Assembly (NCBI GenBank): GCA_017941635.1
Contig: JAGAVZ010000255.1
Coordinates: 1 to 64,000, forward strand
Source: Cellulosilyticum sp.
Lineage (GTDB): Bacteria; Bacillota; Clostridia; Lachnospirales; Cellulosilyticaceae
Length of the DNA: 64,000 bases
Reading direction: 5' to 3'
In this document: in pieces, positions 1 through 64,000 of the stretch
How positions within the stretch are numbered: position 1 is the first letter of the stretch
Layout of the letters: each line of letters begins with the position of its first letter
The notes under the pieces: generated by a model
Told to the model about the DNA's origin: nothing
The model's input: only the letters and a program-made list of their open reading frames with translations
Databases searched by the model: none
Translations under genes and position numbers: made by a program

Positions 1-414
1 GCATGTAAAAACTATGATGGAGATGTTATGAGTGATATGATTTCATCTGCATTTGGTTCACTTGCTATGATGACTTCTGTTCTTGTATCTCCACAAGGTT
101 ACTATGAATATGAAGCTGCTCACGGAACAGTTCAACGCCACTACTATAAACACCTTAAAGGCGAAGAAACATCAACAAACTCAATTGCAACAATCTTTGC
201 ATGGACTGGTGCTCTTAGAAAACGTGGCGAGTTAGACAATATTCCTGAGCTTTGCACATTTGCTGATAAACTTGAAAAAGCAAGCTTACAAACCATTGAA
301 GAAGGTAAAATGACTAAAGACTTAGCCCTTATCACAACTATCCAAAATCCAGTTGTTTTAAATAGTGAAAACTTTATTAAAGCAATCCGTAGCACTTTAG
401 AGGCTATGTTATAA
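1..414 (+). CDS. icd: NADP-dependent isocitrate dehydrogenase, C-terminal part
   Basis: This is the 3' end of an isocitrate dehydrogenase gene that begins before the window. The reading frame is open from base 1 and encodes about 137 residues. The segment [10 protein letters not shown] followed by [17 protein letters not shown] is characteristic of the homodimeric NADP-dependent enzyme (about 400 residues in full), which converts isocitrate to 2-oxoglutarate and CO2. The EAAHGT motif contributes to cofactor binding in this family. The active-site N-terminal half is outside the window. A strong hairpin terminator follows directly, so the gene ends its transcription unit here. Confidence 0.93.
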
Positions 415-423
415 AAAAATAGT

Positions 424-466
424 GCCCTTGCCAATTTGCTTCATACTTAATGGCAAGGGCTTTTTT
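424..466 (+). terminator. Rho-independent terminator of icd
   Basis: The arms GCCCTTGCCA and TGGCAAGGGC form a 10-bp stem, followed by six T residues. It lies 10 bases after the icd stop codon. Confidence 0.9.
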
Positions 467-575
467 ATTGAACTACAATCTATCACTTATCTCCAATCTT
501 CTCCATTTATTTCAAGTCATTTTTATCTTATAAGTGTATATACTAAGTATAATGTTTCTATTTTGGAGGTTATAT

Positions 576-1466
576 ATGTCTAAAGATCCTAAATCTTGTC
601 TAGATTATACTCAGTTTCCTACTTCTTTTCCCCCTCAACATCAATCCTATCAACCTGGAAATGAGTTCGAAATGAATCCTTTACCTATTTTTGATGACCC
701 ATGCTACTTGGGCTGTAATCGACTTAAAGGCAAAGTTGCTTTAATTACAGGTGGAGATAGTGGAATTGGGCGTGCTGTTGCAGTTGCTTTTGCCAAGGAA
801 GGTGCTAAACTTGCCATCTCTTATCTTTGTGAGGAAGAAGATGCAAATCAAACAAAGGCAATCATTGAAAGTTATGGTGGAGAATGTTTACTACTTCCTG
901 GAGATATTAGAAGCAAAGACTTTTGTCAGAGCTTAGCCAAATCCACTTATGACCATTATGGCGCTCTAGATGTTCTAATTAATAATGCAGCCGTTCAATT
1001 TCCTCAAGATGATTTCCAAAACATCTCAGAAGAACAATTAAAAACAACTTTTGAGATTAATGTTTTTCCAATCTTTTATTTAACCCAAGCGGCACTTTGC
1101 TATATGAAATCTGGCAGTAGCATTATTAATACCACTTCTATTACTGCCTATGAAGGCCACGATCAGCTTATTGATTACTCATCAACTAAAGGTGCTATTG
1201 TTTCCTTTACACGTTCCTTATCTCAATCACTTGTGAGCAAAGGTATTCGTGTTAATGCTGTTGCTCCTGGTCCAATCTGGACTCCATTAATTGTTTCTTC
1301 TTTCTCCAAAGATGAGGTTGCGAAATTTGGTCAAAGTTCACCTATGAAACGTGCTGGTCAACCTGTGGAACTTGCTCCAAGTTATGTTTATCTCGCATCT
1401 AATGATGCCTCTTATGTGACAGGTCAGGTTCTTCATGTAAATGGTGGTACTATTGTAGATAGCTAA
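576..1466 (+). CDS. short-chain dehydrogenase/reductase (general stress protein 39-like)
   Basis: The product is a 296-residue SDR-family oxidoreductase. An N-terminal extension of about 45 residues precedes the Rossmann domain, as in the Bacillus YdaD/YhdF group. The dinucleotide-binding motif TGGDSGIG, the NNAA motif (INNAAVQF) and the catalytic Ser with YSSTK are all present, so it should be an active NAD(P)-dependent reductase; the substrate cannot be read from sequence. I chose ATG 576 because GGAGGT lies 5 bases upstream; an in-frame ATG 14 codons earlier has no ribosome site. It stands alone between terminators. Confidence 0.9.
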   Translation: MSKDPKSCLDYTQFPTSFPPQHQSYQPGNEFEMNPLPIFDDPCYLGCNRLKGKVALITGGDSGIGRAVAVAFAKEGAKLAISYLCEEEDANQTKAIIESYGGECLLLPGDIRSKDFCQSLAKSTYDHYGALDVLINNAAVQFPQDDFQNISEEQLKTTFEINVFPIFYLTQAALCYMKSGSSIINTTSITAYEGHDQLIDYSSTKGAIVSFTRSLSQSLVSKGIRVNAVAPGPIWTPLIVSSFSKDEVAKFGQSSPMKRAGQPVELAPSYVYLASNDASYVTGQVLHVNGGTIVDS

Positions 1467-1526
1467 GATGTTCGACTCTCATCTATTTGCAAACGCACCA
1501 AAGCATTCTGAGAATGATGCTTTCTA

Positions 1527-1574
1527 TTAAATAGGGCTGCATGCTAATTACTTTAGCAAAGCAGCCCTATTTAA
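1527..1574. terminator. long perfect hairpin after the SDR gene
   Basis: Two 14-bp arms at 1527-1540 and 1561-1574 are perfect inverted repeats, and the loop holds a second pair of arms (TGCTAA/TTAGCA), so nearly the whole segment can fold. There is only a weak T tract on either side. It probably ends SDR transcription or protects the 3' end. Confidence 0.6.
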
Positions 1575-1603
1575 TAATGATCATTTAAAACTCTATATCA
1601 TAT

Positions 1604-1653
1604 CAAAAAGGACTTGGTAATAATTAAATATATCCATTCATACCAAATCCTTT
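1604..1653 (-). terminator. Rho-independent terminator of the CLC gene
   Basis: On the minus strand AAAGGATTTGGTA pairs with TACCAAGTCCTTT with one mismatch and runs into a T tract. It starts 9 bases after the CLC stop codon. Confidence 0.8.
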
Positions 1654-1661
1654 ATCATAAT

Positions 1662-2876
1662 TCATTCAAAATGATATCTTTTTTGAGCCGTATAAATACT
1701 CTTATTTCCATTAAAGGTATGTGCAATTGCACATACAATAGCAAAATATAAAACATACTCTGTTCCAAATACCTCTACACCAATTAGTATTGGCGATAAG
1801 AAAGTATTGGTGGCACTTGCAAAAACCGCAACATAACCTAGAGCTGCTGAAAATACAATAGGTAGTCCTAAAAGCTTAGCCAATACCACCCCTAAGCTTG
1901 TACCAATGGCAAATAAAGGGGTAACTTCCCCGCCTTGATACCCTACGCCTAATGTTAAAACTGTCAGTATAAGCTTTAAGAGCCAATCATACCAGTAAAT
2001 AGTTCGGCCCTCAAAGCTTTCATTCACTAAATTAGTTCCCAAACCACAGTACCTTCCTTTATGAAGTAAAAAGAAAAGTATAGCTAAAATACATCCTACA
2101 ATAAAGATTCGTTTTACAGGATTGTCTATTTTTTTGTTCAAATACTTCTTTGTAGCCACTAAAAAATGAGTAAAACAACCGCCTACAATACCAAAAATGA
2201 TACCACTCACAATCAATTTAAGAATTAAAGAAAAAGAAATCACTAGAGTGGGGTCTAGTGGTACCACAAATTTCTCTAATCCTAGTAAATGAGAGGTGTA
2301 GCTCGCAAAGCAAGCTGCTACCAGAGCAGGTAAGAGTGCCTCATACTGTAGTGCGCCTGCCACTAATACCTCTAATGCAAAAAAAGTAGCGGCAATAGGC
2401 GTTTGAAATAATCCACCAAATCCGGCTGCCATACCTACAATCAAAAAAATTCTATAGCCGTCTTTTATACGAATAGGCCTACTTAGTATATTGGCTACTG
2501 TCCCACCTAATTGAACGGAAACACCTTCTCTCCCTGCACTTCCTCCAAACAAATGTGTCATCCATGTGGTCAGAATAACTAGAGGAATTAATCGCTTTTG
2601 AATCACTGTGTTTTTGCCAAATCCTGTTTGAAAAATCAGCGTCATCCCCTGTGAAGATTGTTTACCAAAATGCGTATAAAGTAGCATAATAATGACCCCT
2701 GCTACAGGGAAAAAAGGCAAAACAAAGAGTAAATGTTCTTCTCTAAAATTGGATACCAATAGGAGTCCTTTGCCAAAAATTGTATCAATACCACCCACAC
2801 AGATACCAATAAATATACTCACAACTATTGCAATAAATAATTCTTTATACCGCTCTAACATTTCATTCAAACTCAT
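1662..2876 (-). CDS. CLC-family anion transporter, probable fluoride (CLC-F) type
   Basis: This 404-residue polytopic membrane protein has the CLC signature GGSAGREG near residue 115, including the gating glutamate, and GYQGGEVTPLF near residue 310. The context THLFGGSAGREGVSVQ resembles the CLC-F branch, which exports fluoride in exchange for protons. The usual GSGIP chloride-selectivity motif is absent; the corresponding stretch is SSQGMTLI with Met78, as in some CLC-F proteins. I see no fluoride riboswitch upstream. ATG 2876 has AAAGGA upstream and is preferred over a GTG two codons earlier at 2879. The assignment to CLC is firm, the fluoride specificity is inferred. Confidence 0.85.
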   Translation of the reverse strand: MSLNEMLERYKELFIAIVVSIFIGICVGGIDTIFGKGLLLVSNFREEHLLFVLPFFPVAGVIIMLLYTHFGKQSSQGMTLIFQTGFGKNTVIQKRLIPLVILTTWMTHLFGGSAGREGVSVQLGGTVANILSRPIRIKDGYRIFLIVGMAAGFGGLFQTPIAATFFALEVLVAGALQYEALLPALVAACFASYTSHLLGLEKFVVPLDPTLVISFSLILKLIVSGIIFGIVGGCFTHFLVATKKYLNKKIDNPVKRIFIVGCILAILFFLLHKGRYCGLGTNLVNESFEGRTIYWYDWLLKLILTVLTLGVGYQGGEVTPLFAIGTSLGVVLAKLLGLPIVFSAALGYVAVFASATNTFLSPILIGVEVFGTEYVLYFAIVCAIAHTFNGNKSIYTAQKRYHFE

Positions 2877-2964
2877 CACTTCCTTTAAGATTATTATAGC
2901 TAGTTCGCTAAAAACTTATTTATGCTTACTAACCAATTCTTTATTTTAAAGAAGAATGATCAAT

Positions 2965-3003
2965 AAAAGGATTGTGCATGAACTTATTTCAAACACAATC
3001 CTC
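2965..3003 (-). terminator. terminator of the FAD oxidase gene
   Basis: On the minus strand AGGATTGTG and CACAATCCT form a 9-bp stem followed by TTTTATT, about 70 bases after the oxidase stop codon. Confidence 0.75.
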
Positions 3004-3074
3004 AGCTTTATTACCTATTTATATAATAACTCGCTTATATACTCTAATTATATCACTTGCTTATCATAATTTAC

Positions 3075-4448
3075 TTATAAGCTTTGTTCAAATGTAAACA
3101 CCCCATGCATATCATACTGCTTTCTAATCTGTTCTAACTTTGCTTGATGCTCACTATAGTAAGCCTTTTTATAATCTCTGATTTCTCCTGCTGGGAAATT
3201 CACAAAAGAACCTGCTGTCATCTCTTCAATCTTAGGAAAACGTTCTTTAAACCATTCTCTATTTTCCTTACGATATTGGTTATCTTCCCATACAGTTTGT
3301 ATGCCTAAAATATATAAACTATCTCTATAATAGAAAGATGAATCTTCTCTAGAACCTCTACTCATTTGGCCACCCATTCCATAGCAAGATAGTGCCATAA
3401 ATACAGAGCCTTCTGCTCTTTCTTCAATACAATCTAATGCACTATTCATTTGTTCTTCTGTAAGTGCCTTCGTTACAAAACGCCCCGATGACTTGTAATG
3501 TTCGTAGTCTGGATGCGCATCCTGTAACCAACGATTCATATCAATTACAGACATTGTTTTGACTGAAATATACAATTCTCGTCCCAACTGAACAAATGGT
3601 GCAATGATTTGGTGTGCTTCCTTTGCCTCTCCATAGTAAGCTCCAAGTAACAAAATACCTCTTCCTTTTTCTTTAGAATAGCTAAGGCTTAACTTAAAGT
3701 TCACTTCATCGCAAGCACTTTGGATGATTTCTTGATAGCATTTAAACATCTCAAGCTGGTCATTTCTTTGTACTTCATGATATTCAATTCGAATCAGCGT
3801 TGCTTTCTCTCTCTTAGCTGGCAGGCCAAAGCGAATACTTGTAACTACCCCAAATTGTCCACCACCACTTCCTTTAAGTGCCCAAAAAAGTTCTGGATTT
3901 TCATTACGATTTGCAATGACAACTTCACCATTTCCATCAATCATTCTAATTTCTTGTACTGCATCGCACCCTATGCCGAGTAGTCGGCCTGAGTATCCCC
4001 AACCACCACCAAGGGTATAACCTACTGCACCTACTGTTGGACAAGTTCCTCCTGGAAAAGGATAACCCTTTTGTGCAAGGAACTCATAAACCTCTCTATT
4101 TCTTGCACCTGCTTCAATAGTAAGTGTGCCTGCCTCTTCATCCATCATCATGCCATTCATTTGGCTAACATCAATAACAAATACATCATTCCCTGAAGAA
4201 TACCCATCATAATGATGTCCACCTGAACGAATACGAATGGCAATCTCATGCTTTCTTGCCCAAAGAATCGCATTTTTAATATCCTCTTCATTTTTACAAT
4301 AACAAATAATCAGCGGATACTTGTCAATCCCTCGATTCCACATCGTACGTGCATCTTCATATAAATCATCTTCTCTTGTTACAATTCTTCCTGTTAATCC
4401 TGTCAAATCTAATGCTTTGTTCATCTCTTTACTCATTGCTGTCTTCAC
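3075..4448 (-). CDS. FAD-linked oxidase, berberine-bridge (BBE) type
   Basis: The product is about 457 residues: an N-terminal FAD-binding_4 (PCMH) domain and a C-terminal BBE domain. His78 in SGGHHYDG and Cys136 in GGTCPTVG match the two residues that attach FAD covalently at both sides in this family, so a bicovalent flavin is predicted. Such enzymes oxidise sugars, oligosaccharides or other alcohols with oxygen; the substrate is unknown here. The start is uncertain: GTG 4448, ATG 4436 and ATG 4424 all lack a strong ribosome site. An oxygen-using oxidase is somewhat unexpected in an anaerobe-like genome. The gene is monocistronic with its own terminator. Confidence 0.87.
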   Translation of the reverse strand: MKTAMSKEMNKALDLTGLTGRIVTREDDLYEDARTMWNRGIDKYPLIICYCKNEEDIKNAILWARKHEIAIRIRSGGHHYDGYSSGNDVFVIDVSQMNGMMMDEEAGTLTIEAGARNREVYEFLAQKGYPFPGGTCPTVGAVGYTLGGGWGYSGRLLGIGCDAVQEIRMIDGNGEVVIANRNENPELFWALKGSGGGQFGVVTSIRFGLPAKREKATLIRIEYHEVQRNDQLEMFKCYQEIIQSACDEVNFKLSLSYSKEKGRGILLLGAYYGEAKEAHQIIAPFVQLGRELYISVKTMSVIDMNRWLQDAHPDYEHYKSSGRFVTKALTEEQMNSALDCIEERAEGSVFMALSCYGMGGQMSRGSREDSSFYYRDSLYILGIQTVWEDNQYRKENREWFKERFPKIEEMTAGSFVNFPAGEIRDYKKAYYSEHQAKLEQIRKQYDMHGVFTFEQSL

Positions 4449-4765
4449 TTTCTTGGTAGTCTTGTCTTATCTTATTTATTAGTCAGCTAAATCTTTCATT
4501 TACTTCATTATATCCTAAACGCTTTCACCTTATTTTTCAATATTAACTCTCTTACTCTTCATCATATTATTTTTAGTCTAAATCTATAACTCCCTTCTTG
4601 TACACCCCAAAGAGGTTTTACTCCCAACTTTTCTCATTGTCAATAAAAAAGCTCTCAATCATACTACTTAAATAGTATGGTTGAGAGCTTTTCATATACT
4701 CAATCTAAATTAAAATCTAAGTTTAACCTAATAAAGTTCTATCTGTTTCCCTTAAAAGGTTATTA
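4449..4765. other. intergenic region between the oxidase and GH3 genes
   Basis: This 317-base AT-rich stretch contains the GH3 terminator at 4646-4694 and presumably the oxidase promoter near 4450-4550. I see no coding sequence in it. Confidence 0.6.
4646..4694 (-). terminator. terminator of the GH3 gene
   Basis: The arms at 4651-4665 and 4674-4688 form a 15-bp stem with one G-T pair. On the minus strand the stem is followed by a run of six T residues. Confidence 0.88.
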
Positions 4766-6490
4766 TTATAATCTTGTATCCCAAGCACCACAGAATGCAT
4801 CGACTGGGCTCACACCTTTGAACTCAGATTTACCAGTAATTTTTTCAACGACTTGGCGAATGGCATCTTTTGTTGTGTTATAAGTGTTGATATAAGTTGG
4901 TACCATTGGTACGTCAATTAAGTGGAATGGGTTCGCAACAGAGATACATACTGTTGGAAGCTCTGTTACATACCATGGGATATCTGGACCCATTGGCATA
5001 CTCCAGTGTAAGCGACGTTCATTACTTTGAGAGAAGCCTGCTACGTTACATACCAACATAACAGCATCATATTTTGCTACATATTCAGTGATTGGTGTAG
5101 CCGCTAATAACTGTTTACCATTCATTTCTGTATTTGGGTCAAATGTAAACACTTCAAAGCCTGCTTTTTCTAATTCTGCTTTAAATAACTCTTCAATAGA
5201 ATCTCCTGCACCCATTTGTTTTGAACGGAAATCTGTCGTGTCAATACTATAAAGCATGATACGTTTGTGTGTTTCTGGTGTTAATGGTAATTGTGCTTTT
5301 GTATTTTTAACTAATGTGATAGATTCATCAATGATTTCATTCGCTTTTTTAATGTGTTCTTCACATCCAATTATTGATAAGTTTTCTTCTGATGGCATAA
5401 GTGTACCATTAGTAGCTTTTTCGTGAAGCTTAAGCATTGCTTTCATAGCAAGTACACGTTTTACAGCTTCGTCAAAACGTTCCTGTGATACTAATCCTGT
5501 TTCTAAACCTTTTTTGAAGAAGTTGATATCTTCTTCTTTATCTCTGTAGTAAAGAATCATATCACAACCAGCCTCAATCACACCTGGTACGAATTCACTT
5601 CTTTTTGCTTTAGATGTTAAACCAACCATGTGAGTTGCATCTGTAATAATAAGACCATTGAAACCTAATTGACCACGAAGTAAGTCTTTTAATAATTCAG
5701 GCGCCATTGTTGCAGGCATAATATCTTGATCTTTGATACCTGGACGTAATTTACGGCTGTATTCTGGAAGTTGGATGTGACCAATCATAATAGATTCCAT
5801 ACCTTGGTCAATTAAACCTTTGTAGATTTTACCAAATGAAGCATCCCATTCTTCTACTGTTTGATCGTTTACTGTTGTAACGATGTGTTGGTCTCTTTCA
5901 TCCAGACCATCACCTGGGAAGTGTTTCATACAACATGCCACACCTGCATCCTTTGCACCACGGTGATATTCTTTAGCCATTTCAAGTACGACTTCTGGGT
6001 CACTAGAGAAACATCTATCAGAAACAACGCAGTTTCTCCAGTTATAGTTTACATCTACGATAGGTGCAAATGTCCAGTTACATCCTACTGCTGCTGCTTC
6101 TTTACATCCGTGATAGCCTAAATAATATGCATTTTCTTTATTTTGCGTTGCACCAATAGCAACTGGGTTCCCTACTTGTGTTCCACCTTTTACAGCACCA
6201 TTTCCACCACCTTCAACGTTGGCAGCGATTAATGCTGGCACTTTACTTGTGTTTTGGATTGTAGCATTTTGTTTATATAAATCTTCTTTAGATAAGTTAT
6301 TATAACGGAATCCACCTTGGTGGTATTTTGTAATTTTCTCTTTAATCGTTTCTTCAGTATCGCCCCATAACATATCTACAAAGATTTGTCCGATTTTTTC
6401 ATCTAAGCTAAGGCTGTTAAAAGTTTCTTCTACCCATTTAATATCACTATCTGAAAGGTTAAATGGTTGTGCTTTAAAATCAATTGACAT
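4766..6490 (-). CDS. glycoside hydrolase family 3, beta-N-acetylglucosaminidase-like
   Basis: This 574-residue protein has a GH3 TIM-barrel (about residues 20-350) and a second alpha/beta domain (about 380-570). The motif KHFPGDG at 189-195 and Asp200-Gln-His202 match the loop that carries the His-Asp acid/base dyad in the NagZ-type branch of GH3, and Asp284 in IITDATHM is the expected nucleophile. This favours release of terminal N-acetylhexosamine over glucose. No signal peptide is visible, so it acts in the cytoplasm, for example on imported muropeptide or chitin fragments. AGGAGG lies 8 bases before ATG. The divergently transcribed AraC regulator next door is a plausible controller. Confidence 0.88.
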   Translation of the reverse strand: MSIDFKAQPFNLSDSDIKWVEETFNSLSLDEKIGQIFVDMLWGDTEETIKEKITKYHQGGFRYNNLSKEDLYKQNATIQNTSKVPALIAANVEGGGNGAVKGGTQVGNPVAIGATQNKENAYYLGYHGCKEAAAVGCNWTFAPIVDVNYNWRNCVVSDRCFSSDPEVVLEMAKEYHRGAKDAGVACCMKHFPGDGLDERDQHIVTTVNDQTVEEWDASFGKIYKGLIDQGMESIMIGHIQLPEYSRKLRPGIKDQDIMPATMAPELLKDLLRGQLGFNGLIITDATHMVGLTSKAKRSEFVPGVIEAGCDMILYYRDKEEDINFFKKGLETGLVSQERFDEAVKRVLAMKAMLKLHEKATNGTLMPSEENLSIIGCEEHIKKANEIIDESITLVKNTKAQLPLTPETHKRIMLYSIDTTDFRSKQMGAGDSIEELFKAELEKAGFEVFTFDPNTEMNGKQLLAATPITEYVAKYDAVMLVCNVAGFSQSNERRLHWSMPMGPDIPWYVTELPTVCISVANPFHLIDVPMVPTYINTYNTTKDAIRQVVEKITGKSEFKGVSPVDAFCGAWDTRL

Positions 6491-6813
6491 ATTTTATCCT
6501 CCTAGAAATTTCATTCTGTCACATATGCCACTTACAGTATTTGACTCATATCTTGGCATAAAATCCTTTAACAAGTGAATATAAATTCATCTCTCTTATT
6601 TGGATGAATCTATGTTTTCATTCGATGTAGATACTATAGATGTTTTTTCAAACCCTTGCATTGCGTTTTATGATATGACATTATTAAATCATGACTTATT
6701 TTTTAGAAATACTCTATTAATTTGTATCATATCAATAGACGTATCATCCTATAAGTCAGCCTACATCAAACTTGTATACAATATAATTAATATCACCCAA
6801 GGAGTCCCTTATT
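6491..6813. promoter_or_regulatory. divergent control region between GH3 and AraC genes
   Basis: This 323-base AT-rich region separates the two divergent start codons. A TATAAT at 6782-6787 sits close to the regulator start, but it has no good -35 partner. No long repeat convincingly matches the operator seen at 9281-9315. I see no gene here; one open frame (6600-6860) merely runs into the regulator in another frame. Confidence 0.4.
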
Positions 6814-8067
6814 ATGTACCATTTATCAGATACCCTATCACATCTTTCCAAGCTATGTGATATCATTCATACAACCACGGGATTGAATGTTGCCTTATTT
6901 GATGCCAACTATCAATCCCTTTTATTTTTAAGTCATATGAATTACCCTTTTTTAACCCATAAAGCCTATGCCAATTATCGTGACGAGGTAGAAGTGCATC
7001 TTGGCCACCTGACTTCATCAGCGGCCTATCTTCATCCTTTACCTGAAGTTGCACTCATTTATTATGATATCCGCATTCAGGTGACAGAAGATTTAGTCTT
7101 TTTCGCTTGTGTTGGCCCTGTTTTATCTGAAGTTTACTCTGAAGAACTGGTGCTTTCTATTGCCCATAAGCTTAAAGTTAGTCCAACGTTCAAAGAATCC
7201 TTTACCCTCTTTTATCGTTCGCTTCCTTACCTTGGTAAACATCTTTCAAATACTTTATGGCTAAGCTATCATTTATTAACCACTATGCCAGATGTCGGTG
7301 AAATCCCTACCATTTTGCCAACCTCAATAACTAGCCTAGATTCTACATCAACTCGACCTAAAATGGATATAAACTCCTTTATTTCTCATTCTAAAATTCA
7401 AATGAATTATCACCATGAGATTAAATGGAGAAATGCTATATCACGAGGCGATATTAGGGCTGCACAAAAAGCATATTCTCAGCTTTCTAGTAGTGGTTTT
7501 TTATATCGTACACCAACCAATCCACTACGTACCATGAAAAATATTTTATTTTCCTTAAATACCTTAAGCCGAGCTGCTGCTATTGATGGCGGTGCTGATG
7601 CCATTGAAGTGCATAAAACACATGACCTGTTTTCAATTCGCATTGAAAATGCAACAACTGCTTTAGAGACCAAACATCTAACTGCTAGCATCCTACCAAC
7701 TTATTGTCAATTAGTCATTAACTCACATACTAAGAACTTCTCCCCCATTGTTGCAAAAGCTATCAATTATCTTTATGCCCATTACAACACGCCTCTAAGC
7801 TTACAACTAGTTGCCGAAAAAATAGGCTGTAGCGAAGGTCATTTGTCTCGTATCTTCAAAAAGGAAACAGGTAAAACTCTAGGTGTTTATCTTAATGAGC
7901 TTCGTATTAAAGAAGCTTTGTCTATGCTTCGTTTAAATCTGGAAAGCATTTCAGATATTGCCCTTGCTGTGGGTTTTTCTTCTTATAACAAATTTAGTAT
8001 AGAGTTTAAGAAGTATACAGGACAATCTGCTACTGCTTATCTTAAAACCCTTAAAAATCACTCTTAA
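6814..8067 (+). CDS. AraC-family transcriptional regulator
   Basis: The 417-residue protein has a roughly 300-residue N-terminal sensing region of no family I can name and a C-terminal AraC/XylS DNA-binding domain with two helix-turn-helix units (about residues 315-412; for example LVAEKIGCSEGHLSRIFKKETG). AAGGAG lies 9 bases before ATG. It is divergent from the GH3 gene and so may control it. The regulator at 9460 has the same architecture and similar length, which suggests a local paralogous pair. No transmembrane segment is visible, so it should sense a cytoplasmic ligand. Confidence 0.9.
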   Translation: MYHLSDTLSHLSKLCDIIHTTTGLNVALFDANYQSLLFLSHMNYPFLTHKAYANYRDEVEVHLGHLTSSAAYLHPLPEVALIYYDIRIQVTEDLVFFACVGPVLSEVYSEELVLSIAHKLKVSPTFKESFTLFYRSLPYLGKHLSNTLWLSYHLLTTMPDVGEIPTILPTSITSLDSTSTRPKMDINSFISHSKIQMNYHHEIKWRNAISRGDIRAAQKAYSQLSSSGFLYRTPTNPLRTMKNILFSLNTLSRAAAIDGGADAIEVHKTHDLFSIRIENATTALETKHLTASILPTYCQLVINSHTKNFSPIVAKAINYLYAHYNTPLSLQLVAEKIGCSEGHLSRIFKKETGKTLGVYLNELRIKEALSMLRLNLESISDIALAVGFSSYNKFSIEFKKYTGQSATAYLKTLKNHS

Positions 8068-8093
8068 CTCTATTTACATTATTTTTATACATC

Positions 8094-8140
8094 AAAAAAG
8101 GTATGTTACAAAACCTCTTTACTTTGTAACATACCTTTTC
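8094..8140. terminator. bidirectional terminator between AraC and sugar kinase genes
   Basis: The arms AAAGGTATGTTACAAA and TTTGTAACATACCTTT form a 16-bp stem with A and T runs at the two ends, so it can serve both convergent genes. Confidence 0.9.
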
Positions 8141-8222
8141 ATTATATATTTGTAATCTCTATTTTATATTATTTACTTAATATTATACAATAGTCCCTCT
8201 AGGCTCCTTTTAAGCGTTTGAA

Positions 8223-9173
8223 TTAATAACGCTCATGAGATGCCATAAAGTCTTCTAATTCTGCTTTTATTGGAAGGAATTCATTATCCTCTTTAGAAGT
8301 TACCATACGTGCTCCAATGGCATTTCCTCTTGTAACAGCTTCTTCATAAGATAAACCATCTAATATTCCACTTAATACACCTGTTGCAAAACCATCGCCT
8401 GCACCAACAGTGTCCACGACTTTCTCAATTTTAAAGCCAGCTACCATTTTTTCTTCTTCTAAAGTTTTAAGATATGCGCCTTTTGCTCCATCTTTGATAA
8501 TAACGGCTTTTGCTCCGTTATTTAAGTAGAAGTCTGCAATTTCTTCTTTTGTTTCTTTACCTGTAAGCATTGCGCCTTCTTTGATACCAGGTAAAACAAT
8601 ATCGCACTTACTTGCGATATCATTGAGTACTTCTGCCATGTGGGCTTCACTTTTCCAAAGTTGTACACGAATATTTGGATCAAAAGTAACAAGCATATTG
8701 TTTGCTCTTGCTTTTTCAATAGCTGCATAAACTGCCTCACGGCTACTTTCTGAAAGCGCTGCTGTAATACCTGTAATATGAAGTACTTTTGCACCAGTAA
8801 AATCTGCGTTCTCAATATCTGTGCAAGATAACTGGCAAGCTGCTGAATTCTTTCTGAAATAATGTACTTTTGGATCGCCATCTTTTACTTTTGTCTTAAA
8901 ATAAAAGCCTGTAGAATAGTCTCCATCAAAAGTGATCTGGTCTGCTCCAATACCTTCTTTATGAATAATATTCTCAATATGACGACCAAATACATCGTCT
9001 CCTAAACGTGTAATATATGATACCTTATTCCCTAATCTTGATAGCCCGATACATACATTGAGTTCCGCACCTGCAATACCTTTTGAAAAACTTTCAATAT
9101 CAGTAAATTCACCTTCATTTTCAGCAATAAACACAATCATTGCTTCTCCAATTGTAATTAATTCTGTATTCAT
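8223..9173 (-). CDS. PfkB-family sugar kinase, 2-keto-3-deoxygluconate kinase-like
   Basis: This 316-residue ribokinase/PfkB protein begins MNTELITIGEAMIVF. It carries the N-terminal signature region (GAELNVCIGLSRLG) and the C-terminal ATP/active-site signature DTVGAGDGFATG with the catalytic Asp. The overall pattern is closest to 2-dehydro-3-deoxygluconokinases, but other sugar substrates are possible and no other uronate genes are nearby. An upstream in-frame ATG at 9221 lacks a ribosome site; ATG 9173 follows a GGAAAAG-like site. It is divergent from an AraC regulator, and the shared region carries an activator-type operator array (9281-9315). Confidence 0.86.
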   Translation of the reverse strand: MNTELITIGEAMIVFIAENEGEFTDIESFSKGIAGAELNVCIGLSRLGNKVSYITRLGDDVFGRHIENIIHKEGIGADQITFDGDYSTGFYFKTKVKDGDPKVHYFRKNSAACQLSCTDIENADFTGAKVLHITGITAALSESSREAVYAAIEKARANNMLVTFDPNIRVQLWKSEAHMAEVLNDIASKCDIVLPGIKEGAMLTGKETKEEIADFYLNNGAKAVIIKDGAKGAYLKTLEEEKMVAGFKIEKVVDTVGAGDGFATGVLSGILDGLSYEEAVTRGNAIGARMVTSKEDNEFLPIKAELEDFMASHERY

Positions 9174-9254
9174 TATCTTTTCCACTCTTTCACTTTCCGC
9201 CCTCATTATGTGCATTTGCATAAGTGTTAAGCTTCACTTATACATTATAAATAT

Positions 9255-9330
9255 ATTATAACCAAGAAAATGCTTTTCATTATTCACATATCCGTCTATA
9301 ATATTCACATATCCGACATTTATTATAGAC
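9255..9330 (-). promoter_or_regulatory. putative AraC-type operator and promoter of the sugar kinase
   Basis: The 14-base sequence TATTCACATATCCG occurs at 9281-9294 and again at 9302-9315, 21 bases apart and in the same orientation, which places both copies on one DNA face. A minus-strand TATAAT at 9260-9255 lies so that the nearer copy overlaps the expected -35 position. A perfect 9-bp inverted repeat, GTCTATAAT at 9294-9302 and ATTATAGAC at 9322-9330, overlaps the array. This arrangement is typical of AraC-family activation. Confidence 0.65.
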
Positions 9331-9459
9331 CAATAAATATAAAACTATTGATCTGAGTTTTCTACTAATATCAATTTAAAATTGTATCAGTAGAAATTAA
9401 AAAGATTGTATCTATATAAATCAATTTGACTACTAGATTAGACATCAAGGAGAATCACC

Positions 9460-10683
9460 ATGTACACAGATATTTTAGATTTTTCCAAACAACTCATTTC
9501 TAAATGTATCTCTGTCAATGTTCAACGCTTACATCAGAATACATTCCATCAATTATCTTTTAGCGAGCACTCAGATTTTGTATCTATGCTCGACTATCAT
9601 CTTTCTCAATGTTTAGAGCAATATTTTCAGCAAGCTCAAACTTCTACAATCAGTAAACTGATGACACCATTTCATACAATGTACTACATATTGTGCATTT
9701 CAAAAGAAAATGATGAACATCTGATGATTGGACCTTTTTTGGAAGAACCCATCGAAGAAAATGTGATTTATCTAATCATCAACAATTTACGCCTTACCCT
9801 AGATTATGCTGCTAAGCTCAATGTTTATTATCAATCTATCCCTTATATTGAGCCTACAACATTATTAGAAATATTAAATACGATTCATAGCTATATTAGT
9901 AAAGATATAAATCCCCCAAAAATTCATACATTGGATTTACGTATTTTGTCTAAAACAGATTCCAGCTATGACTTATTCCTACAAGATATGAATCGTACAG
10001 CCCTTTATAAGAATATTGAGAAACGATATTTGGACGAAGAAAAATTGCTCTCCTATATTACAAATGGCGACTTTCATCTTGCACAATTACACTGGGATGA
10101 TTTGCTCAAGTCTTTTAAAGAACTTTCTAGTTTGCAAGATAGTCTCAAAACCAGAAAACATTTACTCATTTCAGCCAATACCCTCTTTAGAAAAGCTTCC
10201 CAAGAAGGCGGCGTCCATCCTGTGTATCTCAATGAAATCTGGGGCAAATGGGCACTTAAAATTGATCAAGCCAATTCATTTGAGGCATTAGACAAACTGC
10301 CACTCCAAATGCTTCATGCTTATTGTTTGATGACTAGAAACCGTTCTCTTGCCCAGTATTCCCCTACTGTCAAAAGAGCATTAACCTTTATTCATCTTAA
10401 CTTAAGTACAAATCTTACTGTTAAGGGCATCGCAAGTGAAATTGGCTTATCACCCGATTATTTAACACGTTTATTTAAAAAAGAATTAAATCTTTCGGTC
10501 ATCCACTATATTAATAAAAAACGCATTTATAAATCTCTTAAGCTCCTAGCAACCACCGAACTTTCTATCCAAGAGATTGGAGACTTAGTTGGTGTTGGAA
10601 ATACCTCTTACTTCCATACGCTCTTTAAGAAAGAAATTGGTCTTTCTCCAAAACAATATAGAGAGCAATTGAAAGGCAGCTAA
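9460..10683 (+). CDS. AraC-family transcriptional regulator
   Basis: The 407-residue protein has a C-terminal AraC DNA-binding domain (about residues 305-402, two helix-turn-helix motifs such as IASEIGLSPDYLTRLFKK) and an uncharacterised N-terminal sensing region. AAGGAG lies 8 bases before ATG. It is divergent from the sugar kinase and separated from it by 286 bases that hold paired direct repeats, so it is the likely activator of that kinase. It resembles the regulator at 6814 in size and layout, including a conserved segment before the DNA-binding domain (KNILFSLNTLSRAA there, KHLLISANTLFRKA here). Confidence 0.9.
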   Translation: MYTDILDFSKQLISKCISVNVQRLHQNTFHQLSFSEHSDFVSMLDYHLSQCLEQYFQQAQTSTISKLMTPFHTMYYILCISKENDEHLMIGPFLEEPIEENVIYLIINNLRLTLDYAAKLNVYYQSIPYIEPTTLLEILNTIHSYISKDINPPKIHTLDLRILSKTDSSYDLFLQDMNRTALYKNIEKRYLDEEKLLSYITNGDFHLAQLHWDDLLKSFKELSSLQDSLKTRKHLLISANTLFRKASQEGGVHPVYLNEIWGKWALKIDQANSFEALDKLPLQMLHAYCLMTRNRSLAQYSPTVKRALTFIHLNLSTNLTVKGIASEIGLSPDYLTRLFKKELNLSVIHYINKKRIYKSLKLLATTELSIQEIGDLVGVGNTSYFHTLFKKEIGLSPKQYREQLKGS

Positions 10684-10741
10684 ACACTAATCTATACGAT
10701 TTTAGGAAGTTCAATATAAGGCAGTAACCCCTTAACAATAT

Positions 10742-10822
10742 AAAAAACACTCAAGACTTAATTAAGAGCAAGAAGTCTATTTTCTACTGACCATTCTTCT
10801 CTTTCAACCTTGAGTGTTTTTT
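10742..10822. terminator. bidirectional terminator with a long loop
   Basis: The arms AAAAAACACTCAAG and CTTGAGTGTTTTTT form a perfect 14-bp stem around a 53-base loop. It lies between two convergent genes (AraC and DegV) and has A/T runs on both sides. Confidence 0.75.
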
Positions 10823-10877
10823 ATTTAATCTTTTATTTCTAATAAATGCTTAGCTGCACTATTAGATGCCTCATAAC

Positions 10878-11726
10878 CTATTTTACAAAGAATGCTGCTG
10901 CAATGGCACCAGGACCTGCATGTGTTCCAATAGTACTACCAATTGTACGAACAGGAATTTCATCTACTTTCCCTTCATAAAGTTTGGCACTATCTCTCAT
11001 ATATTTTTGAAGTGAAACATCTGATAATCCACTATAAGCCACATTAAATGGCTTATCAAAGTTAATGCCGCCTTCTTTTTCAACTAAGCTCATCAGCATA
11101 TTGTTTCCATTTTTAGATCCTCTCGCTTTTCCGAGCATGACCACCTCACCATTTTCAATACCAATAACTGGTTTGATTGAAAGTAGTGTTCCCGCAAGCG
11201 CTACTGCTGAAGAAATACGACCACCTTTTTTGAGGTACTCTAATGTATCTAGTAAAGCAATTAAACGTATATTTTTCTTTTCTACATTTAAAATCTCTAC
11301 GATTTCCTCTGCTGTTTTTCCTTCATCTCTTAAACGTACTGCAAACTCTACTAAAATTTGTTCTGCAATACATACATTTTCACTATCTACAATGAAAACT
11401 TTACCCTCAAATTCTTCTGCTGCAATATGGGCACTTTGATTACAACCAGATAATTTTGATGATAAAGTAATACAAACTACTGTATCTCCCGCTTCTATAG
11501 CCTCTTTGAAAACTGTTTCATAATCAAATGGTGCGATTTGGCTTGTTGTTGGTAATTCATCTGTCTCGATTAGCTTCTCAAAAAATTCTTGATGGCTCAT
11601 ATTCACACCATCTAAGTATTCTTCTGTTCCAAATATTGTTTTAAGTGGTAACACCGTTACATTTAATTTTTGTGCCATTTCTTTTGTTATATCACTTGCT
11701 GAATCACAAATAATTCTTACGCTCAT
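10878..11726 (-). CDS. DegV-family fatty-acid-binding protein (FakB-like)
   Basis: The 282-residue product has the DegV fold: an N-terminal CDSASD motif, TTSQIAP near residue 60, a Ser/Thr-rich ligand site (SSKLSGCNQSA) and the C-terminal GTHAGPGA motif. Members bind a fatty acid and, as FakB, present it to the kinase FakA for phosphorylation; no fakA is in the window. GGAGG lies 9 bases before ATG 11726; the ATG two codons earlier at 11732 is too close to this site. It sits 85 bases downstream of a MarR regulator gene on the same strand and is probably co-transcribed with it. Confidence 0.88.
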   Translation of the reverse strand: MSVRIICDSASDITKEMAQKLNVTVLPLKTIFGTEEYLDGVNMSHQEFFEKLIETDELPTTSQIAPFDYETVFKEAIEAGDTVVCITLSSKLSGCNQSAHIAAEEFEGKVFIVDSENVCIAEQILVEFAVRLRDEGKTAEEIVEILNVEKKNIRLIALLDTLEYLKKGGRISSAVALAGTLLSIKPVIGIENGEVVMLGKARGSKNGNNMLMSLVEKEGGINFDKPFNVAYSGLSDVSLQKYMRDSAKLYEGKVDEIPVRTIGSTIGTHAGPGAIAAAFFVK

Positions 11727-11811
11727 TGTCATTATCCTCCAAGTATCTTATTGTTCGTCTATTGTTTTCTTATCGTTATTTTATTGTTCTTTTGATGTTC
11801 TTTTTATAATC

Positions 11812-12261
11812 TTATGATTTGAGTTTTGTTGCTGTCTGCAAATTATCTGCTATGGTGGAAAATACACGATAAAATACCTCTCGCTCTTCCTCACTAATGC
11901 CTTCGCTATAAACCTTCCATAATTCATCTATTTTCTGACTAATTTGCTGACAAACCTTACTTCCTTCATCTGTTAAAGTAATGACTGTACGATATCTCTT
12001 TTTCCCTTCACTATCTGTAAAAGAAATGAGACCTTTACTCTCGATGACGGCTAAAGCCCTTGAAATAGCTGCTTTATCCTCATCACATAAAGTAGCAAGT
12101 TCTTTCGCTGTTAAACCTTCTGGATGTTGCTTTAATTGATATAAACACATGACATGCGTTCCCTTTAATCCATAGGCCTCCATCTCACGATTTTTAATCG
12201 TTTGTATGCCCCTGTTTACTTGATTCATTATTGTCATAAAAGTTTCAAAACGGTTAAACAT
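11812..12261 (-). CDS. MarR-family transcriptional regulator
   Basis: This 149-residue winged-helix protein carries the MarR DNA-binding segment (GLTAKELATLCDEDKAAISRALAVIESKGLI) and the wing sequence KKRYRTVITLTDEG. AAGGAG lies 7 bases before ATG. A palindrome that overlaps a good promoter (12297-12326) lies just upstream, which suggests autoregulation. It precedes the DegV gene. The fatty-acid regulator FabT is also of the MarR family, so a role in lipid metabolism is possible, but this is inferred from the neighbour only. Confidence 0.9.
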   Translation of the reverse strand: MFNRFETFMTIMNQVNRGIQTIKNREMEAYGLKGTHVMCLYQLKQHPEGLTAKELATLCDEDKAAISRALAVIESKGLISFTDSEGKKRYRTVITLTDEGSKVCQQISQKIDELWKVYSEGISEEEREVFYRVFSTIADNLQTATKLKS

Positions 12262-12296
12262 AGCGTGCTCCTTAACTTATTACTCATTATATGATT

Positions 12297-12326
12297 ATTT
12301 TACACAAAGTTGTTGATTTGTCAACA
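12297..12326 (-). promoter_or_regulatory. marR promoter with overlapping palindromic operator
   Basis: On the minus strand TTGACA (12324-12319) and TAAAAT (12302-12297) are 16 bases apart, close to the sigma-A consensus. The inverted repeat TGTTGA-TTTG-TCAACA at 12311-12326 covers the -35 element, as expected for a MarR autorepressor. Confidence 0.7.
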
Positions 12327-12441
12327 TGATTTATTTTTGAGGCCTTTTTCATTGTTAAAAATAAATTTTTGGTATTTGTACGCATTAATTTCCAAATTCT
12401 ACACACTATAATTCATATACAAATTAAGGAGGTTCTAAAAC

Positions 12442-13647
12442 ATGATAATACATGGTGACGTCGCATTTATGATTATCTCCACCGTGCTTGTCCTCATTAT
12501 GACACCAGGGCTTGCCTTCTTTTACGGTGGACTCGTAGAACGTAGAAACAGTTTAACCATGATGTTTCAATCTTTTATTGCCATTGGTATTGTCCCCATC
12601 CTATGGATATTTGGGGGGTTTAGCCTTGTATTTGGCGATGATATTTGGGGGATTATTGGTAATCCAGCCCAATTTTTCGCTTTTAACAACTTAAGTCCAT
12701 TTGTTGTTGAAAGATATGATGAAACCATTCCATACTTACTATTCTTTATGTACCAAATGATGTTTGCTATTATCACAGCTCCCCTTATGACAGGTGCCTT
12801 TGCGAATAGACTGACACCTTCAGGTTGGATCAAAATTTTGGTTCTATGGATGATTTTTATTTACTTCCCTGTAGCTCACTGGGTATGGGGTGGAGGTTTC
12901 CTTGCAAAAATGGGTTTTGTAGATTATGCAGGTGGTGCTGTTATTCATATTACAGCAGGCTTTGGTTGCTTAAGCGGCGTATTCTTTCTCGGAAAACGCC
13001 AATACGAATATACCTCTCGCCCATTTAGTATTGGTCTTGTAACCATTGGTACAGCTTTACTCCTCTTTGGATGGTTTGGCTTTAATACAGGTGGTGCACT
13101 TACTGCAGCTGGTCTTACTGCCATTGTGTTTACCAATACAGGTATTGCTGCTGCTTCAGCTATGATTACATGGCTTATTTTGCACTATATCTTTCATAAA
13201 AGACACTCTTTCCTCGAGATTTGTGTCGGTCTTATAGCCGGCTTTGCAACAGTTACACCTTGCTCTGGCTATATCACACCACTTTCCTCTGTATGGGTAG
13301 GAATCATCGGTGCTCTCGTTTGCTTTTTCTGCGTCCTCTTTGAGCGTAAGCGATGGGATGATAGCTTAGATGTATGGGGTGTTCATGGAGTAGGTGGTTT
13401 TTTAGGTATCTTACTTGTAGGTATTTTTGCAAATCCACTTATTAACTCTATATCAAGTGGTATTAGACAATTTTTTGTACAATTGTTTGGCTCAGTACTC
13501 ATTGCTATTTATTCAATGGTACTCACTTATGTCATTTTCATGATTACTGATAAAATAGGCACTTCTATCCGAGTACCCAAAGAAGTTCAAGAGTCTGGCT
13601 TAGATGAGTTCTATTTTAGTGAAAACTACACAGATGACTATAAGTAA
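12442..13647 (+). CDS. amt: ammonium transporter
   Basis: The 401-residue protein is an Amt/Rh-family channel with about 11 membrane segments. The two pore histidines are visible in GGAVIHITAG (His near residue 168) and VWGVHGVGG. AAGGAGG lies 9 bases before ATG. It is followed by the urease genes on the same strand after 104 bases, so the unit can produce ammonium from urea and also move ammonium across the membrane. I see no glnK/PII gene next to it, unlike many amt loci. Regulation by nitrogen status is likely, but I could not find a clear GlnR-type site. Confidence 0.94.
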   Translation: MIIHGDVAFMIISTVLVLIMTPGLAFFYGGLVERRNSLTMMFQSFIAIGIVPILWIFGGFSLVFGDDIWGIIGNPAQFFAFNNLSPFVVERYDETIPYLLFFMYQMMFAIITAPLMTGAFANRLTPSGWIKILVLWMIFIYFPVAHWVWGGGFLAKMGFVDYAGGAVIHITAGFGCLSGVFFLGKRQYEYTSRPFSIGLVTIGTALLLFGWFGFNTGGALTAAGLTAIVFTNTGIAAASAMITWLILHYIFHKRHSFLEICVGLIAGFATVTPCSGYITPLSSVWVGIIGALVCFFCVLFERKRWDDSLDVWGVHGVGGFLGILLVGIFANPLINSISSGIRQFFVQLFGSVLIAIYSMVLTYVIFMITDKIGTSIRVPKEVQESGLDEFYFSENYTDDYK

Positions 13648-13680
13648 AAAAACTCCATTTTATGAATAAATTGTAATGTT

Positions 13681-13708
13681 TTGAGAAATATTATGGAAAG
13701 ATTATATT
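13681..13708 (+). promoter_or_regulatory. putative promoter of ureABC
   Basis: TTGAGA (13681-13686) and TATATT (13703-13708) are 16 bases apart in the gap between amt and ureA, about 45 bases before the ureA start. It would let urease be expressed apart from amt. Confidence 0.55.
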
Positions 13709-13751
13709 TTTATCAACATCTTTATAAAATCCAAAAGATAGGAGAATGCAC

Positions 13752-14054
13752 ATGAAACTTAATCCTAAAGAAGAAGACAAATTAATGCTCCATCTGGCAG
13801 GCGAAGTAGCTAAAACACGTAAAGCTCGTGGTGTGAAGCTCAACTATATCGAAGCTGTAGCCCTCATTAGTTCTGAGCTTATGGAAATGGCTAGAGATGG
13901 CAAAGAAGTTTCTGAGCTTATGCAAGCTGGCAAGCATATTGTAACCATCAACGATTGTATGGAAGGTGTAGCTGATATTGTCAACTATGTTCAAGTTGAA
14001 GCAACATTTCCAGATGGCACAAAATTAGTAACTGTTCATGATCCAATTCAATAG
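13752..14054 (+). CDS. ureA: urease subunit gamma
   Basis: The 100-residue protein begins [14 protein letters not shown] and contains the conserved [13 protein letters not shown] segment of urease gamma. It is a structural subunit of the nickel enzyme that hydrolyses urea to ammonia and carbamate. AGGAG lies 7 bases before ATG 13752; the in-frame ATG at 13746 is too close to the site. In this organism gamma, beta and alpha are three separate genes, as in Klebsiella and Bacillus, not fused as in Helicobacter. Confidence 0.97.
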
Positions 14055-14065
14055 GAGGTCTATCA

Positions 14066-14440
14066 ATGAAAATTGGCGAAATTATTTCTTGCAACGAAGA
14101 AATTGAACTTAATGCAGACAAACACACAACTATTATTACAGTAACCAATATGGGAGATCGTCCTATTCAAGTAGGCTCACACTTCCACTTCTTTGAAGTT
14201 AATAAATATCTCAAATTTAACCGAAAAGAAGCTTTTGGCTACCGCTTAGATATTCCTTCAGGTACTTCTATTCGTTTTGAACCTGGTGAAGAAAAACAAG
14301 TTCAATTAGTAGAACTTGCTGGAAAAAGACGTGTCTTTGGCTTTAACGATTTAACAAGAGGTCAAGTATCTGATGCAACAATTACCTCTTGTATGCATCA
14401 TGCTAGATTAAGAGGATTTATGCAAGAGGAGGAATGCTAA
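14066..14440 (+). CDS. ureB: urease subunit beta
   Basis: The 124-residue protein carries the typical urease beta motifs [21 protein letters not shown] and [20 protein letters not shown]. It starts 11 bases after ureA with AGGAGG upstream, and its stop codon abuts the ureC start, so the three structural genes are translationally linked. The length is slightly above the usual 100-110 residues, with a short C-terminal extension ending QEEEC. Confidence 0.97.
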
Positions 14441-16162
14441 ATGAGTACTAAAATCTCAGGAAAAAAATATACAATGATGTATGGTCCTACTGTTGGCGAT
14501 AAAGTAAGACTCGCTGACACAGACCTTATTGTAGAAGTTGAAAAAGATTACACCACTTATGGTGATGAAATCAAATTTGGTGGTGGTAAAACCATGCGTG
14601 ATGGTATGGGACAAGATGTACTCATCACAAGTGAAAATGGTGCCCTTGACCTTGTCATCACCAATGCACTGATTATTGATTACACTGGTATTATCAAAGC
14701 AGATATTGGAATTAAAGATGGAAAAATCGTTGGTATTGGTAAAGCTGGTAACCCAAGTATTATGGATAATATTACACCAGGAATGGTTATTGGAGCCTCT
14801 ACTGAAGCCCTCTCTGCTGAAGGTTTAATTGTTACAGCTGGTGGTATTGATACCCATATCCACTATATTTGCCCACAACAAGTTGAAACAGCACTTTATT
14901 CAGGGGTTACTACAATGATTGGTGGTGGTACTGGTCCAGCTGAAGGAACCAATGCTACAACTTGTACACCTGGTCCTTGGTATATCAAACAAATGCTTCG
15001 TGCTGCTGATGAATTACCAATTAACATTGGTATCCTTGGCAAAGGAAACTGCTCTGCTGAACCACCACTTATTGAACAAATCAAAGCAGGTGCTATGGGA
15101 CTTAAAATTCACGAAGACTGGGGTGCTACACCTGCTGTTATCGACCACTGCTTAAATGTAGCTGACAAATATGACTTCCCAGTAGCTATTCATACAGATA
15201 CCTTAAACGAAGGTGGTTGCGTAGAAGATACAATTCATGCTATTGCTGGTAGAACTATTCATACCTACCATACAGAAGGTGCTGGTGGTGGACATGCACC
15301 AGATATTATTAAAGTTGCTTGTGATGGTAATGTCCTTCCATCTTCTACAAATCCAACAATGCCTTACAGTATCAATACTATTGATGAACACCTTGATATG
15401 ATGATGGTATGTCACCACTTAGATAACAAGATTCCAGAAGACGTTGCTTTTGCTGACTCTCGTATTCGTCCAGAAACCATTGCTGCAGAAGATATGCTTC
15501 ATGACATTGGTGTATTTAGCATGATGAGTTCTGACTCACAAGCTATGGGACGTGTTGGTGAAGTCATTACACGTACTTGGCAAACAGCTAGTAAGATGAA
15601 AAATGAACGTGGCCCATTAGAAGAAGACCAAGGGCATGATAATGATAACTTCCGTGTAAAACGTTATGTTGCTAAATATACTATCAATCCAGCTATTACT
15701 CATGGTATTTCAGAATATGTTGGTTCTATTGAAGTTGGAAAATTTGCTGACTTAGTTGTTTGGACACCAACCTTCTTTGGTATCAAACCTGATGTCATCT
15801 TAAAAGGTGGTATGATTGTCGCTGCAAAAATGGGAGATCCTAATGCTTCTATTCCAACTACTGAACCAATGATTTACAGAAAGATGTTTGCTGCCTTTGG
15901 CGAGGCCAAATATGATACTTGCATTACTTTTACTTCTAAAGCTGCAATGGAAGAAAACATCAAAGAAAAATATGGTCTTCAAAAGATTCTTCTTCCAGTT
16001 AAAGACTGTCGTAACATCGGAAAACGTAATATGATTTTCAATGATGCGACACCAAAAATTACTGTTGACCCAGAAACTTATGAAGTGCTTGCAGATAAAG
16101 TTAAGATGACTTCTAAACCTGCTGCAACCCTCCCTTTAACACAGCTTTATAACCTATTCTAA
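14441..16162 (+). CDS. ureC: urease subunit alpha (catalytic)
   Basis: This 573-residue amidohydrolase is the catalytic urease subunit. Nickel ligands are visible as His139 and His141 (DTHIH), the carbamylated Lys222 (GLKIHEDWG) and further histidines in HTDTLNE and [12 protein letters not shown]. His325-His326 in MVCHHLD belong to the mobile flap that helps catalysis. All key residues are present, so the enzyme should be active once loaded by UreEFGD. ATG follows the ureB stop directly, with GAGGAGG in the ureB end as ribosome site. Confidence 0.98.
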
Positions 16163-16181
16163 AGATAAGGAGCTTAAGCTT

Positions 16182-16688
16182 ATGCTCGGTGTAAACTTAT
16201 TATTTGTAGGTATTGTACTCATTAGTAACGGTGCTTGTAAGCTCACCAATATAGACCCAAAGTCCACCTCCGTTATCAACTTATTCGTAGGGGTCTTATC
16301 GCTCTATAGTAACTTTGTTAATTTAGCACAAGGTAATTATTATGCTGCTGGAACAGGCTTACTCTTTGGGTTCACTTATCTTTTTATAGATATAGACCTT
16401 CTCTTTAATCTAGATACAAAAGCATTTGCCTGGTTCTCTACCTTCGTAGCCATTAATGCTGTTATTTTTGGTACTATGGAAGGTTTCCTTGGTGATCAAT
16501 TCCTTAATATCACTGGCGATATTCGTTGGGCTTTTATTTGGTACGCATGGGCAATTTTATGGGGAACAGCTTTTGTAGAAGATATCCTTGGTAAAAAGCT
16601 AGGTAAATTTACCCCTATTCTTCAAATCTTTGAAGGTATTTTTACAGCTTGGATTCCAGGTGTACTAATGCTAATTGGTAAATGGTAA
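16182..16688 (+). CDS. ureI: UreI/AmiS-family urea channel
   Basis: The 168-residue protein has six predicted membrane segments and closely follows the UreI pattern: GIVLISNGACKLTNIDPKST, GLLFGFTYLF and GKFTPILQIFEGIFTAWIP. UreI forms a urea channel in the inner membrane. Compared with Helicobacter UreI (about 195 residues), the His-containing first outer loop that gates the channel at low pH is missing, so this version is probably not acid-gated. It lies 19 bases after ureC and before an internal terminator. Confidence 0.92.
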   Translation: MLGVNLLFVGIVLISNGACKLTNIDPKSTSVINLFVGVLSLYSNFVNLAQGNYYAAGTGLLFGFTYLFIDIDLLFNLDTKAFAWFSTFVAINAVIFGTMEGFLGDQFLNITGDIRWAFIWYAWAILWGTAFVEDILGKKLGKFTPILQIFEGIFTAWIPGVLMLIGKW

Positions 16689-16692
16689 ATGT

Positions 16693-16735
16693 AAAAATGG
16701 AAATTCTCGTTTATCCTGAATTTCCATTTTTATTA
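16693..16735 (+). terminator. terminator inside the urease cluster
   Basis: AAAATGGAAATT pairs with AATTTCCATTTT and is followed by TATT. It separates ureABC-ureI from the accessory genes and could lower expression of ureEFGD relative to the enzyme subunits. Confidence 0.75.
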
Positions 16736-16755
16736 ATAAGAAAGGACTGAAAACT

Positions 16756-17238
16756 ATGATATGTGAAAAAATACTCGGAAATCTCAAAGATGAACAGTAT
16801 TCAAACAAAAATGTCGAATACGTAGATATCGACTGGCATGATGCCTTTCATAAGATTCATAAAAAGACGACTAAAGAAGGAACCGAAGTAGGGATTCGCC
16901 TTGACAATGACGTTCTTGTACATGGTCTTAAGGAAGGTGATGTTTTATATGCTGACTCTGATAAAGTAATCGCTGTACACATTTTACCTTGTGAAGCGAT
17001 TGTTGCTCAGGTTGATGCTCATCATCCTCATATGATTGCCAAGCTCTGCTATGAAATTGGCAATCGCCATGCCACTCTATTCTGGGGTAATGATGACCAT
17101 ACCTTTATTACGCCTTACACAGAACCTATGCTTGTTATGATTCAAAAACTTCATGGCGTAACGGCTACTGTCAAGACACTTTCTCTTGATTTTAATAAAG
17201 CTATTTCTGCTTCTATTAATGCACATACTCACGGTTAG
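16756..17238 (+). CDS. ureE: urease accessory protein UreE (nickel chaperone)
   Basis: The 160-residue protein has the UreE N-terminal domain and the metal-binding C-terminal domain with the motif EIGNRHATLFW. The C-terminal His-rich tail is very short (HTHG), so it binds fewer nickel ions than Klebsiella UreE. It delivers nickel to the UreDFG complex. An AAAGGA site lies upstream of ATG, and ureF follows after 9 bases. Confidence 0.95.
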   Translation: MICEKILGNLKDEQYSNKNVEYVDIDWHDAFHKIHKKTTKEGTEVGIRLDNDVLVHGLKEGDVLYADSDKVIAVHILPCEAIVAQVDAHHPHMIAKLCYEIGNRHATLFWGNDDHTFITPYTEPMLVMIQKLHGVTATVKTLSLDFNKAISASINAHTHG

Positions 17239-17247
17239 GATGAAACT

Positions 17248-17940
17248 ATGAACGTACAAAATAACTTTTATCTATTACAAATTAATGATGCTCTTTTTCC
17301 AATTGGTGGGTATTCTCATTCCTATGGACTAGAAACCTATATTCAAAAAGGGCTTATACAAAACACCCAAGATGCAGTGCTTTATCTGCACAACAAACTC
17401 CAATACTCTATCTTGTATTCAGATTTATTAGGCGCACGCTTGGCCTATGAATATGCAAAAAAAGAGGATCTTGATGCACTCATTCATCTCAATCAGCTTA
17501 CCCACGCACTGAAAACACCTGCTGAAATACGTGATGCAAGTATTAAACTTGGTTCAAGATTCCTTAAGACCATCCATTCTCTCATTATCTCTTATGAGTC
17601 AGAGATTTTTAATCAGTTTACAAGTGCCTCACAAAAAACACCTATTCATCACTGCTGTCTATACGGTATTTTTTGTGCTGCTCTTGGTATGGATGAATCA
17701 GAAATCTTACGCCACTATCTCTACGCCCAAACCTCTGCCATAGTGACCAACTGTGTTAAAAGCATTCCACTCAGCCAAACAGACGGTCAAAAAATTCTAT
17801 CCTCGAGTTTTCCTGTCCTCTTAGAGTTATTAGAGAGAGTCATGACACTCACTGAGGATTGGTATGGGTGCGCCTCCCCTGGCTTTGATATACGTTGCAT
17901 GCAACATGAGGGGCTTTATTCAAGGATTTATATGTCCTGA
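17248..17940 (+). CDS. ureF: urease accessory protein UreF
   Basis: The 230-residue, mainly helical protein has the UreF N-terminal motif PIGGYSHSYGLETYI and the C-terminal segment SPGFDIRCMQHEGLYSRIYMS, which binds UreG/UreD in known complexes. It helps insert nickel into the carbamylated active site. It is separated from ureG by 91 bases, the widest gap among the accessory genes. Confidence 0.94.
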   Translation: MNVQNNFYLLQINDALFPIGGYSHSYGLETYIQKGLIQNTQDAVLYLHNKLQYSILYSDLLGARLAYEYAKKEDLDALIHLNQLTHALKTPAEIRDASIKLGSRFLKTIHSLIISYESEIFNQFTSASQKTPIHHCCLYGIFCAALGMDESEILRHYLYAQTSAIVTNCVKSIPLSQTDGQKILSSSFPVLLELLERVMTLTEDWYGCASPGFDIRCMQHEGLYSRIYMS

Positions 17941-18031
17941 TTTCATTTTAAGAATTTCTATCTATAAATGATCTAATGACACACTCTATACTTTGTAGCA
18001 TAAATTCAACAAAAAGAAAGGAATGAATATC

Positions 18032-18640
18032 ATGTCTTATATTAAAATTGGGGTTGCTGGTCCTGTCGGCTCAGGTAAAACAGCACTTATTGAAAAACTA
18101 ACACGTAAACTGGCTGACCAGTATAGTATTGGGGTTATTACCAATGATATTTATACTAAGGAAGATGCTGAGTTTTTAAGCAAAAACAGTGTCCTCCCTA
18201 TTGAACGCATTATTGGTGTGGAAACAGGCGGTTGTCCTCACACCGCTATTCGTGAAGATGCTTCTATGAATCTAGAGGCAGTAGATGAAATGATTAAACG
18301 CTTTCCTGATATTGAGCTACTCTTCATTGAAAGTGGTGGTGACAATTTATCTGCTACCTTTAGTCCAGAGCTTGTTGATGCTACGATTTTTGTTATTGAT
18401 GTCGCTGAAGGGGATAAAATTCCTCGTAAAGGTGGACCTGGCATTACTCGTTCTGATTTACTGGTTATTAATAAAATTGACCTTGCCCCTTATGTTGGTG
18501 CTGACCTTAAGATTATGGAAAGAGATTCTATTAAAATGCGTGGTGATAAACCTTTTATCTTTACCAATATTCGTAATGATGAAGGCATTGACTCTATTAT
18601 TGAATGGATTAAGAAAAATGTGCTATTAGAGGGGTGTTAA
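18032..18640 (+). CDS. ureG: urease accessory GTPase UreG
   Basis: The 202-residue G protein has the P-loop GPVGSGKT (residues 10-17), the metal-binding Cys-Pro-His in [20 protein letters not shown] and the guanine-specificity motif NKID. GTP hydrolysis drives nickel transfer to urease. I chose ATG 18032 because AAAGGA lies 9 bases upstream; an ATG three codons earlier at 18023 abuts this site. The stop codon joins the ureD start. Confidence 0.97.
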
Positions 18641-19423
18641 ATGAGTAATAACTTTGGAAAAACATCAAAACTAATGCTTTTAGCAGGCGTAAAAAATAAT
18701 CTAACCGTTTTAGAAGATGCTTATTATTCAGCACCATTTAAGATTATGCACCCCTTCTATGAAAATGGGGATTTCATGACGGTTATGTGTCTTTCTGCAT
18801 CTGCTGGTATTATGGCTGGAGATGAACAAAACTTTGAAATTACTGTCAAAGAAGGTGCAAAGCTAGAATTTGTCTCTCAATCCTATGAAAAAATTCACAA
18901 AATGGACGGTGGCTCGGCCAAACGCTATGCAAATCTTCATGTAGGAAAGGATGCCTTTCTTTATTACAATCCTCTTCCTACCATTCCTTTTAAGGATTCT
19001 GCCTTTACCAGCAACCTTAAAGTTCATCTAAAAGATGCCAGCTCTAAATTTATTCTTAAAGAAATTCTATCAGCAGGACGATATGCCCGCGGTGAACTCT
19101 TTGAATATCGCTATTATCATAATCATATTCAAATTGAAGAATCAGGTGAACTCATCTATTTAGATAATACCAGACTTGAACCAGATTCTATGCCTCTTAA
19201 TAGTATTGGATTATACGAAGGCTATACCCATCTTGGGACCTTAATTTTATGTCATATTGCTAAGGATTCTAGCTGGATACAAGCAGTACGTACTCTAATA
19301 GATGAGACACCTGATATGGAAGGTGGCATCACTCAAATCAATAGTACCAGTAGCGTGATTCGTATTCTTGGTCGTCAAGCTGAGAAAGTTGATGCACTAT
19401 TAAGTCAGTGCCTAATGATGTAA
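18641..19423 (+). CDS. ureD: urease accessory protein UreD
   Basis: The 260-residue protein matches UreD/UreH: LSASAGIMAGDEQNFEITVKEGA, SQSYEKIHKM and YYNPLPTIPFKDSAF. UreD binds apo-urease and recruits UreF and UreG. It is the last gene of the cluster; its ATG follows the ureG stop directly, with GAGGGG as ribosome site. No nickel transporter gene follows. Confidence 0.95.
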   Translation: MSNNFGKTSKLMLLAGVKNNLTVLEDAYYSAPFKIMHPFYENGDFMTVMCLSASAGIMAGDEQNFEITVKEGAKLEFVSQSYEKIHKMDGGSAKRYANLHVGKDAFLYYNPLPTIPFKDSAFTSNLKVHLKDASSKFILKEILSAGRYARGELFEYRYYHNHIQIEESGELIYLDNTRLEPDSMPLNSIGLYEGYTHLGTLILCHIAKDSSWIQAVRTLIDETPDMEGGITQINSTSSVIRILGRQAEKVDALLSQCLMM

Positions 19424-19520
19424 TCAATATTGGCACTACAACTTAATGTATCTTTATTAACACAATTCTTCATTTAAAATAACCTTTACTTTCTTTTTAT
19501 CTAATTTATGAAGTTTTACT

Positions 19521-19567
19521 AATATACAAAAAGAATCTTTCAGTTTGAAGGATTCTTTTTGTATATT
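19521..19567. terminator. terminator of the urease operon
   Basis: Perfect 17-bp arms at 19521-19537 and 19551-19567 hold A5 and T5 runs, so the hairpin can stop transcription from either side. Confidence 0.85.
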
Positions 19568-19629
19568 ACCTTATTTATTCATTTACGTACGATTAAAATA
19601 ATCAATACCCGCTGATGGCTTATTTAATA

Positions 19630-19669
19630 AAAAAACTTTACAAGACTGAATCATTTAGTCATTGTAAAG
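19630..19669 (-). terminator. terminator of the DUF3298 lipoprotein gene
   Basis: On the minus strand CTTTACAATGACT pairs with AGTCTTGTAAAG and is followed by TTTTTTT. Confidence 0.8.
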
Positions 19670-19708
19670 CTTTCCTTTTATTTTTTATAATAGATACCAC
19701 TTATTCCT

Positions 19709-20548
19709 TTATAATTTATACTCTGGCTTTAGTTCTTTAAATTCACTATATGGAATGGCGAATTCTAGCCTTCCTACAGCATGTGGCGTAATAATATACT
19801 CATTTGCAATAATGATTACACCTCTATCACTAAAGTACCATGTATCATCTTGTAATATATCTTTAATACTGTCCTCATAACCTTCTAACAAATATTCTGG
19901 ATGTTCCATTGTCTTTGTTTGTTGTAAAATATAGTCTTCTAAAAAGGTACGTGCAACTGCTGCATCATTTACAATATCTTTAAAAGTAAGCAATTTGCCT
20001 GTTTTAGCATCAAAATTTTGGGTTGCGTAATAACTATTTGGATGTGCACCACCAGTATTTACATCTATTCTTACAAACATACTCGCCACTATTTCATCCA
20101 TTCTTTTGGGCTCATATTCATTGGCAAGATAATAATTTCCCCAATAACTTTTTTGTTCCTCGGTTCTACTATTGTAATCTTCTATCGCAGCTTTATAGTA
20201 TTCATCTGCTTGTATATTAAATTGCTTTAAGTATTCTTTATAATAGTTATTAATGCTTGTCATGACTTCATTTGAATAGCCTACTCTTATTTGTGGCAAA
20301 TTAAATTTTGTTTCTAACATCAAAATGCCTGCATCATTATGATAACACTTTCCTAAGTGTTCAAAGTCTATACTAATCACTTCTTGTGCTTGCTCACTAT
20401 CTTCCTCATCAGCTGCTAACAGCTGCGATTGTGTAACTATTTCAGATAATGTTTCTTTACTCGGTGCCGCTTTAGAAGTCATACATGCACTACTTATCAC
20501 GACAATGCCTATTCCTAATAAACCTATGGCAAATTTTTTGATTAACAT
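19709..20548 (-). CDS. DUF3298/DUF4163-type extracytoplasmic protein, probable lipoprotein
   Basis: The product of about 279 residues has an N-terminal hydrophobic segment (residues 7-20) ending ISSACMTS, where the Cys may be a lipid-attachment site although the lipobox is imperfect. The rest matches the DUF4163 plus DUF3298 architecture found in PdaC and in the outer part of RsiV: GGAHPNSYYATQNFDAKTGKLL is the clearest block. It should face the cell exterior. The function is unknown; a peptidoglycan- or lysozyme-related role is possible. I prefer ATG 20548 (GGAG 9 bases upstream) over ATG 20563. There is no catalytic domain attached. Confidence 0.78.
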   Translation of the reverse strand: MLIKKFAIGLLGIGIVVISSACMTSKAAPSKETLSEIVTQSQLLAADEEDSEQAQEVISIDFEHLGKCYHNDAGILMLETKFNLPQIRVGYSNEVMTSINNYYKEYLKQFNIQADEYYKAAIEDYNSRTEEQKSYWGNYYLANEYEPKRMDEIVASMFVRIDVNTGGAHPNSYYATQNFDAKTGKLLTFKDIVNDAAVARTFLEDYILQQTKTMEHPEYLLEGYEDSIKDILQDDTWYFSDRGVIIIANEYIITPHAVGRLEFAIPYSEFKELKPEYKL

Positions 20549-20949
20549 GTACATAATCTCCATTTGATTTTTATACTATTCTCTAGCTTTAGCATAATAC
20601 GCTAATCTTTATTTATTCCTATCTTTCCCTAATATGTATATTGGATATACCTCTATATTGAATATAACCTATACTTTATATCTGATTGTAAAAAAGTGTA
20701 GGCACCAATTAGTATCATCGGATTTCTCTTAACAAGCTCAATCTTTAAATCTAACTTATTGAGATGGTATCCAAATTCTAATCAGTACCTACACGTTTCA
20801 ATGTCCTGTCACAGACGACCTTTAATTTATCATTTTTCTTTCAAGCAAGCAGCATATCCAATACACCAGTTCATACAAGGCATACGGGACTCATTTCTCT
20901 ATTCTACAAGCCTTGAATTTCTTATCACTAAAAATGTAATGCCTCTCTA
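20549..20949. other. intergenic region with a long-loop hairpin
   Basis: This 400-base region holds the hairpin at 20695-20795 and the upstream region of the lipoprotein gene. The open frame at 20759-20959 has no ribosome site and I do not consider it a gene. Confidence 0.5.
20695..20795 (-). terminator. nested hairpin with T tail downstream of the DUF3783 gene
   Basis: On the minus strand GTGTAGG (20795 side) pairs with CCTACAC followed by TTTTTT. The pairing extends inward (TGATTAG with CTAATT), and the loop has its own stem (CTCAAT/ATTGAG). The loop holds a sequence shared with hairpins at 27808 and 54398. Confidence 0.6.
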
Positions 20950-21372
20950 TTACTCGTGAGCAGAGAATTCTCCTCGATTGATACTACTTCTTTCATTAGC
21001 AAGGTTAATGAGTAAATTCTCTAATGTCCAATCAATTGTTTGATCTGTCACCATTGCAATAATTGGCCTTTTGATACGGCATTTTTTGAGTCCGTCAATA
21101 AATAAACTAACTCTAGGCGATGGAATACCATTAAAGATAATTGTCTTTTCTTTAATACACTCTACCTCTGTTTCCACAGCTTGATTATCTAAAATTTCTC
21201 TGATTTTATTACCACCAAAGCTTGGCTTTAATGTGATGATATCTCTTACGCCAGTCATTCTGGCTACATTCATAATTTGTCTTGCTTCTTGAGGTGTGAA
21301 ATAGTACATCATCATACAATTTCTCTCATGAATACCACTAGACTGAATATCTTTCATATTTTCAAATGACAT
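20950..21372 (-). CDS. DUF3783-domain protein
   Basis: This 140-residue soluble protein matches the DUF3783 family of Clostridia: a short alpha/beta domain with the segment FIDGLKKCRIKRPIIAMVTDQTIDWTLENLL, in which the Asp and Trp are typical. The function of the family is unknown. AGAGGT lies upstream of ATG. It is on the same strand as the GGDEF-like gene, 73 bases downstream of it, and may be co-transcribed with it. Confidence 0.75.
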   Translation of the reverse strand: MSFENMKDIQSSGIHERNCMMMYYFTPQEARQIMNVARMTGVRDIITLKPSFGGNKIREILDNQAVETEVECIKEKTIIFNGIPSPRVSLFIDGLKKCRIKRPIIAMVTDQTIDWTLENLLINLANERSSINRGEFSAHE

Positions 21373-21445
21373 AATGTTTACCTCTCTTTAATACATAACT
21401 CCCCCAATATTTTTAGTATAACATGAATCTATTTTCCAAGATATC

Positions 21446-23656
21446 CTATTTCTTATCACCTAAGCTATAACTCATGATGCAATTTCTTCCCAATAACTTG
21501 GCACGATACAAAGCATGGTTTGCAAATTGGATGGCATCATCAAAGCTTAGGGTATACTCATTACAAATATAGATTCCCCCACTTAAGGTTACTTTAATTT
21601 GTTGCTCTTTTTTGGTCTCAAAGGTTAAACGCTCTACATTCTCCTTAATCTTTTCTGCAAGCTGAGTAGCCTCTTGATTATTTAAATGATCTAAAATAGC
21701 AATAAACGCCTTGCCATCATAACGTCCTACATCATCCTTTTGAGATAAACTTTCTTTAATGGTTTTGCCAATCTTGCTTAAAATCTCATTTCCCAATTCA
21801 TATCCATGTTTTGTATTAAGCCGTTTAAATAAATCTGTCTCCAAAATAATGATTGCTGTATTCCTACCCTTTTTATGATTTTCCTTAAAGAGTTTCTCTC
21901 CCTTCTTCAATATAACGTGCCTTGAAAGTACACCTGTAAGCACGTCATGGTCTGAAAGATAGTCAATCTTTTGATAGAGATGGATGTTCTTTAGCATTAA
22001 TCCTAAATAAGATGCCAAAATTCTTGCTACTGCTATATCCTTTTGGCTATAGGCATTAGACTTATAACTTCCTAATGTCATTGCACCTAATATATTATTT
22101 TCTACTTTTAAAATAAAAACAATCATGGACTGTAATTGCACATTGGATTCAGAGTTAATAATGCGCTTAATGGTATACTCTTCAAAATTCCCATCATTGA
22201 CAATAATATCTGCATGAAACTGTGTACTATAATCAACTAATCGTGATGTATACCTAACGATATCATTATCCAAGCTTAACCATTTTCCTGATAACTCATA
22301 CATACTATAGTCTACTTTTTCTTGATTAAGCATAGCAATTCCCATAACATCTAAATCTATTAAAGGTGCAATTTCTTTATGAATAGTAGCTGGCAATTGA
22401 CTAATACTTTGCTCAGATGAAAGAACCTTTCCAAGACGTGCAATCTGTTCCAAATGCTCATAGCTGCGCTTGTAGTCATTTGTTAGCTGCTCACTATAAA
22501 TATGAGAGACATCTTCTATTGGTGTATTGCTTACTGATGATACATTCCTTTCAATTTGTATTTCTTCTATTTTTAATCGATACTTATTGAGTTGATGCAG
22601 TGTCTTATAAGCAAACTCCCATTGTTTCTTCACTTCATAAATATGTGCCAAACGCTTATAACCTTGCACAAAAAAATACGGTGAATCTATCTTTCCTGCC
22701 AGTTTAATTGCTCTTGTTACTTTCTCATAAGCTTCATCTGACCTTTTTTGTTCCACCAAGTAATCTGCATAGCTTATAAGATTTTGAACCTGTATTTCCT
22801 TATATTTTTCCCCTACCTCTATCGCTAAGTTAAAATCCTTTTCTGCTTGCATATGTAGACTACGTTTATGATTTAAAATAGCTCTTAGCCTTAAGCTATG
22901 GGTTTGGATATATTTCTGCCCCATTTCTTCCCCTAATTGCTGCTGCATTTCTTGCACATGAACCATTGCTTCTTCTATGTCTTCCTCTACCAAATCTAAC
23001 TCTAATCTAAGTAACAAACTTTCTTGTATTCCTTGTGGTGTAAGAGATTGCTCCATTTCTTTTATGCAAAGTAATTGTTCTTTTGCAGTTTTATATTCTT
23101 CTATCATGATATAAAATTTAATACTGCTTAAGATTAATCTAATATGTAACTTTTGATAGTGTATGCTTTCTAATGGTTTCAATAAATCTTCATCTTCTAT
23201 TGGATTTAACCCTTGTACAAGTGGATGAGCTTTTAGGTGCTCCATAGATGTTTCTTGTAAGTGATTTAAGAGCTTAATCGCCTTTAATCGATACTGATTT
23301 GCTGTCTTAAATAAACCTTTATACATATAAGCAAGCATTATTTTTTCATTTACGATTATAGTCCCTTCTATATAATCCACTTTATTTAAAAAGTCTAGTG
23401 CATCTTCACCCGTTTTGATAACATAATCTAATTCTCCATAAATTAAAGCTTGATCTAACTGTACTCTAATTAATTTAGTGCATACTTCTAAGCTTACATT
23501 ATTCTTATAATAAGCTATTGCATCGTCTATAATCCTTGTAAAAGCTTCTTGATTTTCCCCTAATTTTTGTTGCATGATATTGCAAAATAAGTCTACATAT
23601 TGGGGGGCATTTTTGAGCTTTTCAAGTTCTTTTAATATTTCTATTTCTTGTTCCAT
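21446..23656 (-). CDS. TPR-GAF protein with degenerate GGDEF domain
   Basis: The 736-residue cytoplasmic protein has a helical TPR-like region (about 1-375), a GAF-like sensor (about 400-560) and a GGDEF-fold domain (about 575-730). The signature GG(D/E)EF is replaced by DGKAF (GRYDGKAFIAI), and other diguanylate cyclase residues are also changed: LETDLFK instead of lDxDxFK, LNTKHGYELGN instead of iNDxxGHxxGD. It is therefore unlikely to make cyclic di-GMP and may act as a nucleotide or protein-binding module. A GAGGTGG site precedes ATG. It is not a frameshifted gene; the whole frame is intact. Confidence 0.85.
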   Translation of the reverse strand: MEQEIEILKELEKLKNAPQYVDLFCNIMQQKLGENQEAFTRIIDDAIAYYKNNVSLEVCTKLIRVQLDQALIYGELDYVIKTGEDALDFLNKVDYIEGTIIVNEKIMLAYMYKGLFKTANQYRLKAIKLLNHLQETSMEHLKAHPLVQGLNPIEDEDLLKPLESIHYQKLHIRLILSSIKFYIMIEEYKTAKEQLLCIKEMEQSLTPQGIQESLLLRLELDLVEEDIEEAMVHVQEMQQQLGEEMGQKYIQTHSLRLRAILNHKRSLHMQAEKDFNLAIEVGEKYKEIQVQNLISYADYLVEQKRSDEAYEKVTRAIKLAGKIDSPYFFVQGYKRLAHIYEVKKQWEFAYKTLHQLNKYRLKIEEIQIERNVSSVSNTPIEDVSHIYSEQLTNDYKRSYEHLEQIARLGKVLSSEQSISQLPATIHKEIAPLIDLDVMGIAMLNQEKVDYSMYELSGKWLSLDNDIVRYTSRLVDYSTQFHADIIVNDGNFEEYTIKRIINSESNVQLQSMIVFILKVENNILGAMTLGSYKSNAYSQKDIAVARILASYLGLMLKNIHLYQKIDYLSDHDVLTGVLSRHVILKKGEKLFKENHKKGRNTAIIILETDLFKRLNTKHGYELGNEILSKIGKTIKESLSQKDDVGRYDGKAFIAILDHLNNQEATQLAEKIKENVERLTFETKKEQQIKVTLSGGIYICNEYTLSFDDAIQFANHALYRAKLLGRNCIMSYSLGDKK

Positions 23657-24458
23657 ACGCCACCTCTAGACTTTTTTATTTGCTTTATTATAAATTTTAC
23701 TCCATCTGACTTTAAAAAGATATATATTTCCTCTTAGAAATCGTTTTATTTTTAATCGCAGTATTTACTTTTTGATTATGCTCTTCTTTTGTACTAGATT
23801 CTGTAGATGGTATTAATGTGCTAGAATCACTTGTTGTAATTACTAAAGTAGTTCCTATTTATTTTATTTTTGCTCATAATAAAATCTTGCAACATCATAA
23901 TAAGGACACTGCTTTTAACAGTGTCCTTATCTTTGCCAAAAATAAAATTTGGTTCCACTATTATGTGCTTATCTTAAACCTTTCGTTTTTTCTCTTTGTC
24001 GCCAAAATTATAGTAGTGTGCTGACTTTGGGTAGCCCCAACAAGCATTTTGGCCGTCACAATCACTTTAAAACTACTCAATCGATTCATGAAATATCCGT
24101 ATTTCTATGACTAACCAGCTCTTGTTAGTTAAGGTAAGACTTATTTATAGTTGAAGCCTGCTTTTAAATTGGCAATCCTAACACCTTTAAGTGTTAGACA
24201 TATTAGGTTTTGACAACTCTTACATAACTATTTTGCTACTGCATTTCATTCTCCAAGGGTATCATCTCCTAACATATATACAAAAGAAATTATCTGCTCT
24301 CTAAATAACTCCTTTTGTATAATCATAGTATGGCTCAAATCCATCGTTTAATTCTAACAATTTTTGGATATTCTATTAATAAGTTCTCGCTTATTATCCC
24401 TTGTATACTCTATATGAATCCTTTAAAATAAGCTTATCATGATTTGAAAGGAGTTTTT
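23657..24458. other. 800-base region without a convincing gene
   Basis: The segment contains a 12-bp perfect hairpin without T tail (23900-23930), two small hairpins with CTAAC/GTTAG arms (near 24112-24129 and 24176-24198) and short minus-strand open stretches, for example a 42-codon frame starting ATG around 24090 and an end-like stretch around 23850-23710. None has a ribosome site or a family I recognise. It may hold a decayed gene or a structured RNA. The promoter of the AI-2E-family gene should lie near its right end. Confidence 0.45.
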
Positions 24459-25574
24459 ATGAAAAAAATCAAACAACCATTTTGGCTCATTACATACGGC
24501 CTTATTTTATTTTTCTTTTTACTTAGACTCGATACATTTTCTGGTCTAGCAAAAGAATTTATTAATTTAGTAAATCCATTTATTTGGGGATTTGGTTTAG
24601 CCTATATTTTAAATATCCCTTATAACTTTTTCTTAACTAAAGTTTTTAAATCCAATAAAAAGCATAAGCATTATGGGCTATATAAGTCCTTTTCTTTAAT
24701 TTTGTCTTATGTATTTTTCTTCTGTATTATTGGTTTTATTATCATTATGCTGATTCCACAACTTCTAGAAAGTATTAAGCTCTTTATCGCAAACTCTGGA
24801 GATTATTACGCAAGCTTACAAGTTTTCTTGGAAAGTATTATTTCTAAAATAGAGATTAATGAGGATATCTGGCAATATATACAAACTGCCCTTACTCATC
24901 TTATTGAGGCATTTAAAAATTTACTTCCATCTGTTGTAAACTTAGTTTCATCTACTACATCTAGCGTAGTCAATCTAATTTGTACATTATTTGTTTCTGT
25001 CTATATTCTAGCAAGTAAAGATAAACTCTTAGACCTTGTTAAACGCTCCACAAAAGCTTTTGCTAGCCCTAGGGTTCAAAAATATCTTGCACATGTAGTA
25101 GAAATTACAAATCGCACCTTTAGAGGTTTTATTGTAGGACAGCTTTCAGACGCTGCCATCGTTGGTGTGATTACGTTTATTGGTTCATCTATTTTAGGAT
25201 TCCCTTATCCTGTGTTAATCGGATTCTTAGCTGGTATCACTAATATGATCCCTGTTATTGGACCATTTATTGGTGCTATCCCATGTGTACTTATTATCTT
25301 AATGGTTAATCCATCAAAAGTCATTTTGTACATTATCTTCGTTCTTGTTCTGCAACAAATTGATGGTAACTTTATTTGTCCATTAATCGTTGGAGACTCT
25401 ACAGGATTAGATGGCTTATGGATTCTATTTGCCGTTCTTGTTGGTGGTGGTTTCTTTGGTATAGTAGGTTGTTTACTTGCTGTACCAGTATTTGCAGTTC
25501 TATTTAATTTATATGAAGAAATTGTAGATGCCAAGATTGCTCATAAAGCTAAATTGCCAGAAGATAAGATTTAA
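24459..25574 (+). CDS. AI-2E transporter-family (YtvI/PerM-like) membrane protein
   Basis: The 371-residue protein has about seven to eight membrane segments, with a longer soluble portion around residues 115-150 (the loop after the third segment). The C-terminal block GFPYPVLIGFLAGITNMIPVIGPFIGAIP and the following GGGFFGIVGCLLAVPVFA are typical of the AI-2E transporter (UPF0118) family. Members include permeases and sodium/proton antiporters, so the substrate is unknown. AAAGGAG precedes ATG 24459; a frame extension five codons upstream lacks a ribosome site. Confidence 0.9.
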   Translation: MKKIKQPFWLITYGLILFFFLLRLDTFSGLAKEFINLVNPFIWGFGLAYILNIPYNFFLTKVFKSNKKHKHYGLYKSFSLILSYVFFFCIIGFIIIMLIPQLLESIKLFIANSGDYYASLQVFLESIISKIEINEDIWQYIQTALTHLIEAFKNLLPSVVNLVSSTTSSVVNLICTLFVSVYILASKDKLLDLVKRSTKAFASPRVQKYLAHVVEITNRTFRGFIVGQLSDAAIVGVITFIGSSILGFPYPVLIGFLAGITNMIPVIGPFIGAIPCVLIILMVNPSKVILYIIFVLVLQQIDGNFICPLIVGDSTGLDGLWILFAVLVGGGFFGIVGCLLAVPVFAVLFNLYEEIVDAKIAHKAKLPEDKI

Positions 25575-25610
25575 GTTTTTCATACGATCTATATTATATT
25601 AAAAATATAA

Positions 25611-25712
25611 AAAAAGACCATGACTATTGTATTTTTAATGTACACAATCTCTTAGATTTTTAGTTCTAACTGATTGAAGTCCATTTATTTTACTTATAGT
25701 CATGGTCCTTTT
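25611..25712. terminator. nested long-loop hairpin between convergent genes
   Basis: AAAAGACCATGACTAT at 25612-25627 pairs with ATAGTCATGGTCCTTTT at 25696-25712 (one bulge). The 68-base loop can form an inner stem (CAATC/GATTG with TTAGA/TCTAA). The element has A and T runs at both ends and lies after the AI-2E-family gene. Confidence 0.7.
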
Positions 25713-25816
25713 GTTATGTACAAATTTCTATTCGTACATAGTGTAAGTCATAAACCCACTCTTAATCAATTCTATATAGCTTTAGTATTTATAATATCCT
25801 ACTATCGAATTATATA

Positions 25817-26020
25817 TTATAATATAGATAGTGTATTATTGCTGTTTGATTCCACTGAAATTAATCTGCCACACTCTTCACATGTGCCTGCTTTTTCATT
25901 ACATGCTTTGCATCTATTATTATTGTATAGAGGTGCATACTCCTCCCTATAGCAAGTTCTACATGTAATTAGAACTTGTCTTCTTGTCGATGCCTTTGCT
26001 TTACAACGTTCACAAAACAT
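25817..26020 (-). CDS. small protein with four CxxC zinc-ribbon pairs
   Basis: The 67-residue frame encodes four Cys-x2-Cys pairs: CERC, CRTC, CKAC and CEEC. This spacing is that of two treble-clef or zinc-ribbon units and is hard to explain by chance. The last 15 residues are polar and Asn/Ser-rich. The ribosome site is weak (GAAGTG about 8 bases before ATG). No close family comes to mind. It lies on the same strand as, and 100 bases downstream of, the TfoX-like gene. Confidence 0.6.
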   Translation of the reverse strand: MFCERCKAKASTRRQVLITCRTCYREEYAPLYNNNRCKACNEKAGTCEECGRLISVESNSNNTLSIL

Positions 26021-26120
26021 ATACTACACTTCACTTTCTGTATCGATTTAAGTTTATGCTTTATTATATATCTTGTGACTGTAAAATACTAGCATTTAGA
26101 AAGATAAACTCACAAATTTG

Positions 26121-26459
26121 TTATCCTTCTTCAATAACCTTTACTTTCTTCTTTCTTGGCTTTGGCACAGGAATTACCTCTTCTAAAATCCCTATTACTT
26201 CCCTACATAATTCATTTTCATCAATATCTAAAACGTAGTGTTCCTTAGCGCCTTTGTAAGGAATACCTATATCCGCATCTTGCATTTTTTCTGCAATACA
26301 ATCTAATTTCTTCACGTAAACAGTGCTATCACATACTAATAAAATGGGTTTGTCATTCACATAAACCATATATTCCCCAAACATTTTCTTGTAACGAATT
26401 TCACCCACACCCTGTATCTGTTCACAAACAAATTCAATATATTCTGCTGTTGTTGCCAT
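26121..26459 (-). CDS. TfoX N-terminal-domain protein
   Basis: The 112-residue protein matches the TfoX/Sxy N-terminal domain: RYKKMFGEYMVYVNDKPILLVCDSTVYVKK. In Gram-positive genomes such single-domain proteins are common and of unknown role; the link to competence is known only for the proteobacterial two-domain form. The C-terminus is Lys/Pro-rich (PKPRKKKVKV). GGAGGG lies 7 bases before ATG 26459 and sits in the 3' end of the preceding gene, so the two are coupled. Confidence 0.8.
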   Translation of the reverse strand: MATTAEYIEFVCEQIQGVGEIRYKKMFGEYMVYVNDKPILLVCDSTVYVKKLDCIAEKMQDADIGIPYKGAKEHYVLDIDENELCREVIGILEEVIPVPKPRKKKVKVIEEG

Positions 26460-26461
26460 AT

Positions 26462-26731
26462 CTATTCCCTCCACTTTTTACATTGTTCTATACGTTTTCC
26501 ATTGTCACCTTGATTTTCATTATATGCCATCTGGTGAAGTACCTGACAAGCAAAGTTTTGACACTGTCCACAGTGTGCTTGTTCTTTATCTTCACAGCAA
26601 GATTTCACTGGGCAACTTTCTCCCCAGAAAGGCTTGTCCATTGCCACGCATCCTTTGCATCCAACTTGCTCTCTGTATCCACATTCACTACATAAAATCC
26701 CACATCTTGATTCAATCTTCCTTATCTCCAT
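26462..26731 (-). CDS. small Cys-rich DUF3795-like protein
   Basis: The 89-residue protein has twelve cysteines, with patterns CGILCSECGY, CKGC, CPVKSCCEDK and CGQCQNFAC that fit the DUF3795 family and suggest metal binding. The function is unknown. GGGGG lies about 9 bases before ATG 26731; the upstream ATG at 26761 has no properly spaced site. Its stop codon lies two bases before the TfoX-like start, so both are one transcript. Confidence 0.78.
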   Translation of the reverse strand: MEIRKIESRCGILCSECGYREQVGCKGCVAMDKPFWGESCPVKSCCEDKEQAHCGQCQNFACQVLHQMAYNENQGDNGKRIEQCKKWRE

Positions 26732-26803
26732 TTTAGTTGCCCCCTTCTTTTTCTCTAGCATACCTTACAAAACACGACAACTCTATGTCATGTTTGTCTC
26801 ACT

Positions 26804-27706
26804 TTAATTGTATTTATTTAAAGCAGCTTGTAATTGTATCTTCAAAATAGGACGTAACTCTTTGGGTTCTAGGAGTTCTGCACGGTCACCAAAGCTCAGT
26901 ACCCAGTTTAATAAATATGATTCATTGGTAAACGGAAAAGAAAAATAAAGTTTACCTTCCTTTGTCTTGGTAAAACTACTTCTGCCATACTCTTCAATTA
27001 ATCGATACTCTTCACTTGGTTCAAATAAAATTACTGCCTTAATATGATCTGTAAAATACGCATTAAAATCCAATGCCTCCTCTGGTATTTCTCTTACTCT
27101 AAATGAACCTTCCACACTAGCTAATGTCTCTATCCGATTTAGCTTATATAATCTAAATTTCTCTTCATTATGAGAATAGCCAAACACATACCAATTGGAC
27201 CATTTAAATACTACTATATACGGATCTAAGGTAATTTGATTTTGTCCTTGTTTATTAAAGTAATTAAAACGAATGGACATTTTGCATTCTATACTTTCTT
27301 TAATCAATTCTATCTTGGGGGCTAGTGTTTCTTTGTAATGAGAGGCTAAATCAATTTGAATCCCATGTGATGCCTGTATATGCCCCTTACTTGCTGAAAA
27401 TTTCTCTATGATATTTTGATACTTTCTATCTTGCGAAACACTATCTAGCGAAGATAAGCCTGTGATAATAGCGTGCATGTCTACTTCTGTTAAAAGTGTT
27501 TTGTCCACCTTATAACTATCCATGATGGAAATTCCCCCATTGATTCCCTGCATGGTTACAAGCGGAATACCTGCCTTACAAATATCTTCTATATCTCGAT
27601 TAATGGTCCTTCTGGATACTTCAAACCTTGTTGCCAATTCTGGAGCTGTCATCTTTTCATGTTGCAGTAGTAATGTAATAATCCCTATTAATCTATCTAT
27701 TTTCAT
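26804..27706 (-). CDS. WYL-domain transcriptional regulator (YafY/DeoR type)
   Basis: The 300-residue protein has an N-terminal helix-turn-helix (residues 1-60; LATRFEVSRRTINRDIEDI) and a C-terminal WYL domain (about 140-215) with YIVVFKWSNWYVFGYSHN. WYL domains bind nucleotides or other ligands and tune DNA binding. AAGGAG lies 7 bases before ATG. It is upstream of the DUF3795-TfoX pair on the same strand, with a 72-base gap, and may control it, but no operator is evident. Confidence 0.88.
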   Translation of the reverse strand: MKIDRLIGIITLLLQHEKMTAPELATRFEVSRRTINRDIEDICKAGIPLVTMQGINGGISIMDSYKVDKTLLTEVDMHAIITGLSSLDSVSQDRKYQNIIEKFSASKGHIQASHGIQIDLASHYKETLAPKIELIKESIECKMSIRFNYFNKQGQNQITLDPYIVVFKWSNWYVFGYSHNEEKFRLYKLNRIETLASVEGSFRVREIPEEALDFNAYFTDHIKAVILFEPSEEYRLIEEYGRSSFTKTKEGKLYFSFPFTNESYLLNWVLSFGDRAELLEPKELRPILKIQLQAALNKYN

Positions 27707-28017
27707 GTTATGCTCCTTATCTTGCTTTATGTAAGTTTCTACGCCTTCTGATATCTTTTTTCTTTATCTAAATAGAAACTATCCATTTTTTTATTTAGAT
27801 AAACAATCCCCCATAAGTTAAACTTTTAAATCTAACTTATGGGGGCGTTTAATCTATGGATTTTGTATCTTGTTCTTTATATTATAACAAAAATAATCTA
27901 AATTTACTTTGTAAATTCTGATAGAAAGACTTCTTTTTGGTAGCATCTCTCCAATATATTACCTATTTCTTTCACACAAATAGTCTCTTCATCTTCTATA
28001 ATCACTTTTTTGGAAAA
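27707..28017. other. intergenic region between WYL regulator and ABC permease
   Basis: This 311-base stretch contains the 13-bp hairpin at 27808-27845 and the promoter region of the WYL regulator. No gene is visible. Confidence 0.5.
27808..27845. terminator. 13-bp hairpin downstream of the ABC transporter operon
   Basis: CCCCCATAAGTTA pairs perfectly with TAACTTATGGGGG. The T tail is poor on both sides, so termination is only likely. The 16 bases at 27825-27840 also occur in the hairpin at 20744-20759. Confidence 0.55.
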
Positions 28018-29994
28018 TTATTTAACAATCTTATAATATGCCTTGCTAGTCATAAGATAGCTTATGACATACAAAATAGCAAAGAAAATCATCACACCTA
28101 CACTACACATTAAAATTAATTGGATATCGTATACATGAATTGTTGATAACAAGTCACTTACCATCGTTACTCCAACAAATGTATGAATAATAGCACCAAT
28201 AAGTGGTAGGAAAAAGACTGCAAGAATCTGGCTTTTGATGGTTCCTTTGATTTCTTCATCACTCATCCCCACTTGTTTTAAAATCTTAAAGTTTCTTTGG
28301 TCTTCGTAGCCTTCTGTAATTTGTTTGTAGTACATCACAAGTAGTAAACAAATCATAAAAATCAATCCAAAGAAAATCCCTATAAATAAAAGCCCACCAT
28401 ACATAGTACGTGTTTCCTTATACCACTCTCCTATATAACCTCTTTCTGCATCCCACTCTTGCGCCTCTACCCATTCATTTAATTCTTTGACAAAGGCATC
28501 TTTATTTTCCTCTTCGCCTACTAGATTGAAATGTACACTATATAGTTTATTGCCAGAATCTGTGGCGTGCATTTCTTCTCCCCAATAATCCACTTGTGCT
28601 TTATGAGGCATAATCATATAGTAATTAGAATTGACTAAATTTCTTGGCTGTTTCGTTTCAAAACATAGACTATTGAGTTCTTTTTTTACCTTATAAGGCT
28701 GTTCATTTAAGTACACAACCTCTTCACCAAAATCTACAGTTGGTGAGAAAATTAAAACTTCATCCGCTTCTAGAACTTCATTTGTATGTGCTAGTGTATT
28801 ATAGTCTTCAAGGGATAATAAGTATAATCGATAACTTCTGTTATCCATCCAATTACGATCTACATTTTCCACAAAGGCATTTCCCACTTTGAGCACTGCT
28901 GTTCCTTGTCTATCAAAAGCAATTTGATCTTTGACTTCTACTTGATGCGATGCTGCTAATATTTCAATTTGCTTTTCAAATATGCCTTTGTCCTTAATCT
29001 TTTCTTCTTCCATATCATAAGTTACATCCATTGGATAATTAAAACGAATCGCCTTATCTTCCTCTAAAAAAAGTGAGAAGGTACAAATGAGTGTTACCAT
29101 AATCATGGTGCTAAAAATACAGATATTGGATAAGCTCTGTGCTCCACGTTTCATGCGATAAAGCATACCTGATATGGTAACAAAATGGTTCTTTTGATAG
29201 TATAGCTTTGGTATAGCCTTCATCTTTTGTAGCACAATAATGCTCCCTGCTTTAAATAGAATTCGCGTTCCCACAACTACAAATAATACAGCCATAAAGA
29301 AGTCTTTAAAAATCTGACTATTAATGCCACTACAAATGGCAATCCTATAGCCCATTCCTAAAATAAGAACACCAATTAATGCCTTAATCACTAATCCTTT
29401 TTCTTGTTTTTCCCCTTTTCGACCACTCTTCATCAGTTCTATAGGTTTTGCCCTATACACTTGCCATAAGCTCCCTATAAAATTAAGAATAAAGACAACG
29501 CCAAAGTAAGCCAAAGTAACGACATAACTCTCCCCCTTTGCAACAAACTCACATTCTATATCTAATCCCGCCAAATTAAGTAAAACCAAAAAGATAAATC
29601 TTGAGAACACATGAGCAGTTAAAATCCCAAGTGACATGGTAATAACATAAAGAAATACAGTTTCAATAAACATCATCAGTCCAATATATTTTTGATCTAA
29701 TCCTAGTACATTATACAATCCTAATTCATTCTTCCTTTGCTTAATCAAAAACTGATTGGTAGAAAATAAAATAGGCAGTAAAATAATTCCTAATAAAACA
29801 CTCCCCAGTAATATCATCATCATTAGATAAATAGCATGTGGCATCTTTTCCATCATAGGATTGGTACTAATAGCATTAAAGATAAAAAATACAAAGACTG
29901 CAAAAGTAGTCATCAAAATATAAGGAAAATAACTTGAACCATTCTTTCTAATCCCTGACAAAGCCAGCTTAGGAATAAGTTTCATCTTATGCAT
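28018..29994 (-). CDS. BceB-type ABC transporter permease
   Basis: The 658-residue membrane protein has the layout of BceB/YxdM/VraG-type permeases: ten membrane segments with two FtsX-like blocks (about 50-200 and 540-650) and a large outer domain between segments seven and eight (about 315-520). Such permeases detoxify cell-wall-targeting peptide antibiotics and signal to a BceS-type kinase. AGGAGGT lies 7 bases before ATG, and the start overlaps the ATPase gene by 8 bases. The BceRS-like genes lie just upstream. Confidence 0.9.
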   Translation of the reverse strand: MHKMKLIPKLALSGIRKNGSSYFPYILMTTFAVFVFFIFNAISTNPMMEKMPHAIYLMMMILLGSVLLGIILLPILFSTNQFLIKQRKNELGLYNVLGLDQKYIGLMMFIETVFLYVITMSLGILTAHVFSRFIFLVLLNLAGLDIECEFVAKGESYVVTLAYFGVVFILNFIGSLWQVYRAKPIELMKSGRKGEKQEKGLVIKALIGVLILGMGYRIAICSGINSQIFKDFFMAVLFVVVGTRILFKAGSIIVLQKMKAIPKLYYQKNHFVTISGMLYRMKRGAQSLSNICIFSTMIMVTLICTFSLFLEEDKAIRFNYPMDVTYDMEEEKIKDKGIFEKQIEILAASHQVEVKDQIAFDRQGTAVLKVGNAFVENVDRNWMDNRSYRLYLLSLEDYNTLAHTNEVLEADEVLIFSPTVDFGEEVVYLNEQPYKVKKELNSLCFETKQPRNLVNSNYYMIMPHKAQVDYWGEEMHATDSGNKLYSVHFNLVGEEENKDAFVKELNEWVEAQEWDAERGYIGEWYKETRTMYGGLLFIGIFFGLIFMICLLLVMYYKQITEGYEDQRNFKILKQVGMSDEEIKGTIKSQILAVFFLPLIGAIIHTFVGVTMVSDLLSTIHVYDIQLILMCSVGVMIFFAILYVISYLMTSKAYYKIVK

Positions 29995-30754
29995 ATTGCT
30001 GACCTCCTACCTGAAGTAAGGTTAAGGTATCCATAATTTTTCTGTACATACCTTCTTGCCCATCATTACCACGATAAATCTGATTAAAGAGTTGACCATC
30101 TTTGATAAATAAGACACGTTTCGCATAGCTCGCTGCCTTACTACTATGGGTTACCATCACAATAGTCTGACCTTCCTTATTAATCTCATCAAATAAATCC
30201 AGTAGTTGGTTGGATGCCTTGGAATCCAGTGCTCCTGTTGGTTCATCTGCCAAAATAATCTTAGGCTCTGTAATAAGTGCTCTAGCCACTGCTGCTCTTT
30301 GCTTTTGACCACCAGAAACCTCATAAGGATACTTTTCAACAATTTGCTCAATCCCTAATCGCTTAACGAGTGGCTTAAGCCTTTTTTCCATGACATCATA
30401 TGGTACGCCCTGTAATACTAATGGCAGTAAAATATTATCCTTTAGTGAAAATGTATCTAGTAAATTAAAATCCTGAAAAACAAACCCTAAATGGTCTCTT
30501 CTAAAAGCACATTTTTGGCTTTTCTTTATTTGAGCAAAAGGCTTTCCTTCTAGTAAGATTTCTCCTCTTGTTGGTGCATCTAAGGTAGCCAATAAGTTGA
30601 GTAAAGTTGTTTTCCCTGAACCAGACTCTCCCATTATGGCTACATACTCCCCTTTTTCCACGGAAAAACTTACATCCTTTAATGCCTCAACCTGATTGCC
30701 TCCAAAACGCGTTGTATATACTTTATTTAAACGATTCACCTCTAATAGTGACAT
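29987..30754 (-). CDS. BceA-type ABC transporter ATP-binding protein
   Basis: The 255-residue protein has Walker A GESGSGKTTLL, the Q-loop FQDFNLL, signature VSGGQKQRAAVARA and Walker B IILADEPTGALD, as in MacB/BceA-type ATPases. I start it at ATG 30754, where GGAGG lies 9 bases upstream; the open frame runs 54 codons further up but has no ribosome site and no homology. The stop overlaps the permease start. It powers the peptide-antibiotic or lipid II-cycle transporter encoded with the next gene. Confidence 0.92.
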   Translation of the reverse strand: MSLLEVNRLNKVYTTRFGGNQVEALKDVSFSVEKGEYVAIMGESGSGKTTLLNLLATLDAPTRGEILLEGKPFAQIKKSQKCAFRRDHLGFVFQDFNLLDTFSLKDNILLPLVLQGVPYDVMEKRLKPLVKRLGIEQIVEKYPYEVSGGQKQRAAVARALITEPKIILADEPTGALDSKASNQLLDLFDEINKEGQTIVMVTHSSKAASYAKRVLFIKDGQLFNQIYRGNDGQEGMYRKIMDTLTLLQVGGQQYA

Positions 30755-30947
30755 ATTCTTTTCCTCCATTTTCTTTTTATAATAATATCCCCAATTGATT
30801 AATGATGAATAATACCCTCTCCATCTCTCTTTATAAAACTTTAATTCATAGCCTTTTATTTTATGAAAGCATTGAAAACCCTCATGGATATTTCTTATGA
30901 GTTTATTCTTTAACAAGCTTCCGTCCTACGGGATGATTTTATTATAG

Positions 30948-30996
30948 AAAAAAAAGAAATGTCATACTACATGATGTAGCTTACATTTCTTTTTCT
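30948..30996 (-). terminator. terminator between the kinase and ABC genes
   Basis: On the minus strand GAAAAAGAAATGT pairs with ACATTTCTTTTT, with an inner CTACAT/ATGTAG stem, and a run of Ts follows. It separates the regulatory genes from the transporter genes. Confidence 0.85.
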
Positions 30997-31035
30997 AACC
31001 TTTCATTATTGTAAGAAACAACGCTCTATCCTTAA

Positions 31036-32127
31036 CTACTCATCTTCCAAGGCAATTGCCTTCTTATTCATAGGAAAACCTATCTGAACTGTTGTCCCTT
31101 CACCTATTTCAGAGTGAATTGTTAATGTATGTGATAATTTACTCGTAACCTTCTTACATAAATAGAGCCCAATACCTGTTGATTTCTTATCCATTCTACC
31201 ATTATATCCTGTAAAGCCTCTATCAAAAATGCGAGGCACATCTTCACTATGAATACCAATCCCTGTATCTTGAATCACCAATACAGGTGCTTCTTGCATG
31301 GCACTTTCATCTGACATAATATTTTTGGTGCTAATGATAATCTTTCCCTGAGGTGTATATTTCACACTGTTTGATAAAATCTGTTCAATGACAAACTGTA
31401 GCCATTTCTCATCTGTAATAACCTTCGTATCAAACTCCTCTATCTCAAGCTGCAAATTTTTCCTCATAAAATAAACAGAATACTTTTTTAAAGCATTAGC
31501 AACGATGTCATAAAGCCTATGTTCCTTTAAAATGATATCCTTTGACATACTTTCTAATCTTAAATATTGAAGTGCCATATCGGCATATTGTTCAATCCTA
31601 AAAAGCTCGCCCTGCAATGCTAAATAGGATTGTACTTGCTTAGATGCACGTGCCTCTTGTTGTTTTTGATCATCATACTGTAAATTTTGCAAAATCAGTT
31701 TCATAGCAGCAATAGGCGTTTTGATTTGATGTGTCCATAAAGTATAATAGTCATCAGCCTCTTCTTCATGCAATTTGATCTGTGTTCTTAAATCAGATAA
31801 GTCATTGTCCAAAGCATGAATGATACTTGTATAGCTTTGCTCAATCAACTCTTTGACCTCTGGCAAAGCGTCTAAATTATACTCTTTGTTATGATAAGTA
31901 TTAAGTAAGCTATAATACTTTTTTCTAAAACCTATAAAATCAAAAATCATAAGCCATATTCCAACAAACCCACCTACTATCGTACTATACATAAAAGCAG
32001 CTAACTCTAAGTGCATCAATAGCATTATTACCATATAATCTATTACTAAAAATAGCACAAAAGCGATGATACCCATCCGCTTTTTTCCCCATGCCAAAGC
32101 CAATTCTAACTCTGTTTTTCTCTCCAT
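31036..32127 (-). CDS. BceS-like intramembrane-sensing histidine kinase
   Basis: The 363-residue kinase has two closely spaced membrane segments (about 18-38 and 44-66) with almost no outer loop, as in BceS-type kinases that sense through their ABC transporter. The phospho-acceptor is His133 in WTHQIKTPIA. The ATPase part shows N (EQILSNSVKY), D (VIQDTGIGI) and G (STGIGLYLCKK) boxes. GGAGG precedes ATG. It follows the response regulator after two bases. Confidence 0.92.
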   Translation of the reverse strand: MERKTELELALAWGKKRMGIIAFVLFLVIDYMVIMLLMHLELAAFMYSTIVGGFVGIWLMIFDFIGFRKKYYSLLNTYHNKEYNLDALPEVKELIEQSYTSIIHALDNDLSDLRTQIKLHEEEADDYYTLWTHQIKTPIAAMKLILQNLQYDDQKQQEARASKQVQSYLALQGELFRIEQYADMALQYLRLESMSKDIILKEHRLYDIVANALKKYSVYFMRKNLQLEIEEFDTKVITDEKWLQFVIEQILSNSVKYTPQGKIIISTKNIMSDESAMQEAPVLVIQDTGIGIHSEDVPRIFDRGFTGYNGRMDKKSTGIGLYLCKKVTSKLSHTLTIHSEIGEGTTVQIGFPMNKKAIALEDE

Positions 32128-32129
32128 CT

Positions 32130-32804
32130 CTATTCCTCCAACAAATATCCCAACCCTTTTTTGGTCACGATAAATTGTTCAAGCCCCACCTCTTCTAATT
32201 TTTTTCTAAGTCTTGTCATATTAACAGTCAAAGTATTATCGTCTACAAAACAAGCATTATCCCACAGACGTTTCATCAATGCTTCCCTAGAAACAACTTG
32301 TCCCTTATGTTCAAATAAATGCTGCAAAATACGAAACTCGTTTTTGGTGAGTTCCACCTTTTCACCATTTACCCTCAGCTCTGTATTTAATGTATTTAAA
32401 ACGGCACCTTTATGCACCAAAAATCCAGTTTCTGTATTAAAGTCATACGTTCTTCTCAGCATAGCCCCTATCTTAGCTTGCAAAATTTCTAAGTCAAAAG
32501 GTTTAGTGACAAAGTCATCTGCTCCCATATTCATAGCCATTACAATATTCATCTGGTCACTTGCTGAAGAAAGAAACATAATAGGTACCTTAGAAAGCTT
32601 GCGTATCTCCATACACCAATGATATCCATTATAGAAAGGAAGTCCAATATCCATTAGAACCAGTTGTGGATTAAACTGAAGAAAGTCAGTCATTACAGCT
32701 GCGAAGTCTACTATGCACTTCACTTCGTAACCCCATTTTTCTAGATACTCTTTAATTTTTTCACTGATAATTGTATCATCTTCTACAACTAAAATCTTAT
32801 ACAT
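32130..32804 (-). CDS. OmpR-family response regulator (BceR-like)
   Basis: The 224-residue protein has a receiver domain with the phosphorylated Asp52 (LVLMDIGLP), the acidic pair EDD at 8-10 and Lys in VTKPFD, followed by a winged-helix output domain (about 125-222, ending TKKGLGYLLEE). It should control the adjacent transporter operon on phosphorylation by the kinase encoded next. GGGAG lies upstream of ATG. Confidence 0.93.
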   Translation of the reverse strand: MYKILVVEDDTIISEKIKEYLEKWGYEVKCIVDFAAVMTDFLQFNPQLVLMDIGLPFYNGYHWCMEIRKLSKVPIMFLSSASDQMNIVMAMNMGADDFVTKPFDLEILQAKIGAMLRRTYDFNTETGFLVHKGAVLNTLNTELRVNGEKVELTKNEFRILQHLFEHKGQVVSREALMKRLWDNACFVDDNTLTVNMTRLRKKLEEVGLEQFIVTKKGLGYLLEE

Positions 32805-33175
32805 TTACGTACTCCCTTTCATCCTCTTCATACTATACCAATAATTCTTAATTACTCATTCCACACAATTGTTTTGCTCTTACTTGAAATAATTTACTAT
32901 ATTTTATCACCATTATGAACCCAGTACCATTTTAATTATAATATTTTTATTAAACATGATTACTTGGACAATTTTTCCAATATAATAATAATCACATAGC
33001 TAAATGATATTACTTACTTCAACTGCGAAACTTTATCCCTAAACGATTCAATTACTTATAAAAAACTTCTAACCTACAAAAAAACTCCCCTGAGTAGATT
33101 GTTTCTCAATTGAAACATCTTCTAGGAGGAGTTTTTAAGTCTTTATACTTTTTAATTTTTATCTATACTCTTTTT
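32805..33175. other. intergenic region upstream of the response regulator
   Basis: This 371-base, very AT-rich region holds the promoter side of the BceR-like gene and, near 33078-33138, the terminator of the HD-domain gene. No gene or known riboswitch is seen. Confidence 0.5.
33078..33138 (-). terminator. terminator of the HD-domain gene
   Basis: On the minus strand AAAAACTCCTCC pairs with GGGGAGTTTTT with inner pairing (TGTTTC/GAAACA), followed by a T run. Confidence 0.8.
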
Positions 33176-33715
33176 TTACTGCTCATGGCATAGCTCATGA
33201 AATAATGCCATGAACTTTTCTTCAATCTCACTTGGGTCTATAAATCTTACATCTGGTGTACTACGTAAATTTTTATAGTCTTCTGAAATGCTTCTTGGCA
33301 TGATCTCTTTAAACTCATAAGATAAAATATCATCATCTATCTCAAAAACTTGTTTATGTGCTTCTTCAGATAATGGCTTGCCTAAATATTTTTCCCAGAT
33401 TAGATTTTGAAGTTTATCTTCAATCTCTCTGTATTCTGGCATTTTTCTTTTTACTGGTCTTGTCATATCTGATAAGTAAGCTTCGCTACCATCATGCAAT
33501 AAACAAGCTAATTGTACTTCTTTAGAATAGCCTCTTGCCTTTGCTTCCATACAACACGAAATAGAGTGCTGTGCTACTGAATAAAAGAATTTTACATGTC
33601 CATTTCCTCTACACACTAACGATAAAGCATGTGCAATATCTCTAATATCAATCATTTCTTCTTTTGGTTCTAATGGATTAATCCATATTCCCACATATGT
33701 TATTATTTCACTCAT
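33176..33715 (-). CDS. HD-domain phosphohydrolase (YfbR-like)
   Basis: The 179-residue protein has the HD metal site: His in YSVAQHS, His-Asp in CLLHDGSEAYLSD and a later Asp in EIDDDIL. It resembles YfbR-type 5'-nucleotidases and phage-associated HD hydrolases, so a (deoxy)nucleotide substrate is plausible. AGGAGG lies 6 bases before ATG. The preceding unrecognised gene lies 74 bases upstream on the same strand. Confidence 0.83.
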   Translation of the reverse strand: MSEIITYVGIWINPLEPKEEMIDIRDIAHALSLVCRGNGHVKFFYSVAQHSISCCMEAKARGYSKEVQLACLLHDGSEAYLSDMTRPVKRKMPEYREIEDKLQNLIWEKYLGKPLSEEAHKQVFEIDDDILSYEFKEIMPRSISEDYKNLRSTPDVRFIDPSEIEEKFMALFHELCHEQ

Positions 33716-33789
33716 GTTAGTCCTCCTGTAAGCCCTTTATTATTGTCTTTATTTTAAGCTATTTTTCTAGATATTATGTTAAGTTTGTA

Positions 33790-34785
33790 TTATACCTTTA
33801 AATCCTCCCATTCATACCAGCTAGGATTATCTTGCAAAAAAGCTTCTAGCGTTTGATATAAAATGGTATCCTTATATCTAACCCAAACTTGTTCTAAATC
33901 CCTTTCTATGTAGAAAGTCTCTAAGTAATGTCTATGCCTACCATATCTTTCATCCATATGAACACAATAAATTTTCATCTGATAACAACTGCGTTCATAG
34001 TACTCTTTGGCATATCGATTAGGATAGTTTTCTAGCTCTGCCTCTAAGTCTAATTCTTTAAATAAATCAGGCTCCATCAGTTGCTGAACTAAAGCCTCTA
34101 TGACTTCTTTTTTACTCTTGTAATGTTCCACCTCTTCTAGATAATCTCTAAACTCTTCAAAGAATCTATCAAAAGCCTTTTCCTCATCATGCTCCTGTTC
34201 CATCAGAATCTGGCACCACCCCATACTTCTGACACTTTCATACTTTTTTGCGAGCCACTCAGAAAAATAACCCCAGTAACTATTTTCATCTAATGTATCG
34301 GCATATGTCTTCCCTAAAACATAACTGCCATAAATAATATTTTTAATAAAAGCATCTAATTCATAAACTGAACGCTTTCTTAAATACATCATAGGCCGTG
34401 TTTCCACATGCAAAATAACATTCCTAAGATCTGTATTAATACATTCATCCTGCTTATTATTTTCTAGTGTAAGTTCTTTTTTGATTGCCTTATCAAACTT
34501 TCTTACAATATGCTTTAACCTAGCTTCATTCTTACACCCTTCTTCTAGACCAATAACCATAAAATCATCATTTAAACTAAATTTTTCCCTTAAAGCAATA
34601 TATTCTTCTATTTCCTGTTTAGATAAATATTTTTTAATTTCATCTGGATTAAATTCTAACCCACCTATTTTGCGATTAGAATCTGTATACAATACTAGAA
34701 GCTTTTTGAGACTAATATTTAACTGATTAAATACCTGTGCCATATCTTCTATATGTACACATTTTTTATTTCGAACTTCTTTCAT
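33790..34785 (-). CDS. hypothetical protein, unrecognised
   Basis: The 331-residue soluble protein has no family I recognise. It is rich in Glu, Lys and Tyr, with predicted helices almost throughout, and contains DUF6179-like Tyr/Trp-rich stretches only by vague impression. I start it at ATG 34785 (GAGGG 7 bases upstream); the frame extends 26 codons further with an ATG at 34830 that lacks a ribosome site. It lies between the SpoIID-domain gene and the HD hydrolase gene on the same strand. Confidence 0.65.
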   Translation of the reverse strand: MKEVRNKKCVHIEDMAQVFNQLNISLKKLLVLYTDSNRKIGGLEFNPDEIKKYLSKQEIEEYIALREKFSLNDDFMVIGLEEGCKNEARLKHIVRKFDKAIKKELTLENNKQDECINTDLRNVILHVETRPMMYLRKRSVYELDAFIKNIIYGSYVLGKTYADTLDENSYWGYFSEWLAKKYESVRSMGWCQILMEQEHDEEKAFDRFFEEFRDYLEEVEHYKSKKEVIEALVQQLMEPDLFKELDLEAELENYPNRYAKEYYERSCYQMKIYCVHMDERYGRHRHYLETFYIERDLEQVWVRYKDTILYQTLEAFLQDNPSWYEWEDLKV

Positions 34786-34920
34786 GAAGCCCTCCCCCTG
34801 TTCTTTCCCCAAAGCTTGCTCTAATTTCATAATATTATATATTTTGGAATATATCAATATCAAGTTTGTCTAAACCATCTATAGATCAATTATCTTGAAA
34901 CTGTATTACTTTCTCTATAT

Positions 34921-37344
34921 CTATCCCTGTACAATTTCGCATTCATTATAATAGTGCATCAGGATATCCTTGTAGGAGTAGCCACGCTCTGCCATCCCTT
35001 TTGCCCCATCTTGGCTTAAGCCTACACCATGACCATTGCCACCACCAAGTAGTGTAAGCTCACTAAGTTTTCCTGACTCATCTTTGGATTGTTCTATGGT
35101 AAAGAATGCACTAGGTAGTAATGTCATTTGGCTTACTGTTGATTGGTTGTTTCTTACAACCGTTAAATCTTGCTCTTTATTGCTGGCAAATAAACTACGA
35201 ATCAGATATTCTGTTTCCACAACAGCCTTTCCTTCTTCAAATTGAAGTGCTAGGCTCATTATATTGCCGCCTTCACCTCTTTGTAATACTTCCAATGCAC
35301 AAAGATTACCTAATGCTTCTATGTTATTTTCATTCTTACCAGATTGAGAAGTGATGGTGATTAAACTACTATATTTTTGTACAAGACTTTCCAATGCTGT
35401 TTGAATCAACTTTTGTGTTTCTCCACCTGTTAATGTCACTTGCCATCTAAACCAAGGTGAATCTTCATCAAAAGCATCCATATCTTCTGCTCCTAGCGTA
35501 ATAAACTCCTTAAAATGTGTTTCATCTTGTAAGCTACTTACTAAATGATCCCCTAGGTACTGCTGCCTAGATACTAAATAGCTTGGTGTGTTGCTCGGAA
35601 AATCTTGTCCCGCCCATACTTCTCCAAAATTAGCTGTATAGCCACAAGAGGTCGCAAAGAACTTATTACTAATAAGTTTTCCCTCTGATTTTAAGACTAA
35701 ACCTGCTGTTTGCTTAGCAGCATCCATAGCAATTTCATTGGTAGGTGTTTGATTATATACCTGTGATGCAGTTGTATCATCTACATGTGCACCATATGCC
35801 ATAAACTTTCCACTTTCCATGCACGCCATCCCATATGTACGAATAGCCACTGCTTGAGCCTTTAAAGCTTCTATCCCATAGCTTGTTGGCATTTCACTAG
35901 GGAGCACACCTGCCACATAACTTTCCATATTCACTTCATTAATAAGCTGATACCCACCGTCTACTTTATTAATTTCTAGAATGCCAAGATATGCTGGTGC
36001 ATTACCACTCTTTTCTATACTATTAAGGATTATTTGACTCTTTTCATCTCTTGGAATCATGCGTATCACATTAACGCCGTCTTGCCAGTCAAATTGACTT
36101 GCCTTCCAAGTCTCACCTTTTGCTAAAGTAGTCGCTACACCATTATAAAGTAAATCATAATCAGCACTCACACTTAATGCTACATCACTTTGTGTATAAC
36201 CTTCTTTGGTGCTGCTAATGAGTACTCTAATTTCTTGTAATGTACTTCCTCCTACCACTTGCAGTCTTGTAATCTTTCCTTCTCTTTGACTATATGCCAC
36301 TCTTAAACCGAAAACTAAATCACCTAACTCATGATATTGATTTTGTCCTGTTTGGTCTTCTATCACCACTTGATCATACCCAAAGCTACCTGCTTTTTCT
36401 AAGAGAATTTCATTACTAGATACGCCTACTAATGTATCTAGTTGTTGACTTCCCTTAGCTGTAAAATCAATGACTTTCCCCTCTTCTATCATGACACTAC
36501 CAATCTGCATGATATCTTCTTTTTTTAATGCTTTATTCTTAAATTGAAGTTCTAATCCTGCTACTTCAATCGTCGCCATCTCGTCTTCCACTTCAATTAC
36601 CTTACAATCATCCAATATACATTGATTGCTAATAATTTCTGTTACACCCAAAAGCTCTTCTCCAAAATAGGCAACTTGAACCGTTTTATTCTTAAGTGGA
36701 TCAATCACCAAACCTTCAAAGCAATACTTGCCCTCACTAGTCGCTACTTGCCATGCAGATAAATCCTGGCTATCTGTAGGTGTAGATAAAATGGTTAACG
36801 TCTTATACTGCATCGCTTGATTGCATTCTTTTAAGACATTTTTGTAATATTGTAACACTTCATAAAGCTGAAGTTGATTTTTCTCTTCTATTAAAATATC
36901 CTTTCCTGTTAATTCATAAAACACCTGCATTAGCTGCTGACTACTTAAGGCATTAAAAGCATTCTCTATCTTTAAACTACTAACGCCTAATGTTTCTAGC
37001 TTGTCATAGTACTTTTCATACCACAAAGTATCCTCATCTATTCCATGCTTTGCATCAGCTTCTTTGCTATTTGATTCTGTACTTGCTGATGCAATGTCCT
37101 CGTTCCATGTCATACCTACTAATTTGGCTAAATTGGCTTCACTACATGTAAATTCATAATAAACCTTCTTGGGTAGTTCATTTCCTTTTCTTGCATCCAT
37201 TTGTGATAATAAGTCTCTACCTATAAAAATATACCATACCCCCACCAAAACAATTACCGCTATTACTGACGCGTAATTGTTTCTTCTTTTAATTGATTTA
37301 TAATATGATTTTGATTGATTCCAATTAGAGGTTTTATGATACAT
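34921..37344 (-). CDS. large SpoIID/LytB-domain protein
   Basis: The 807-residue protein has one N-terminal membrane anchor (about 25-45), a long outer region of unclear fold, and a SpoIID/LytB domain (about 470-800) with NMESYVAGVLPSEMP, ALKAQAVAIRTYG and GHGVGLSQDGAKGMAERG. The Glu in PSEMP is the catalytic residue of the SpoIID lytic transglycosylase that trims glycan strands during engulfment. It is more than twice the size of classic SpoIID, so it may have another wall-remodelling job. A CATACAAT that resembles a sigma-E -10 element lies at 37386-37379, but with no matching -35. Confidence 0.87.
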   Translation of the reverse strand: MYHKTSNWNQSKSYYKSIKRRNNYASVIAVIVLVGVWYIFIGRDLLSQMDARKGNELPKKVYYEFTCSEANLAKLVGMTWNEDIASASTESNSKEADAKHGIDEDTLWYEKYYDKLETLGVSSLKIENAFNALSSQQLMQVFYELTGKDILIEEKNQLQLYEVLQYYKNVLKECNQAMQYKTLTILSTPTDSQDLSAWQVATSEGKYCFEGLVIDPLKNKTVQVAYFGEELLGVTEIISNQCILDDCKVIEVEDEMATIEVAGLELQFKNKALKKEDIMQIGSVMIEEGKVIDFTAKGSQQLDTLVGVSSNEILLEKAGSFGYDQVVIEDQTGQNQYHELGDLVFGLRVAYSQREGKITRLQVVGGSTLQEIRVLISSTKEGYTQSDVALSVSADYDLLYNGVATTLAKGETWKASQFDWQDGVNVIRMIPRDEKSQIILNSIEKSGNAPAYLGILEINKVDGGYQLINEVNMESYVAGVLPSEMPTSYGIEALKAQAVAIRTYGMACMESGKFMAYGAHVDDTTASQVYNQTPTNEIAMDAAKQTAGLVLKSEGKLISNKFFATSCGYTANFGEVWAGQDFPSNTPSYLVSRQQYLGDHLVSSLQDETHFKEFITLGAEDMDAFDEDSPWFRWQVTLTGGETQKLIQTALESLVQKYSSLITITSQSGKNENNIEALGNLCALEVLQRGEGGNIMSLALQFEEGKAVVETEYLIRSLFASNKEQDLTVVRNNQSTVSQMTLLPSAFFTIEQSKDESGKLSELTLLGGGNGHGVGLSQDGAKGMAERGYSYKDILMHYYNECEIVQG

Positions 37345-37419
37345 ACTCGCATCCCCCTTATCTAATGTATTTAACTATATTGTATGCGAGCTTGTACTAT
37401 ATCAGAACTTATATACCAA

Positions 37420-37482
37420 CCAAAAAGGCTTGAAATATATAAAGATTTCCGTTACCTTTATATATCTCAAGCCTTTTATTTT
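37420..37482 (-). terminator. terminator of the Fur-family gene
   Basis: On the minus strand AAAAGGCTTGAGATATATAAAG pairs with the matching arm and ends in CCTTTTT. The stem is about 20 bp with one mismatch and begins inside the last codons. Confidence 0.85.
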
Positions 37483-37904
37483 TTCGGATTAATTTGTTTT
37501 TCTGCAGCACATTCTGCACATAAGCCTTTAATTTGTAAAGAATGCTCTGTCACCACAAAGCCTGTTTCTTTACTTACCGCACGGCTAAATGCTTCTACTG
37601 GACATGCCTCAATCTGAATATGTTTATGACACTGGGTACATTCTAACTGATGGGTATGATGATGCCCTTTAAGTTGAAAATACATTTTCCCGCCAGGTTC
37701 TCCTGTTTTGATCAGTGCCCCTTTTTCACTTAAAGTATTAAGGGTACGATAAACTGTTGAATAATTTAAAAGGTCCTTATCTTCAACTTCATCATAAATC
37801 TGTTCTGCTGTAATAGGTTCTTTTGCCTTCTCTAATATTTCAATAACGGCAACACGTTGTTTAGTTACCTTTATCCCTAAATGAGCTAAAAAATCTTCTA
37901 CCAT
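37476..37904 (-). CDS. Fur-family regulator, PerR-like
   Basis: The 142-residue protein has a winged helix (ITAEQIYDEVEDKDLLNYSTVYRTLNTLSEKG) and the Fur dimer domain with HHHTHQLECTQCHK and a C-terminal CAEC pair; together these give the two CxxC motifs of the structural zinc site. Residues fit PerR (peroxide sensor) at least as well as Fur or Zur, but the type cannot be fixed. AGAGGGG precedes ATG. It is monocistronic. Confidence 0.87.
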   Translation of the reverse strand: MVEDFLAHLGIKVTKQRVAVIEILEKAKEPITAEQIYDEVEDKDLLNYSTVYRTLNTLSEKGALIKTGEPGGKMYFQLKGHHHTHQLECTQCHKHIQIEACPVEAFSRAVSKETGFVVTEHSLQIKGLCAECAAEKQINPKK

Positions 37905-38140
37905 TTTAACCCCTCTTTACTTTTTGCTACTATGACATTGCACTCCTTATATGGAAGCATTCTCATATGAGCATATTATCTTATAAATTGTATAATTCAT
38001 CTTGCATACTATTCTAGCTTAATCAATTATGCCAAATATTTTTAATACATCTTTTAAATACTGTATAGTACTCTTTTATTACATCTCTATATAAGTATTA
38101 TAATCTATTTGCAAATGCTTTGCAATAAATGAACTTGTAT

Positions 38141-38620
38141 TTAACATGAATCATCAGCATTCTTAAGTGATTCTAGAACTTCATCACCTTTTCCTTGGCT
38201 ATGATGTCTTCTAACTCTTTCTAAAAAGGTTTCATCATATTGAGCTAATGCCTTTAATAATTCATAGCCTATCTCGGCATGTTCATAGTAGCACTTGACG
38301 ATTTTAAGCGACGTCATCCTTTGGATTTTTCCTTTAGTCAATTGATCTAATAATACAATTATACCTTTTTCTATAGGGTTTAATGGATATTTAATTTTTC
38401 CAATATCATGCAGCAACCCTAATCGAATCATTTCACGATTTCCACAGGGGTTAGCTGATAATACTTTAGCTACATCAATACAGTGTCTTTGCTCATGAAC
38501 TTTTAGCTTAAAAAATAATTCACACTCTGCCTTAGATAACTGCTGACTAATCCACTGTTTTTCTTCTTCTGACACTTTTGCTGTTATTGCTTTTATAAAT
38601 TGTTGTATTCTATAAAGCAT
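38141..38620 (-). CDS. HD-domain hydrolase
   Basis: The 159-residue protein has an HDIG-like domain: His in HEQRHCIDVA, LLHDIGKI, and His in YEHAEIGYELL and HHSQGKG. These are the metal ligands of HD phosphohydrolases. No partner domain is present. The ribosome site is weak (GGGATTTT). It is transcribed from just beyond the end of the 6S RNA terminator. Confidence 0.83.
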   Translation of the reverse strand: MLYRIQQFIKAITAKVSEEEKQWISQQLSKAECELFFKLKVHEQRHCIDVAKVLSANPCGNREMIRLGLLHDIGKIKYPLNPIEKGIIVLLDQLTKGKIQRMTSLKIVKCYYEHAEIGYELLKALAQYDETFLERVRRHHSQGKGDEVLESLKNADDSC

Positions 38621-38812
38621 TTTTTACATCAAAATCCCATCAAACATTTCTATATTATGTATCTATTTAGCTTTGCAATTTATATTTAATTAAAAAATGC
38701 TTTTTGGATTTTGACTAACTCCTTTCTACTTATTAATAAAAAAGACATTCATCTTTGTATCTATAACTACATATAACTACATTTTATATTCCTATTCTAT
38801 AACTATCACATA
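38621..38812. other. AT-rich spacer downstream of the 6S-like RNAs
   Basis: This 190-base stretch contains the promoter region of the HD-domain gene. No gene is visible. Two open frames between 38792 and 39113 on the minus strand lie across the RNA genes and are not coding. Confidence 0.5.
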
Positions 38813-38846
38813 TAAAAAAGGCATTAACCGTATATGGTTAATGCCC
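38813..38846 (-). terminator. terminator of the distal 6S-like RNA
   Basis: On the minus strand GCATTAACC and GGTTAATGC form a 9-bp stem with a short loop, followed by CTTTTTT. Confidence 0.9.
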
Positions 38847-38849
38847 TCA

Positions 38850-39050
38850 TATTGCCCAAAATGCCGGTCCTGCGATTTTGACGCCCTAGATCGCTCTAGG
38901 TGGGTATCTTTCACACTCATTCTGCCTTCCACTGCCCTGTGGTAAACCAGTGAGGGAATTAGGTTGTGGCCTGACATAGCTAGTGAGGAAATCAGATTCC
39001 CGTGCACAGTTTGTAGGTTCAAAATAACAGGTTGTCGTACACCCCAGGTA
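38850..39050 (-). ncRNA. ssrS: 6S RNA, copy B (distal)
   Basis: A structured RNA of about 200 nucleotides on the minus strand. It starts near 39050 with CCTGGGGTGTACG, which resembles the 6S start CTGAGATGTTCG, and ends with CCGGCATTTTGGGC. The segment CCTGTTATTTTGA pairs with TCAAAATCGCAGG to form the long closing stem, and a small hairpin CCTAGA/TCTAGG lies on the 3' side of the central region, as in Firmicute 6S RNA. 6S RNA binds RNA polymerase-sigma-A and limits transcription in stationary phase. A strong terminator follows. A weak promoter (TTGAAA, 16 bases, TAATTA) lies in the spacer to copy A. End positions are approximate. Confidence 0.75.
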
Positions 39051-39087
39051 ATATTTAATTATCGATTTTATCGTTGGTTTCAAAATT

Positions 39088-39294
39088 AATGCCCAAATAT
39101 GCCGGTCCTGCAATTTTGACGCCCTAGATTTCTCTAGGTGGGTATCTCACCTACTCCCTCAGCCTTCCACTGCCCTGTAGCCTATTATGGCTCTTAAGGG
39201 AATTAACTTGTGGCCTGACATCGCTAGTAATACTCTTGATTCCCTTGCATGATTTGTAGGTTCAAAATAACAGGTTGTCGTACATCTCAGGTAT
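39088..39294 (-). ncRNA. ssrS: 6S RNA, copy A (proximal)
   Basis: A second copy of the same RNA, about 205 nucleotides, 38 bases upstream of copy B on the minus strand. It begins CCTGAGATGTACG and shares with copy B a 32-base identical block (39253-39284 with 39010-39041) and a nearly identical 49-base 3' block (39099-39147 with 38861-38909), while the middle differs. The closing-stem pairing CCTGTTATTTTGA/TCAAAATTGCAGG is kept. No terminator follows it directly, so copies A and B may be one precursor or copy B has its own promoter. End positions are approximate. Confidence 0.75.
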
Positions 39295-39603
39295 CTATTA
39301 ATTCATCTAAAATCATTACTTTAAAATAGTAATCTGTTTCGAAAGTCGTTTGCTTTCGCTGTTAAACACATTATAGCATTTTCTACATTTTTTGCAAGTT
39401 GAAATCAAAAATTAATTTTCCAATAAATGCATCTGCTATATTAATATTATATGTTCGTTGTTATTAGTATGTACCTTTTTAGCTCTACTTATTACATCTA
39501 AAAGTATATCCAGCTCTATCAAACCTTAGTCTTTCTTACTATAAAGTATCTTAACATTACAATTATTAGCCTTTAATCATCCAGTCTATCTTTCCTACTG
39601 ATT
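39295..39603. other. spacer between the 6S-like RNAs and the ATPase operon
   Basis: The 309 bases hold a short hairpin (CGAAAG/CTTTCG near 39340-39358) just upstream of copy A, and the presumed copy A promoter. I see no terminator for the ATPase operon and no gene. Confidence 0.5.
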
Positions 39604-40218
39604 TTACTGATTCTTATTCTTTACTCTTTTTAACCTAAAGAAATCTTCACGCTCTTTTTCTTCGAGTGCCTCTTGAATATATTTTACCTGTTCCTTATAA
39701 CGTGGAATTTGAATATGTTGCAATGCATTGGTACGTTTTTGTGTTTTTTGTATTTCTTTGGCTAATTTAAAAATAGAGTTATCTACTTCTGCTAGTTCAT
39801 AAATCATATAACGTACTTCTCTAAAACAAACTGTGGCTGCATCTAGCGCTGGATTGGTATTGTGAAAACCATAAGAAGGTGTTAGGGGTGTTTTCTCATA
39901 CTTGATCATAGGCACATCTACACCCATTACACTTTTTAACAAAACTTCAAATTCTTCATCCTTTGGAATACTGTGAGCGATATTCTCCACATTTTTGATT
40001 CCAGATGTAATGTTGGCATATTGTAAATGATTATATGCTTCTTCAATTTTGTCATAGATTTCAGACTGGATTTCCTTAGCCCGCTCTACTAGGCTCATCA
40101 TTTCTTTGATGAGTACATTTCGTTTTTTATCCATGAGTTCAAAACCCTTGTTAGAAAGTTCCAAAGATGCCTTTGCTTTAATCAGATTGGATTTGGTAGG
40201 TGCAATTAAAACAGCCAT
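39604..40218 (-). CDS. ntpD: V-type ATP synthase subunit D
   Basis: The 204-residue, mostly coiled-coil protein is the central rotor stalk subunit of the V/A-type ATPase: it starts VLIAPTKSNLIKAKASLELSNKGFELMDKKRNVL and has a second long helix at the C-terminus (EIQKTQKRTNALQHIQIPRY). It turns inside the A3B3 ring and couples ATP use to the membrane ring. It is the last gene of the operon, three bases after ntpB. Confidence 0.94.
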   Translation of the reverse strand: MAVLIAPTKSNLIKAKASLELSNKGFELMDKKRNVLIKEMMSLVERAKEIQSEIYDKIEEAYNHLQYANITSGIKNVENIAHSIPKDEEFEVLLKSVMGVDVPMIKYEKTPLTPSYGFHNTNPALDAATVCFREVRYMIYELAEVDNSIFKLAKEIQKTQKRTNALQHIQIPRYKEQVKYIQEALEEKEREDFFRLKRVKNKNQ

Positions 40219-40221
40219 CTT

Positions 40222-41607
40222 TTATCGCTCCTTTTCTCCTGGATAATATCTATTAAGGATTTCTGGTTCAATACGGTCAAGTTCTGACTTTGGTAGGATA
40301 GACAAAATCTTCCATCCCAAATCTAAGGTTTCTGCCATCGTTCTATTTTCACTGCTACCTTGCGCCACAAACTCTTCTTCAAACTTGCGACCAAATTTTA
40401 AGTACAACTTATCTACTTCTCCTAAATCATCTTCTCCAATGATTTGTGCAAGAGAACGTACATCTTGCACCTTTGAATAAGAAGAAAAGATTTGGTTAGA
40501 TAAAGCGGAGTGATCGCCACGTGTATATTCTTCCCCAATACCATCTTTCATCAGACGTGAAAGAGATGGCAGAATATCAATTGGTGGATAAATGCCTTTT
40601 TGATTGAGTTCACGACTAAGTACAATCTGACCTTCTGTAATAAATCCTGTCAGGTCAGGAATTGGGTGTGTAATATCATCATTTGGCATGGTTAAAATCG
40701 GAATCAAGGTAATAGAGCCTTCTGCACCTTCTAGCATACCTGCTCTTTCATAAATGGTAGAAAGGTCACTATAAAGATATCCTGGATAACCTTTACGTGA
40801 AGGTACTTCTCCACGAGTAGATGACATTTCACGAAGAGCTTCACTATAGCTAGTCATATCGGTAATTACAACCAATACGTGCATATTTTGCTCAAAGGCC
40901 AAATACTCTGCTGCTGTAAGGGCACATCTTGGTGTAGAAATTCTTTCTGTAATCGGATCATCTGCTAGATTGAGGTACATAACAACGTGGTCTAATACCC
41001 CTGCTGCCTCAAAGCTTCTGGTAAAATAAGCTGCATCATCATGTCTTACACCCATTGCGCCAAATACAACGGCAAAGTTATCTGCATTAGCTCCCTTGAT
41101 TTTTGCCTGCTTTACAATTTGTACAGCAAGTTCATTATGGGCAATTCCATTTCCAGAGAAGATAGGCAGCTTTTGACCACGAATGAGTGTCATCAATGAG
41201 TCTATAGCAGAAATACCTGTTTGAATAAAGTTTCTAGGATAACGGCGTGCTACTGGATTAATCGGTCTCCCATTAACATTATATTTATGAGATGAACTAA
41301 TTTGATAAGCACCATCCACTGGTTCTCCAATCCCATTAAAACTACGTCCTAGTATTTCTTTTGAAAGTGGCAATTTTAATGGCTCGCCTGTAAATTTGAC
41401 ACTGGCATTGTCTGTGGAAATACCAGATGTACCTTCAAAAACTTGAACGACTACAGTTTTGCCATCAATCTTAATTACTTTCCCTTTTCTCAGTTCTCCT
41501 GTGTCCATTTTGATATGTACAATCTCATCATAGGCAACGCCTTCTATATTGGAAAGGACAATAAGAGGTCCTTCTACTTTGTCTAACTTTAAGTATTCTT
41601 TTCTCAC
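40222..41607 (-). CDS. ntpB: V-type ATP synthase subunit B
   Basis: The 461-residue non-catalytic nucleotide-binding subunit shows [30 protein letters not shown], where the Walker A lysine is replaced, as usual in B. It pairs with subunit A in the hexameric head. The start is GTG 41607 with GGGGGAT 7 bases upstream. It follows ntpA after 15 bases. Confidence 0.95.
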
Positions 41608-41622
41608 TTTGAATCCCCCTTT

Positions 41623-43389
41623 CTACTGATACTTTTCTCTCAGCTCGCTGTAGACTGTTACAATACGCGCTCTGAGTGCATCTAATAATTCTAATCGGTC
41701 ATTTGGTATATCATATTTCATTTTTACAACATCATCAAAGACCTGTTCTTTACGAATTGTAGAAAGCGGAATACCTATTTTAACGCATTTAAGGGCATTC
41801 TCATATAAATCATCTATAACATGTAGCATTTTATACTGCTTTTCTAAGCTAACATAGGTATCATCCTTATGCAATGCATTTTGTTGTAAGAAACCCTTTT
41901 TAATCGTTCTAGCAATTTCCAAAACAAGTACTTGGTCATTAGGGAGTACATCTTCTCCTACTAATTGAACAATTTCATTAAGCTTTTCTTCTTCCTGTAG
42001 CAAGCGTACCATCTTTCCACGAAGGGTAAGCATATCAGGTGCTACATTTTCACTATACCAATCTGAAAGCAATGTTACATAACCACTATAACTGGTTAAA
42101 TAATTAATAGAAGGATAGTGTCTTGCATAGGCTAGCTTTTTATCCAGAGCTAGGAAAGCACTTACAAAACGTTTGGTATTCTCTGTAACAGGTTCAGAGA
42201 AATCTCCACCTGCTGGTGAAACTGCACCAATAATCGTAACAGAAGCTTCATCTCCTGCTAACGTTTCCACACAGCCTGCTCTTTCATAGAATTGAGCAAG
42301 ACGAGATGGCAGGTAAGCTGGATATCCCTCTTCTGCTGGCATTTCTTCCAGACGACCAGAAATTTCACGAAGGGCTTCTGCCCACCTTGAGGTAGAATCT
42401 GCCATAATCGCAACATCATAGCCCATATCTCTAAAGTATTCTGCCATGGTAATTCCTGTATAAATACTTGCTTCACGCGCTGCTACTGGCATATTAGAGG
42501 TATTGGCAATTAAGATGGTTCGCTCCATGAGCGGACGATTGGTTCTAGGGTCAATGAGTGCAGGGAATTCTTCCAAAACGTTGGTCATCTCATTTCCACG
42601 TTCACCACATCCAATATATACGATAATATCGGCATCAGACCATTTTGCAAGCTGATGCTGTGTCACTGTTTTTCCTGTTCCAAATCCACCAGGAAGACCT
42701 ACCGTCCCCCCTTTTGCAATTGGGAAGAAAGTATCAATAACACGTTGTCCTGTCACCAGTGGCTTGTAAATCGGTACACGTCTATTAATTGGCCTAGGGC
42801 GACGTACTGGCCATTTCTGAACTAATGTTAACTCATGGATATTCCCCATTTTATCTTCTAATTTTACAATGCAATCATTAATTTTATATTGACCGCTAGG
42901 ACTTACTGCTACAACTGTCCCCCCTAAGTTTGGTGGCACCATGATTTTATGAAGAATACTTTGTGTTTCTTGTACTGTGGCATAACATTCACCTGCTCTT
43001 AGTGTATCTCCAACTTGAGCTATGATTGTTACATCCCACTCTTTTTCTTCATCAATAGAGAGCAAACCAATGCCCTCTGGAATGAAATTCTTTGATAGAG
43101 ATTGAATTTTCTTTAATGGTCTTTGAATCCCATCAAACATATTACTAAGCATACCCGGTCCAAGAGAAAGAGACAGTGGTGCACCAGTAGAGGTGATTTT
43201 TTCACCTGCTCTTAGACCTTCTGTTTCTTCATAAACCTGAATAGTTGCAATATCACCATCTAAAGAAACAACCTCTCCAATCAATTGTCTTTCACCTACT
43301 GTAACCATTTCATTAACCTTAAAGTCAGCCATACCACTTCCTTTAACAACTGGCCCATTGATGAGTTTTACTGTACCATAACTAGTCAT
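41623..43389 (-). CDS. ntpA: V-type ATP synthase catalytic subunit A
   Basis: The 588-residue catalytic subunit has Walker A GGFGTGKT, the catalytic Glu region [10 protein letters not shown] and the A-type non-homologous insert (about 110-200) found only in V/A ATPases. It hydrolyses or makes ATP at three sites. I start it at ATG 43389, 8 bases inside the ntpE end; the open frame extends eight codons further without a ribosome site. Confidence 0.96.
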
Positions 43390-44026
43390 GAACAACTTCA
43401 CCCACCTCTCCAATTGCTCTTATGATTCGATTAATAATGCTTTCCTTTGCTTCTTCTATTACAGTAGACATGCTCATATCAATACGTGTATTGTACACAG
43501 TATCTACAATAATAAGCCCACCCAAGATAGGTGTTTTTGATATCTCAAAACTTAACTTATCCTCGTCTATTCCATTAGATACAAGTTGTTTTGCAATAAA
43601 CTTTTGGTTGCTTTCATAGTCTTGTGATGTTAAATAAATCATCAATTGGTTTGAACTTTCACTTAATCCATTTAGGCTCTTTATCATATTTTCTAAATAG
43701 GTTAAGTAAGCAGCTGTTTGCGTAAAAATCTTTACTTTTTCTTGCAACGTACTAATAAACTGCTCAACCATCTCTTCTTTAACTTGCATCATTTCTTTTT
43801 TACTAGCCAAGCGGCCTCTACTCATTAACTCTACTTTTTTAATCTCAGCACGTTTTCTTGCCTGCTCTACAATCTCATTAGCTTCTTGATCTGCATTAAA
43901 CTTACTTTCAGCAATACGTTGTTCATACTCTCTTTCTAACTGAATAAACTTTTCGTCCATTTCTTCTTTTATATCTTGATTTAAAAGTTTAGAAAATAAC
44001 GTTAGTTTTTGTTCGATTGTAACCAT
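43382..44026 (-). CDS. ntpE: V-type ATP synthase subunit E
   Basis: The 214-residue protein has a long N-terminal coiled coil (about 20-90, EREYEQRIAESKFNADQEANEIVEQARKRAE) and a C-terminal globular domain with GGLIIVD, as in peripheral-stalk subunit E. It forms the stator with the NtpF-like subunit. ATG 44026 has AGGGGTG upstream; the frame also opens at GTG 44035. It overlaps ntpA by 8 bases. Confidence 0.9.
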   Translation of the reverse strand: MVTIEQKLTLFSKLLNQDIKEEMDEKFIQLEREYEQRIAESKFNADQEANEIVEQARKRAEIKKVELMSRGRLASKKEMMQVKEEMVEQFISTLQEKVKIFTQTAAYLTYLENMIKSLNGLSESSNQLMIYLTSQDYESNQKFIAKQLVSNGIDEDKLSFEISKTPILGGLIIVDTVYNTRIDMSMSTVIEEAKESIINRIIRAIGEVGEVVHD

Positions 44027-44037
44027 GCATTTCACCC

Positions 44038-44346
44038 CTATATGCGGATTCCTACAGAGTCCCTAATATAACTTGTTATGACATCAGCACCTCTACTAGT
44101 ACCATGTCTATCTGGAATTTCCACAATAAGTGGTGTCTTGTTTTTTATTTTATATTCCATGATGACATGTGGTGCTAAATCCACAATTTTTTCTGTTAAA
44201 ATAATGATTCCTATTTCAGGATTTGTTGTTACGTTTTTTAAAACTTCAAGGAGTTCTTCTTTCTCATGAAGAAGCACCCCATCCATGCCTGCAAGACGCA
44301 TGCCTACCCAGGTATCGTGATTATCGCTTATAAAAAATGACTTCAT
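44038..44346 (-). CDS. ntpG: V-type ATP synthase subunit F
   Basis: The 102-residue alpha/beta protein begins MKSFFISDNHDTWVGMRLAGMDGVLLHE and contains IGIIILTEKI, which fits subunit F, the small central-stalk partner of subunit D. AAGGAG lies 10 bases before ATG 44346, which I prefer over GTG 44355. It lies between ntpK and ntpE. Confidence 0.9.
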   Translation of the reverse strand: MKSFFISDNHDTWVGMRLAGMDGVLLHEKEELLEVLKNVTTNPEIGIIILTEKIVDLAPHVIMEYKIKNKTPLIVEIPDRHGTSRGADVITSYIRDSVGIRI

Positions 44347-44438
44347 TTTAGGCACACTCCTTATTTATCATTTATTTTTAGTTTTTTATTTTTGTCTTAA
44401 TATTTTGCATTATATATTGATTTTCTTTATATATCAAC

Positions 44439-44870
44439 TTATACAAATAAAATTAAGATAGAAATAATCATACCGTAAATCGCAATCCCTTCTGCCATAC
44501 CTACGAAAATCAATGTTTTACCTAAAATTGTAGAATCCTCTGATACAGCACCAATAGCTGATGAACCTGTAGAACCTACAGCTACACCTGTACCAATAGT
44601 TGCAAGACCTGTACTAAGTGCTGCTGCTAAAAATTTAAGACCATCACCAAGTGTTAAACCACCTGTTGTTTCCTGTGCTACTTCTGCTGCTAATAATACA
44701 TCATTTGCCCCTACCATCATAAAACAAATCACTAATGCACTAAACATTCCAAGTGACGCAAGTATATGTGATTTAATATTGCCTTGCTTTTTATTTTTTA
44801 CTGCTTTTACTCCATAAAGTACTGTTCCTACTGCAATCATTGCTGCTAATATAACGATTATTTGCATCAT
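44439..44870 (-). CDS. ntpK: V-type ATP synthase subunit K (rotor ring)
   Basis: The 143-residue membrane protein has four predicted segments: a diverged N-terminal hairpin (about 2-20 and 36-56) and a conserved C-terminal hairpin with GTGVAVGSTG and the ion-binding Glu in GMAEGIAIYG. Where sodium-binding rings have Gln in the first helix and Ser after the Glu, this protein has Thr and Gly, which favours protons. It forms the rotating ring. GGGAG precedes ATG. A 267-base gap separates it from ntpI. Confidence 0.9.
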   Translation of the reverse strand: MMQIIVILAAMIAVGTVLYGVKAVKNKKQGNIKSHILASLGMFSALVICFMMVGANDVLLAAEVAQETTGGLTLGDGLKFLAAALSTGLATIGTGVAVGSTGSSAIGAVSEDSTILGKTLIFVGMAEGIAIYGMIISILILFV

Positions 44871-45137
44871 TATTAATACTCCCTTTCATATCCTACATAT
44901 TTTTATTATTTAAATCCTACTTTCTACGGCCAGCTTTCTAAACTGTCTCGTGCTGTCTCTATTCCATCTTGTATTCTTATTGTCATTTTTAGTTCTCTAT
45001 CTGTTTCATATCAATCATGTTTCTAATTATCTCTTTGTAATACTTCTGTCTTCTATCACTTGTTTTTGATTGTTTCTATCTATTTCACATCACATATATT
45101 CCTGTTACTTCTCTTCAATATTTCTCTTTGTCTCATA
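44871..45137. other. internal gap in the ATPase operon
   Basis: The 267-base gap between ntpI and ntpK is strongly purine-rich on the coding (minus) strand. I see no gene and no terminator; it may hold an internal promoter or serve to raise translation of the ring subunit, which is needed in many copies. Confidence 0.4.
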
Positions 45138-47111
45138 TTACTTTGTAATCTTAAGCGGCTCATACGCTACACCATCTCCACCAAAGTATTTACTAAACAT
45201 TTCATAATATTGAAGCCTCAAACCTTGAATAAATACTACCAAACCTTCTAGTACTAAAATCAAAACATTTCCCAATACTAGAATAATAAATTCTGGAATA
45301 CCACTTGGCACCATTTCGGCCATTACTTTAAATGCCATAAATAACCCTGCATGGTTTAATGCAAAAGCACCTACACGAATAAAAGAAATGGAATTACTCA
45401 AAGTAGAAAGAATGGTTTCAACACCTTCAAATCCACTTTCAATATAGTAAGACCCTTTATCACCAGAAATAAGTGGGCGAACCCCTTCTATTAAATGTGT
45501 AATCGGTTCTTTAAATACCATAATGACTAGCATCATAATCATACAAGCAATTGGTAAAATAATAGGTACTGGAATCACACTCATAATGGATAAGACCGTA
45601 GAAATAAGGCCTATAAAGAATAGGTAACCTGCCACACCATTCTTTCCAAAGAATGCGCCTTCAATGTCATGTCTTCTAAGCGCATTAATAATCCCTAATA
45701 TAAAAGAAATTGTTAAAACAGCGACACCAAATGCTACACCTGCAATCAAAATCGGCATAATATTATTGGTATTCAGTGGTCCTCCATGTACTAGTGCAAT
45801 ATTTTTTAGCCACTCTACATCTTCTAAACCAAAAATACTACCATATACCACACCGAAAATCATAGAACTAATCCCTAAACGCTTTAGTATACCAGCAGCT
45901 GCTGGGATTTTCTTAGCAATACCTACACCTGCTAAGAAATAAATAAAACCTTGCCCAATGTCTCCAAACATAATGCCAAACATTAAACAAAATGTAATCG
46001 CCAAGAAAGGCGTTGGATCAATTTCATGATAACTTGGTAAGCCATAAAGTTTCACAATAAGTTCAAACGGCTTTGTAAACCAGTTATTTCTAAGTAAAGT
46101 CGGCGGCATAATCTCCTCACCTATATCCCCAGGTTTACGTGCCATCATTACATATTTATCCGTTACCTTGGCAATGCGTTCTTCTAATTTTTGATAATCC
46201 CTAGAACGAATCCAAGCATTGAGTATAAAAACATTATTCCCCACAACCGTTTGTGATTTAAGCTCTATGATTCTAAGCTCTAGCTGAAGCCTTGTATAGA
46301 TTTTATTGAAACGCTTTAGCATATCTAGCTTAGACTCATATAAATCTTTTTCTAGTATGGAAATTTGTTTCTTTAGAATCTCCGCCTTTTTTTCATTGTT
46401 GCTTTTACAGGTTTCAAGATTCCCTTCCAAATCACTCTCTATATTAATCTTGTGCCAATTAAGTGATTTAAGTAAGCGACTTGTCTCTTCTTCTAACTCT
46501 TTAAGATAGAAAATCATATAGATATCTTCGCTAGAATCTTGGATTTCTCCTATCCTAAAAACTAATGCACTAATATTTTCGTAGTTCTTCTTAATATGTA
46601 AACTGTTATCTTTAGACATTGTGCCTATTTCATACTGGATATAACTTAAGTTCCTTAGAGCAGTGAAGTCTATTTTCTTTCGAATATATCCTAAGATAAC
46701 TCCCACTTCGTTGGTTCGCTCTAACTGCTTTTTCTTTTCTCTAATTGCTTCAATACTAGGCGTTAGCCTATCTTCTAGCTGCTTTAAGTCACTTAAAGCT
46801 TGGGGCCTCGTATACTCTTCAATTTGATCGACTACAACATTCAACTCCAACTCTAGGCCTTCTGCCATTCTCTCTAGCTGGCTAATACTCGTACGACAAA
46901 CATTTTCAATCTCTGCTTGATTTTCTTCTTGTGCTCTTCCTGCCGAAGGTAACATCGCTTCATACTCATGCAAGATATAGTTATTACCATAGGTATCTGC
47001 ATTCTCTAAATCCAAATGTACTTTTTCACAAAGTACTAATTCTTGCAAGATATCATGTTCCTTATCTCTTGCCCCTACTAGGCTCAGTAACTTCATTTGT
47101 TCAATCGCCAT
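45138..47111 (-). CDS. ntpI: V-type ATP synthase subunit I (stator membrane subunit)
   Basis: The 657-residue subunit I/a has a cytoplasmic N-terminal half with coiled coils (about 60-290) and a C-terminal membrane half of about seven to eight segments (about 360-650). The segments LPSYHEIDPTPFLAITFCLMFGIMFGDIGQG and SFIRVGAFALNHAGLF are family hallmarks; the Arg in SFIRVGAF is the one that faces the ring glutamate. GGAGG precedes ATG. It lies 19 bases after ntpC. Confidence 0.95.
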   Translation of the reverse strand: MAIEQMKLLSLVGARDKEHDILQELVLCEKVHLDLENADTYGNNYILHEYEAMLPSAGRAQEENQAEIENVCRTSISQLERMAEGLELELNVVVDQIEEYTRPQALSDLKQLEDRLTPSIEAIREKKKQLERTNEVGVILGYIRKKIDFTALRNLSYIQYEIGTMSKDNSLHIKKNYENISALVFRIGEIQDSSEDIYMIFYLKELEEETSRLLKSLNWHKINIESDLEGNLETCKSNNEKKAEILKKQISILEKDLYESKLDMLKRFNKIYTRLQLELRIIELKSQTVVGNNVFILNAWIRSRDYQKLEERIAKVTDKYVMMARKPGDIGEEIMPPTLLRNNWFTKPFELIVKLYGLPSYHEIDPTPFLAITFCLMFGIMFGDIGQGFIYFLAGVGIAKKIPAAAGILKRLGISSMIFGVVYGSIFGLEDVEWLKNIALVHGGPLNTNNIMPILIAGVAFGVAVLTISFILGIINALRRHDIEGAFFGKNGVAGYLFFIGLISTVLSIMSVIPVPIILPIACMIMMLVIMVFKEPITHLIEGVRPLISGDKGSYYIESGFEGVETILSTLSNSISFIRVGAFALNHAGLFMAFKVMAEMVPSGIPEFIILVLGNVLILVLEGLVVFIQGLRLQYYEMFSKYFGGDGVAYEPLKITK

Positions 47112-47130
47112 ATATAGACTCCTCCACTCT

Positions 47131-48168
47131 TTATGTAGTATGGACTAAATATCTACTTATATCACCTTCTTCTAATTGATATCTAATGCCCTCAGTAAGT
47201 GCAACTAAGTCATTAACCTCTATTTCTAACAACATAATATATGCAATAGAAGACGCAATACTCTCATTATCTTTGTCTATATGACACGCATATTTATACA
47301 AATAACGATCTGTCATACAATCAATAAAGGCATCATTTTGGTTTTTAAATAAAGCGTACCCCAAACATTTCTCTATCCCCTTCATGAGTTCCTCTATATT
47401 TTTAGAATAGCTTAGTTGTTTTAACTTACGGTAGCTCAGTTTCTTACCATTTGGCAAACTATAAATCAAAATTTCTTCTGGTGAAATCTCGTAATATTTA
47501 AATGCACGGTAAATCCATTGTGCATTGATAAAATCAATCTTTGTACCTATCATATCTTTCGCAATTTCTTGGTCTTTTTCTTTTAACTTAGATGCTTTAC
47601 TCATAAGCTCATTATAAAAAATCATGTAAAGCTTCATCTCCATATGAAATTCTCTTTTAAGTACATCGTCTGCTGACATAGTCTTTAATGCAGCATAGTA
47701 ATTGGTGCCACGTAATGCTTCTATAAATTGAGCTGTGTCATGGCTATTTAATAATTTATGATAGTTTGCTTGGCTCCATCTTTCAGAATGCACAAAGAGC
47801 TTCTCTATATCTTGTATATCATCTTTTCTTGAAATAGTTCTAAGAATTAAATCTAAATCACTAATTTCATACTCCATCAAAAAAGTCTTAAAAAATTCTT
47901 TGTAACTACCAGAAAAATAGTGGAGCATATCTTCTATTTCATTTACACAATAACGATCCAGAATAATCTCCAAATCTGATCGGTGTAAATCATTAGATTT
48001 ATAGCTACTCATTTCTTCTCTATAAGCTGCACGCTTTTTTAAAAACTCGATTACTTGTGGTACATTTTTATACCCAGTTACCTTATCCCATTCACCTTTA
48101 GAAAGTAATATTCTTTTCTTGGCATGCAGCTTTGTATTAATTGCTCTATAAGATGCAAAAGGATTCAT
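47131..48168 (-). CDS. ntpC: V-type ATP synthase subunit C
   Basis: The 345-residue helical protein matches archaeal/bacterial subunit C (the V0 d-type cap): ASYRAINTKLHAKKRILLS, DLDLILRTISR and NAQWIYRAFKYYEISPEEIL. It links the rotor stalk to the membrane ring. The start is ATG 48168 with GGAGGG 5 bases upstream, one base past the previous stop. Its place in the operon, before ntpI, is unusual; in Enterococcus it lies after ntpE. Confidence 0.92.
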   Translation of the reverse strand: MNPFASYRAINTKLHAKKRILLSKGEWDKVTGYKNVPQVIEFLKKRAAYREEMSSYKSNDLHRSDLEIILDRYCVNEIEDMLHYFSGSYKEFFKTFLMEYEISDLDLILRTISRKDDIQDIEKLFVHSERWSQANYHKLLNSHDTAQFIEALRGTNYYAALKTMSADDVLKREFHMEMKLYMIFYNELMSKASKLKEKDQEIAKDMIGTKIDFINAQWIYRAFKYYEISPEEILIYSLPNGKKLSYRKLKQLSYSKNIEELMKGIEKCLGYALFKNQNDAFIDCMTDRYLYKYACHIDKDNESIASSIAYIMLLEIEVNDLVALTEGIRYQLEEGDISRYLVHTT

Positions 48169-48169
48169 A

Positions 48170-48493
48170 CTATCCCTCCACTTTGAATAGTTCATTAAAT
48201 ACTTCATCTAATAATGTTTGTTCAATCTCTGTATAATAATTTTGTATTGTCACCATAGACTTTCTGCTCTTTTCCGATTCTATATGATGTTCATCCTCTC
48301 CTGAGCTTACAATCTGACTATAAATCTGTTCTGCTTTTTCCTTTGCCTTTTGAATACGTGTCTCGTAATAATCGCTCATTTGCTTTTCATAAGCTTTTCG
48401 TTTTTCTTGCAGAGCCTCTTCACTATTTCTTCTATTACTTACTGCAACAGAATCAATCTGAGCAATCTGCTTAATAATATCATCCATAATCAT
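48170..48493 (-). CDS. ntpF: V-type ATP synthase stator subunit G/H (NtpF-like)
   Basis: The 107-residue protein is a single long coiled coil rich in Glu, Lys and Gln (SEEALQEKRKAYEKQMSDYYETRIQKAKEKAEQIY). Position as the first gene of the operon and the fold fit the peripheral stalk partner of subunit E (AhaH/NtpF). GGGAG precedes two possible ATG codons, 48493 and 48487. Conserved residues are few in this family, so identity rests on context. Confidence 0.82.
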   Translation of the reverse strand: MIMDDIIKQIAQIDSVAVSNRRNSEEALQEKRKAYEKQMSDYYETRIQKAKEKAEQIYSQIVSSGEDEHHIESEKSRKSMVTIQNYYTEIEQTLLDEVFNELFKVEG

Positions 48494-48663
48494 TCCACTC
48501 CCACTGTTTAATGGTTTAGTCTATCTCCCTTTATTTTAGCATTTTAAAAATAAAAATAAAGATAATTTTTTATACTTAAAAAACTCAATTTTTATTTTTG
48601 ATTTTATAGGCATTATATGCTCTACTTTTAGCAATCTAAATAAATTTCTCGTTAAATTTGCGC

Positions 48664-48699
48664 AAAAAAATAGATGTCCACACCCCTATGAATCATCTA
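48664..48699 (-). terminator. terminator of the 4-TM protein gene
   Basis: On the minus strand TAGATG and CATCTA form a short stem followed by TTTTTTT. Confidence 0.65.
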
Positions 48700-48716
48700 C
48701 TTTTGTTCTATTTAGT

Positions 48717-49235
48717 TTAATTTGCCTCTACAGAATCACTCATCTTTTCTAACATCTTAGTTAAAGTTTCTTTTTCCTTACCAAAGAGTAAAACCTTTGT
48801 ATAGTTGTAGCTTTCAATCTCACGTGTAAATGTCAGATTAAGCGTCACATGTTTCTTACCAGATTTCACCTTTAGACTCTCAATATCATTGTCTTTTAAA
48901 GTATAGCCCAAGAAACAAATGCTATTATTTTCCACTGAGTATAAAATATAAGTTACACTATTTAGTACTGTAAAACCAATCACTAGCATTGTAATTAAAA
49001 TACTTGATGTATTTATTGGTTTATCACCAATAAGTGCTGCTATATTAATCCCTAATGTTACAAGGATACAAATGAATGTAACCATCGTAAAAAAGTCTTT
49101 TTTAAAAGAAAATACTTTACCGTAGTTTGTATTTTCTTTTTTATACTTCGCTTCATTTAAGTAGTTAATTACTCTTAATACAATCAGCAGAATATATATT
49201 GCCGCAATTAAATAATAAGCCCATCTAATATTCAC
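48717..49235 (-). CDS. four-TM membrane protein of unknown function
   Basis: The 172-residue protein has four predicted membrane segments arranged in two pairs (about 4-22, 47-66, 74-98) with a cytoplasmic C-terminal domain of about 70 residues that looks like a PH-type fold (VKSGKKHVTLNLTFTREI). It resembles DUF5673-type proteins, but I cannot fix a family. The start is GTG 49235 with AAGGAG 7 bases upstream. It has its own terminator. Confidence 0.7.
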   Translation of the reverse strand: MNIRWAYYLIAAIYILLIVLRVINYLNEAKYKKENTNYGKVFSFKKDFFTMVTFICILVTLGINIAALIGDKPINTSSILITMLVIGFTVLNSVTYILYSVENNSICFLGYTLKDNDIESLKVKSGKKHVTLNLTFTREIESYNYTKVLLFGKEKETLTKMLEKMSDSVEAN

Positions 49236-49302
49236 TTTTAAGCTCCTTTCCTTATACCTAAATCCTTAACTAATAAAATGCAGTTTTTCTATATTAGAAT
49301 AA

Positions 49303-49332
49303 AAAATAACTGCTCATACGAGCAGTTATTTT
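49303..49332 (-). terminator. terminator of the SEC-C gene
   Basis: AAAATAACTGCTC pairs with GAGCAGTTATTTT around a four-base loop. The stem includes the stop codon of the SEC-C gene, and a T run follows on the minus strand. Confidence 0.88.
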
Positions 49333-49832
49333 CCACAACATTGTTTGTATTTTTTACCACTACCACATGGGCATGCTTCATTACGACCAACTTTTTTAGC
49401 TTTAACTACTGTTTTAGCTTTGTTGTATTCTCTTTTAATAGTTGCTCTTTCGATATCTGTTAAAAGTTCTTTCCATTGTGGTAAGTTGTAAAGCCATTCA
49501 GCTTTAGCATCTAACATGTTCCAGTATAATTTTTTAAGATCGAATTCTAATCTAACAGATGATTCCCCTGTGAAATCTGTTAAATCGTATTCACCATTTA
49601 CTAAACTTGTGTTGATTCCATCAACGAAACCTAAGAATTCAACTTCGTCCATGTTGAAACGTTTACCAAGTTCAGCAATTGTTCCTTCTACAATTTCATC
49701 TGTATGAGAAAGTAAGTATGCATATACATCTCTTTCTCTACCTAAGTAGTTTTCTACAACTTTTTTGTATTCTTCTACTGATCTTTCTTTTGCATCTTCA
49801 CCATAATTATTCCATAATTCAAATAATGTCAT
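49326..49832 (-). CDS. SEC-C zinc-motif protein
   Basis: The 168-residue protein has a helical N-terminal part (about 1-140) and a C-terminal SEC-C motif, [18 protein letters not shown], which binds zinc as in the SecA C-terminus. The N-terminal segment ([34 protein letters not shown]-like) recurs in a Clostridia-wide small protein family of unknown role. AAGGAG lies 8 bases before ATG. Confidence 0.82.
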
Positions 49833-50094
49833 TGGTATTCTCCTTTTCTTACTCTAAATATGTGCCAACAATCTATACAAAGTGTATCTATTTCTGGCAA
49901 AAGCAGCTGAGAGGCTAATACTTCATTCTCTATAATGTTATATTATATCTCTTATAGCTTATGCGTCCACTACTACTTTAACATATCTATTATAACTTAC
50001 TTCTTGCATTTTGACCACTCTTATTTTCACTATTTCCATATCACATTATATAATTGTGTCAATTTATAAGAGAATTTCAAATGTATTATGGCTA

Positions 50095-51576
50095 TTATAC
50101 TAAAAATTGATTCACCATATCTTTCATTTCACTTACCTTGCAAACTGTATTGTGCCAGATTTTTCTTGTTGCAATATGATCCATCGCTTTTGGCATATCC
50201 CCTTTGATCAGTTCATGCATTTGGTCAAGTAATTCAAAATCACTGATACCATCATATTTTTCAGCATCTACTGCTGTCATAACGCTATGTGTAAATTTGT
50301 ATGGACTAGCTGTTGACACAACAACTGTTGGTGTTTGGTCATTTGTTTCTTTTACATATTTGTCATATACAGCATAAGCAACAGCTGTATGTGTATCCAT
50401 TAAATAACCCTCTTCATCAAACACTTTTTTGATGTAAGCCTTAGTTGTTTGATCATCTGCATAGCCACCATAGAAGTCTTTGATATTTTGGCGCATTGTT
50501 TCTGTGATTGTGTATTTACCATCTTTTTTGAGGCTATTCATTAATTCATTCACTGTTTGGGTGCTTTCACCACTGATATGATAAAGGAGTCTTTCTAAGT
50601 TACTAGAAATTAAAATATCCATAGAAGGTGATGCTGTTAAGAAGAATTCTCTATTGCGATCATATGTTCCTGATTCAAAGAAATCAAATAATACTTTGTT
50701 ACTATTTGATGCACAGATGAGTTTACCAATTGGAAGTCCCATTTGTTTTGCATAGTAGCTTGCTAAGATATTTCCAAAGTTACCTGTTGGAACAACCACA
50801 TTCATTGTCTCTCCAGCAGCAATTTTACCATCACGTACCATTTTGCCATAAGCAGCGAAGTAGTATGCAACTTGTGGAATTAATCTTCCTATATTAATAG
50901 AGTTTGCTGATGAGAATTTATAATTTTTCTCAGCAATTTCTGCTGCAAATTCTTTGTTTCCAAAGATTTCTTTTACAGTTGTTTGACAGTCATCAAAGTT
51001 TCCTTTAACCCCTACAACGAAAGTATTTGCACCCTCTGTTGTAACCATTTGTTGTTTTTGAACATCACTTACACCATCTTGTGGGAAGAATACAATAATT
51101 TTTGTACCATCTACATTTGCAAAGCCTTCAAGAGCTGCTTTACCTGTATCCCCTGATGTTGCTGTTAAGATAACGATATCTTTATCTTCTCCATTATAAC
51201 GTTTACTTGTAAGCATTAAATAAGGAAGAATTGATAATGCCATATCCTTAAATGCAATTGTTGGTCCATGGAATAATTCTAAAAAGTGACCTGTTTTTGT
51301 ATGTACTAAAGGTGCAATTTCTTTTGTATCAAATTTTTCATCATACGCATGTTCAATGCAGTATTTTAAATCTTCATCTTTAATCTCATCAAAGAATAAA
51401 CGCATTACGCGATAAGCCACTTCTTGATATGACCAATTTGCAAGCTCTTCTAAAGCAAAGTCCATTTTTGGCATTTGTGTAGGGACAAATAAACCTCCCT
51501 CATTCGAAATACCTTGTAAAATTGCTTTTGTAGCAGTGATATGATCTAAATTTTGACGTGTACTTGTGTATAACAT
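50095..51576 (-). CDS. thrC: threonine synthase
   Basis: The 493-residue PLP enzyme makes threonine from O-phosphohomoserine. The PLP lysine is Lys110 in HGPTIAFKDMALS, and the phosphate-binding Gly-rich loop is VVPTGNFGNIL. The length and N-terminal segment (YTSTRQNLDHITATKAILQGISNEGGLFVP) fit the class of threonine synthase found in E. coli and Clostridia. A GGGAG site precedes ATG. It is transcribed alone from a good promoter (51652-51625). Confidence 0.96.
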   Translation of the reverse strand: MLYTSTRQNLDHITATKAILQGISNEGGLFVPTQMPKMDFALEELANWSYQEVAYRVMRLFFDEIKDEDLKYCIEHAYDEKFDTKEIAPLVHTKTGHFLELFHGPTIAFKDMALSILPYLMLTSKRYNGEDKDIVILTATSGDTGKAALEGFANVDGTKIIVFFPQDGVSDVQKQQMVTTEGANTFVVGVKGNFDDCQTTVKEIFGNKEFAAEIAEKNYKFSSANSINIGRLIPQVAYYFAAYGKMVRDGKIAAGETMNVVVPTGNFGNILASYYAKQMGLPIGKLICASNSNKVLFDFFESGTYDRNREFFLTASPSMDILISSNLERLLYHISGESTQTVNELMNSLKKDGKYTITETMRQNIKDFYGGYADDQTTKAYIKKVFDEEGYLMDTHTAVAYAVYDKYVKETNDQTPTVVVSTASPYKFTHSVMTAVDAEKYDGISDFELLDQMHELIKGDMPKAMDHIATRKIWHNTVCKVSEMKDMVNQFLV

Positions 51577-51624
51577 AGAACTTCTCTCCCTTTCTTTGCC
51601 TAAATCCTACTGACATTTTATATG

Positions 51625-51652
51625 ATTATATCATTTTACATGACAATTGCAA
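51625..51652 (-). promoter_or_regulatory. thrC promoter
   Basis: On the minus strand TTGCAA (51652-51647) and TATAAT (51630-51625) are 16 bases apart, about 50 bases before the thrC start. Confidence 0.65.
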
Positions 51653-51728
51653 AATATTATTTATTTTTATCTATATTATAAAATATTCAAATAAAATTGA
51701 ACGATGTATTTTTTTATACTTATTTGTA

Positions 51729-51756
51729 ACAATACTTCCAAAAGTTACATACCTTA
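51729..51756 (+). promoter_or_regulatory. sigma-K-like promoter of the coat-like genes
   Basis: AC at 51729-51730, 17 bases, then CATACCTTA at 51748-51756 match the sigma-K pattern AC-N16/17-CATANNNTA. No sigma-A pair is seen. It predicts late mother-cell expression of the two Cys-rich genes downstream. Confidence 0.6.
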
Positions 51757-51760
51757 TACT

Positions 51761-51793
51761 AGAGAATGCAATGCGGGTCGAACCCGTTTCTCT
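51761..51793 (+). promoter_or_regulatory. 5'-end hairpin of the coat gene mRNA
   Basis: AGAGAA pairs with TTCTCT and, inside it, CGGGT with ACCCG around a CGA loop. The hairpin begins about 5 bases after the sigma-K -10 element, so it would lie at the very 5' end of the transcript and may stabilise it. Confidence 0.6.
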
Positions 51794-51834
51794 ATAAATT
51801 ACTTGCAATTTAAATGTTTCTAGGAGGTATTATT

Positions 51835-52029
51835 ATGGCATTTCAACACGACTTAGCTTGTCTTGTAAATCAAAAAGTTATCATTCACACTGATCGTTGT
51901 AGTTACTGTGTAATTATTTCACAAGTTTGCCCTTGCTATATTAGAGCAATCGAACTCGGTTCAGGTAATGTTAGATACTTCAATTTTGATCGTATCGACT
52001 ATGTAGAAACATGCTTACCTCAATGCTAA
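51835..52029 (+). CDS. small Cys-containing coat-like protein, Sm-like domain
   Basis: The 64-residue protein is one compact beta-rich domain: LVNQKVIIHTDRCSYCVIISQVCPCYIRAIELGSGNVRYFNFDRIDYVE. The strand pattern and length recall an Sm-like fold, with five added cysteines, but this is an impression. It is a paralogue of the C-terminal domain of the next protein. AGGAGG lies 6 bases before ATG 51835. A sigma-K-like promoter and Cys content suggest a spore coat or crust component. Confidence 0.75.
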   Translation: MAFQHDLACLVNQKVIIHTDRCSYCVIISQVCPCYIRAIELGSGNVRYFNFDRIDYVETCLPQC

Positions 52030-52067
52030 CCATGACTTATTTGTTTAAGATATAAGGAGGAATAAAT

Positions 52068-52616
52068 ATGAGTTGTTGTGGAAGAAAAAACAGTAAATTT
52101 TATGATCGACCAAATTTAGGTCAAAATTGCTGTGGTTATCAATCAGTAAATAGTTGTTGTTCAAACAATCATTCAAATAATGGCTGCTGTGACAGCACAA
52201 ATTCTAATACTTCATCAAGCAATACCTGCCGTAACTATATGACTACTGCTAAATCTACTAATAATTGCTGCGGTTCTAACTCTTATAATAACTGCTGCGG
52301 TTCTAACTCTTATAATAACTGCTGTGGTTCTAACTCTTATAATAATAGCTGCTATAATAATGTAGGTTATGATGGACTTTCTTGCCCATTCCATAACAAT
52401 AATGACTGCGAGTGTGAAAACAGCTTAAGAGATGCACTTTGCACATTAACAAACCAACGTGTTATCATTCACATTGATGGATGCAAAATGTGTGTTGTCA
52501 TTGTAAGTGTTGGTGACTGTTTCGTTAAAGCAATTAATCCTTGTACTCAAAAGATTGTTTACTTCAATATCAATCGTATTGACAACGTTGAGGACGTATT
52601 ACCACGTTGCTACTAA
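52068..52616 (+). CDS. Cys-rich repeat protein with Sm-like C-terminal domain, probable spore coat
   Basis: The 182-residue protein has an N-terminal low-complexity region (about 1-110) rich in Cys, Asn and Ser, with the nine-residue unit CCGSNSYNN repeated three times from a 27-base DNA repeat (about 52262-52345), and a C-terminal domain (about 118-182) homologous to the 64-residue protein before it: LTNQRVIIHIDGCKMCVVIVSVGDCFVKAINP. Many cysteines suggest disulfide cross-linking, as in coat proteins such as CotZ. AAGGAGG lies 7 bases before ATG. It follows after 38 bases, so it shares the sigma-K-like promoter. Confidence 0.8.
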   Translation: MSCCGRKNSKFYDRPNLGQNCCGYQSVNSCCSNNHSNNGCCDSTNSNTSSSNTCRNYMTTAKSTNNCCGSNSYNNCCGSNSYNNCCGSNSYNNSCYNNVGYDGLSCPFHNNNDCECENSLRDALCTLTNQRVIIHIDGCKMCVVIVSVGDCFVKAINPCTQKIVYFNINRIDNVEDVLPRCY

Positions 52617-52636
52617 AAAAAATAGCTTTAAAAAAA

Positions 52637-52674
52637 TAAGCTCCAATAGCGACCTAGTCGCTATTGGAGCTTAT
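52637..52674. terminator. terminator between coat genes and sigH
   Basis: ATAAGCTCCAATAGCGA pairs perfectly with TCGCTATTGGAGCTTAT around a four- to five-base loop; it can serve both convergent units. Confidence 0.85.
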
Positions 52675-52748
52675 CCTATTTATAGATTTTATAATTAAGT
52701 TAGCCAGTAATTTCCTTATCATTCACTAAAATATGCTATTCTTTTTTA

Positions 52749-53405
52749 TTAAGCTTGTAAACGTGTAACACCTTCAAGCTTTTTCTTAATACGTTGTAAG
52801 GCATTATCAATTGATTTTGGAGACTTACCAAGTATCTCAGCAATCTCTCTGTAGTTTTTTCCTTCCATATAAATGTGAAGTACTTGTACTTCCAATGCAC
52901 TTAATACTCTGTCAATATACTCATGAATATCATCCACATTCTCTTTACTAATCACTTCATCCTCTGGTGTAAGTGAAATATTATTTTTAAGTACATCCAT
53001 TAAAGTAACTCCTTCATCCTCTTCATCTGATGACTTATTAACAGGTATACTTAATGAAATACTACGATTAAGTGGAATATGCTTTTGTCTTGAAACAGCT
53101 TTAAAAGCTGTGCTAATTTGCCTTGTTACACATAAGGTCGCAAAGGATTTAAAACTTGCTTCCTTCTCAGGATTATAGTCACAAATAGCTTTGAAAAGTC
53201 CAATCATTCCTTCTTGGATGAGATCATCTTTATCTGTACCTACTAAAAAATTTACCCTAATACGATTTCTTACCAATTTTTTATAACGCTTAATGAGCTC
53301 ATCAATTGCTCCTGTAACGCCATCTTTATAAAGAATAATTAATGCTTCATCTGATAGATTTTCAAAAGTCTCTCTACTCTTTTTTTCCTCATTAGTTATC
53401 GGCAT
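52749..53405 (-). CDS. sigH: sporulation sigma factor sigma-H
   Basis: The 218-residue sigma-70-family protein has region 2 (DDLIQEGMIGLFKAICDYNPEKEASFKSFATLCVTRQISTA) and region 4 (LSALEVQVLHIYMEGKNYREIAEILGKSPKSIDNALQRIKKKL). It matches SigH, the early sporulation and stationary-phase sigma factor, in length and sequence. Its place after cysE-cysS-mrnC-rlmB is the conserved Firmicute order, though here a CheX-like gene lies in between and no yacP gene is found. Confidence 0.94.
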   Translation of the reverse strand: MPITNEEKKSRETFENLSDEALIILYKDGVTGAIDELIKRYKKLVRNRIRVNFLVGTDKDDLIQEGMIGLFKAICDYNPEKEASFKSFATLCVTRQISTAFKAVSRQKHIPLNRSISLSIPVNKSSDEEDEGVTLMDVLKNNISLTPEDEVISKENVDDIHEYIDRVLSALEVQVLHIYMEGKNYREIAEILGKSPKSIDNALQRIKKKLEGVTRLQA

Positions 53406-53602
53406 ATCTTCTCCTTACTGCATTTCTTGGCGACATCATTTAATCCATTTATCTAAACTCTAGACGATACTAGACTCTTATTTTATTGGATAATTAATTT
53501 TTAGTATACACCAAACTTATCTTTTTGTTAATAGATATTCTTACAATAAGAAAATTCTACAATGAGATTTTTCTCAAATTTGACTTTTTTCATGAAAGAA
53601 AA

Positions 53603-53650
53603 AATAAAAATAGGATAACTTTTACCCCCTAGTAAAATTATCCTATTTTC
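53603..53650 (-). terminator. terminator of the CheX-like gene
   Basis: On the minus strand AAAATAGGATAA pairs with TTATCCTATTTT, with additional inner pairing (TTTTAC/GTAAAA), and Ts follow. It separates cheX from sigH. Confidence 0.85.
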
Positions 53651-53653
53651 ACT

Positions 53654-54127
53654 CTACTTTACATCCATAATAGAAATGTCTAATTCAATGACATTTTCAT
53701 TTGCACCATCATTAAATCCTAGTACAAGTGTTGGTGAAATTTCATTAGATATTCTAATGCTTTCTCCTGTCATTAATGTCGGTGGTGTAATATCAATTCC
53801 AATACCCATTTGTTCAAATAAAGAAGCGACACGTCCCATTGTCATATTGGTCATTTCTCTAATCGCACTTTGAGGCATTTCATCAAATACTTCTACAGGC
53901 ATGCCAAACATCATTTTTGAGGCAACTTCTTTTGCATATTCCTCATCCATACTTACTGTTACAGATCCTCTAACTTTTCCTGTAAGCCCAATGAGTACAA
54001 CTACATTTTTGCTATAGGCGCTACCTGTTCTAATCGATTTATCCCCTATTAATAGCGTCGTTTGGATTGTTTCTTCATATACTTGTGTTACTGCACTAAT
54101 AAAAAGATTTATGTATTCTGCATTCAT
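53654..54127 (-). CDS. cheX: CheX-like chemotaxis phosphatase
   Basis: The 157-residue protein matches the CheX/CheC family: the catalytic pair E-x2-N is visible in AIREMTNMTMGRV, and the beta strands LIGLTGKVRGSVTVSM and EISPTLVLGF are typical. It dephosphorylates CheY-phosphate in chemotaxis. No other chemotaxis gene is adjacent; a soluble chemoreceptor lies 7 kb away. AAAGGA precedes ATG. It stands between terminators, inserted in the conserved rlmB-sigH interval. Confidence 0.88.
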   Translation of the reverse strand: MNAEYINLFISAVTQVYEETIQTTLLIGDKSIRTGSAYSKNVVVLIGLTGKVRGSVTVSMDEEYAKEVASKMMFGMPVEVFDEMPQSAIREMTNMTMGRVASLFEQMGIGIDITPPTLMTGESIRISNEISPTLVLGFNDGANENVIELDISIMDVK

Positions 54128-54552
54128 ATTAATACGAGTCCTTTCGCTTTATGTCGACTTACTATTTTAGATTATATAAGCATAGCTTATTTAGCAGAAT
54201 ATATCTATAATTTTTTACATTTATTATTGTTAAACGTAAATATTGTCAATTTTTATTGTCTATGTCTCATACATATTAATCTATTATTAATTCTATTTAT
54301 TATTCTTTTCTTTAAACTAATTTTTAATATTGAATCCTTGCCCTGTATACTATTACATAAAAATGACCTACAGTCGTAAAACTCTTTATGATGCTACCTC
54401 AATAAGTTAGATTTTTTATTCTACCTTATTGAGAGTAGCACCTTCATTCTACTACTGTAGGTCATCTTACTTCTATCTTCTAAATCTATAATCTTATAAA
54501 GTTATAATCCTCTTAATTACTTAGCTTTTAAAGTTATGATTCTTTTAATTGC
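54128..54552. other. 425-base intergenic region with nested hairpin and a short duplication
   Basis: The region contains the large hairpin at 54363-54474, a 32-base tandem duplication at 54498-54561 that covers the rlmB end, and the cheX promoter side. The open frame 54062-54379 has no ribosome site. Confidence 0.55.
54363..54474 (-). terminator. large double hairpin after the cys operon
   Basis: On the minus strand ATGACCTACAGT pairs with ACTGTAGGTCAT followed by TTTTTAT. The loop contains a second long stem (GCTAC/GTAGC extended by CTCAATAAG/CTTATTGAG). About 70 percent of the segment is paired. It ends the rlmB unit. Confidence 0.75.
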
Positions 54553-54561
54553 TTAGCCTTT
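54498..54561. repeat. 32-base imperfect tandem duplication at the rlmB 3' end
   Basis: Bases 54498-54529 and 54530-54561 are direct repeats with 27 of 32 positions equal; all five differences are transitions. The second copy contains the last codons of rlmB. Confidence 0.8.
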
Positions 54562-55455
54562 GAAATTTCTTTGTCTTACAACTTCATAAACCATTAAACT
54601 TGCTGCCACTGAAGCATTAAGTGAAGTTACTTTACCATACATTGGTACACTTACAATGTAATCACAGTTATCTCTTGTAAGCTTAGATACGCCTTCACCT
54701 TCGCTCCCTACAACAATACCAATTGGCCCTGTAAGATCTTCTTCATATAATGTTTTTCCATCCATATCAGCACATGCAATCCAAAGTCCTTCTTCTTTAA
54801 GGTCACGAATTGTTTGAACGATATTGCTTACTTTTGCTACTTTCATGTGTTCAAGAGCACCAGCAGAAGATTTAGATACTGTACCTGTAAGACCTACTGC
54901 ACGACGTTTAGGAATGATGACACCGTGTGCACCTGCATTGTGTGCTGTACGGATAATGGCACCTAAGTTGTGTGGATCTTGGATATTATCTAAGATGACT
55001 ACGAAAGGTTGTTCACCCTTTTCTCTTGCTTCTTCTAAAATTTCTTCTACTGAAGAATATTCTTGTGCAGCTACATAAGCAAGAACACCCTGATGTTTTT
55101 CTCTACCTGTAAGCTCATCTAATTTTGCTTTTTCTACTTCTTGCACAACCACACTTTTAGATTTTGCAAGAGAAATAATTTTAATAACAGAACCTTCTTT
55201 TTCACCTTTTTGAACCATGATTTTATCAATCTCACGGTTCCCTTTTAAAGCTTCCATTACTGAGTTACGACCAAAGCGAATATTTTCATCTATTTCAAAG
55301 TACTCATCATCAAAACGTTCTTCTCTTCTTCTACCTTCTTTTTTCTTTGGTCTTGATGTGCTCATTTCTTCCAACTCAAAGTTGTTTGCTTTTGTATTTG
55401 ATTTTTTATTATTTTTCTTGCCTTTTTTATTGGCTGATTTATAATCGTATTTCAT
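54553..55455 (-). CDS. rlmB: 23S rRNA (guanosine-2'-O-)-methyltransferase RlmB
   Basis: The 300-residue SpoU/TrmH enzyme has a Lys/Asn-rich N-terminal tail (1-45), a substrate-binding domain (RFGRNSVMEALKGNREIDKIMV) and the knotted methyltransferase domain with motif 1 NIQDPHNLGAIIRTAH, motif 2 GIVVGSEGEGVS and motif 3 VPMYGKVTSLNASVAASL. It methylates a guanosine in the peptidyl-transferase region of 23S rRNA. AGGAG lies 5 bases before ATG. It follows mrnC after 14 bases. Confidence 0.95.
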   Translation of the reverse strand: MKYDYKSANKKGKKNNKKSNTKANNFELEEMSTSRPKKKEGRRREERFDDEYFEIDENIRFGRNSVMEALKGNREIDKIMVQKGEKEGSVIKIISLAKSKSVVVQEVEKAKLDELTGREKHQGVLAYVAAQEYSSVEEILEEAREKGEQPFVVILDNIQDPHNLGAIIRTAHNAGAHGVIIPKRRAVGLTGTVSKSSAGALEHMKVAKVSNIVQTIRDLKEEGLWIACADMDGKTLYEEDLTGPIGIVVGSEGEGVSKLTRDNCDYIVSVPMYGKVTSLNASVAASLMVYEVVRQRNFKG

Positions 55456-55469
55456 GTTGTTCTCCTAAT

Positions 55470-55910
55470 TTACTTCGCTTCTTCACTAAGTAGTTTTTCA
55501 AGACCTGCATCAATTAATTCTTTGATACGGTCAACTTTTCCTTCTATATAAAGGTAACCAATAAGCGCTTCTAACCCTGTGGCATGACGGTATTCATTAA
55601 CATTACCGTTTTTAGGAATAGATACACTTTTTGCATTACGCCCTCTACGAAGTACTGCATCTTCTGCCTCTGTTAGCATATCTTCAATTAAGAAGTAGAT
55701 TTTTGCCTGACTGCTAGCTCTAACAAGTTCTCTTGATGCTTTGTGCATTTTGTTAACAGGCATATTTCCTCTATTAATTACATAGGTACGTACAAAAATC
55801 TCATAAACCCCATCACCAATATAAGCAAGTGCTAATGGTGAATAAGTGTTTGCCTTATGAGAAAGTTCGCCTGATGTAATCTTGAGTAAATCTTGAATTG
55901 GCTTATTCAT
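55470..55910 (-). CDS. mrnC: Mini-ribonuclease III
   Basis: The 146-residue protein has the RNase III catalytic fold without a dsRNA-binding domain: LALAYIGDGVYEIFVRTYVI holds the metal-binding Asp, and GLEALIGYLYIEGKVDRI holds the second acidic site. Mini-III matures the 3' and 5' ends of 23S rRNA in Firmicutes. It lies between cysS and rlmB as in Bacillus. Confidence 0.94.
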   Translation of the reverse strand: MNKPIQDLLKITSGELSHKANTYSPLALAYIGDGVYEIFVRTYVINRGNMPVNKMHKASRELVRASSQAKIYFLIEDMLTEAEDAVLRRGRNAKSVSIPKNGNVNEYRHATGLEALIGYLYIEGKVDRIKELIDAGLEKLLSEEAK

Positions 55911-56087
55911 TTTGTTTTTCCTACCTTTTATGGATATCTCTATAAGATAGAGTCCACCTATTTTCTGCTTAATCTAAATCCATGCTATAGGTTATTGATT
56001 CCTATATCATGGATTTAAACTTATTCTTCTATATAAATCATTTTCCTACATTATAATACAGTTTACAGGATTTATACCCATATCTAT

Positions 56088-56145
56088 TTTTGTATTATAC
56101 ATATTTGTATTATACATATTTGTATTATACATATTTGTATTATAC
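56088..56145. repeat. 15-base tandem repeat at the end of cysS
   Basis: The unit TGTATTATACATATT begins at 56091, 56106, 56121 and, in part, 56136, giving about 3.7 copies. It overlaps the cysS stop codon. Each unit includes the palindrome GTATTATAC, and the minus strand of each contains TATAAT. Confidence 0.85.
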
Positions 56146-57570
56146 TCGCTTGTAACGTACACCTTCTCTTGTATCTTCAATCAGAACACCTTGCTCTTTA
56201 AGATACTCACGGATACGGTCTGCTTCAGCAAAGTCTTTGTTTTTCTTAGCTTGTTTACGTTGTTCAATGAAGTCTTGAATTTCTTCATCACTTAATCCAT
56301 CTACAGTTTCGCCTTCATTTTTATAAATTAAACCTAAAATATCTACTAACTTATCAAATAAGTCCATAACCGCTTTGATAAATGGTTTTGAAGCCCCTTC
56401 TTTAGTATAAGTGTTTGCAAACTTAACAAGCTCAAAGATGACGCTAATTGCATCTGCTGTATTGAAATCATCTGACATATAGTCATTGAAACGTTTTTCG
56501 AATACTGGGAGTTCTTCCATTAATTTTTGTTCTTCTTCTGTTAATGTGTCAATTTGACTGTGGTCATATGCAAATTTAAGTGCCATTCCACCATTTTTGA
56601 TACGGTCCAAGCTATTTGCTGCCGCCTGCATTAAATCTGCACTGAAGTTAAGTGGACTTCTGTAGTGTGCATTTAGCATGAAGAAACGAACCACATCATA
56701 TCCATACATTTCACCTACATCACGAAGTGTTTTGAAGTTTCCAAGTGATTTTGACATTTTTTTGTTATCAATGTTTAAGAAAGCATTGTGCATCCAGTAG
56801 TGTGCAAACTCAGCACCATTTGCACCTTCACTTTGTGCAATTTCATTTTCATGGTGTGGAAATACTAGGTCTTCTCCACCTGCATGAATATCGATTGTAT
56901 CTCCAAGGTAACGTTTTGCCATAGCAGAACATTCGATATGCCATCCTGGTCTACCTTCGCTCCATGGACTTTCCCAATAAGGTTCACCATCTTTTTTAGG
57001 TTTCCAAAGTACGAAGTCCATTGGATGTTTTTTACCAGCTGCTAAGTCGTGTCTTAATGTTTCACGGTCATTACGTCCTGATTCTAATTCTTCTAATACT
57101 TTCTTAGAAAGTTTACCATAGCCTTCAAATGCCGCTGTATCAAAGTAAACTGTACCTTCTGCATCATATGCAAAACCTTTGTTAATTAATGTTTGAATCA
57201 TTTCAATGATTTGTGGCATTTCTTCTGTTACACGTGGGTGGCAAGTTGCACGGTGTACATTAAGATTTGCTACGTCTTTTAAAGTTTCTGCAATGTATTG
57301 TTCTACGACTTCATCTGTTGTGCGGTTCTCTTCATTTGCTTTTTTGATGATTTTATCATCTACGTCTGTGAAGTTTTGAACATAGTTTACTTCATAACCT
57401 TGGCTTTCAAAGTAACGACGTACTGTATCAAATACGATATATGGTCTAGCATTTCCAATGTGAATTAAGTTGTATACTGTTGGTCCACACACATACATGC
57501 GCACTTTATTGGGTTCGATTGGTTTAAATTCTTCTTTTTGTTTTGTAAGGGTATTATAGATTCTAATCAT
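56140..57570 (-). CDS. cysS: cysteine--tRNA ligase
   Basis: The 476-residue class I synthetase has the HIGH-type motif CGPTVYNLIHIGNARP, zinc ligands in CGPT, ECS and HHENE, and the KMSKS motif KKMSKSLGN. It charges tRNA-Cys. GGAGA precedes ATG. It follows cysE after 20 bases and shares the cysteine T-box leader. The last codons are part of a 15-base tandem repeat. Confidence 0.97.
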   Translation of the reverse strand: MIRIYNTLTKQKEEFKPIEPNKVRMYVCGPTVYNLIHIGNARPYIVFDTVRRYFESQGYEVNYVQNFTDVDDKIIKKANEENRTTDEVVEQYIAETLKDVANLNVHRATCHPRVTEEMPQIIEMIQTLINKGFAYDAEGTVYFDTAAFEGYGKLSKKVLEELESGRNDRETLRHDLAAGKKHPMDFVLWKPKKDGEPYWESPWSEGRPGWHIECSAMAKRYLGDTIDIHAGGEDLVFPHHENEIAQSEGANGAEFAHYWMHNAFLNIDNKKMSKSLGNFKTLRDVGEMYGYDVVRFFMLNAHYRSPLNFSADLMQAAANSLDRIKNGGMALKFAYDHSQIDTLTEEEQKLMEELPVFEKRFNDYMSDDFNTADAISVIFELVKFANTYTKEGASKPFIKAVMDLFDKLVDILGLIYKNEGETVDGLSDEEIQDFIEQRKQAKKNKDFAEADRIREYLKEQGVLIEDTREGVRYKRV

Positions 57571-57590
57571 TGTTTCTCTCCTTCTACCTT

Positions 57591-58499
57591 TTATCTTTGA
57601 TTTGTTTTATCTTGACTGTTGTATAAATCATTGTCTTGATTAATATCATGATTACCATCATGATGACTACACTGAATATCAGCTTGATTTGTATATTGCT
57701 CACAAGCTTCTTTTGAACCACATTTAGCATTGTGGCAAATATGCATTTGCCCCGGTTGTCTAATAAATTCAGTTTGATTCATGCGTTCATTAAAGGCTTC
57801 AGATACATAAATCTCTGCTGATTCATCTAAGACATGCGGCGTATTTGGAATTTCTATTCCTAATTTATTCTCAATAGTTTGAAGTTGTTCTTGTAAACTT
57901 TCTATCGTATCTTTCAACCTGCAAATTTCTAGCTTAACTGGGTCTGGCACTTTAACTTGATCAAGCTCATTGGATGGATTCACACGTTTGCCTTGAATAC
58001 GGACAACTTTTCCTGGAATTCCTACTACGGTGCTATCCTCTGGAATTTCTTGAAGTACTACAGCATTTGCTGCAATCCTAGAATTATCCCCCACCTTAAA
58101 TGGTCCTAAAACCTTAGCACCTGTACTAATCATCACATTATTGCCAATGGTTGGATGGCGTTTGCCATGGTCTTTACCTGTACCGCCTAATGTAACTCCA
58201 TGGTAGATGGTTACATTATCTCCAATTTCACAAGTTTCACCTATGACCACACCCATACCATGGTCAATAAATAATCCTTTTCCTATGGTTGCTCCAGGGT
58301 GAATCTCTATTCCTGTAAGGCCTCTAGCTATTTGTGAAATCGTACGTGCTATAAAAAAATGCTTTTTCTTATAAAACCAATGCCCCCACCTGTGAAACAA
58401 AAGCGCATAAAAACTTGGATACAAAAGTGCTTCCACACTACTTTTAATGGCAGGATCTCTTTCCTTAATAACTTTAATCTGGTCTTTTATATACCCCAT
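57591..58499 (-). CDS. cysE: serine O-acetyltransferase with unusual C-terminal tail
   Basis: The 302-residue protein has a left-handed beta-helix acyltransferase core (about 1-165; GIEIHPGATIGKGLFIDHGMGVVIGE with the catalytic His, GVTLGGTGKDHGKRHPTIG). It makes O-acetylserine for cysteine synthesis. A tail of about 130 residues follows, with a coiled coil (about 190-215) and a Cys/His-rich part (MHICHNAKCGSKEACEQ, CSHHDGNHD) not found in usual CysE of 180-240 residues. AAGGAGG precedes ATG. It is the first gene after the T-box. Confidence 0.93.
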   Translation of the reverse strand: MGYIKDQIKVIKERDPAIKSSVEALLYPSFYALLFHRWGHWFYKKKHFFIARTISQIARGLTGIEIHPGATIGKGLFIDHGMGVVIGETCEIGDNVTIYHGVTLGGTGKDHGKRHPTIGNNVMISTGAKVLGPFKVGDNSRIAANAVVLQEIPEDSTVVGIPGKVVRIQGKRVNPSNELDQVKVPDPVKLEICRLKDTIESLQEQLQTIENKLGIEIPNTPHVLDESAEIYVSEAFNERMNQTEFIRQPGQMHICHNAKCGSKEACEQYTNQADIQCSHHDGNHDINQDNDLYNSQDKTNQR

Positions 58500-58676
58500 A
58501 ACATTTGCCTCCTTTATAGACCAAAGTTACTTTTCATTAAAACCATACTTTTTGGCATTTAAAATCTAGATGTTTTTATGAACCTAGCTTTCTTTAGCCT
58601 GCAACTTAACTGAGAACAAAGTTTTTAGACAAACTCCTTATGCAGACTTACTACCTTCTACATAAAATTTTGCAAT

Positions 58677-58940
58677 AAAAAAACTTCGTCCTCTTATTTC
58701 AGAGGCGAAGTTACTTCCGCGGTTCCACTCTGGTTAAAGCCTATTTAATACATAGACTTTTATCTCATTGGCTGATAACGTTAGCAAAACGGAAACAGGC
58801 TACTTTAAGTAGGCATTTTATCCTTTTTTCACCCATTCAGCTCCAGAATGCACTTCTTATAACCTTTTATGAAGCTCTCACACCAACCGAGCCTTCTCTG
58901 ACATAACATGCTATAATACTCTTTCCTTCATCGCTTTTCT
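58677..58940 (-). promoter_or_regulatory. cysteine T-box leader
   Basis: The minus strand carries the T-box sequence AGAGTGGAACCGCGG near 58731-58717, the following terminator stem (AACTTCGCCTCT with AGAGGACGAAGTT, then T7, 58712-58677) and a stem I that begins near 58940 with GCGATGAAGGAAAGAGTA. The specifier codon is TGC at 58852-58850, in the loop AAG-TGC-ATTCTGGAGC, so it reads uncharged tRNA-Cys. When charged tRNA is scarce the antiterminator forms and cysE-cysS are transcribed. Confidence 0.92.
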
Positions 58941-59383
58941 AATATAAAACTAATATAGGTTGATTAAGCTTGCCACAGTATAATATATTAGTTTGGCTAT
59001 AAAATGTTACCTGCCCATTCCTTACCCATTGGAATCTTTAATATACATTCTAAAAACACTACTTATGACACTATTACCATGTTATAGCTTACATAATCAT
59101 CCTGTTAAATTAATTTTCATTATAATATAGGAATCGTCTCTTTTCAACACTCTTATCTATATTTAGTTTGAGAAGTCTCTATAAACTAGAGGTAATATAA
59201 CCTGTAAGTCTTAGTCTACCTGCGTTATATTTAGTAAGTAATTTCTTCTATACATTTCTTATTTTTATTCATCTTAATTATATGGTTACACCCTTAGCCA
59301 TTCAATATCCTTCAAATTTTAGTACTAGCAATTCCCATCCCCCTAGTCTACAATGTTCATATAGAAAAAGAATGGAGAGTATT
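58941..59383. other. intergenic region upstream of the T-box and recJ
   Basis: This 440-base AT-rich region must carry the two divergent promoters. No repeat or gene stands out. An in-frame extension of the recJ frame (59282-59383) has no ribosome site. Confidence 0.5.
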
Positions 59384-61066
59384 ATGCAGACAATTCTAGA
59401 ACATGTAAAGAAAGCCTACACGGATGAAGAAATGGCAGTTATTGAAAAAACACGTATAGCTTATGGTCTATATGACTTTATATCTGCTATTATTTGTGAA
59501 CGTAACGGCTTTAATGAAAAAGAAATAGACGAATACATTAGTGGAACCAATAGGCCCAAAAACTTTGTTGGTATTAAAGATATAGATAAAGCAGTAGCAC
59601 TTATTGCTACAGCTATGAGTAAAAATGAAATGATTCGTATTGTAGGGGATTATGATGTTGATGGCGTAACCAGTACGTATGTGCTTCTGACTGTATTTGA
59701 GGCACTTGGTTACAAACAAATAAGTCACTATCTTCCTCTTCGCGAAAAGGACGGCTATGGTTTAAACAAAGATATTGTAGAAAATGCTCATCGTGATGGC
59801 GTGAAGCTTCTTATTACTGTAGATAATGGTATTTCTGCTCATGAGGCAACTAGCCATGCCAAGGTTTTGGGCATGACGATGATTGTAACGGACCACCATG
59901 AATTGCCACTTACACTTCCAGAAGCAGATGCTATTATCAATCCTCATCAATTAGACTGTGACTATCCTTATAAAACATTAGCAGGTGTTGGGATTGCGTA
60001 TAAGCTTGGTCAAGCCTTAATGTCTCACTTTAAGGCTAGACCTACGCCTGAACTGATTGGTCGTATTCAAGCCTTGGTGGCGCTTGGTACTGTCTGCGAT
60101 GTGGCACCGCTTATTGGCGAAAATAGACATATGGTAAAAACAGGTCTTATTGCACTCAATAAAAATGCCATTCCTGCTGCATCAGTTATTAGTCCTAAGA
60201 TTTCGGTAGGTACTCTTGGTTTCCAAATCGGTCCAAGGCTCAATGCTTGCGGGCGCCTTGAAGATGCAGAAACAGCCCTTAAATTTTTACAATGTCAAGA
60301 CTATAACGAACTTTATCCTTTCAAAGCACGTTTAGATAGCCTCAACAAAGAACGCCAAGATGAGGAAATGGATTCATTACATCGTATTTTTACAAAATTA
60401 GAAAAGTATCCAGAAATTCCAGATATTATTATTGAAGTAGATGAACAAGCTCATGAAAGTGTTGTTGGTCTTGTAGCTGGTAAAGTAAAAGAAAAATATT
60501 ACCGTCCTACTGTTGTTTTTGCAAAAACTATTCATGGTACTTATAAAGGTTCTGGCCGTTCTATTGAAGAATACGATATGTTCCAAAGCTTTAAACCATA
60601 TCTTGACCTCCTTGATGGTGGTGGTGGTCATCCTATGGCATGTGGTCTTAAGGCATCTAACTTAGAACAAATCGAAGCCTTCAAAAAAGCAGTTAATACA
60701 GCTTCTAAATTAACAGACCATAATAAAACACCTAAAGTTTATGTAGATAAATGTATCTATAACGCTTATGAGTACGATTTTGATTCTTTAGAAAAGCAAC
60801 TTAAACTTTTCTTACCAACAGGTGCTGGAAATGCTGCACCTACTCTACTTGTGAAAGATGCTTGTTTAAGTATCAAAACCAAATATGCTAAGACCTGGCG
60901 TATTTCTGAAGTTGTGGCTGAGTTTGGTGTAAAATCCATCTCTAGTACCCTTTGGAATGATGAGACAATTCCAGAAGAAGGAGAATTTGTTGCTGATATT
61001 GCTCTTCAAGTAGGTGAAACAGGTTGGCAAATTAGAGCTATCTATTTTTCTCCAGTTCACCCCTAA
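59384..61066 (+). CDS. recJ: RecJ-type single-strand DNA exonuclease (DHH family)
   Basis: The 560-residue protein has the DHH-family motifs: GDYDVDG, TVDNGISA, VTDHHELP and the DHHA1 part with GGGGGHPMACGL. The C-terminal part (about 450-560) matches the RecJ oligonucleotide-binding region. It degrades single-stranded DNA 5' to 3' in repair. It is shorter than Bacillus RecJ (about 780), but close to E. coli RecJ (577). GGAG lies 6 bases before ATG 59384. Confidence 0.9.
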   Translation: MQTILEHVKKAYTDEEMAVIEKTRIAYGLYDFISAIICERNGFNEKEIDEYISGTNRPKNFVGIKDIDKAVALIATAMSKNEMIRIVGDYDVDGVTSTYVLLTVFEALGYKQISHYLPLREKDGYGLNKDIVENAHRDGVKLLITVDNGISAHEATSHAKVLGMTMIVTDHHELPLTLPEADAIINPHQLDCDYPYKTLAGVGIAYKLGQALMSHFKARPTPELIGRIQALVALGTVCDVAPLIGENRHMVKTGLIALNKNAIPAASVISPKISVGTLGFQIGPRLNACGRLEDAETALKFLQCQDYNELYPFKARLDSLNKERQDEEMDSLHRIFTKLEKYPEIPDIIIEVDEQAHESVVGLVAGKVKEKYYRPTVVFAKTIHGTYKGSGRSIEEYDMFQSFKPYLDLLDGGGGHPMACGLKASNLEQIEAFKKAVNTASKLTDHNKTPKVYVDKCIYNAYEYDFDSLEKQLKLFLPTGAGNAAPTLLVKDACLSIKTKYAKTWRISEVVAEFGVKSISSTLWNDETIPEEGEFVADIALQVGETGWQIRAIYFSPVHP

Positions 61067-61216
61067 AATAACAGCGTGATTCCACTTTCATTTGCAAAGG
61101 TTGTATATCTTTACCAATCTTTGCTTTTTTTGTTTTTAAAATTTTTGTATTATATTGTAATATATTATATATATTATCATACATTTCAATATAACATTAT
61201 AGAGAAGGAGTTTACT

Positions 61217-62599
61217 ATGCTTAATTTCGGCTTCAAAAACAAAACATCCGAAACACCTAATGGAGATAATTCACATCTACTTAACTATTTTAAAGAATCT
61301 GGAGAATCTACTCGTTTTCCTCATCCTATTGATTTAACCGAACTTAATGATACAGAAATTGCACAAGCTTACAATCAACTTCTTAATCGATTACTTACTA
61401 GTAACCATGAGTACACCATGATGCTCAATGATGCAATGCGTACTATTGGTAATAATCATGTTGTCAAAAAAATGCTTAAATCTGTAGAGTTACAAAATAC
61501 TTCACTGAATCATATCCAAGAAACTGGTTCAGATCTTAGAACTGGTATTAATAATATTTCTGAAGTTATGGGAAATATCTTAAATTATATTGATCACTCT
61601 GCCAAAGCTACCAAAATTGGAACTGAAAATATTACACACAGTATGCAGCGTGTAACAAGTTCTTATGAAAGTATCAAAAACATTGATCAAATGGTGAATG
61701 CTTTTAAAGAAAATACACAAAAAATAAATGATATTGTTGCCATTGTAAAAGGTATTGCAGATCAAACAAACCTCCTTGCACTCAATGCCTCTATTGAGGC
61801 TGCTCGTGCTGGGGAAGCAGGTAAAGGCTTTGCTGTTGTTGCTAACGAAGTTAAAAATCTAGCTAATAGTACTAAGCAATCGACAGAAGATATTGGTACA
61901 TATATCCAAAAACTTGTACAAGATGTAGATGGCATTGTAGAAGGACTTAATCAATCCTTAGTTGAAATGAGTCAAAGTAATGAGGAAATGGATAAATCAA
62001 TTGATGAAATCAATCAGATTTATGAGTATATCCAAACAATGGATACTGATATCAATACGATTAATCAACAAATTAAACTTCAAGATCAGTCTATGTATGA
62101 CTTTGTTAACATCATCAATGATATTAATGCAGAAGCTAAAAACCTAGGCGATTGTTGTCAAGAAGTAGGTCAACTGATGTTCCACTCAAGTCGTGCTGTA
62201 GACAAATGTCGTGGTCATATTGCTAGAGATTCTTGTCACTTATCTCAAAAAGAATGGTATGAAGTCTTTAAAGTAGACCATTTAATCTATACTTGGAGAG
62301 CATTTAACCATATCTATGGATTTGAAAAACTTCAATTAGATTACATTAAAAACCCTAATGTTTGTAAACTTGGTAAATGGTATACTTCTATTAAAGATCC
62401 TAAATTACTAAACAACCCTACTTTTGTGACACTCAAAAAATCTCATGAATCTCTTCATGAGCTAGTTGGCGCTTGTATTATTGCTACTGATAGCGGTAAT
62501 AAAGAAAAAGCTCTAGAACTCTTTGAAGAAACACAACCAATTCTTACAACACTTATTCAATCTATCGAGCAACTTTCTAGAGAAGGTTTTGCTTGCTAA
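61217..62599 (+). CDS. soluble chemoreceptor with CZB zinc-binding domain
   Basis: The 460-residue methyl-accepting protein has no membrane segment or signal peptide. It has an N-terminal helical part (1-100), the signalling domain with hairpin tip [19 protein letters not shown] (about 185-215), and a C-terminal CZB domain (about 340-450) with His in KVDHLIYTW, Cys in [11 protein letters not shown] and His in [11 protein letters not shown], the usual zinc ligands. Such receptors sense zinc or oxidants in the cytoplasm. AAGGAG lies 6 bases before ATG 61217. The CheX-like protein at 53.7-54.1 kb could act in the same system. Confidence 0.93.
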
Positions 62600-62678
62600 T
62601 ATAGCATCTCTTTAGCATTCTCTAAGATTGCCTGTATACTATTTTAAATTTTTCTTATCAGTCTATAGGAGGTCTAAA

Positions 62679-63302
62679 ATGCCTACAACGTTATTACTTG
62701 TTCGCCATGGTGAAACGTCTTGGAATGCACTTGGTAAAATTCAAGGTTGTACCAATATTGACTTAGAAGATGCTGGAAAATATCAAGCCAAGCTTTTATC
62801 TAATAAGCTTAAAGGAACTTTTACCGCCATTTATAGCAGTCCTTTAAATCGTGCCTTTGAAACTGCTCAAATCTTAGCTGCACCTAATAACCTAACTGTA
62901 CATAAAAAAGAAGCACTTCGAGAAATCAATTTTGGCTTATGGGAAGGTCTTACCTTCAAAGAAGTAGCAAAGACTTATCCCGAAGCTTATGCCAAGTGGC
63001 AAACAGATGACGCGCCTCTTTGTGGTGGCGATGGATCACTAGAAAATTGCGCTCTTCGCGTACGAGACTGCCTATTAGATTTAGTACGTGAGCACCCCAA
63101 CGAAACAATCGTTACTGTTTCTCATGGTGGACTTTTAAAAACAGCGCTTATCGGTCTCTTTAATTTAAGAATGAGTATGTATCATCAACTTGCCTTGGGT
63201 AATACATGTGTTACTACCATCCGTTTTACAGATGATTTAAAACCTATATTAATAGGCTTTAACGATACAAGCCACCTAAATAAAGAAGCACGTTGCGTCT
63301 AG
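62679..63302 (+). CDS. histidine phosphatase family protein
   Basis: The 207-residue protein has LVRHGETSWN with the phosphorylated His and the second catalytic His in TVSHGGLLK. It belongs to the phosphoglycerate mutase-like branch (GpmB, CobC, PhoE), so the substrate is uncertain. AGGAGG lies 6 bases before ATG 62679. It follows the chemoreceptor after 79 bases. Confidence 0.9.
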   Translation: MPTTLLLVRHGETSWNALGKIQGCTNIDLEDAGKYQAKLLSNKLKGTFTAIYSSPLNRAFETAQILAAPNNLTVHKKEALREINFGLWEGLTFKEVAKTYPEAYAKWQTDDAPLCGGDGSLENCALRVRDCLLDLVREHPNETIVTVSHGGLLKTALIGLFNLRMSMYHQLALGNTCVTTIRFTDDLKPILIGFNDTSHLNKEARCV

Positions 63303-63318
63303 CAATATGCTTCTTTTT
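63282..63318 (+). terminator. terminator of the phosphatase gene
   Basis: AAAGAAGCA pairs with TGCTTCTTT, with an inner TTGC/GCAA stem, followed by TTT. It overlaps the last codons. Confidence 0.8.
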
Positions 63319-63559
63319 AATTTTATTTAAGCTAAATATTTTAACCTTCAGTGTCATTAGTAACCAAAAACTTGTCATTTATATAGCCATTTCTACCCTA
63401 GCTTATCTTTTTCACGTGTTTACTCAAACAAACCCTTTATTTTTCATATAACTTGGGGTAAAATATAAGGATAATTAGTACAAAAAATGTACATACTCAG
63501 ATGTAAGTTTTTTATGAGTAATACAATAACGAATTCCATATATAAGTGAGGTTGAGAAT

Positions 63560-64000
63560 ATGTCAACAGAGAATATTTCATCTAACTTTATCCGCAATAT
63601 TATCGTGGATGACTTAGAAACAGGAAAACACAAAGAAATTATCACACGTTTCCCACCTGAGCCAAATGGTTACTTACACATTGGACACGCAAAATCTATT
63701 TTACTTAACTTTGGTTTAGCTGAAGAATTCAATGGTAAAACAAACCTTCGTTTCGATGATACAAACCCTGTAAAAGAAGATACAGAGTATGTAGAATCTA
63801 TCGAAGCTGACGTAAAATGGCTTGGTGTAAAATGGGCTGATGTACTATTTGCATCAAACTATTTTGAAGAAATGTACAATCGTGCTGTTCTTCTTATTAA
63901 AAAAGGAAAAGCATATGTTTGTGATTTAACACCAGACGAAGCTAAAGAATACCGCGGAACTTTAACAGAACCAGGTAAAAACAGTCCATACCGTGACAGA
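63560..64000 (+). CDS. glnS: glutamine--tRNA ligase, N-terminal part
   Basis: The frame from ATG 63560 stays open to the window end (147 codons). It starts [19 protein letters not shown] and carries the class I HIGH motif in [15 protein letters not shown] and RFDDTNP, which together indicate glutaminyl-tRNA synthetase rather than GltX. GAGG lies about 7 bases upstream of ATG. Possession of GlnRS in a Clostridium-type genome is known, although many Firmicutes use the GatCAB route instead. Confidence 0.92.

Follow-up and report, generated by a model that had tools for sequence, protein, structure and literature searches.

The window, the whole 64,000-nucleotide stretch that we analysed of DNA from Cellulosilyticum sp., a gut or rumen bacterium, carries on its forward strand a unit of two genes between thrC (divergent, 50095-51576) and a gene for a sigH-like sigma factor (convergent, 52749-53405). 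The features of this unit are collected in Table 1. We found both open reading frames that an earlier note, made from the letters alone, had placed here, encoding proteins of 64 and 182 residues. The short protein aligns without gaps to the last 60 or so residues of the long one (44% identity over 63 aa, E = 3e-16), which confirms the paralogy that the note had claimed. The 27-base repeat that it had seen in the long gene is likewise present, as three copies in frame. An inverted repeat beyond the 3′ end of the pair is probably a terminator shared with the sigH-like gene. Elsewhere in the window, a short open reading frame between mrnC-like and cysS genes (56046-56180, −) carries a repeated YNTNM motif, a small tandem repeat of its own.

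Table 1. Features of the two-gene unit and its leader (window positions)
Feature	Position	Strand	Basis
Predicted sigma-K promoter	51729..51756	+	Exact match; spacing kept in 11/11 representative leaders
Promoter elements: −35 AC; 17-base spacer; −10 CATACCTTA	−35, 51729-51730; −10, 51748-51756	+	
Predicted transcription start	about 51761-51764	+	
Leader hairpin at predicted mRNA 5′ end	51760..51794	+	Fold, covariation, hairpin model match 51759-51795
Hairpin stems: outer UAGAGAA/UUCUCUA; inner GCGGGU/ACCCGU; 6-nt bulge on 5′ side			
Shine-Dalgarno AGGAGG of 64-aa gene, outside hairpin	51822..51827	+	Sequence and leader alignment
Short protein, 64 aa, single Sm-like barrel, 7 Cys	51835..52029	+	ORF and AlphaFold2 model
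Long protein, 182 aa: disordered Cys/Asn/Ser-rich N-terminal region, then C-terminal barrel	52068..52616	+	
Three in-frame 27-bp repeats, NNCCGSNSY ×3	about 52260..52340	+	Start-to-start spacing 27, 27; translation
C-terminal barrel domain of long protein, paralogue of 64-aa protein	52422..52613	+	
18-bp inverted repeat between pair and convergent sigH-like gene, probable shared terminator	52636..52674	.	Pattern scan

Cysteines make up 25 of the 182 residues of the long protein (13.7%) and 7 of the 64 residues of the short one (10.9%). The long proteins of genera g1, g2 and g9 begin with MSCC; Cys22, Cys25 and Cys34 are common to both paralogues there, and Cys32 is found in 14 of the 15 short forms of the Cys-rich genera. 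Genus g8 keeps the gene pair despite being cysteine-poor, with one or two cysteines per short protein, one to three in the two long proteins counted, and Pro/Thr-rich linkers in the long proteins. Cysteine richness is thus lineage-specific. Because these relatives retain the pair with so few cysteines, disulfide linkage of the two proteins, as predicted by the earlier note, would be part of the story at most: barrel, gene pair and promoter form the constant core, and the cysteines appear to be one lineage's way of cross-linking. In a tree of the domains, short forms group together and long forms together (2 label changes, compared with 10.7 in shuffles); with the deep forks of the tree unsettled, the split is compatible with one old duplication.

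Predicted promoter and leader of the two-gene unit

The consensus sigma-K element reported by the earlier note was found as an exact match to AC-N17-CATAnnnTA (ACAATACTTCCAAAAGTTACATACCTTA). There are three matches to this pattern in the AT-rich 64-kb window, against a mean of 3.47 in shuffles, so that the match alone proves nothing; its significance comes from the conservation of the spacing among the leaders of relatives. We compared 11 representative leaders from genera g1, g2, g3, g6, g7, g8 (three) and g9 and from family f72 (two), that is, from seven genera and a second family. In all 11, exactly 17 bases separate AC from CATAnnnT, whereas every other spacing from 8 to 27 is seen in none to two of them. 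The full pattern is exact in ten leaders and one base off in the other (L024), and the chance of an exact pattern is 0.4–1.1% per 200-nt leader. The 17-base spacing holds even in genera, and in the second family, where the upstream DNA is otherwise hard to align. It rules out the chance promoter that the number of matches in the window had suggested. Promoters controlled by sigma-K in C. difficile carry AC where those controlled by sigma-E have ATA (PMC3789822). No ATA is common to the leaders at 16–18 bases before the −10, which makes a sigma-E promoter unlikely. Control of the operon by SigK, as the earlier note had claimed, is strongly supported at the level of sequence. Consensus sites for SpoIIID and GerE in common among the aligned leaders were not found, and the promoter is absent from the stretch read in G793, a genome of our phylum sample. 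A genome-wide search for GTAACA-N16-CATAnnnTA returned one other site only, apparently within phage-like coding sequence.

The sigK gene is present in the source genome as two halves, on contigs C71 (L093, G000:C71:6529-6831, −) and C120 (L094, G000:C120:1887-2252, +). They cover model positions 14-114 and 106-226; being only parts of a gene, both score under the curated cut-off. Ahead of the 3′ half lies an ORF for a large serine recombinase, and behind the 5′ half an HTH gene, as expected of a sigK gene interrupted by a skin-type element; such an element interrupts sigK in B. subtilis and C. difficile. The spoIVA gene is also spread over two contigs of this genome (G000:C6:9438-10088 and G000:C201:6904-7647, model positions 1-217 and 245-492). 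It occurs in 22 of the 24 genomes of the family and, being found almost everywhere, was uninformative as a marker of sporulation loss. C. lentocellum, of the genus Cellulosilyticum, has been described as endospore-forming (PMC3416734). Sigma factor genes of sporulation type occur as two tandem pairs (sigE–sigG-like; G000:C45:6150-7670 and G000:C139:10720-12233) in the one assembly; they may reflect strain mixture, and the bin is listed with 5.9% contamination.

The promoter is followed by what the earlier note called a stable two-part hairpin. Its two parts were borne out, the outer stem having 7 bp and the inner one 6 bp, with a bulge of 6 nt confined to the 5′ side, but its folding energy is unremarkable, with 10 of 200 shuffles folding as well (z = −1.58). 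Conservation of the pairing was seen across 11 relatives, in which 99.2% of cells are paired. Two-sided changes occur at three of the four inner pairs, a level reached by none of 500 shuffles, and slid controls fail. The outer stem is invariant within this covariation set; in the distant leader L025 it reads AGGGAA/TTCCCT instead of AGAGAA/TTCTCT. Two leaders of genus g8 (L021 and L022) have the exact promoter and lack the hairpin. The GGAGG of the Shine-Dalgarno sequence of the short gene is invariant across the leader alignment. Judged by its distance from the −10, the foot of the stem is probably where the mRNA starts. A 5′-terminal stem is a known means of slowing mRNA decay, and the hairpin may stabilise this transcript.

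Other identities for the leader were considered and rejected. Searching with a hairpin model gave a single confident copy in each genome, that at the operon of the pair, which speaks against a genome-wide repeat; 150 of the 1,400–5,000 first-look candidates per genome were scored, and all other hits had E-values above 0.003. A terminator or attenuator is contradicted by the lack of a U run after the hairpin, here and in relatives. A pattern scan did list the hairpin as terminator-like in the window, which we discount because TTTCTCTATAA, taken as its tail, forms the second arm of the outer stem. A search of Rfam gave no match to a known RNA family. What the leader provides is a covarying hairpin, at the predicted 5′ end of the mRNA, associated with a single operon of predicted late-sporulation expression.

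Fold, family and distribution of the domain

The small beta-barrel, Sm-like domain proposed in the earlier note was supported by structure prediction. AlphaFold2 modelled the 64-residue protein, from a 31-sequence alignment, as a helix (residues 2-8) and five strands with a pLDDT of 89.3. In the model of the long protein, the C-terminal domain has the same helix and five strands, also predicted confidently, and residues 1-116 fall below pLDDT 50 and are predicted to be unstructured. Foldseek against the PDB listed Hfq, Sm/Lsm proteins, MnxE and GerQ among its matches, Methanocaldococcus Hfq and Sm/Lsm being best. Among the best 50 matches listed, GerQ (8zra) had the top TM-score on the query (0.81, E = 0.057), and MnxE scored 0.80. 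E-values were 0.015 and up and none passes 0.001, so that these matches indicate likeness of fold only. On the predicted model, GerQ and MnxE are the closest spore-related folds among the matches listed.

The earlier note did not recognise the domain, and we found no match to a Pfam, NCBIfam or PHROG family. Comparison with the GerQ profile (PF09671) gave no sequence relationship (probability 0.4%) and no Pfam match; searches of Pfam and NCBIfam gave no match to an Hfq or Sm family and no similarity to CsxA, ExsY or CotY/CotZ. A sequence search of the PDB linked the domain family to no entry, MnxE and MnxF included. Weak NCBIfam and Pfam matches to polyferredoxin VhuB, DUF4957 and BasB were partial, fell far below the cut-off and were set aside. 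The earlier note had held that a structure search assigning the domain to a known non-spore family would speak against a role in the spore; sequence gave no such assignment, and the fold matches comprise both spore and non-spore Sm-like proteins. We conclude that this is a new family of a known kind of protein.

The nearest named relatives of the short protein are in Cellulosilyticum genomes (98 and 97% identity), followed by Sporanaerobium and then a Candidatus Epulonipiscium MAG. A domain profile search found the pair in 20 of the 24 genomes of the family and in 2 of a further 390 genomes drawn from the class, both of family f72, a distribution that centres on one family. Within that family, a short gene for a single barrel precedes a long one, whose product has a variable linker ahead of its C-terminal barrel. 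The phylum sample yielded one further strong domain-profile match, G793, with the same short-plus-long order and a charged, almost Cys-free linker; the domain of its long protein matched weakly (E = 0.00035, five-sequence search). In family f72, a convergent neighbour (L089, 939-1436, +; L090, 133-681, +) encodes a protein of 160–180 aa whose C-terminus resembles the small barrel, with a weak profile match for L089 only. Four genomes of the Cellulosilyticum family have spoIVA and no detectable pair, so sporulation does not require the pair; judged by gene content, it appears to be an accessory rather than a core sporulation component.

Candidate roles in the spore

We think it reasonably probable that the operon encodes SigK-controlled, ring-forming proteins of the coat or exosporium, the long one anchoring or cross-linking them through its disordered Cys-rich tail. 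RNA polymerase with sigma-K would transcribe the two genes in the mother cell late in sporulation, and the conserved hairpin, probably beginning the mRNA, would shield its 5′ end through a long period of late-stage expression. The two small-barrel, Sm-fold products would likely form rings through strand-to-strand contacts, like GerQ and MnxE/F, and the fast-evolving tail of the long paralogue would anchor these rings in the coat or exosporium or cross-link them there, through disulfides in the Cys-rich genera with an MSCC start. This reading is favoured by the presence of spoIVA and sigK in the genome, by the AC of the −35 and the spacing exact in 11 of 11 leaders, by the short-plus-long layout and the old split kept across genera, and by the match of fold and layout to GerQ, itself missing from the genomes searched, with the fold of MnxE matching too. 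Against it weigh the RNA-binding Hfq and Sm proteins at the top of the same Foldseek list, the profile comparison that gave no link to GerQ, the four genomes with spoIVA and no pair, and the loss of cysteines in genus g8. The coat or crust location predicted in the earlier note is plausible.

GerQ of the Bacillus spore coat assembles through strand pairing into nine-subunit rings or bowls that stack into filaments (PMC11405398). The pair resembles it in the predicted helix and five-strand barrel and, in the long protein, in a low-complexity N-terminus followed by a C-terminal barrel; self-assembly, a property of GerQ, may be expected of the pair. GerQ differs in not being Cys-rich and in being a single gene, whereas here an operon encodes two paralogues; no sequence relationship is detectable, and GerQ is absent from all 59 genomes searched (the source genome and relatives). 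MnxE and MnxF of Bacillus sp. PL-12 spores form a ring-like E3F3 hexamer that binds copper (PMC5622069). They too are small barrels, two subunits of similar size from one operon, and a ring is predicted for the pair; unlike them, it has no MnxG, the multicopper oxidase to which they are attached, beside it. Spores are known to use Cys-rich proteins that self-assemble into layers linked by disulfides (PMC7333573). CsxA, ExsY, CotY and CdeC share with the pair a very high cysteine content (25 Cys in CsxA and 25 in the long protein; PMC7333573) and a late mother-cell role, likely for the pair. They differ in that no Pfam match links them to it, and in the pair many of the cysteines belong to a disordered tail attached to a small barrel, and some relatives do without them.

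The same comparisons bear on three other roles, each of which we consider improbable. GerQ recruits CwlJ, and the pair could be a sigma-K-controlled germination or enzyme-recruiting factor instead of part of a structural layer; its fold and layout are like those of GerQ, which is itself missing, yet it has no sequence link to GerQ and consists of two paralogues, not one, with Cys-rich tails that suggest cross-linking. About equally improbable is a metal-binding spore protein of the MnxE/F kind, its CxxC and CxC cysteines binding metal or serving an oxidase partner rather than forming disulfides. The copper-binding hexamer of MnxE/F, one of the closest folds listed, and the cysteines held in common by both paralogues would fit this, but the pair adjoins thrC and the sigH-like gene and no oxidase gene, and genus g8 is without most of these cysteines. 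Marginally less probable still is an Hfq/Sm-like RNA chaperone acting late in the mother cell, its ring binding RNA and perhaps its own leader hairpin: the best Foldseek matches and the conserved bulged hairpin point that way, but Pfam gives no Hfq or Sm family, the pair has predicted sporulation-only expression, the linkers of the long paralogue, Cys-rich and fast-changing, look structural, the hairpin occurs, among confident matches, only with the operon of the pair, and genus g8 retains the proteins without it.

A wider and more tentative proposal, which we hold less likely than not, is that the paralogues co-assemble into a mixed Sm-fold ring as the building block of a spore layer. Ring-forming barrels (GerQ, MnxE/F and the present family) would then be a recurrent, unrecognised coat module in both Bacilli and Clostridia, its surface chemistry set by disordered tails that can be exchanged (Cys-rich, Pro/Thr-rich or charged). 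The fold likenesses suggest repeated use of one small ring-forming barrel in spore shells. Clostridial spore coats have few proteins in common with Bacillus, and the coat of the group of Cellulosilyticum and Epulopiscium is largely unknown: set against B. subtilis, C. lentocellum showed no more than four coat protein genes (PMC3416734). The pair is a family-wide, unnamed candidate for this coat, strongly predicted to be SigK-controlled.
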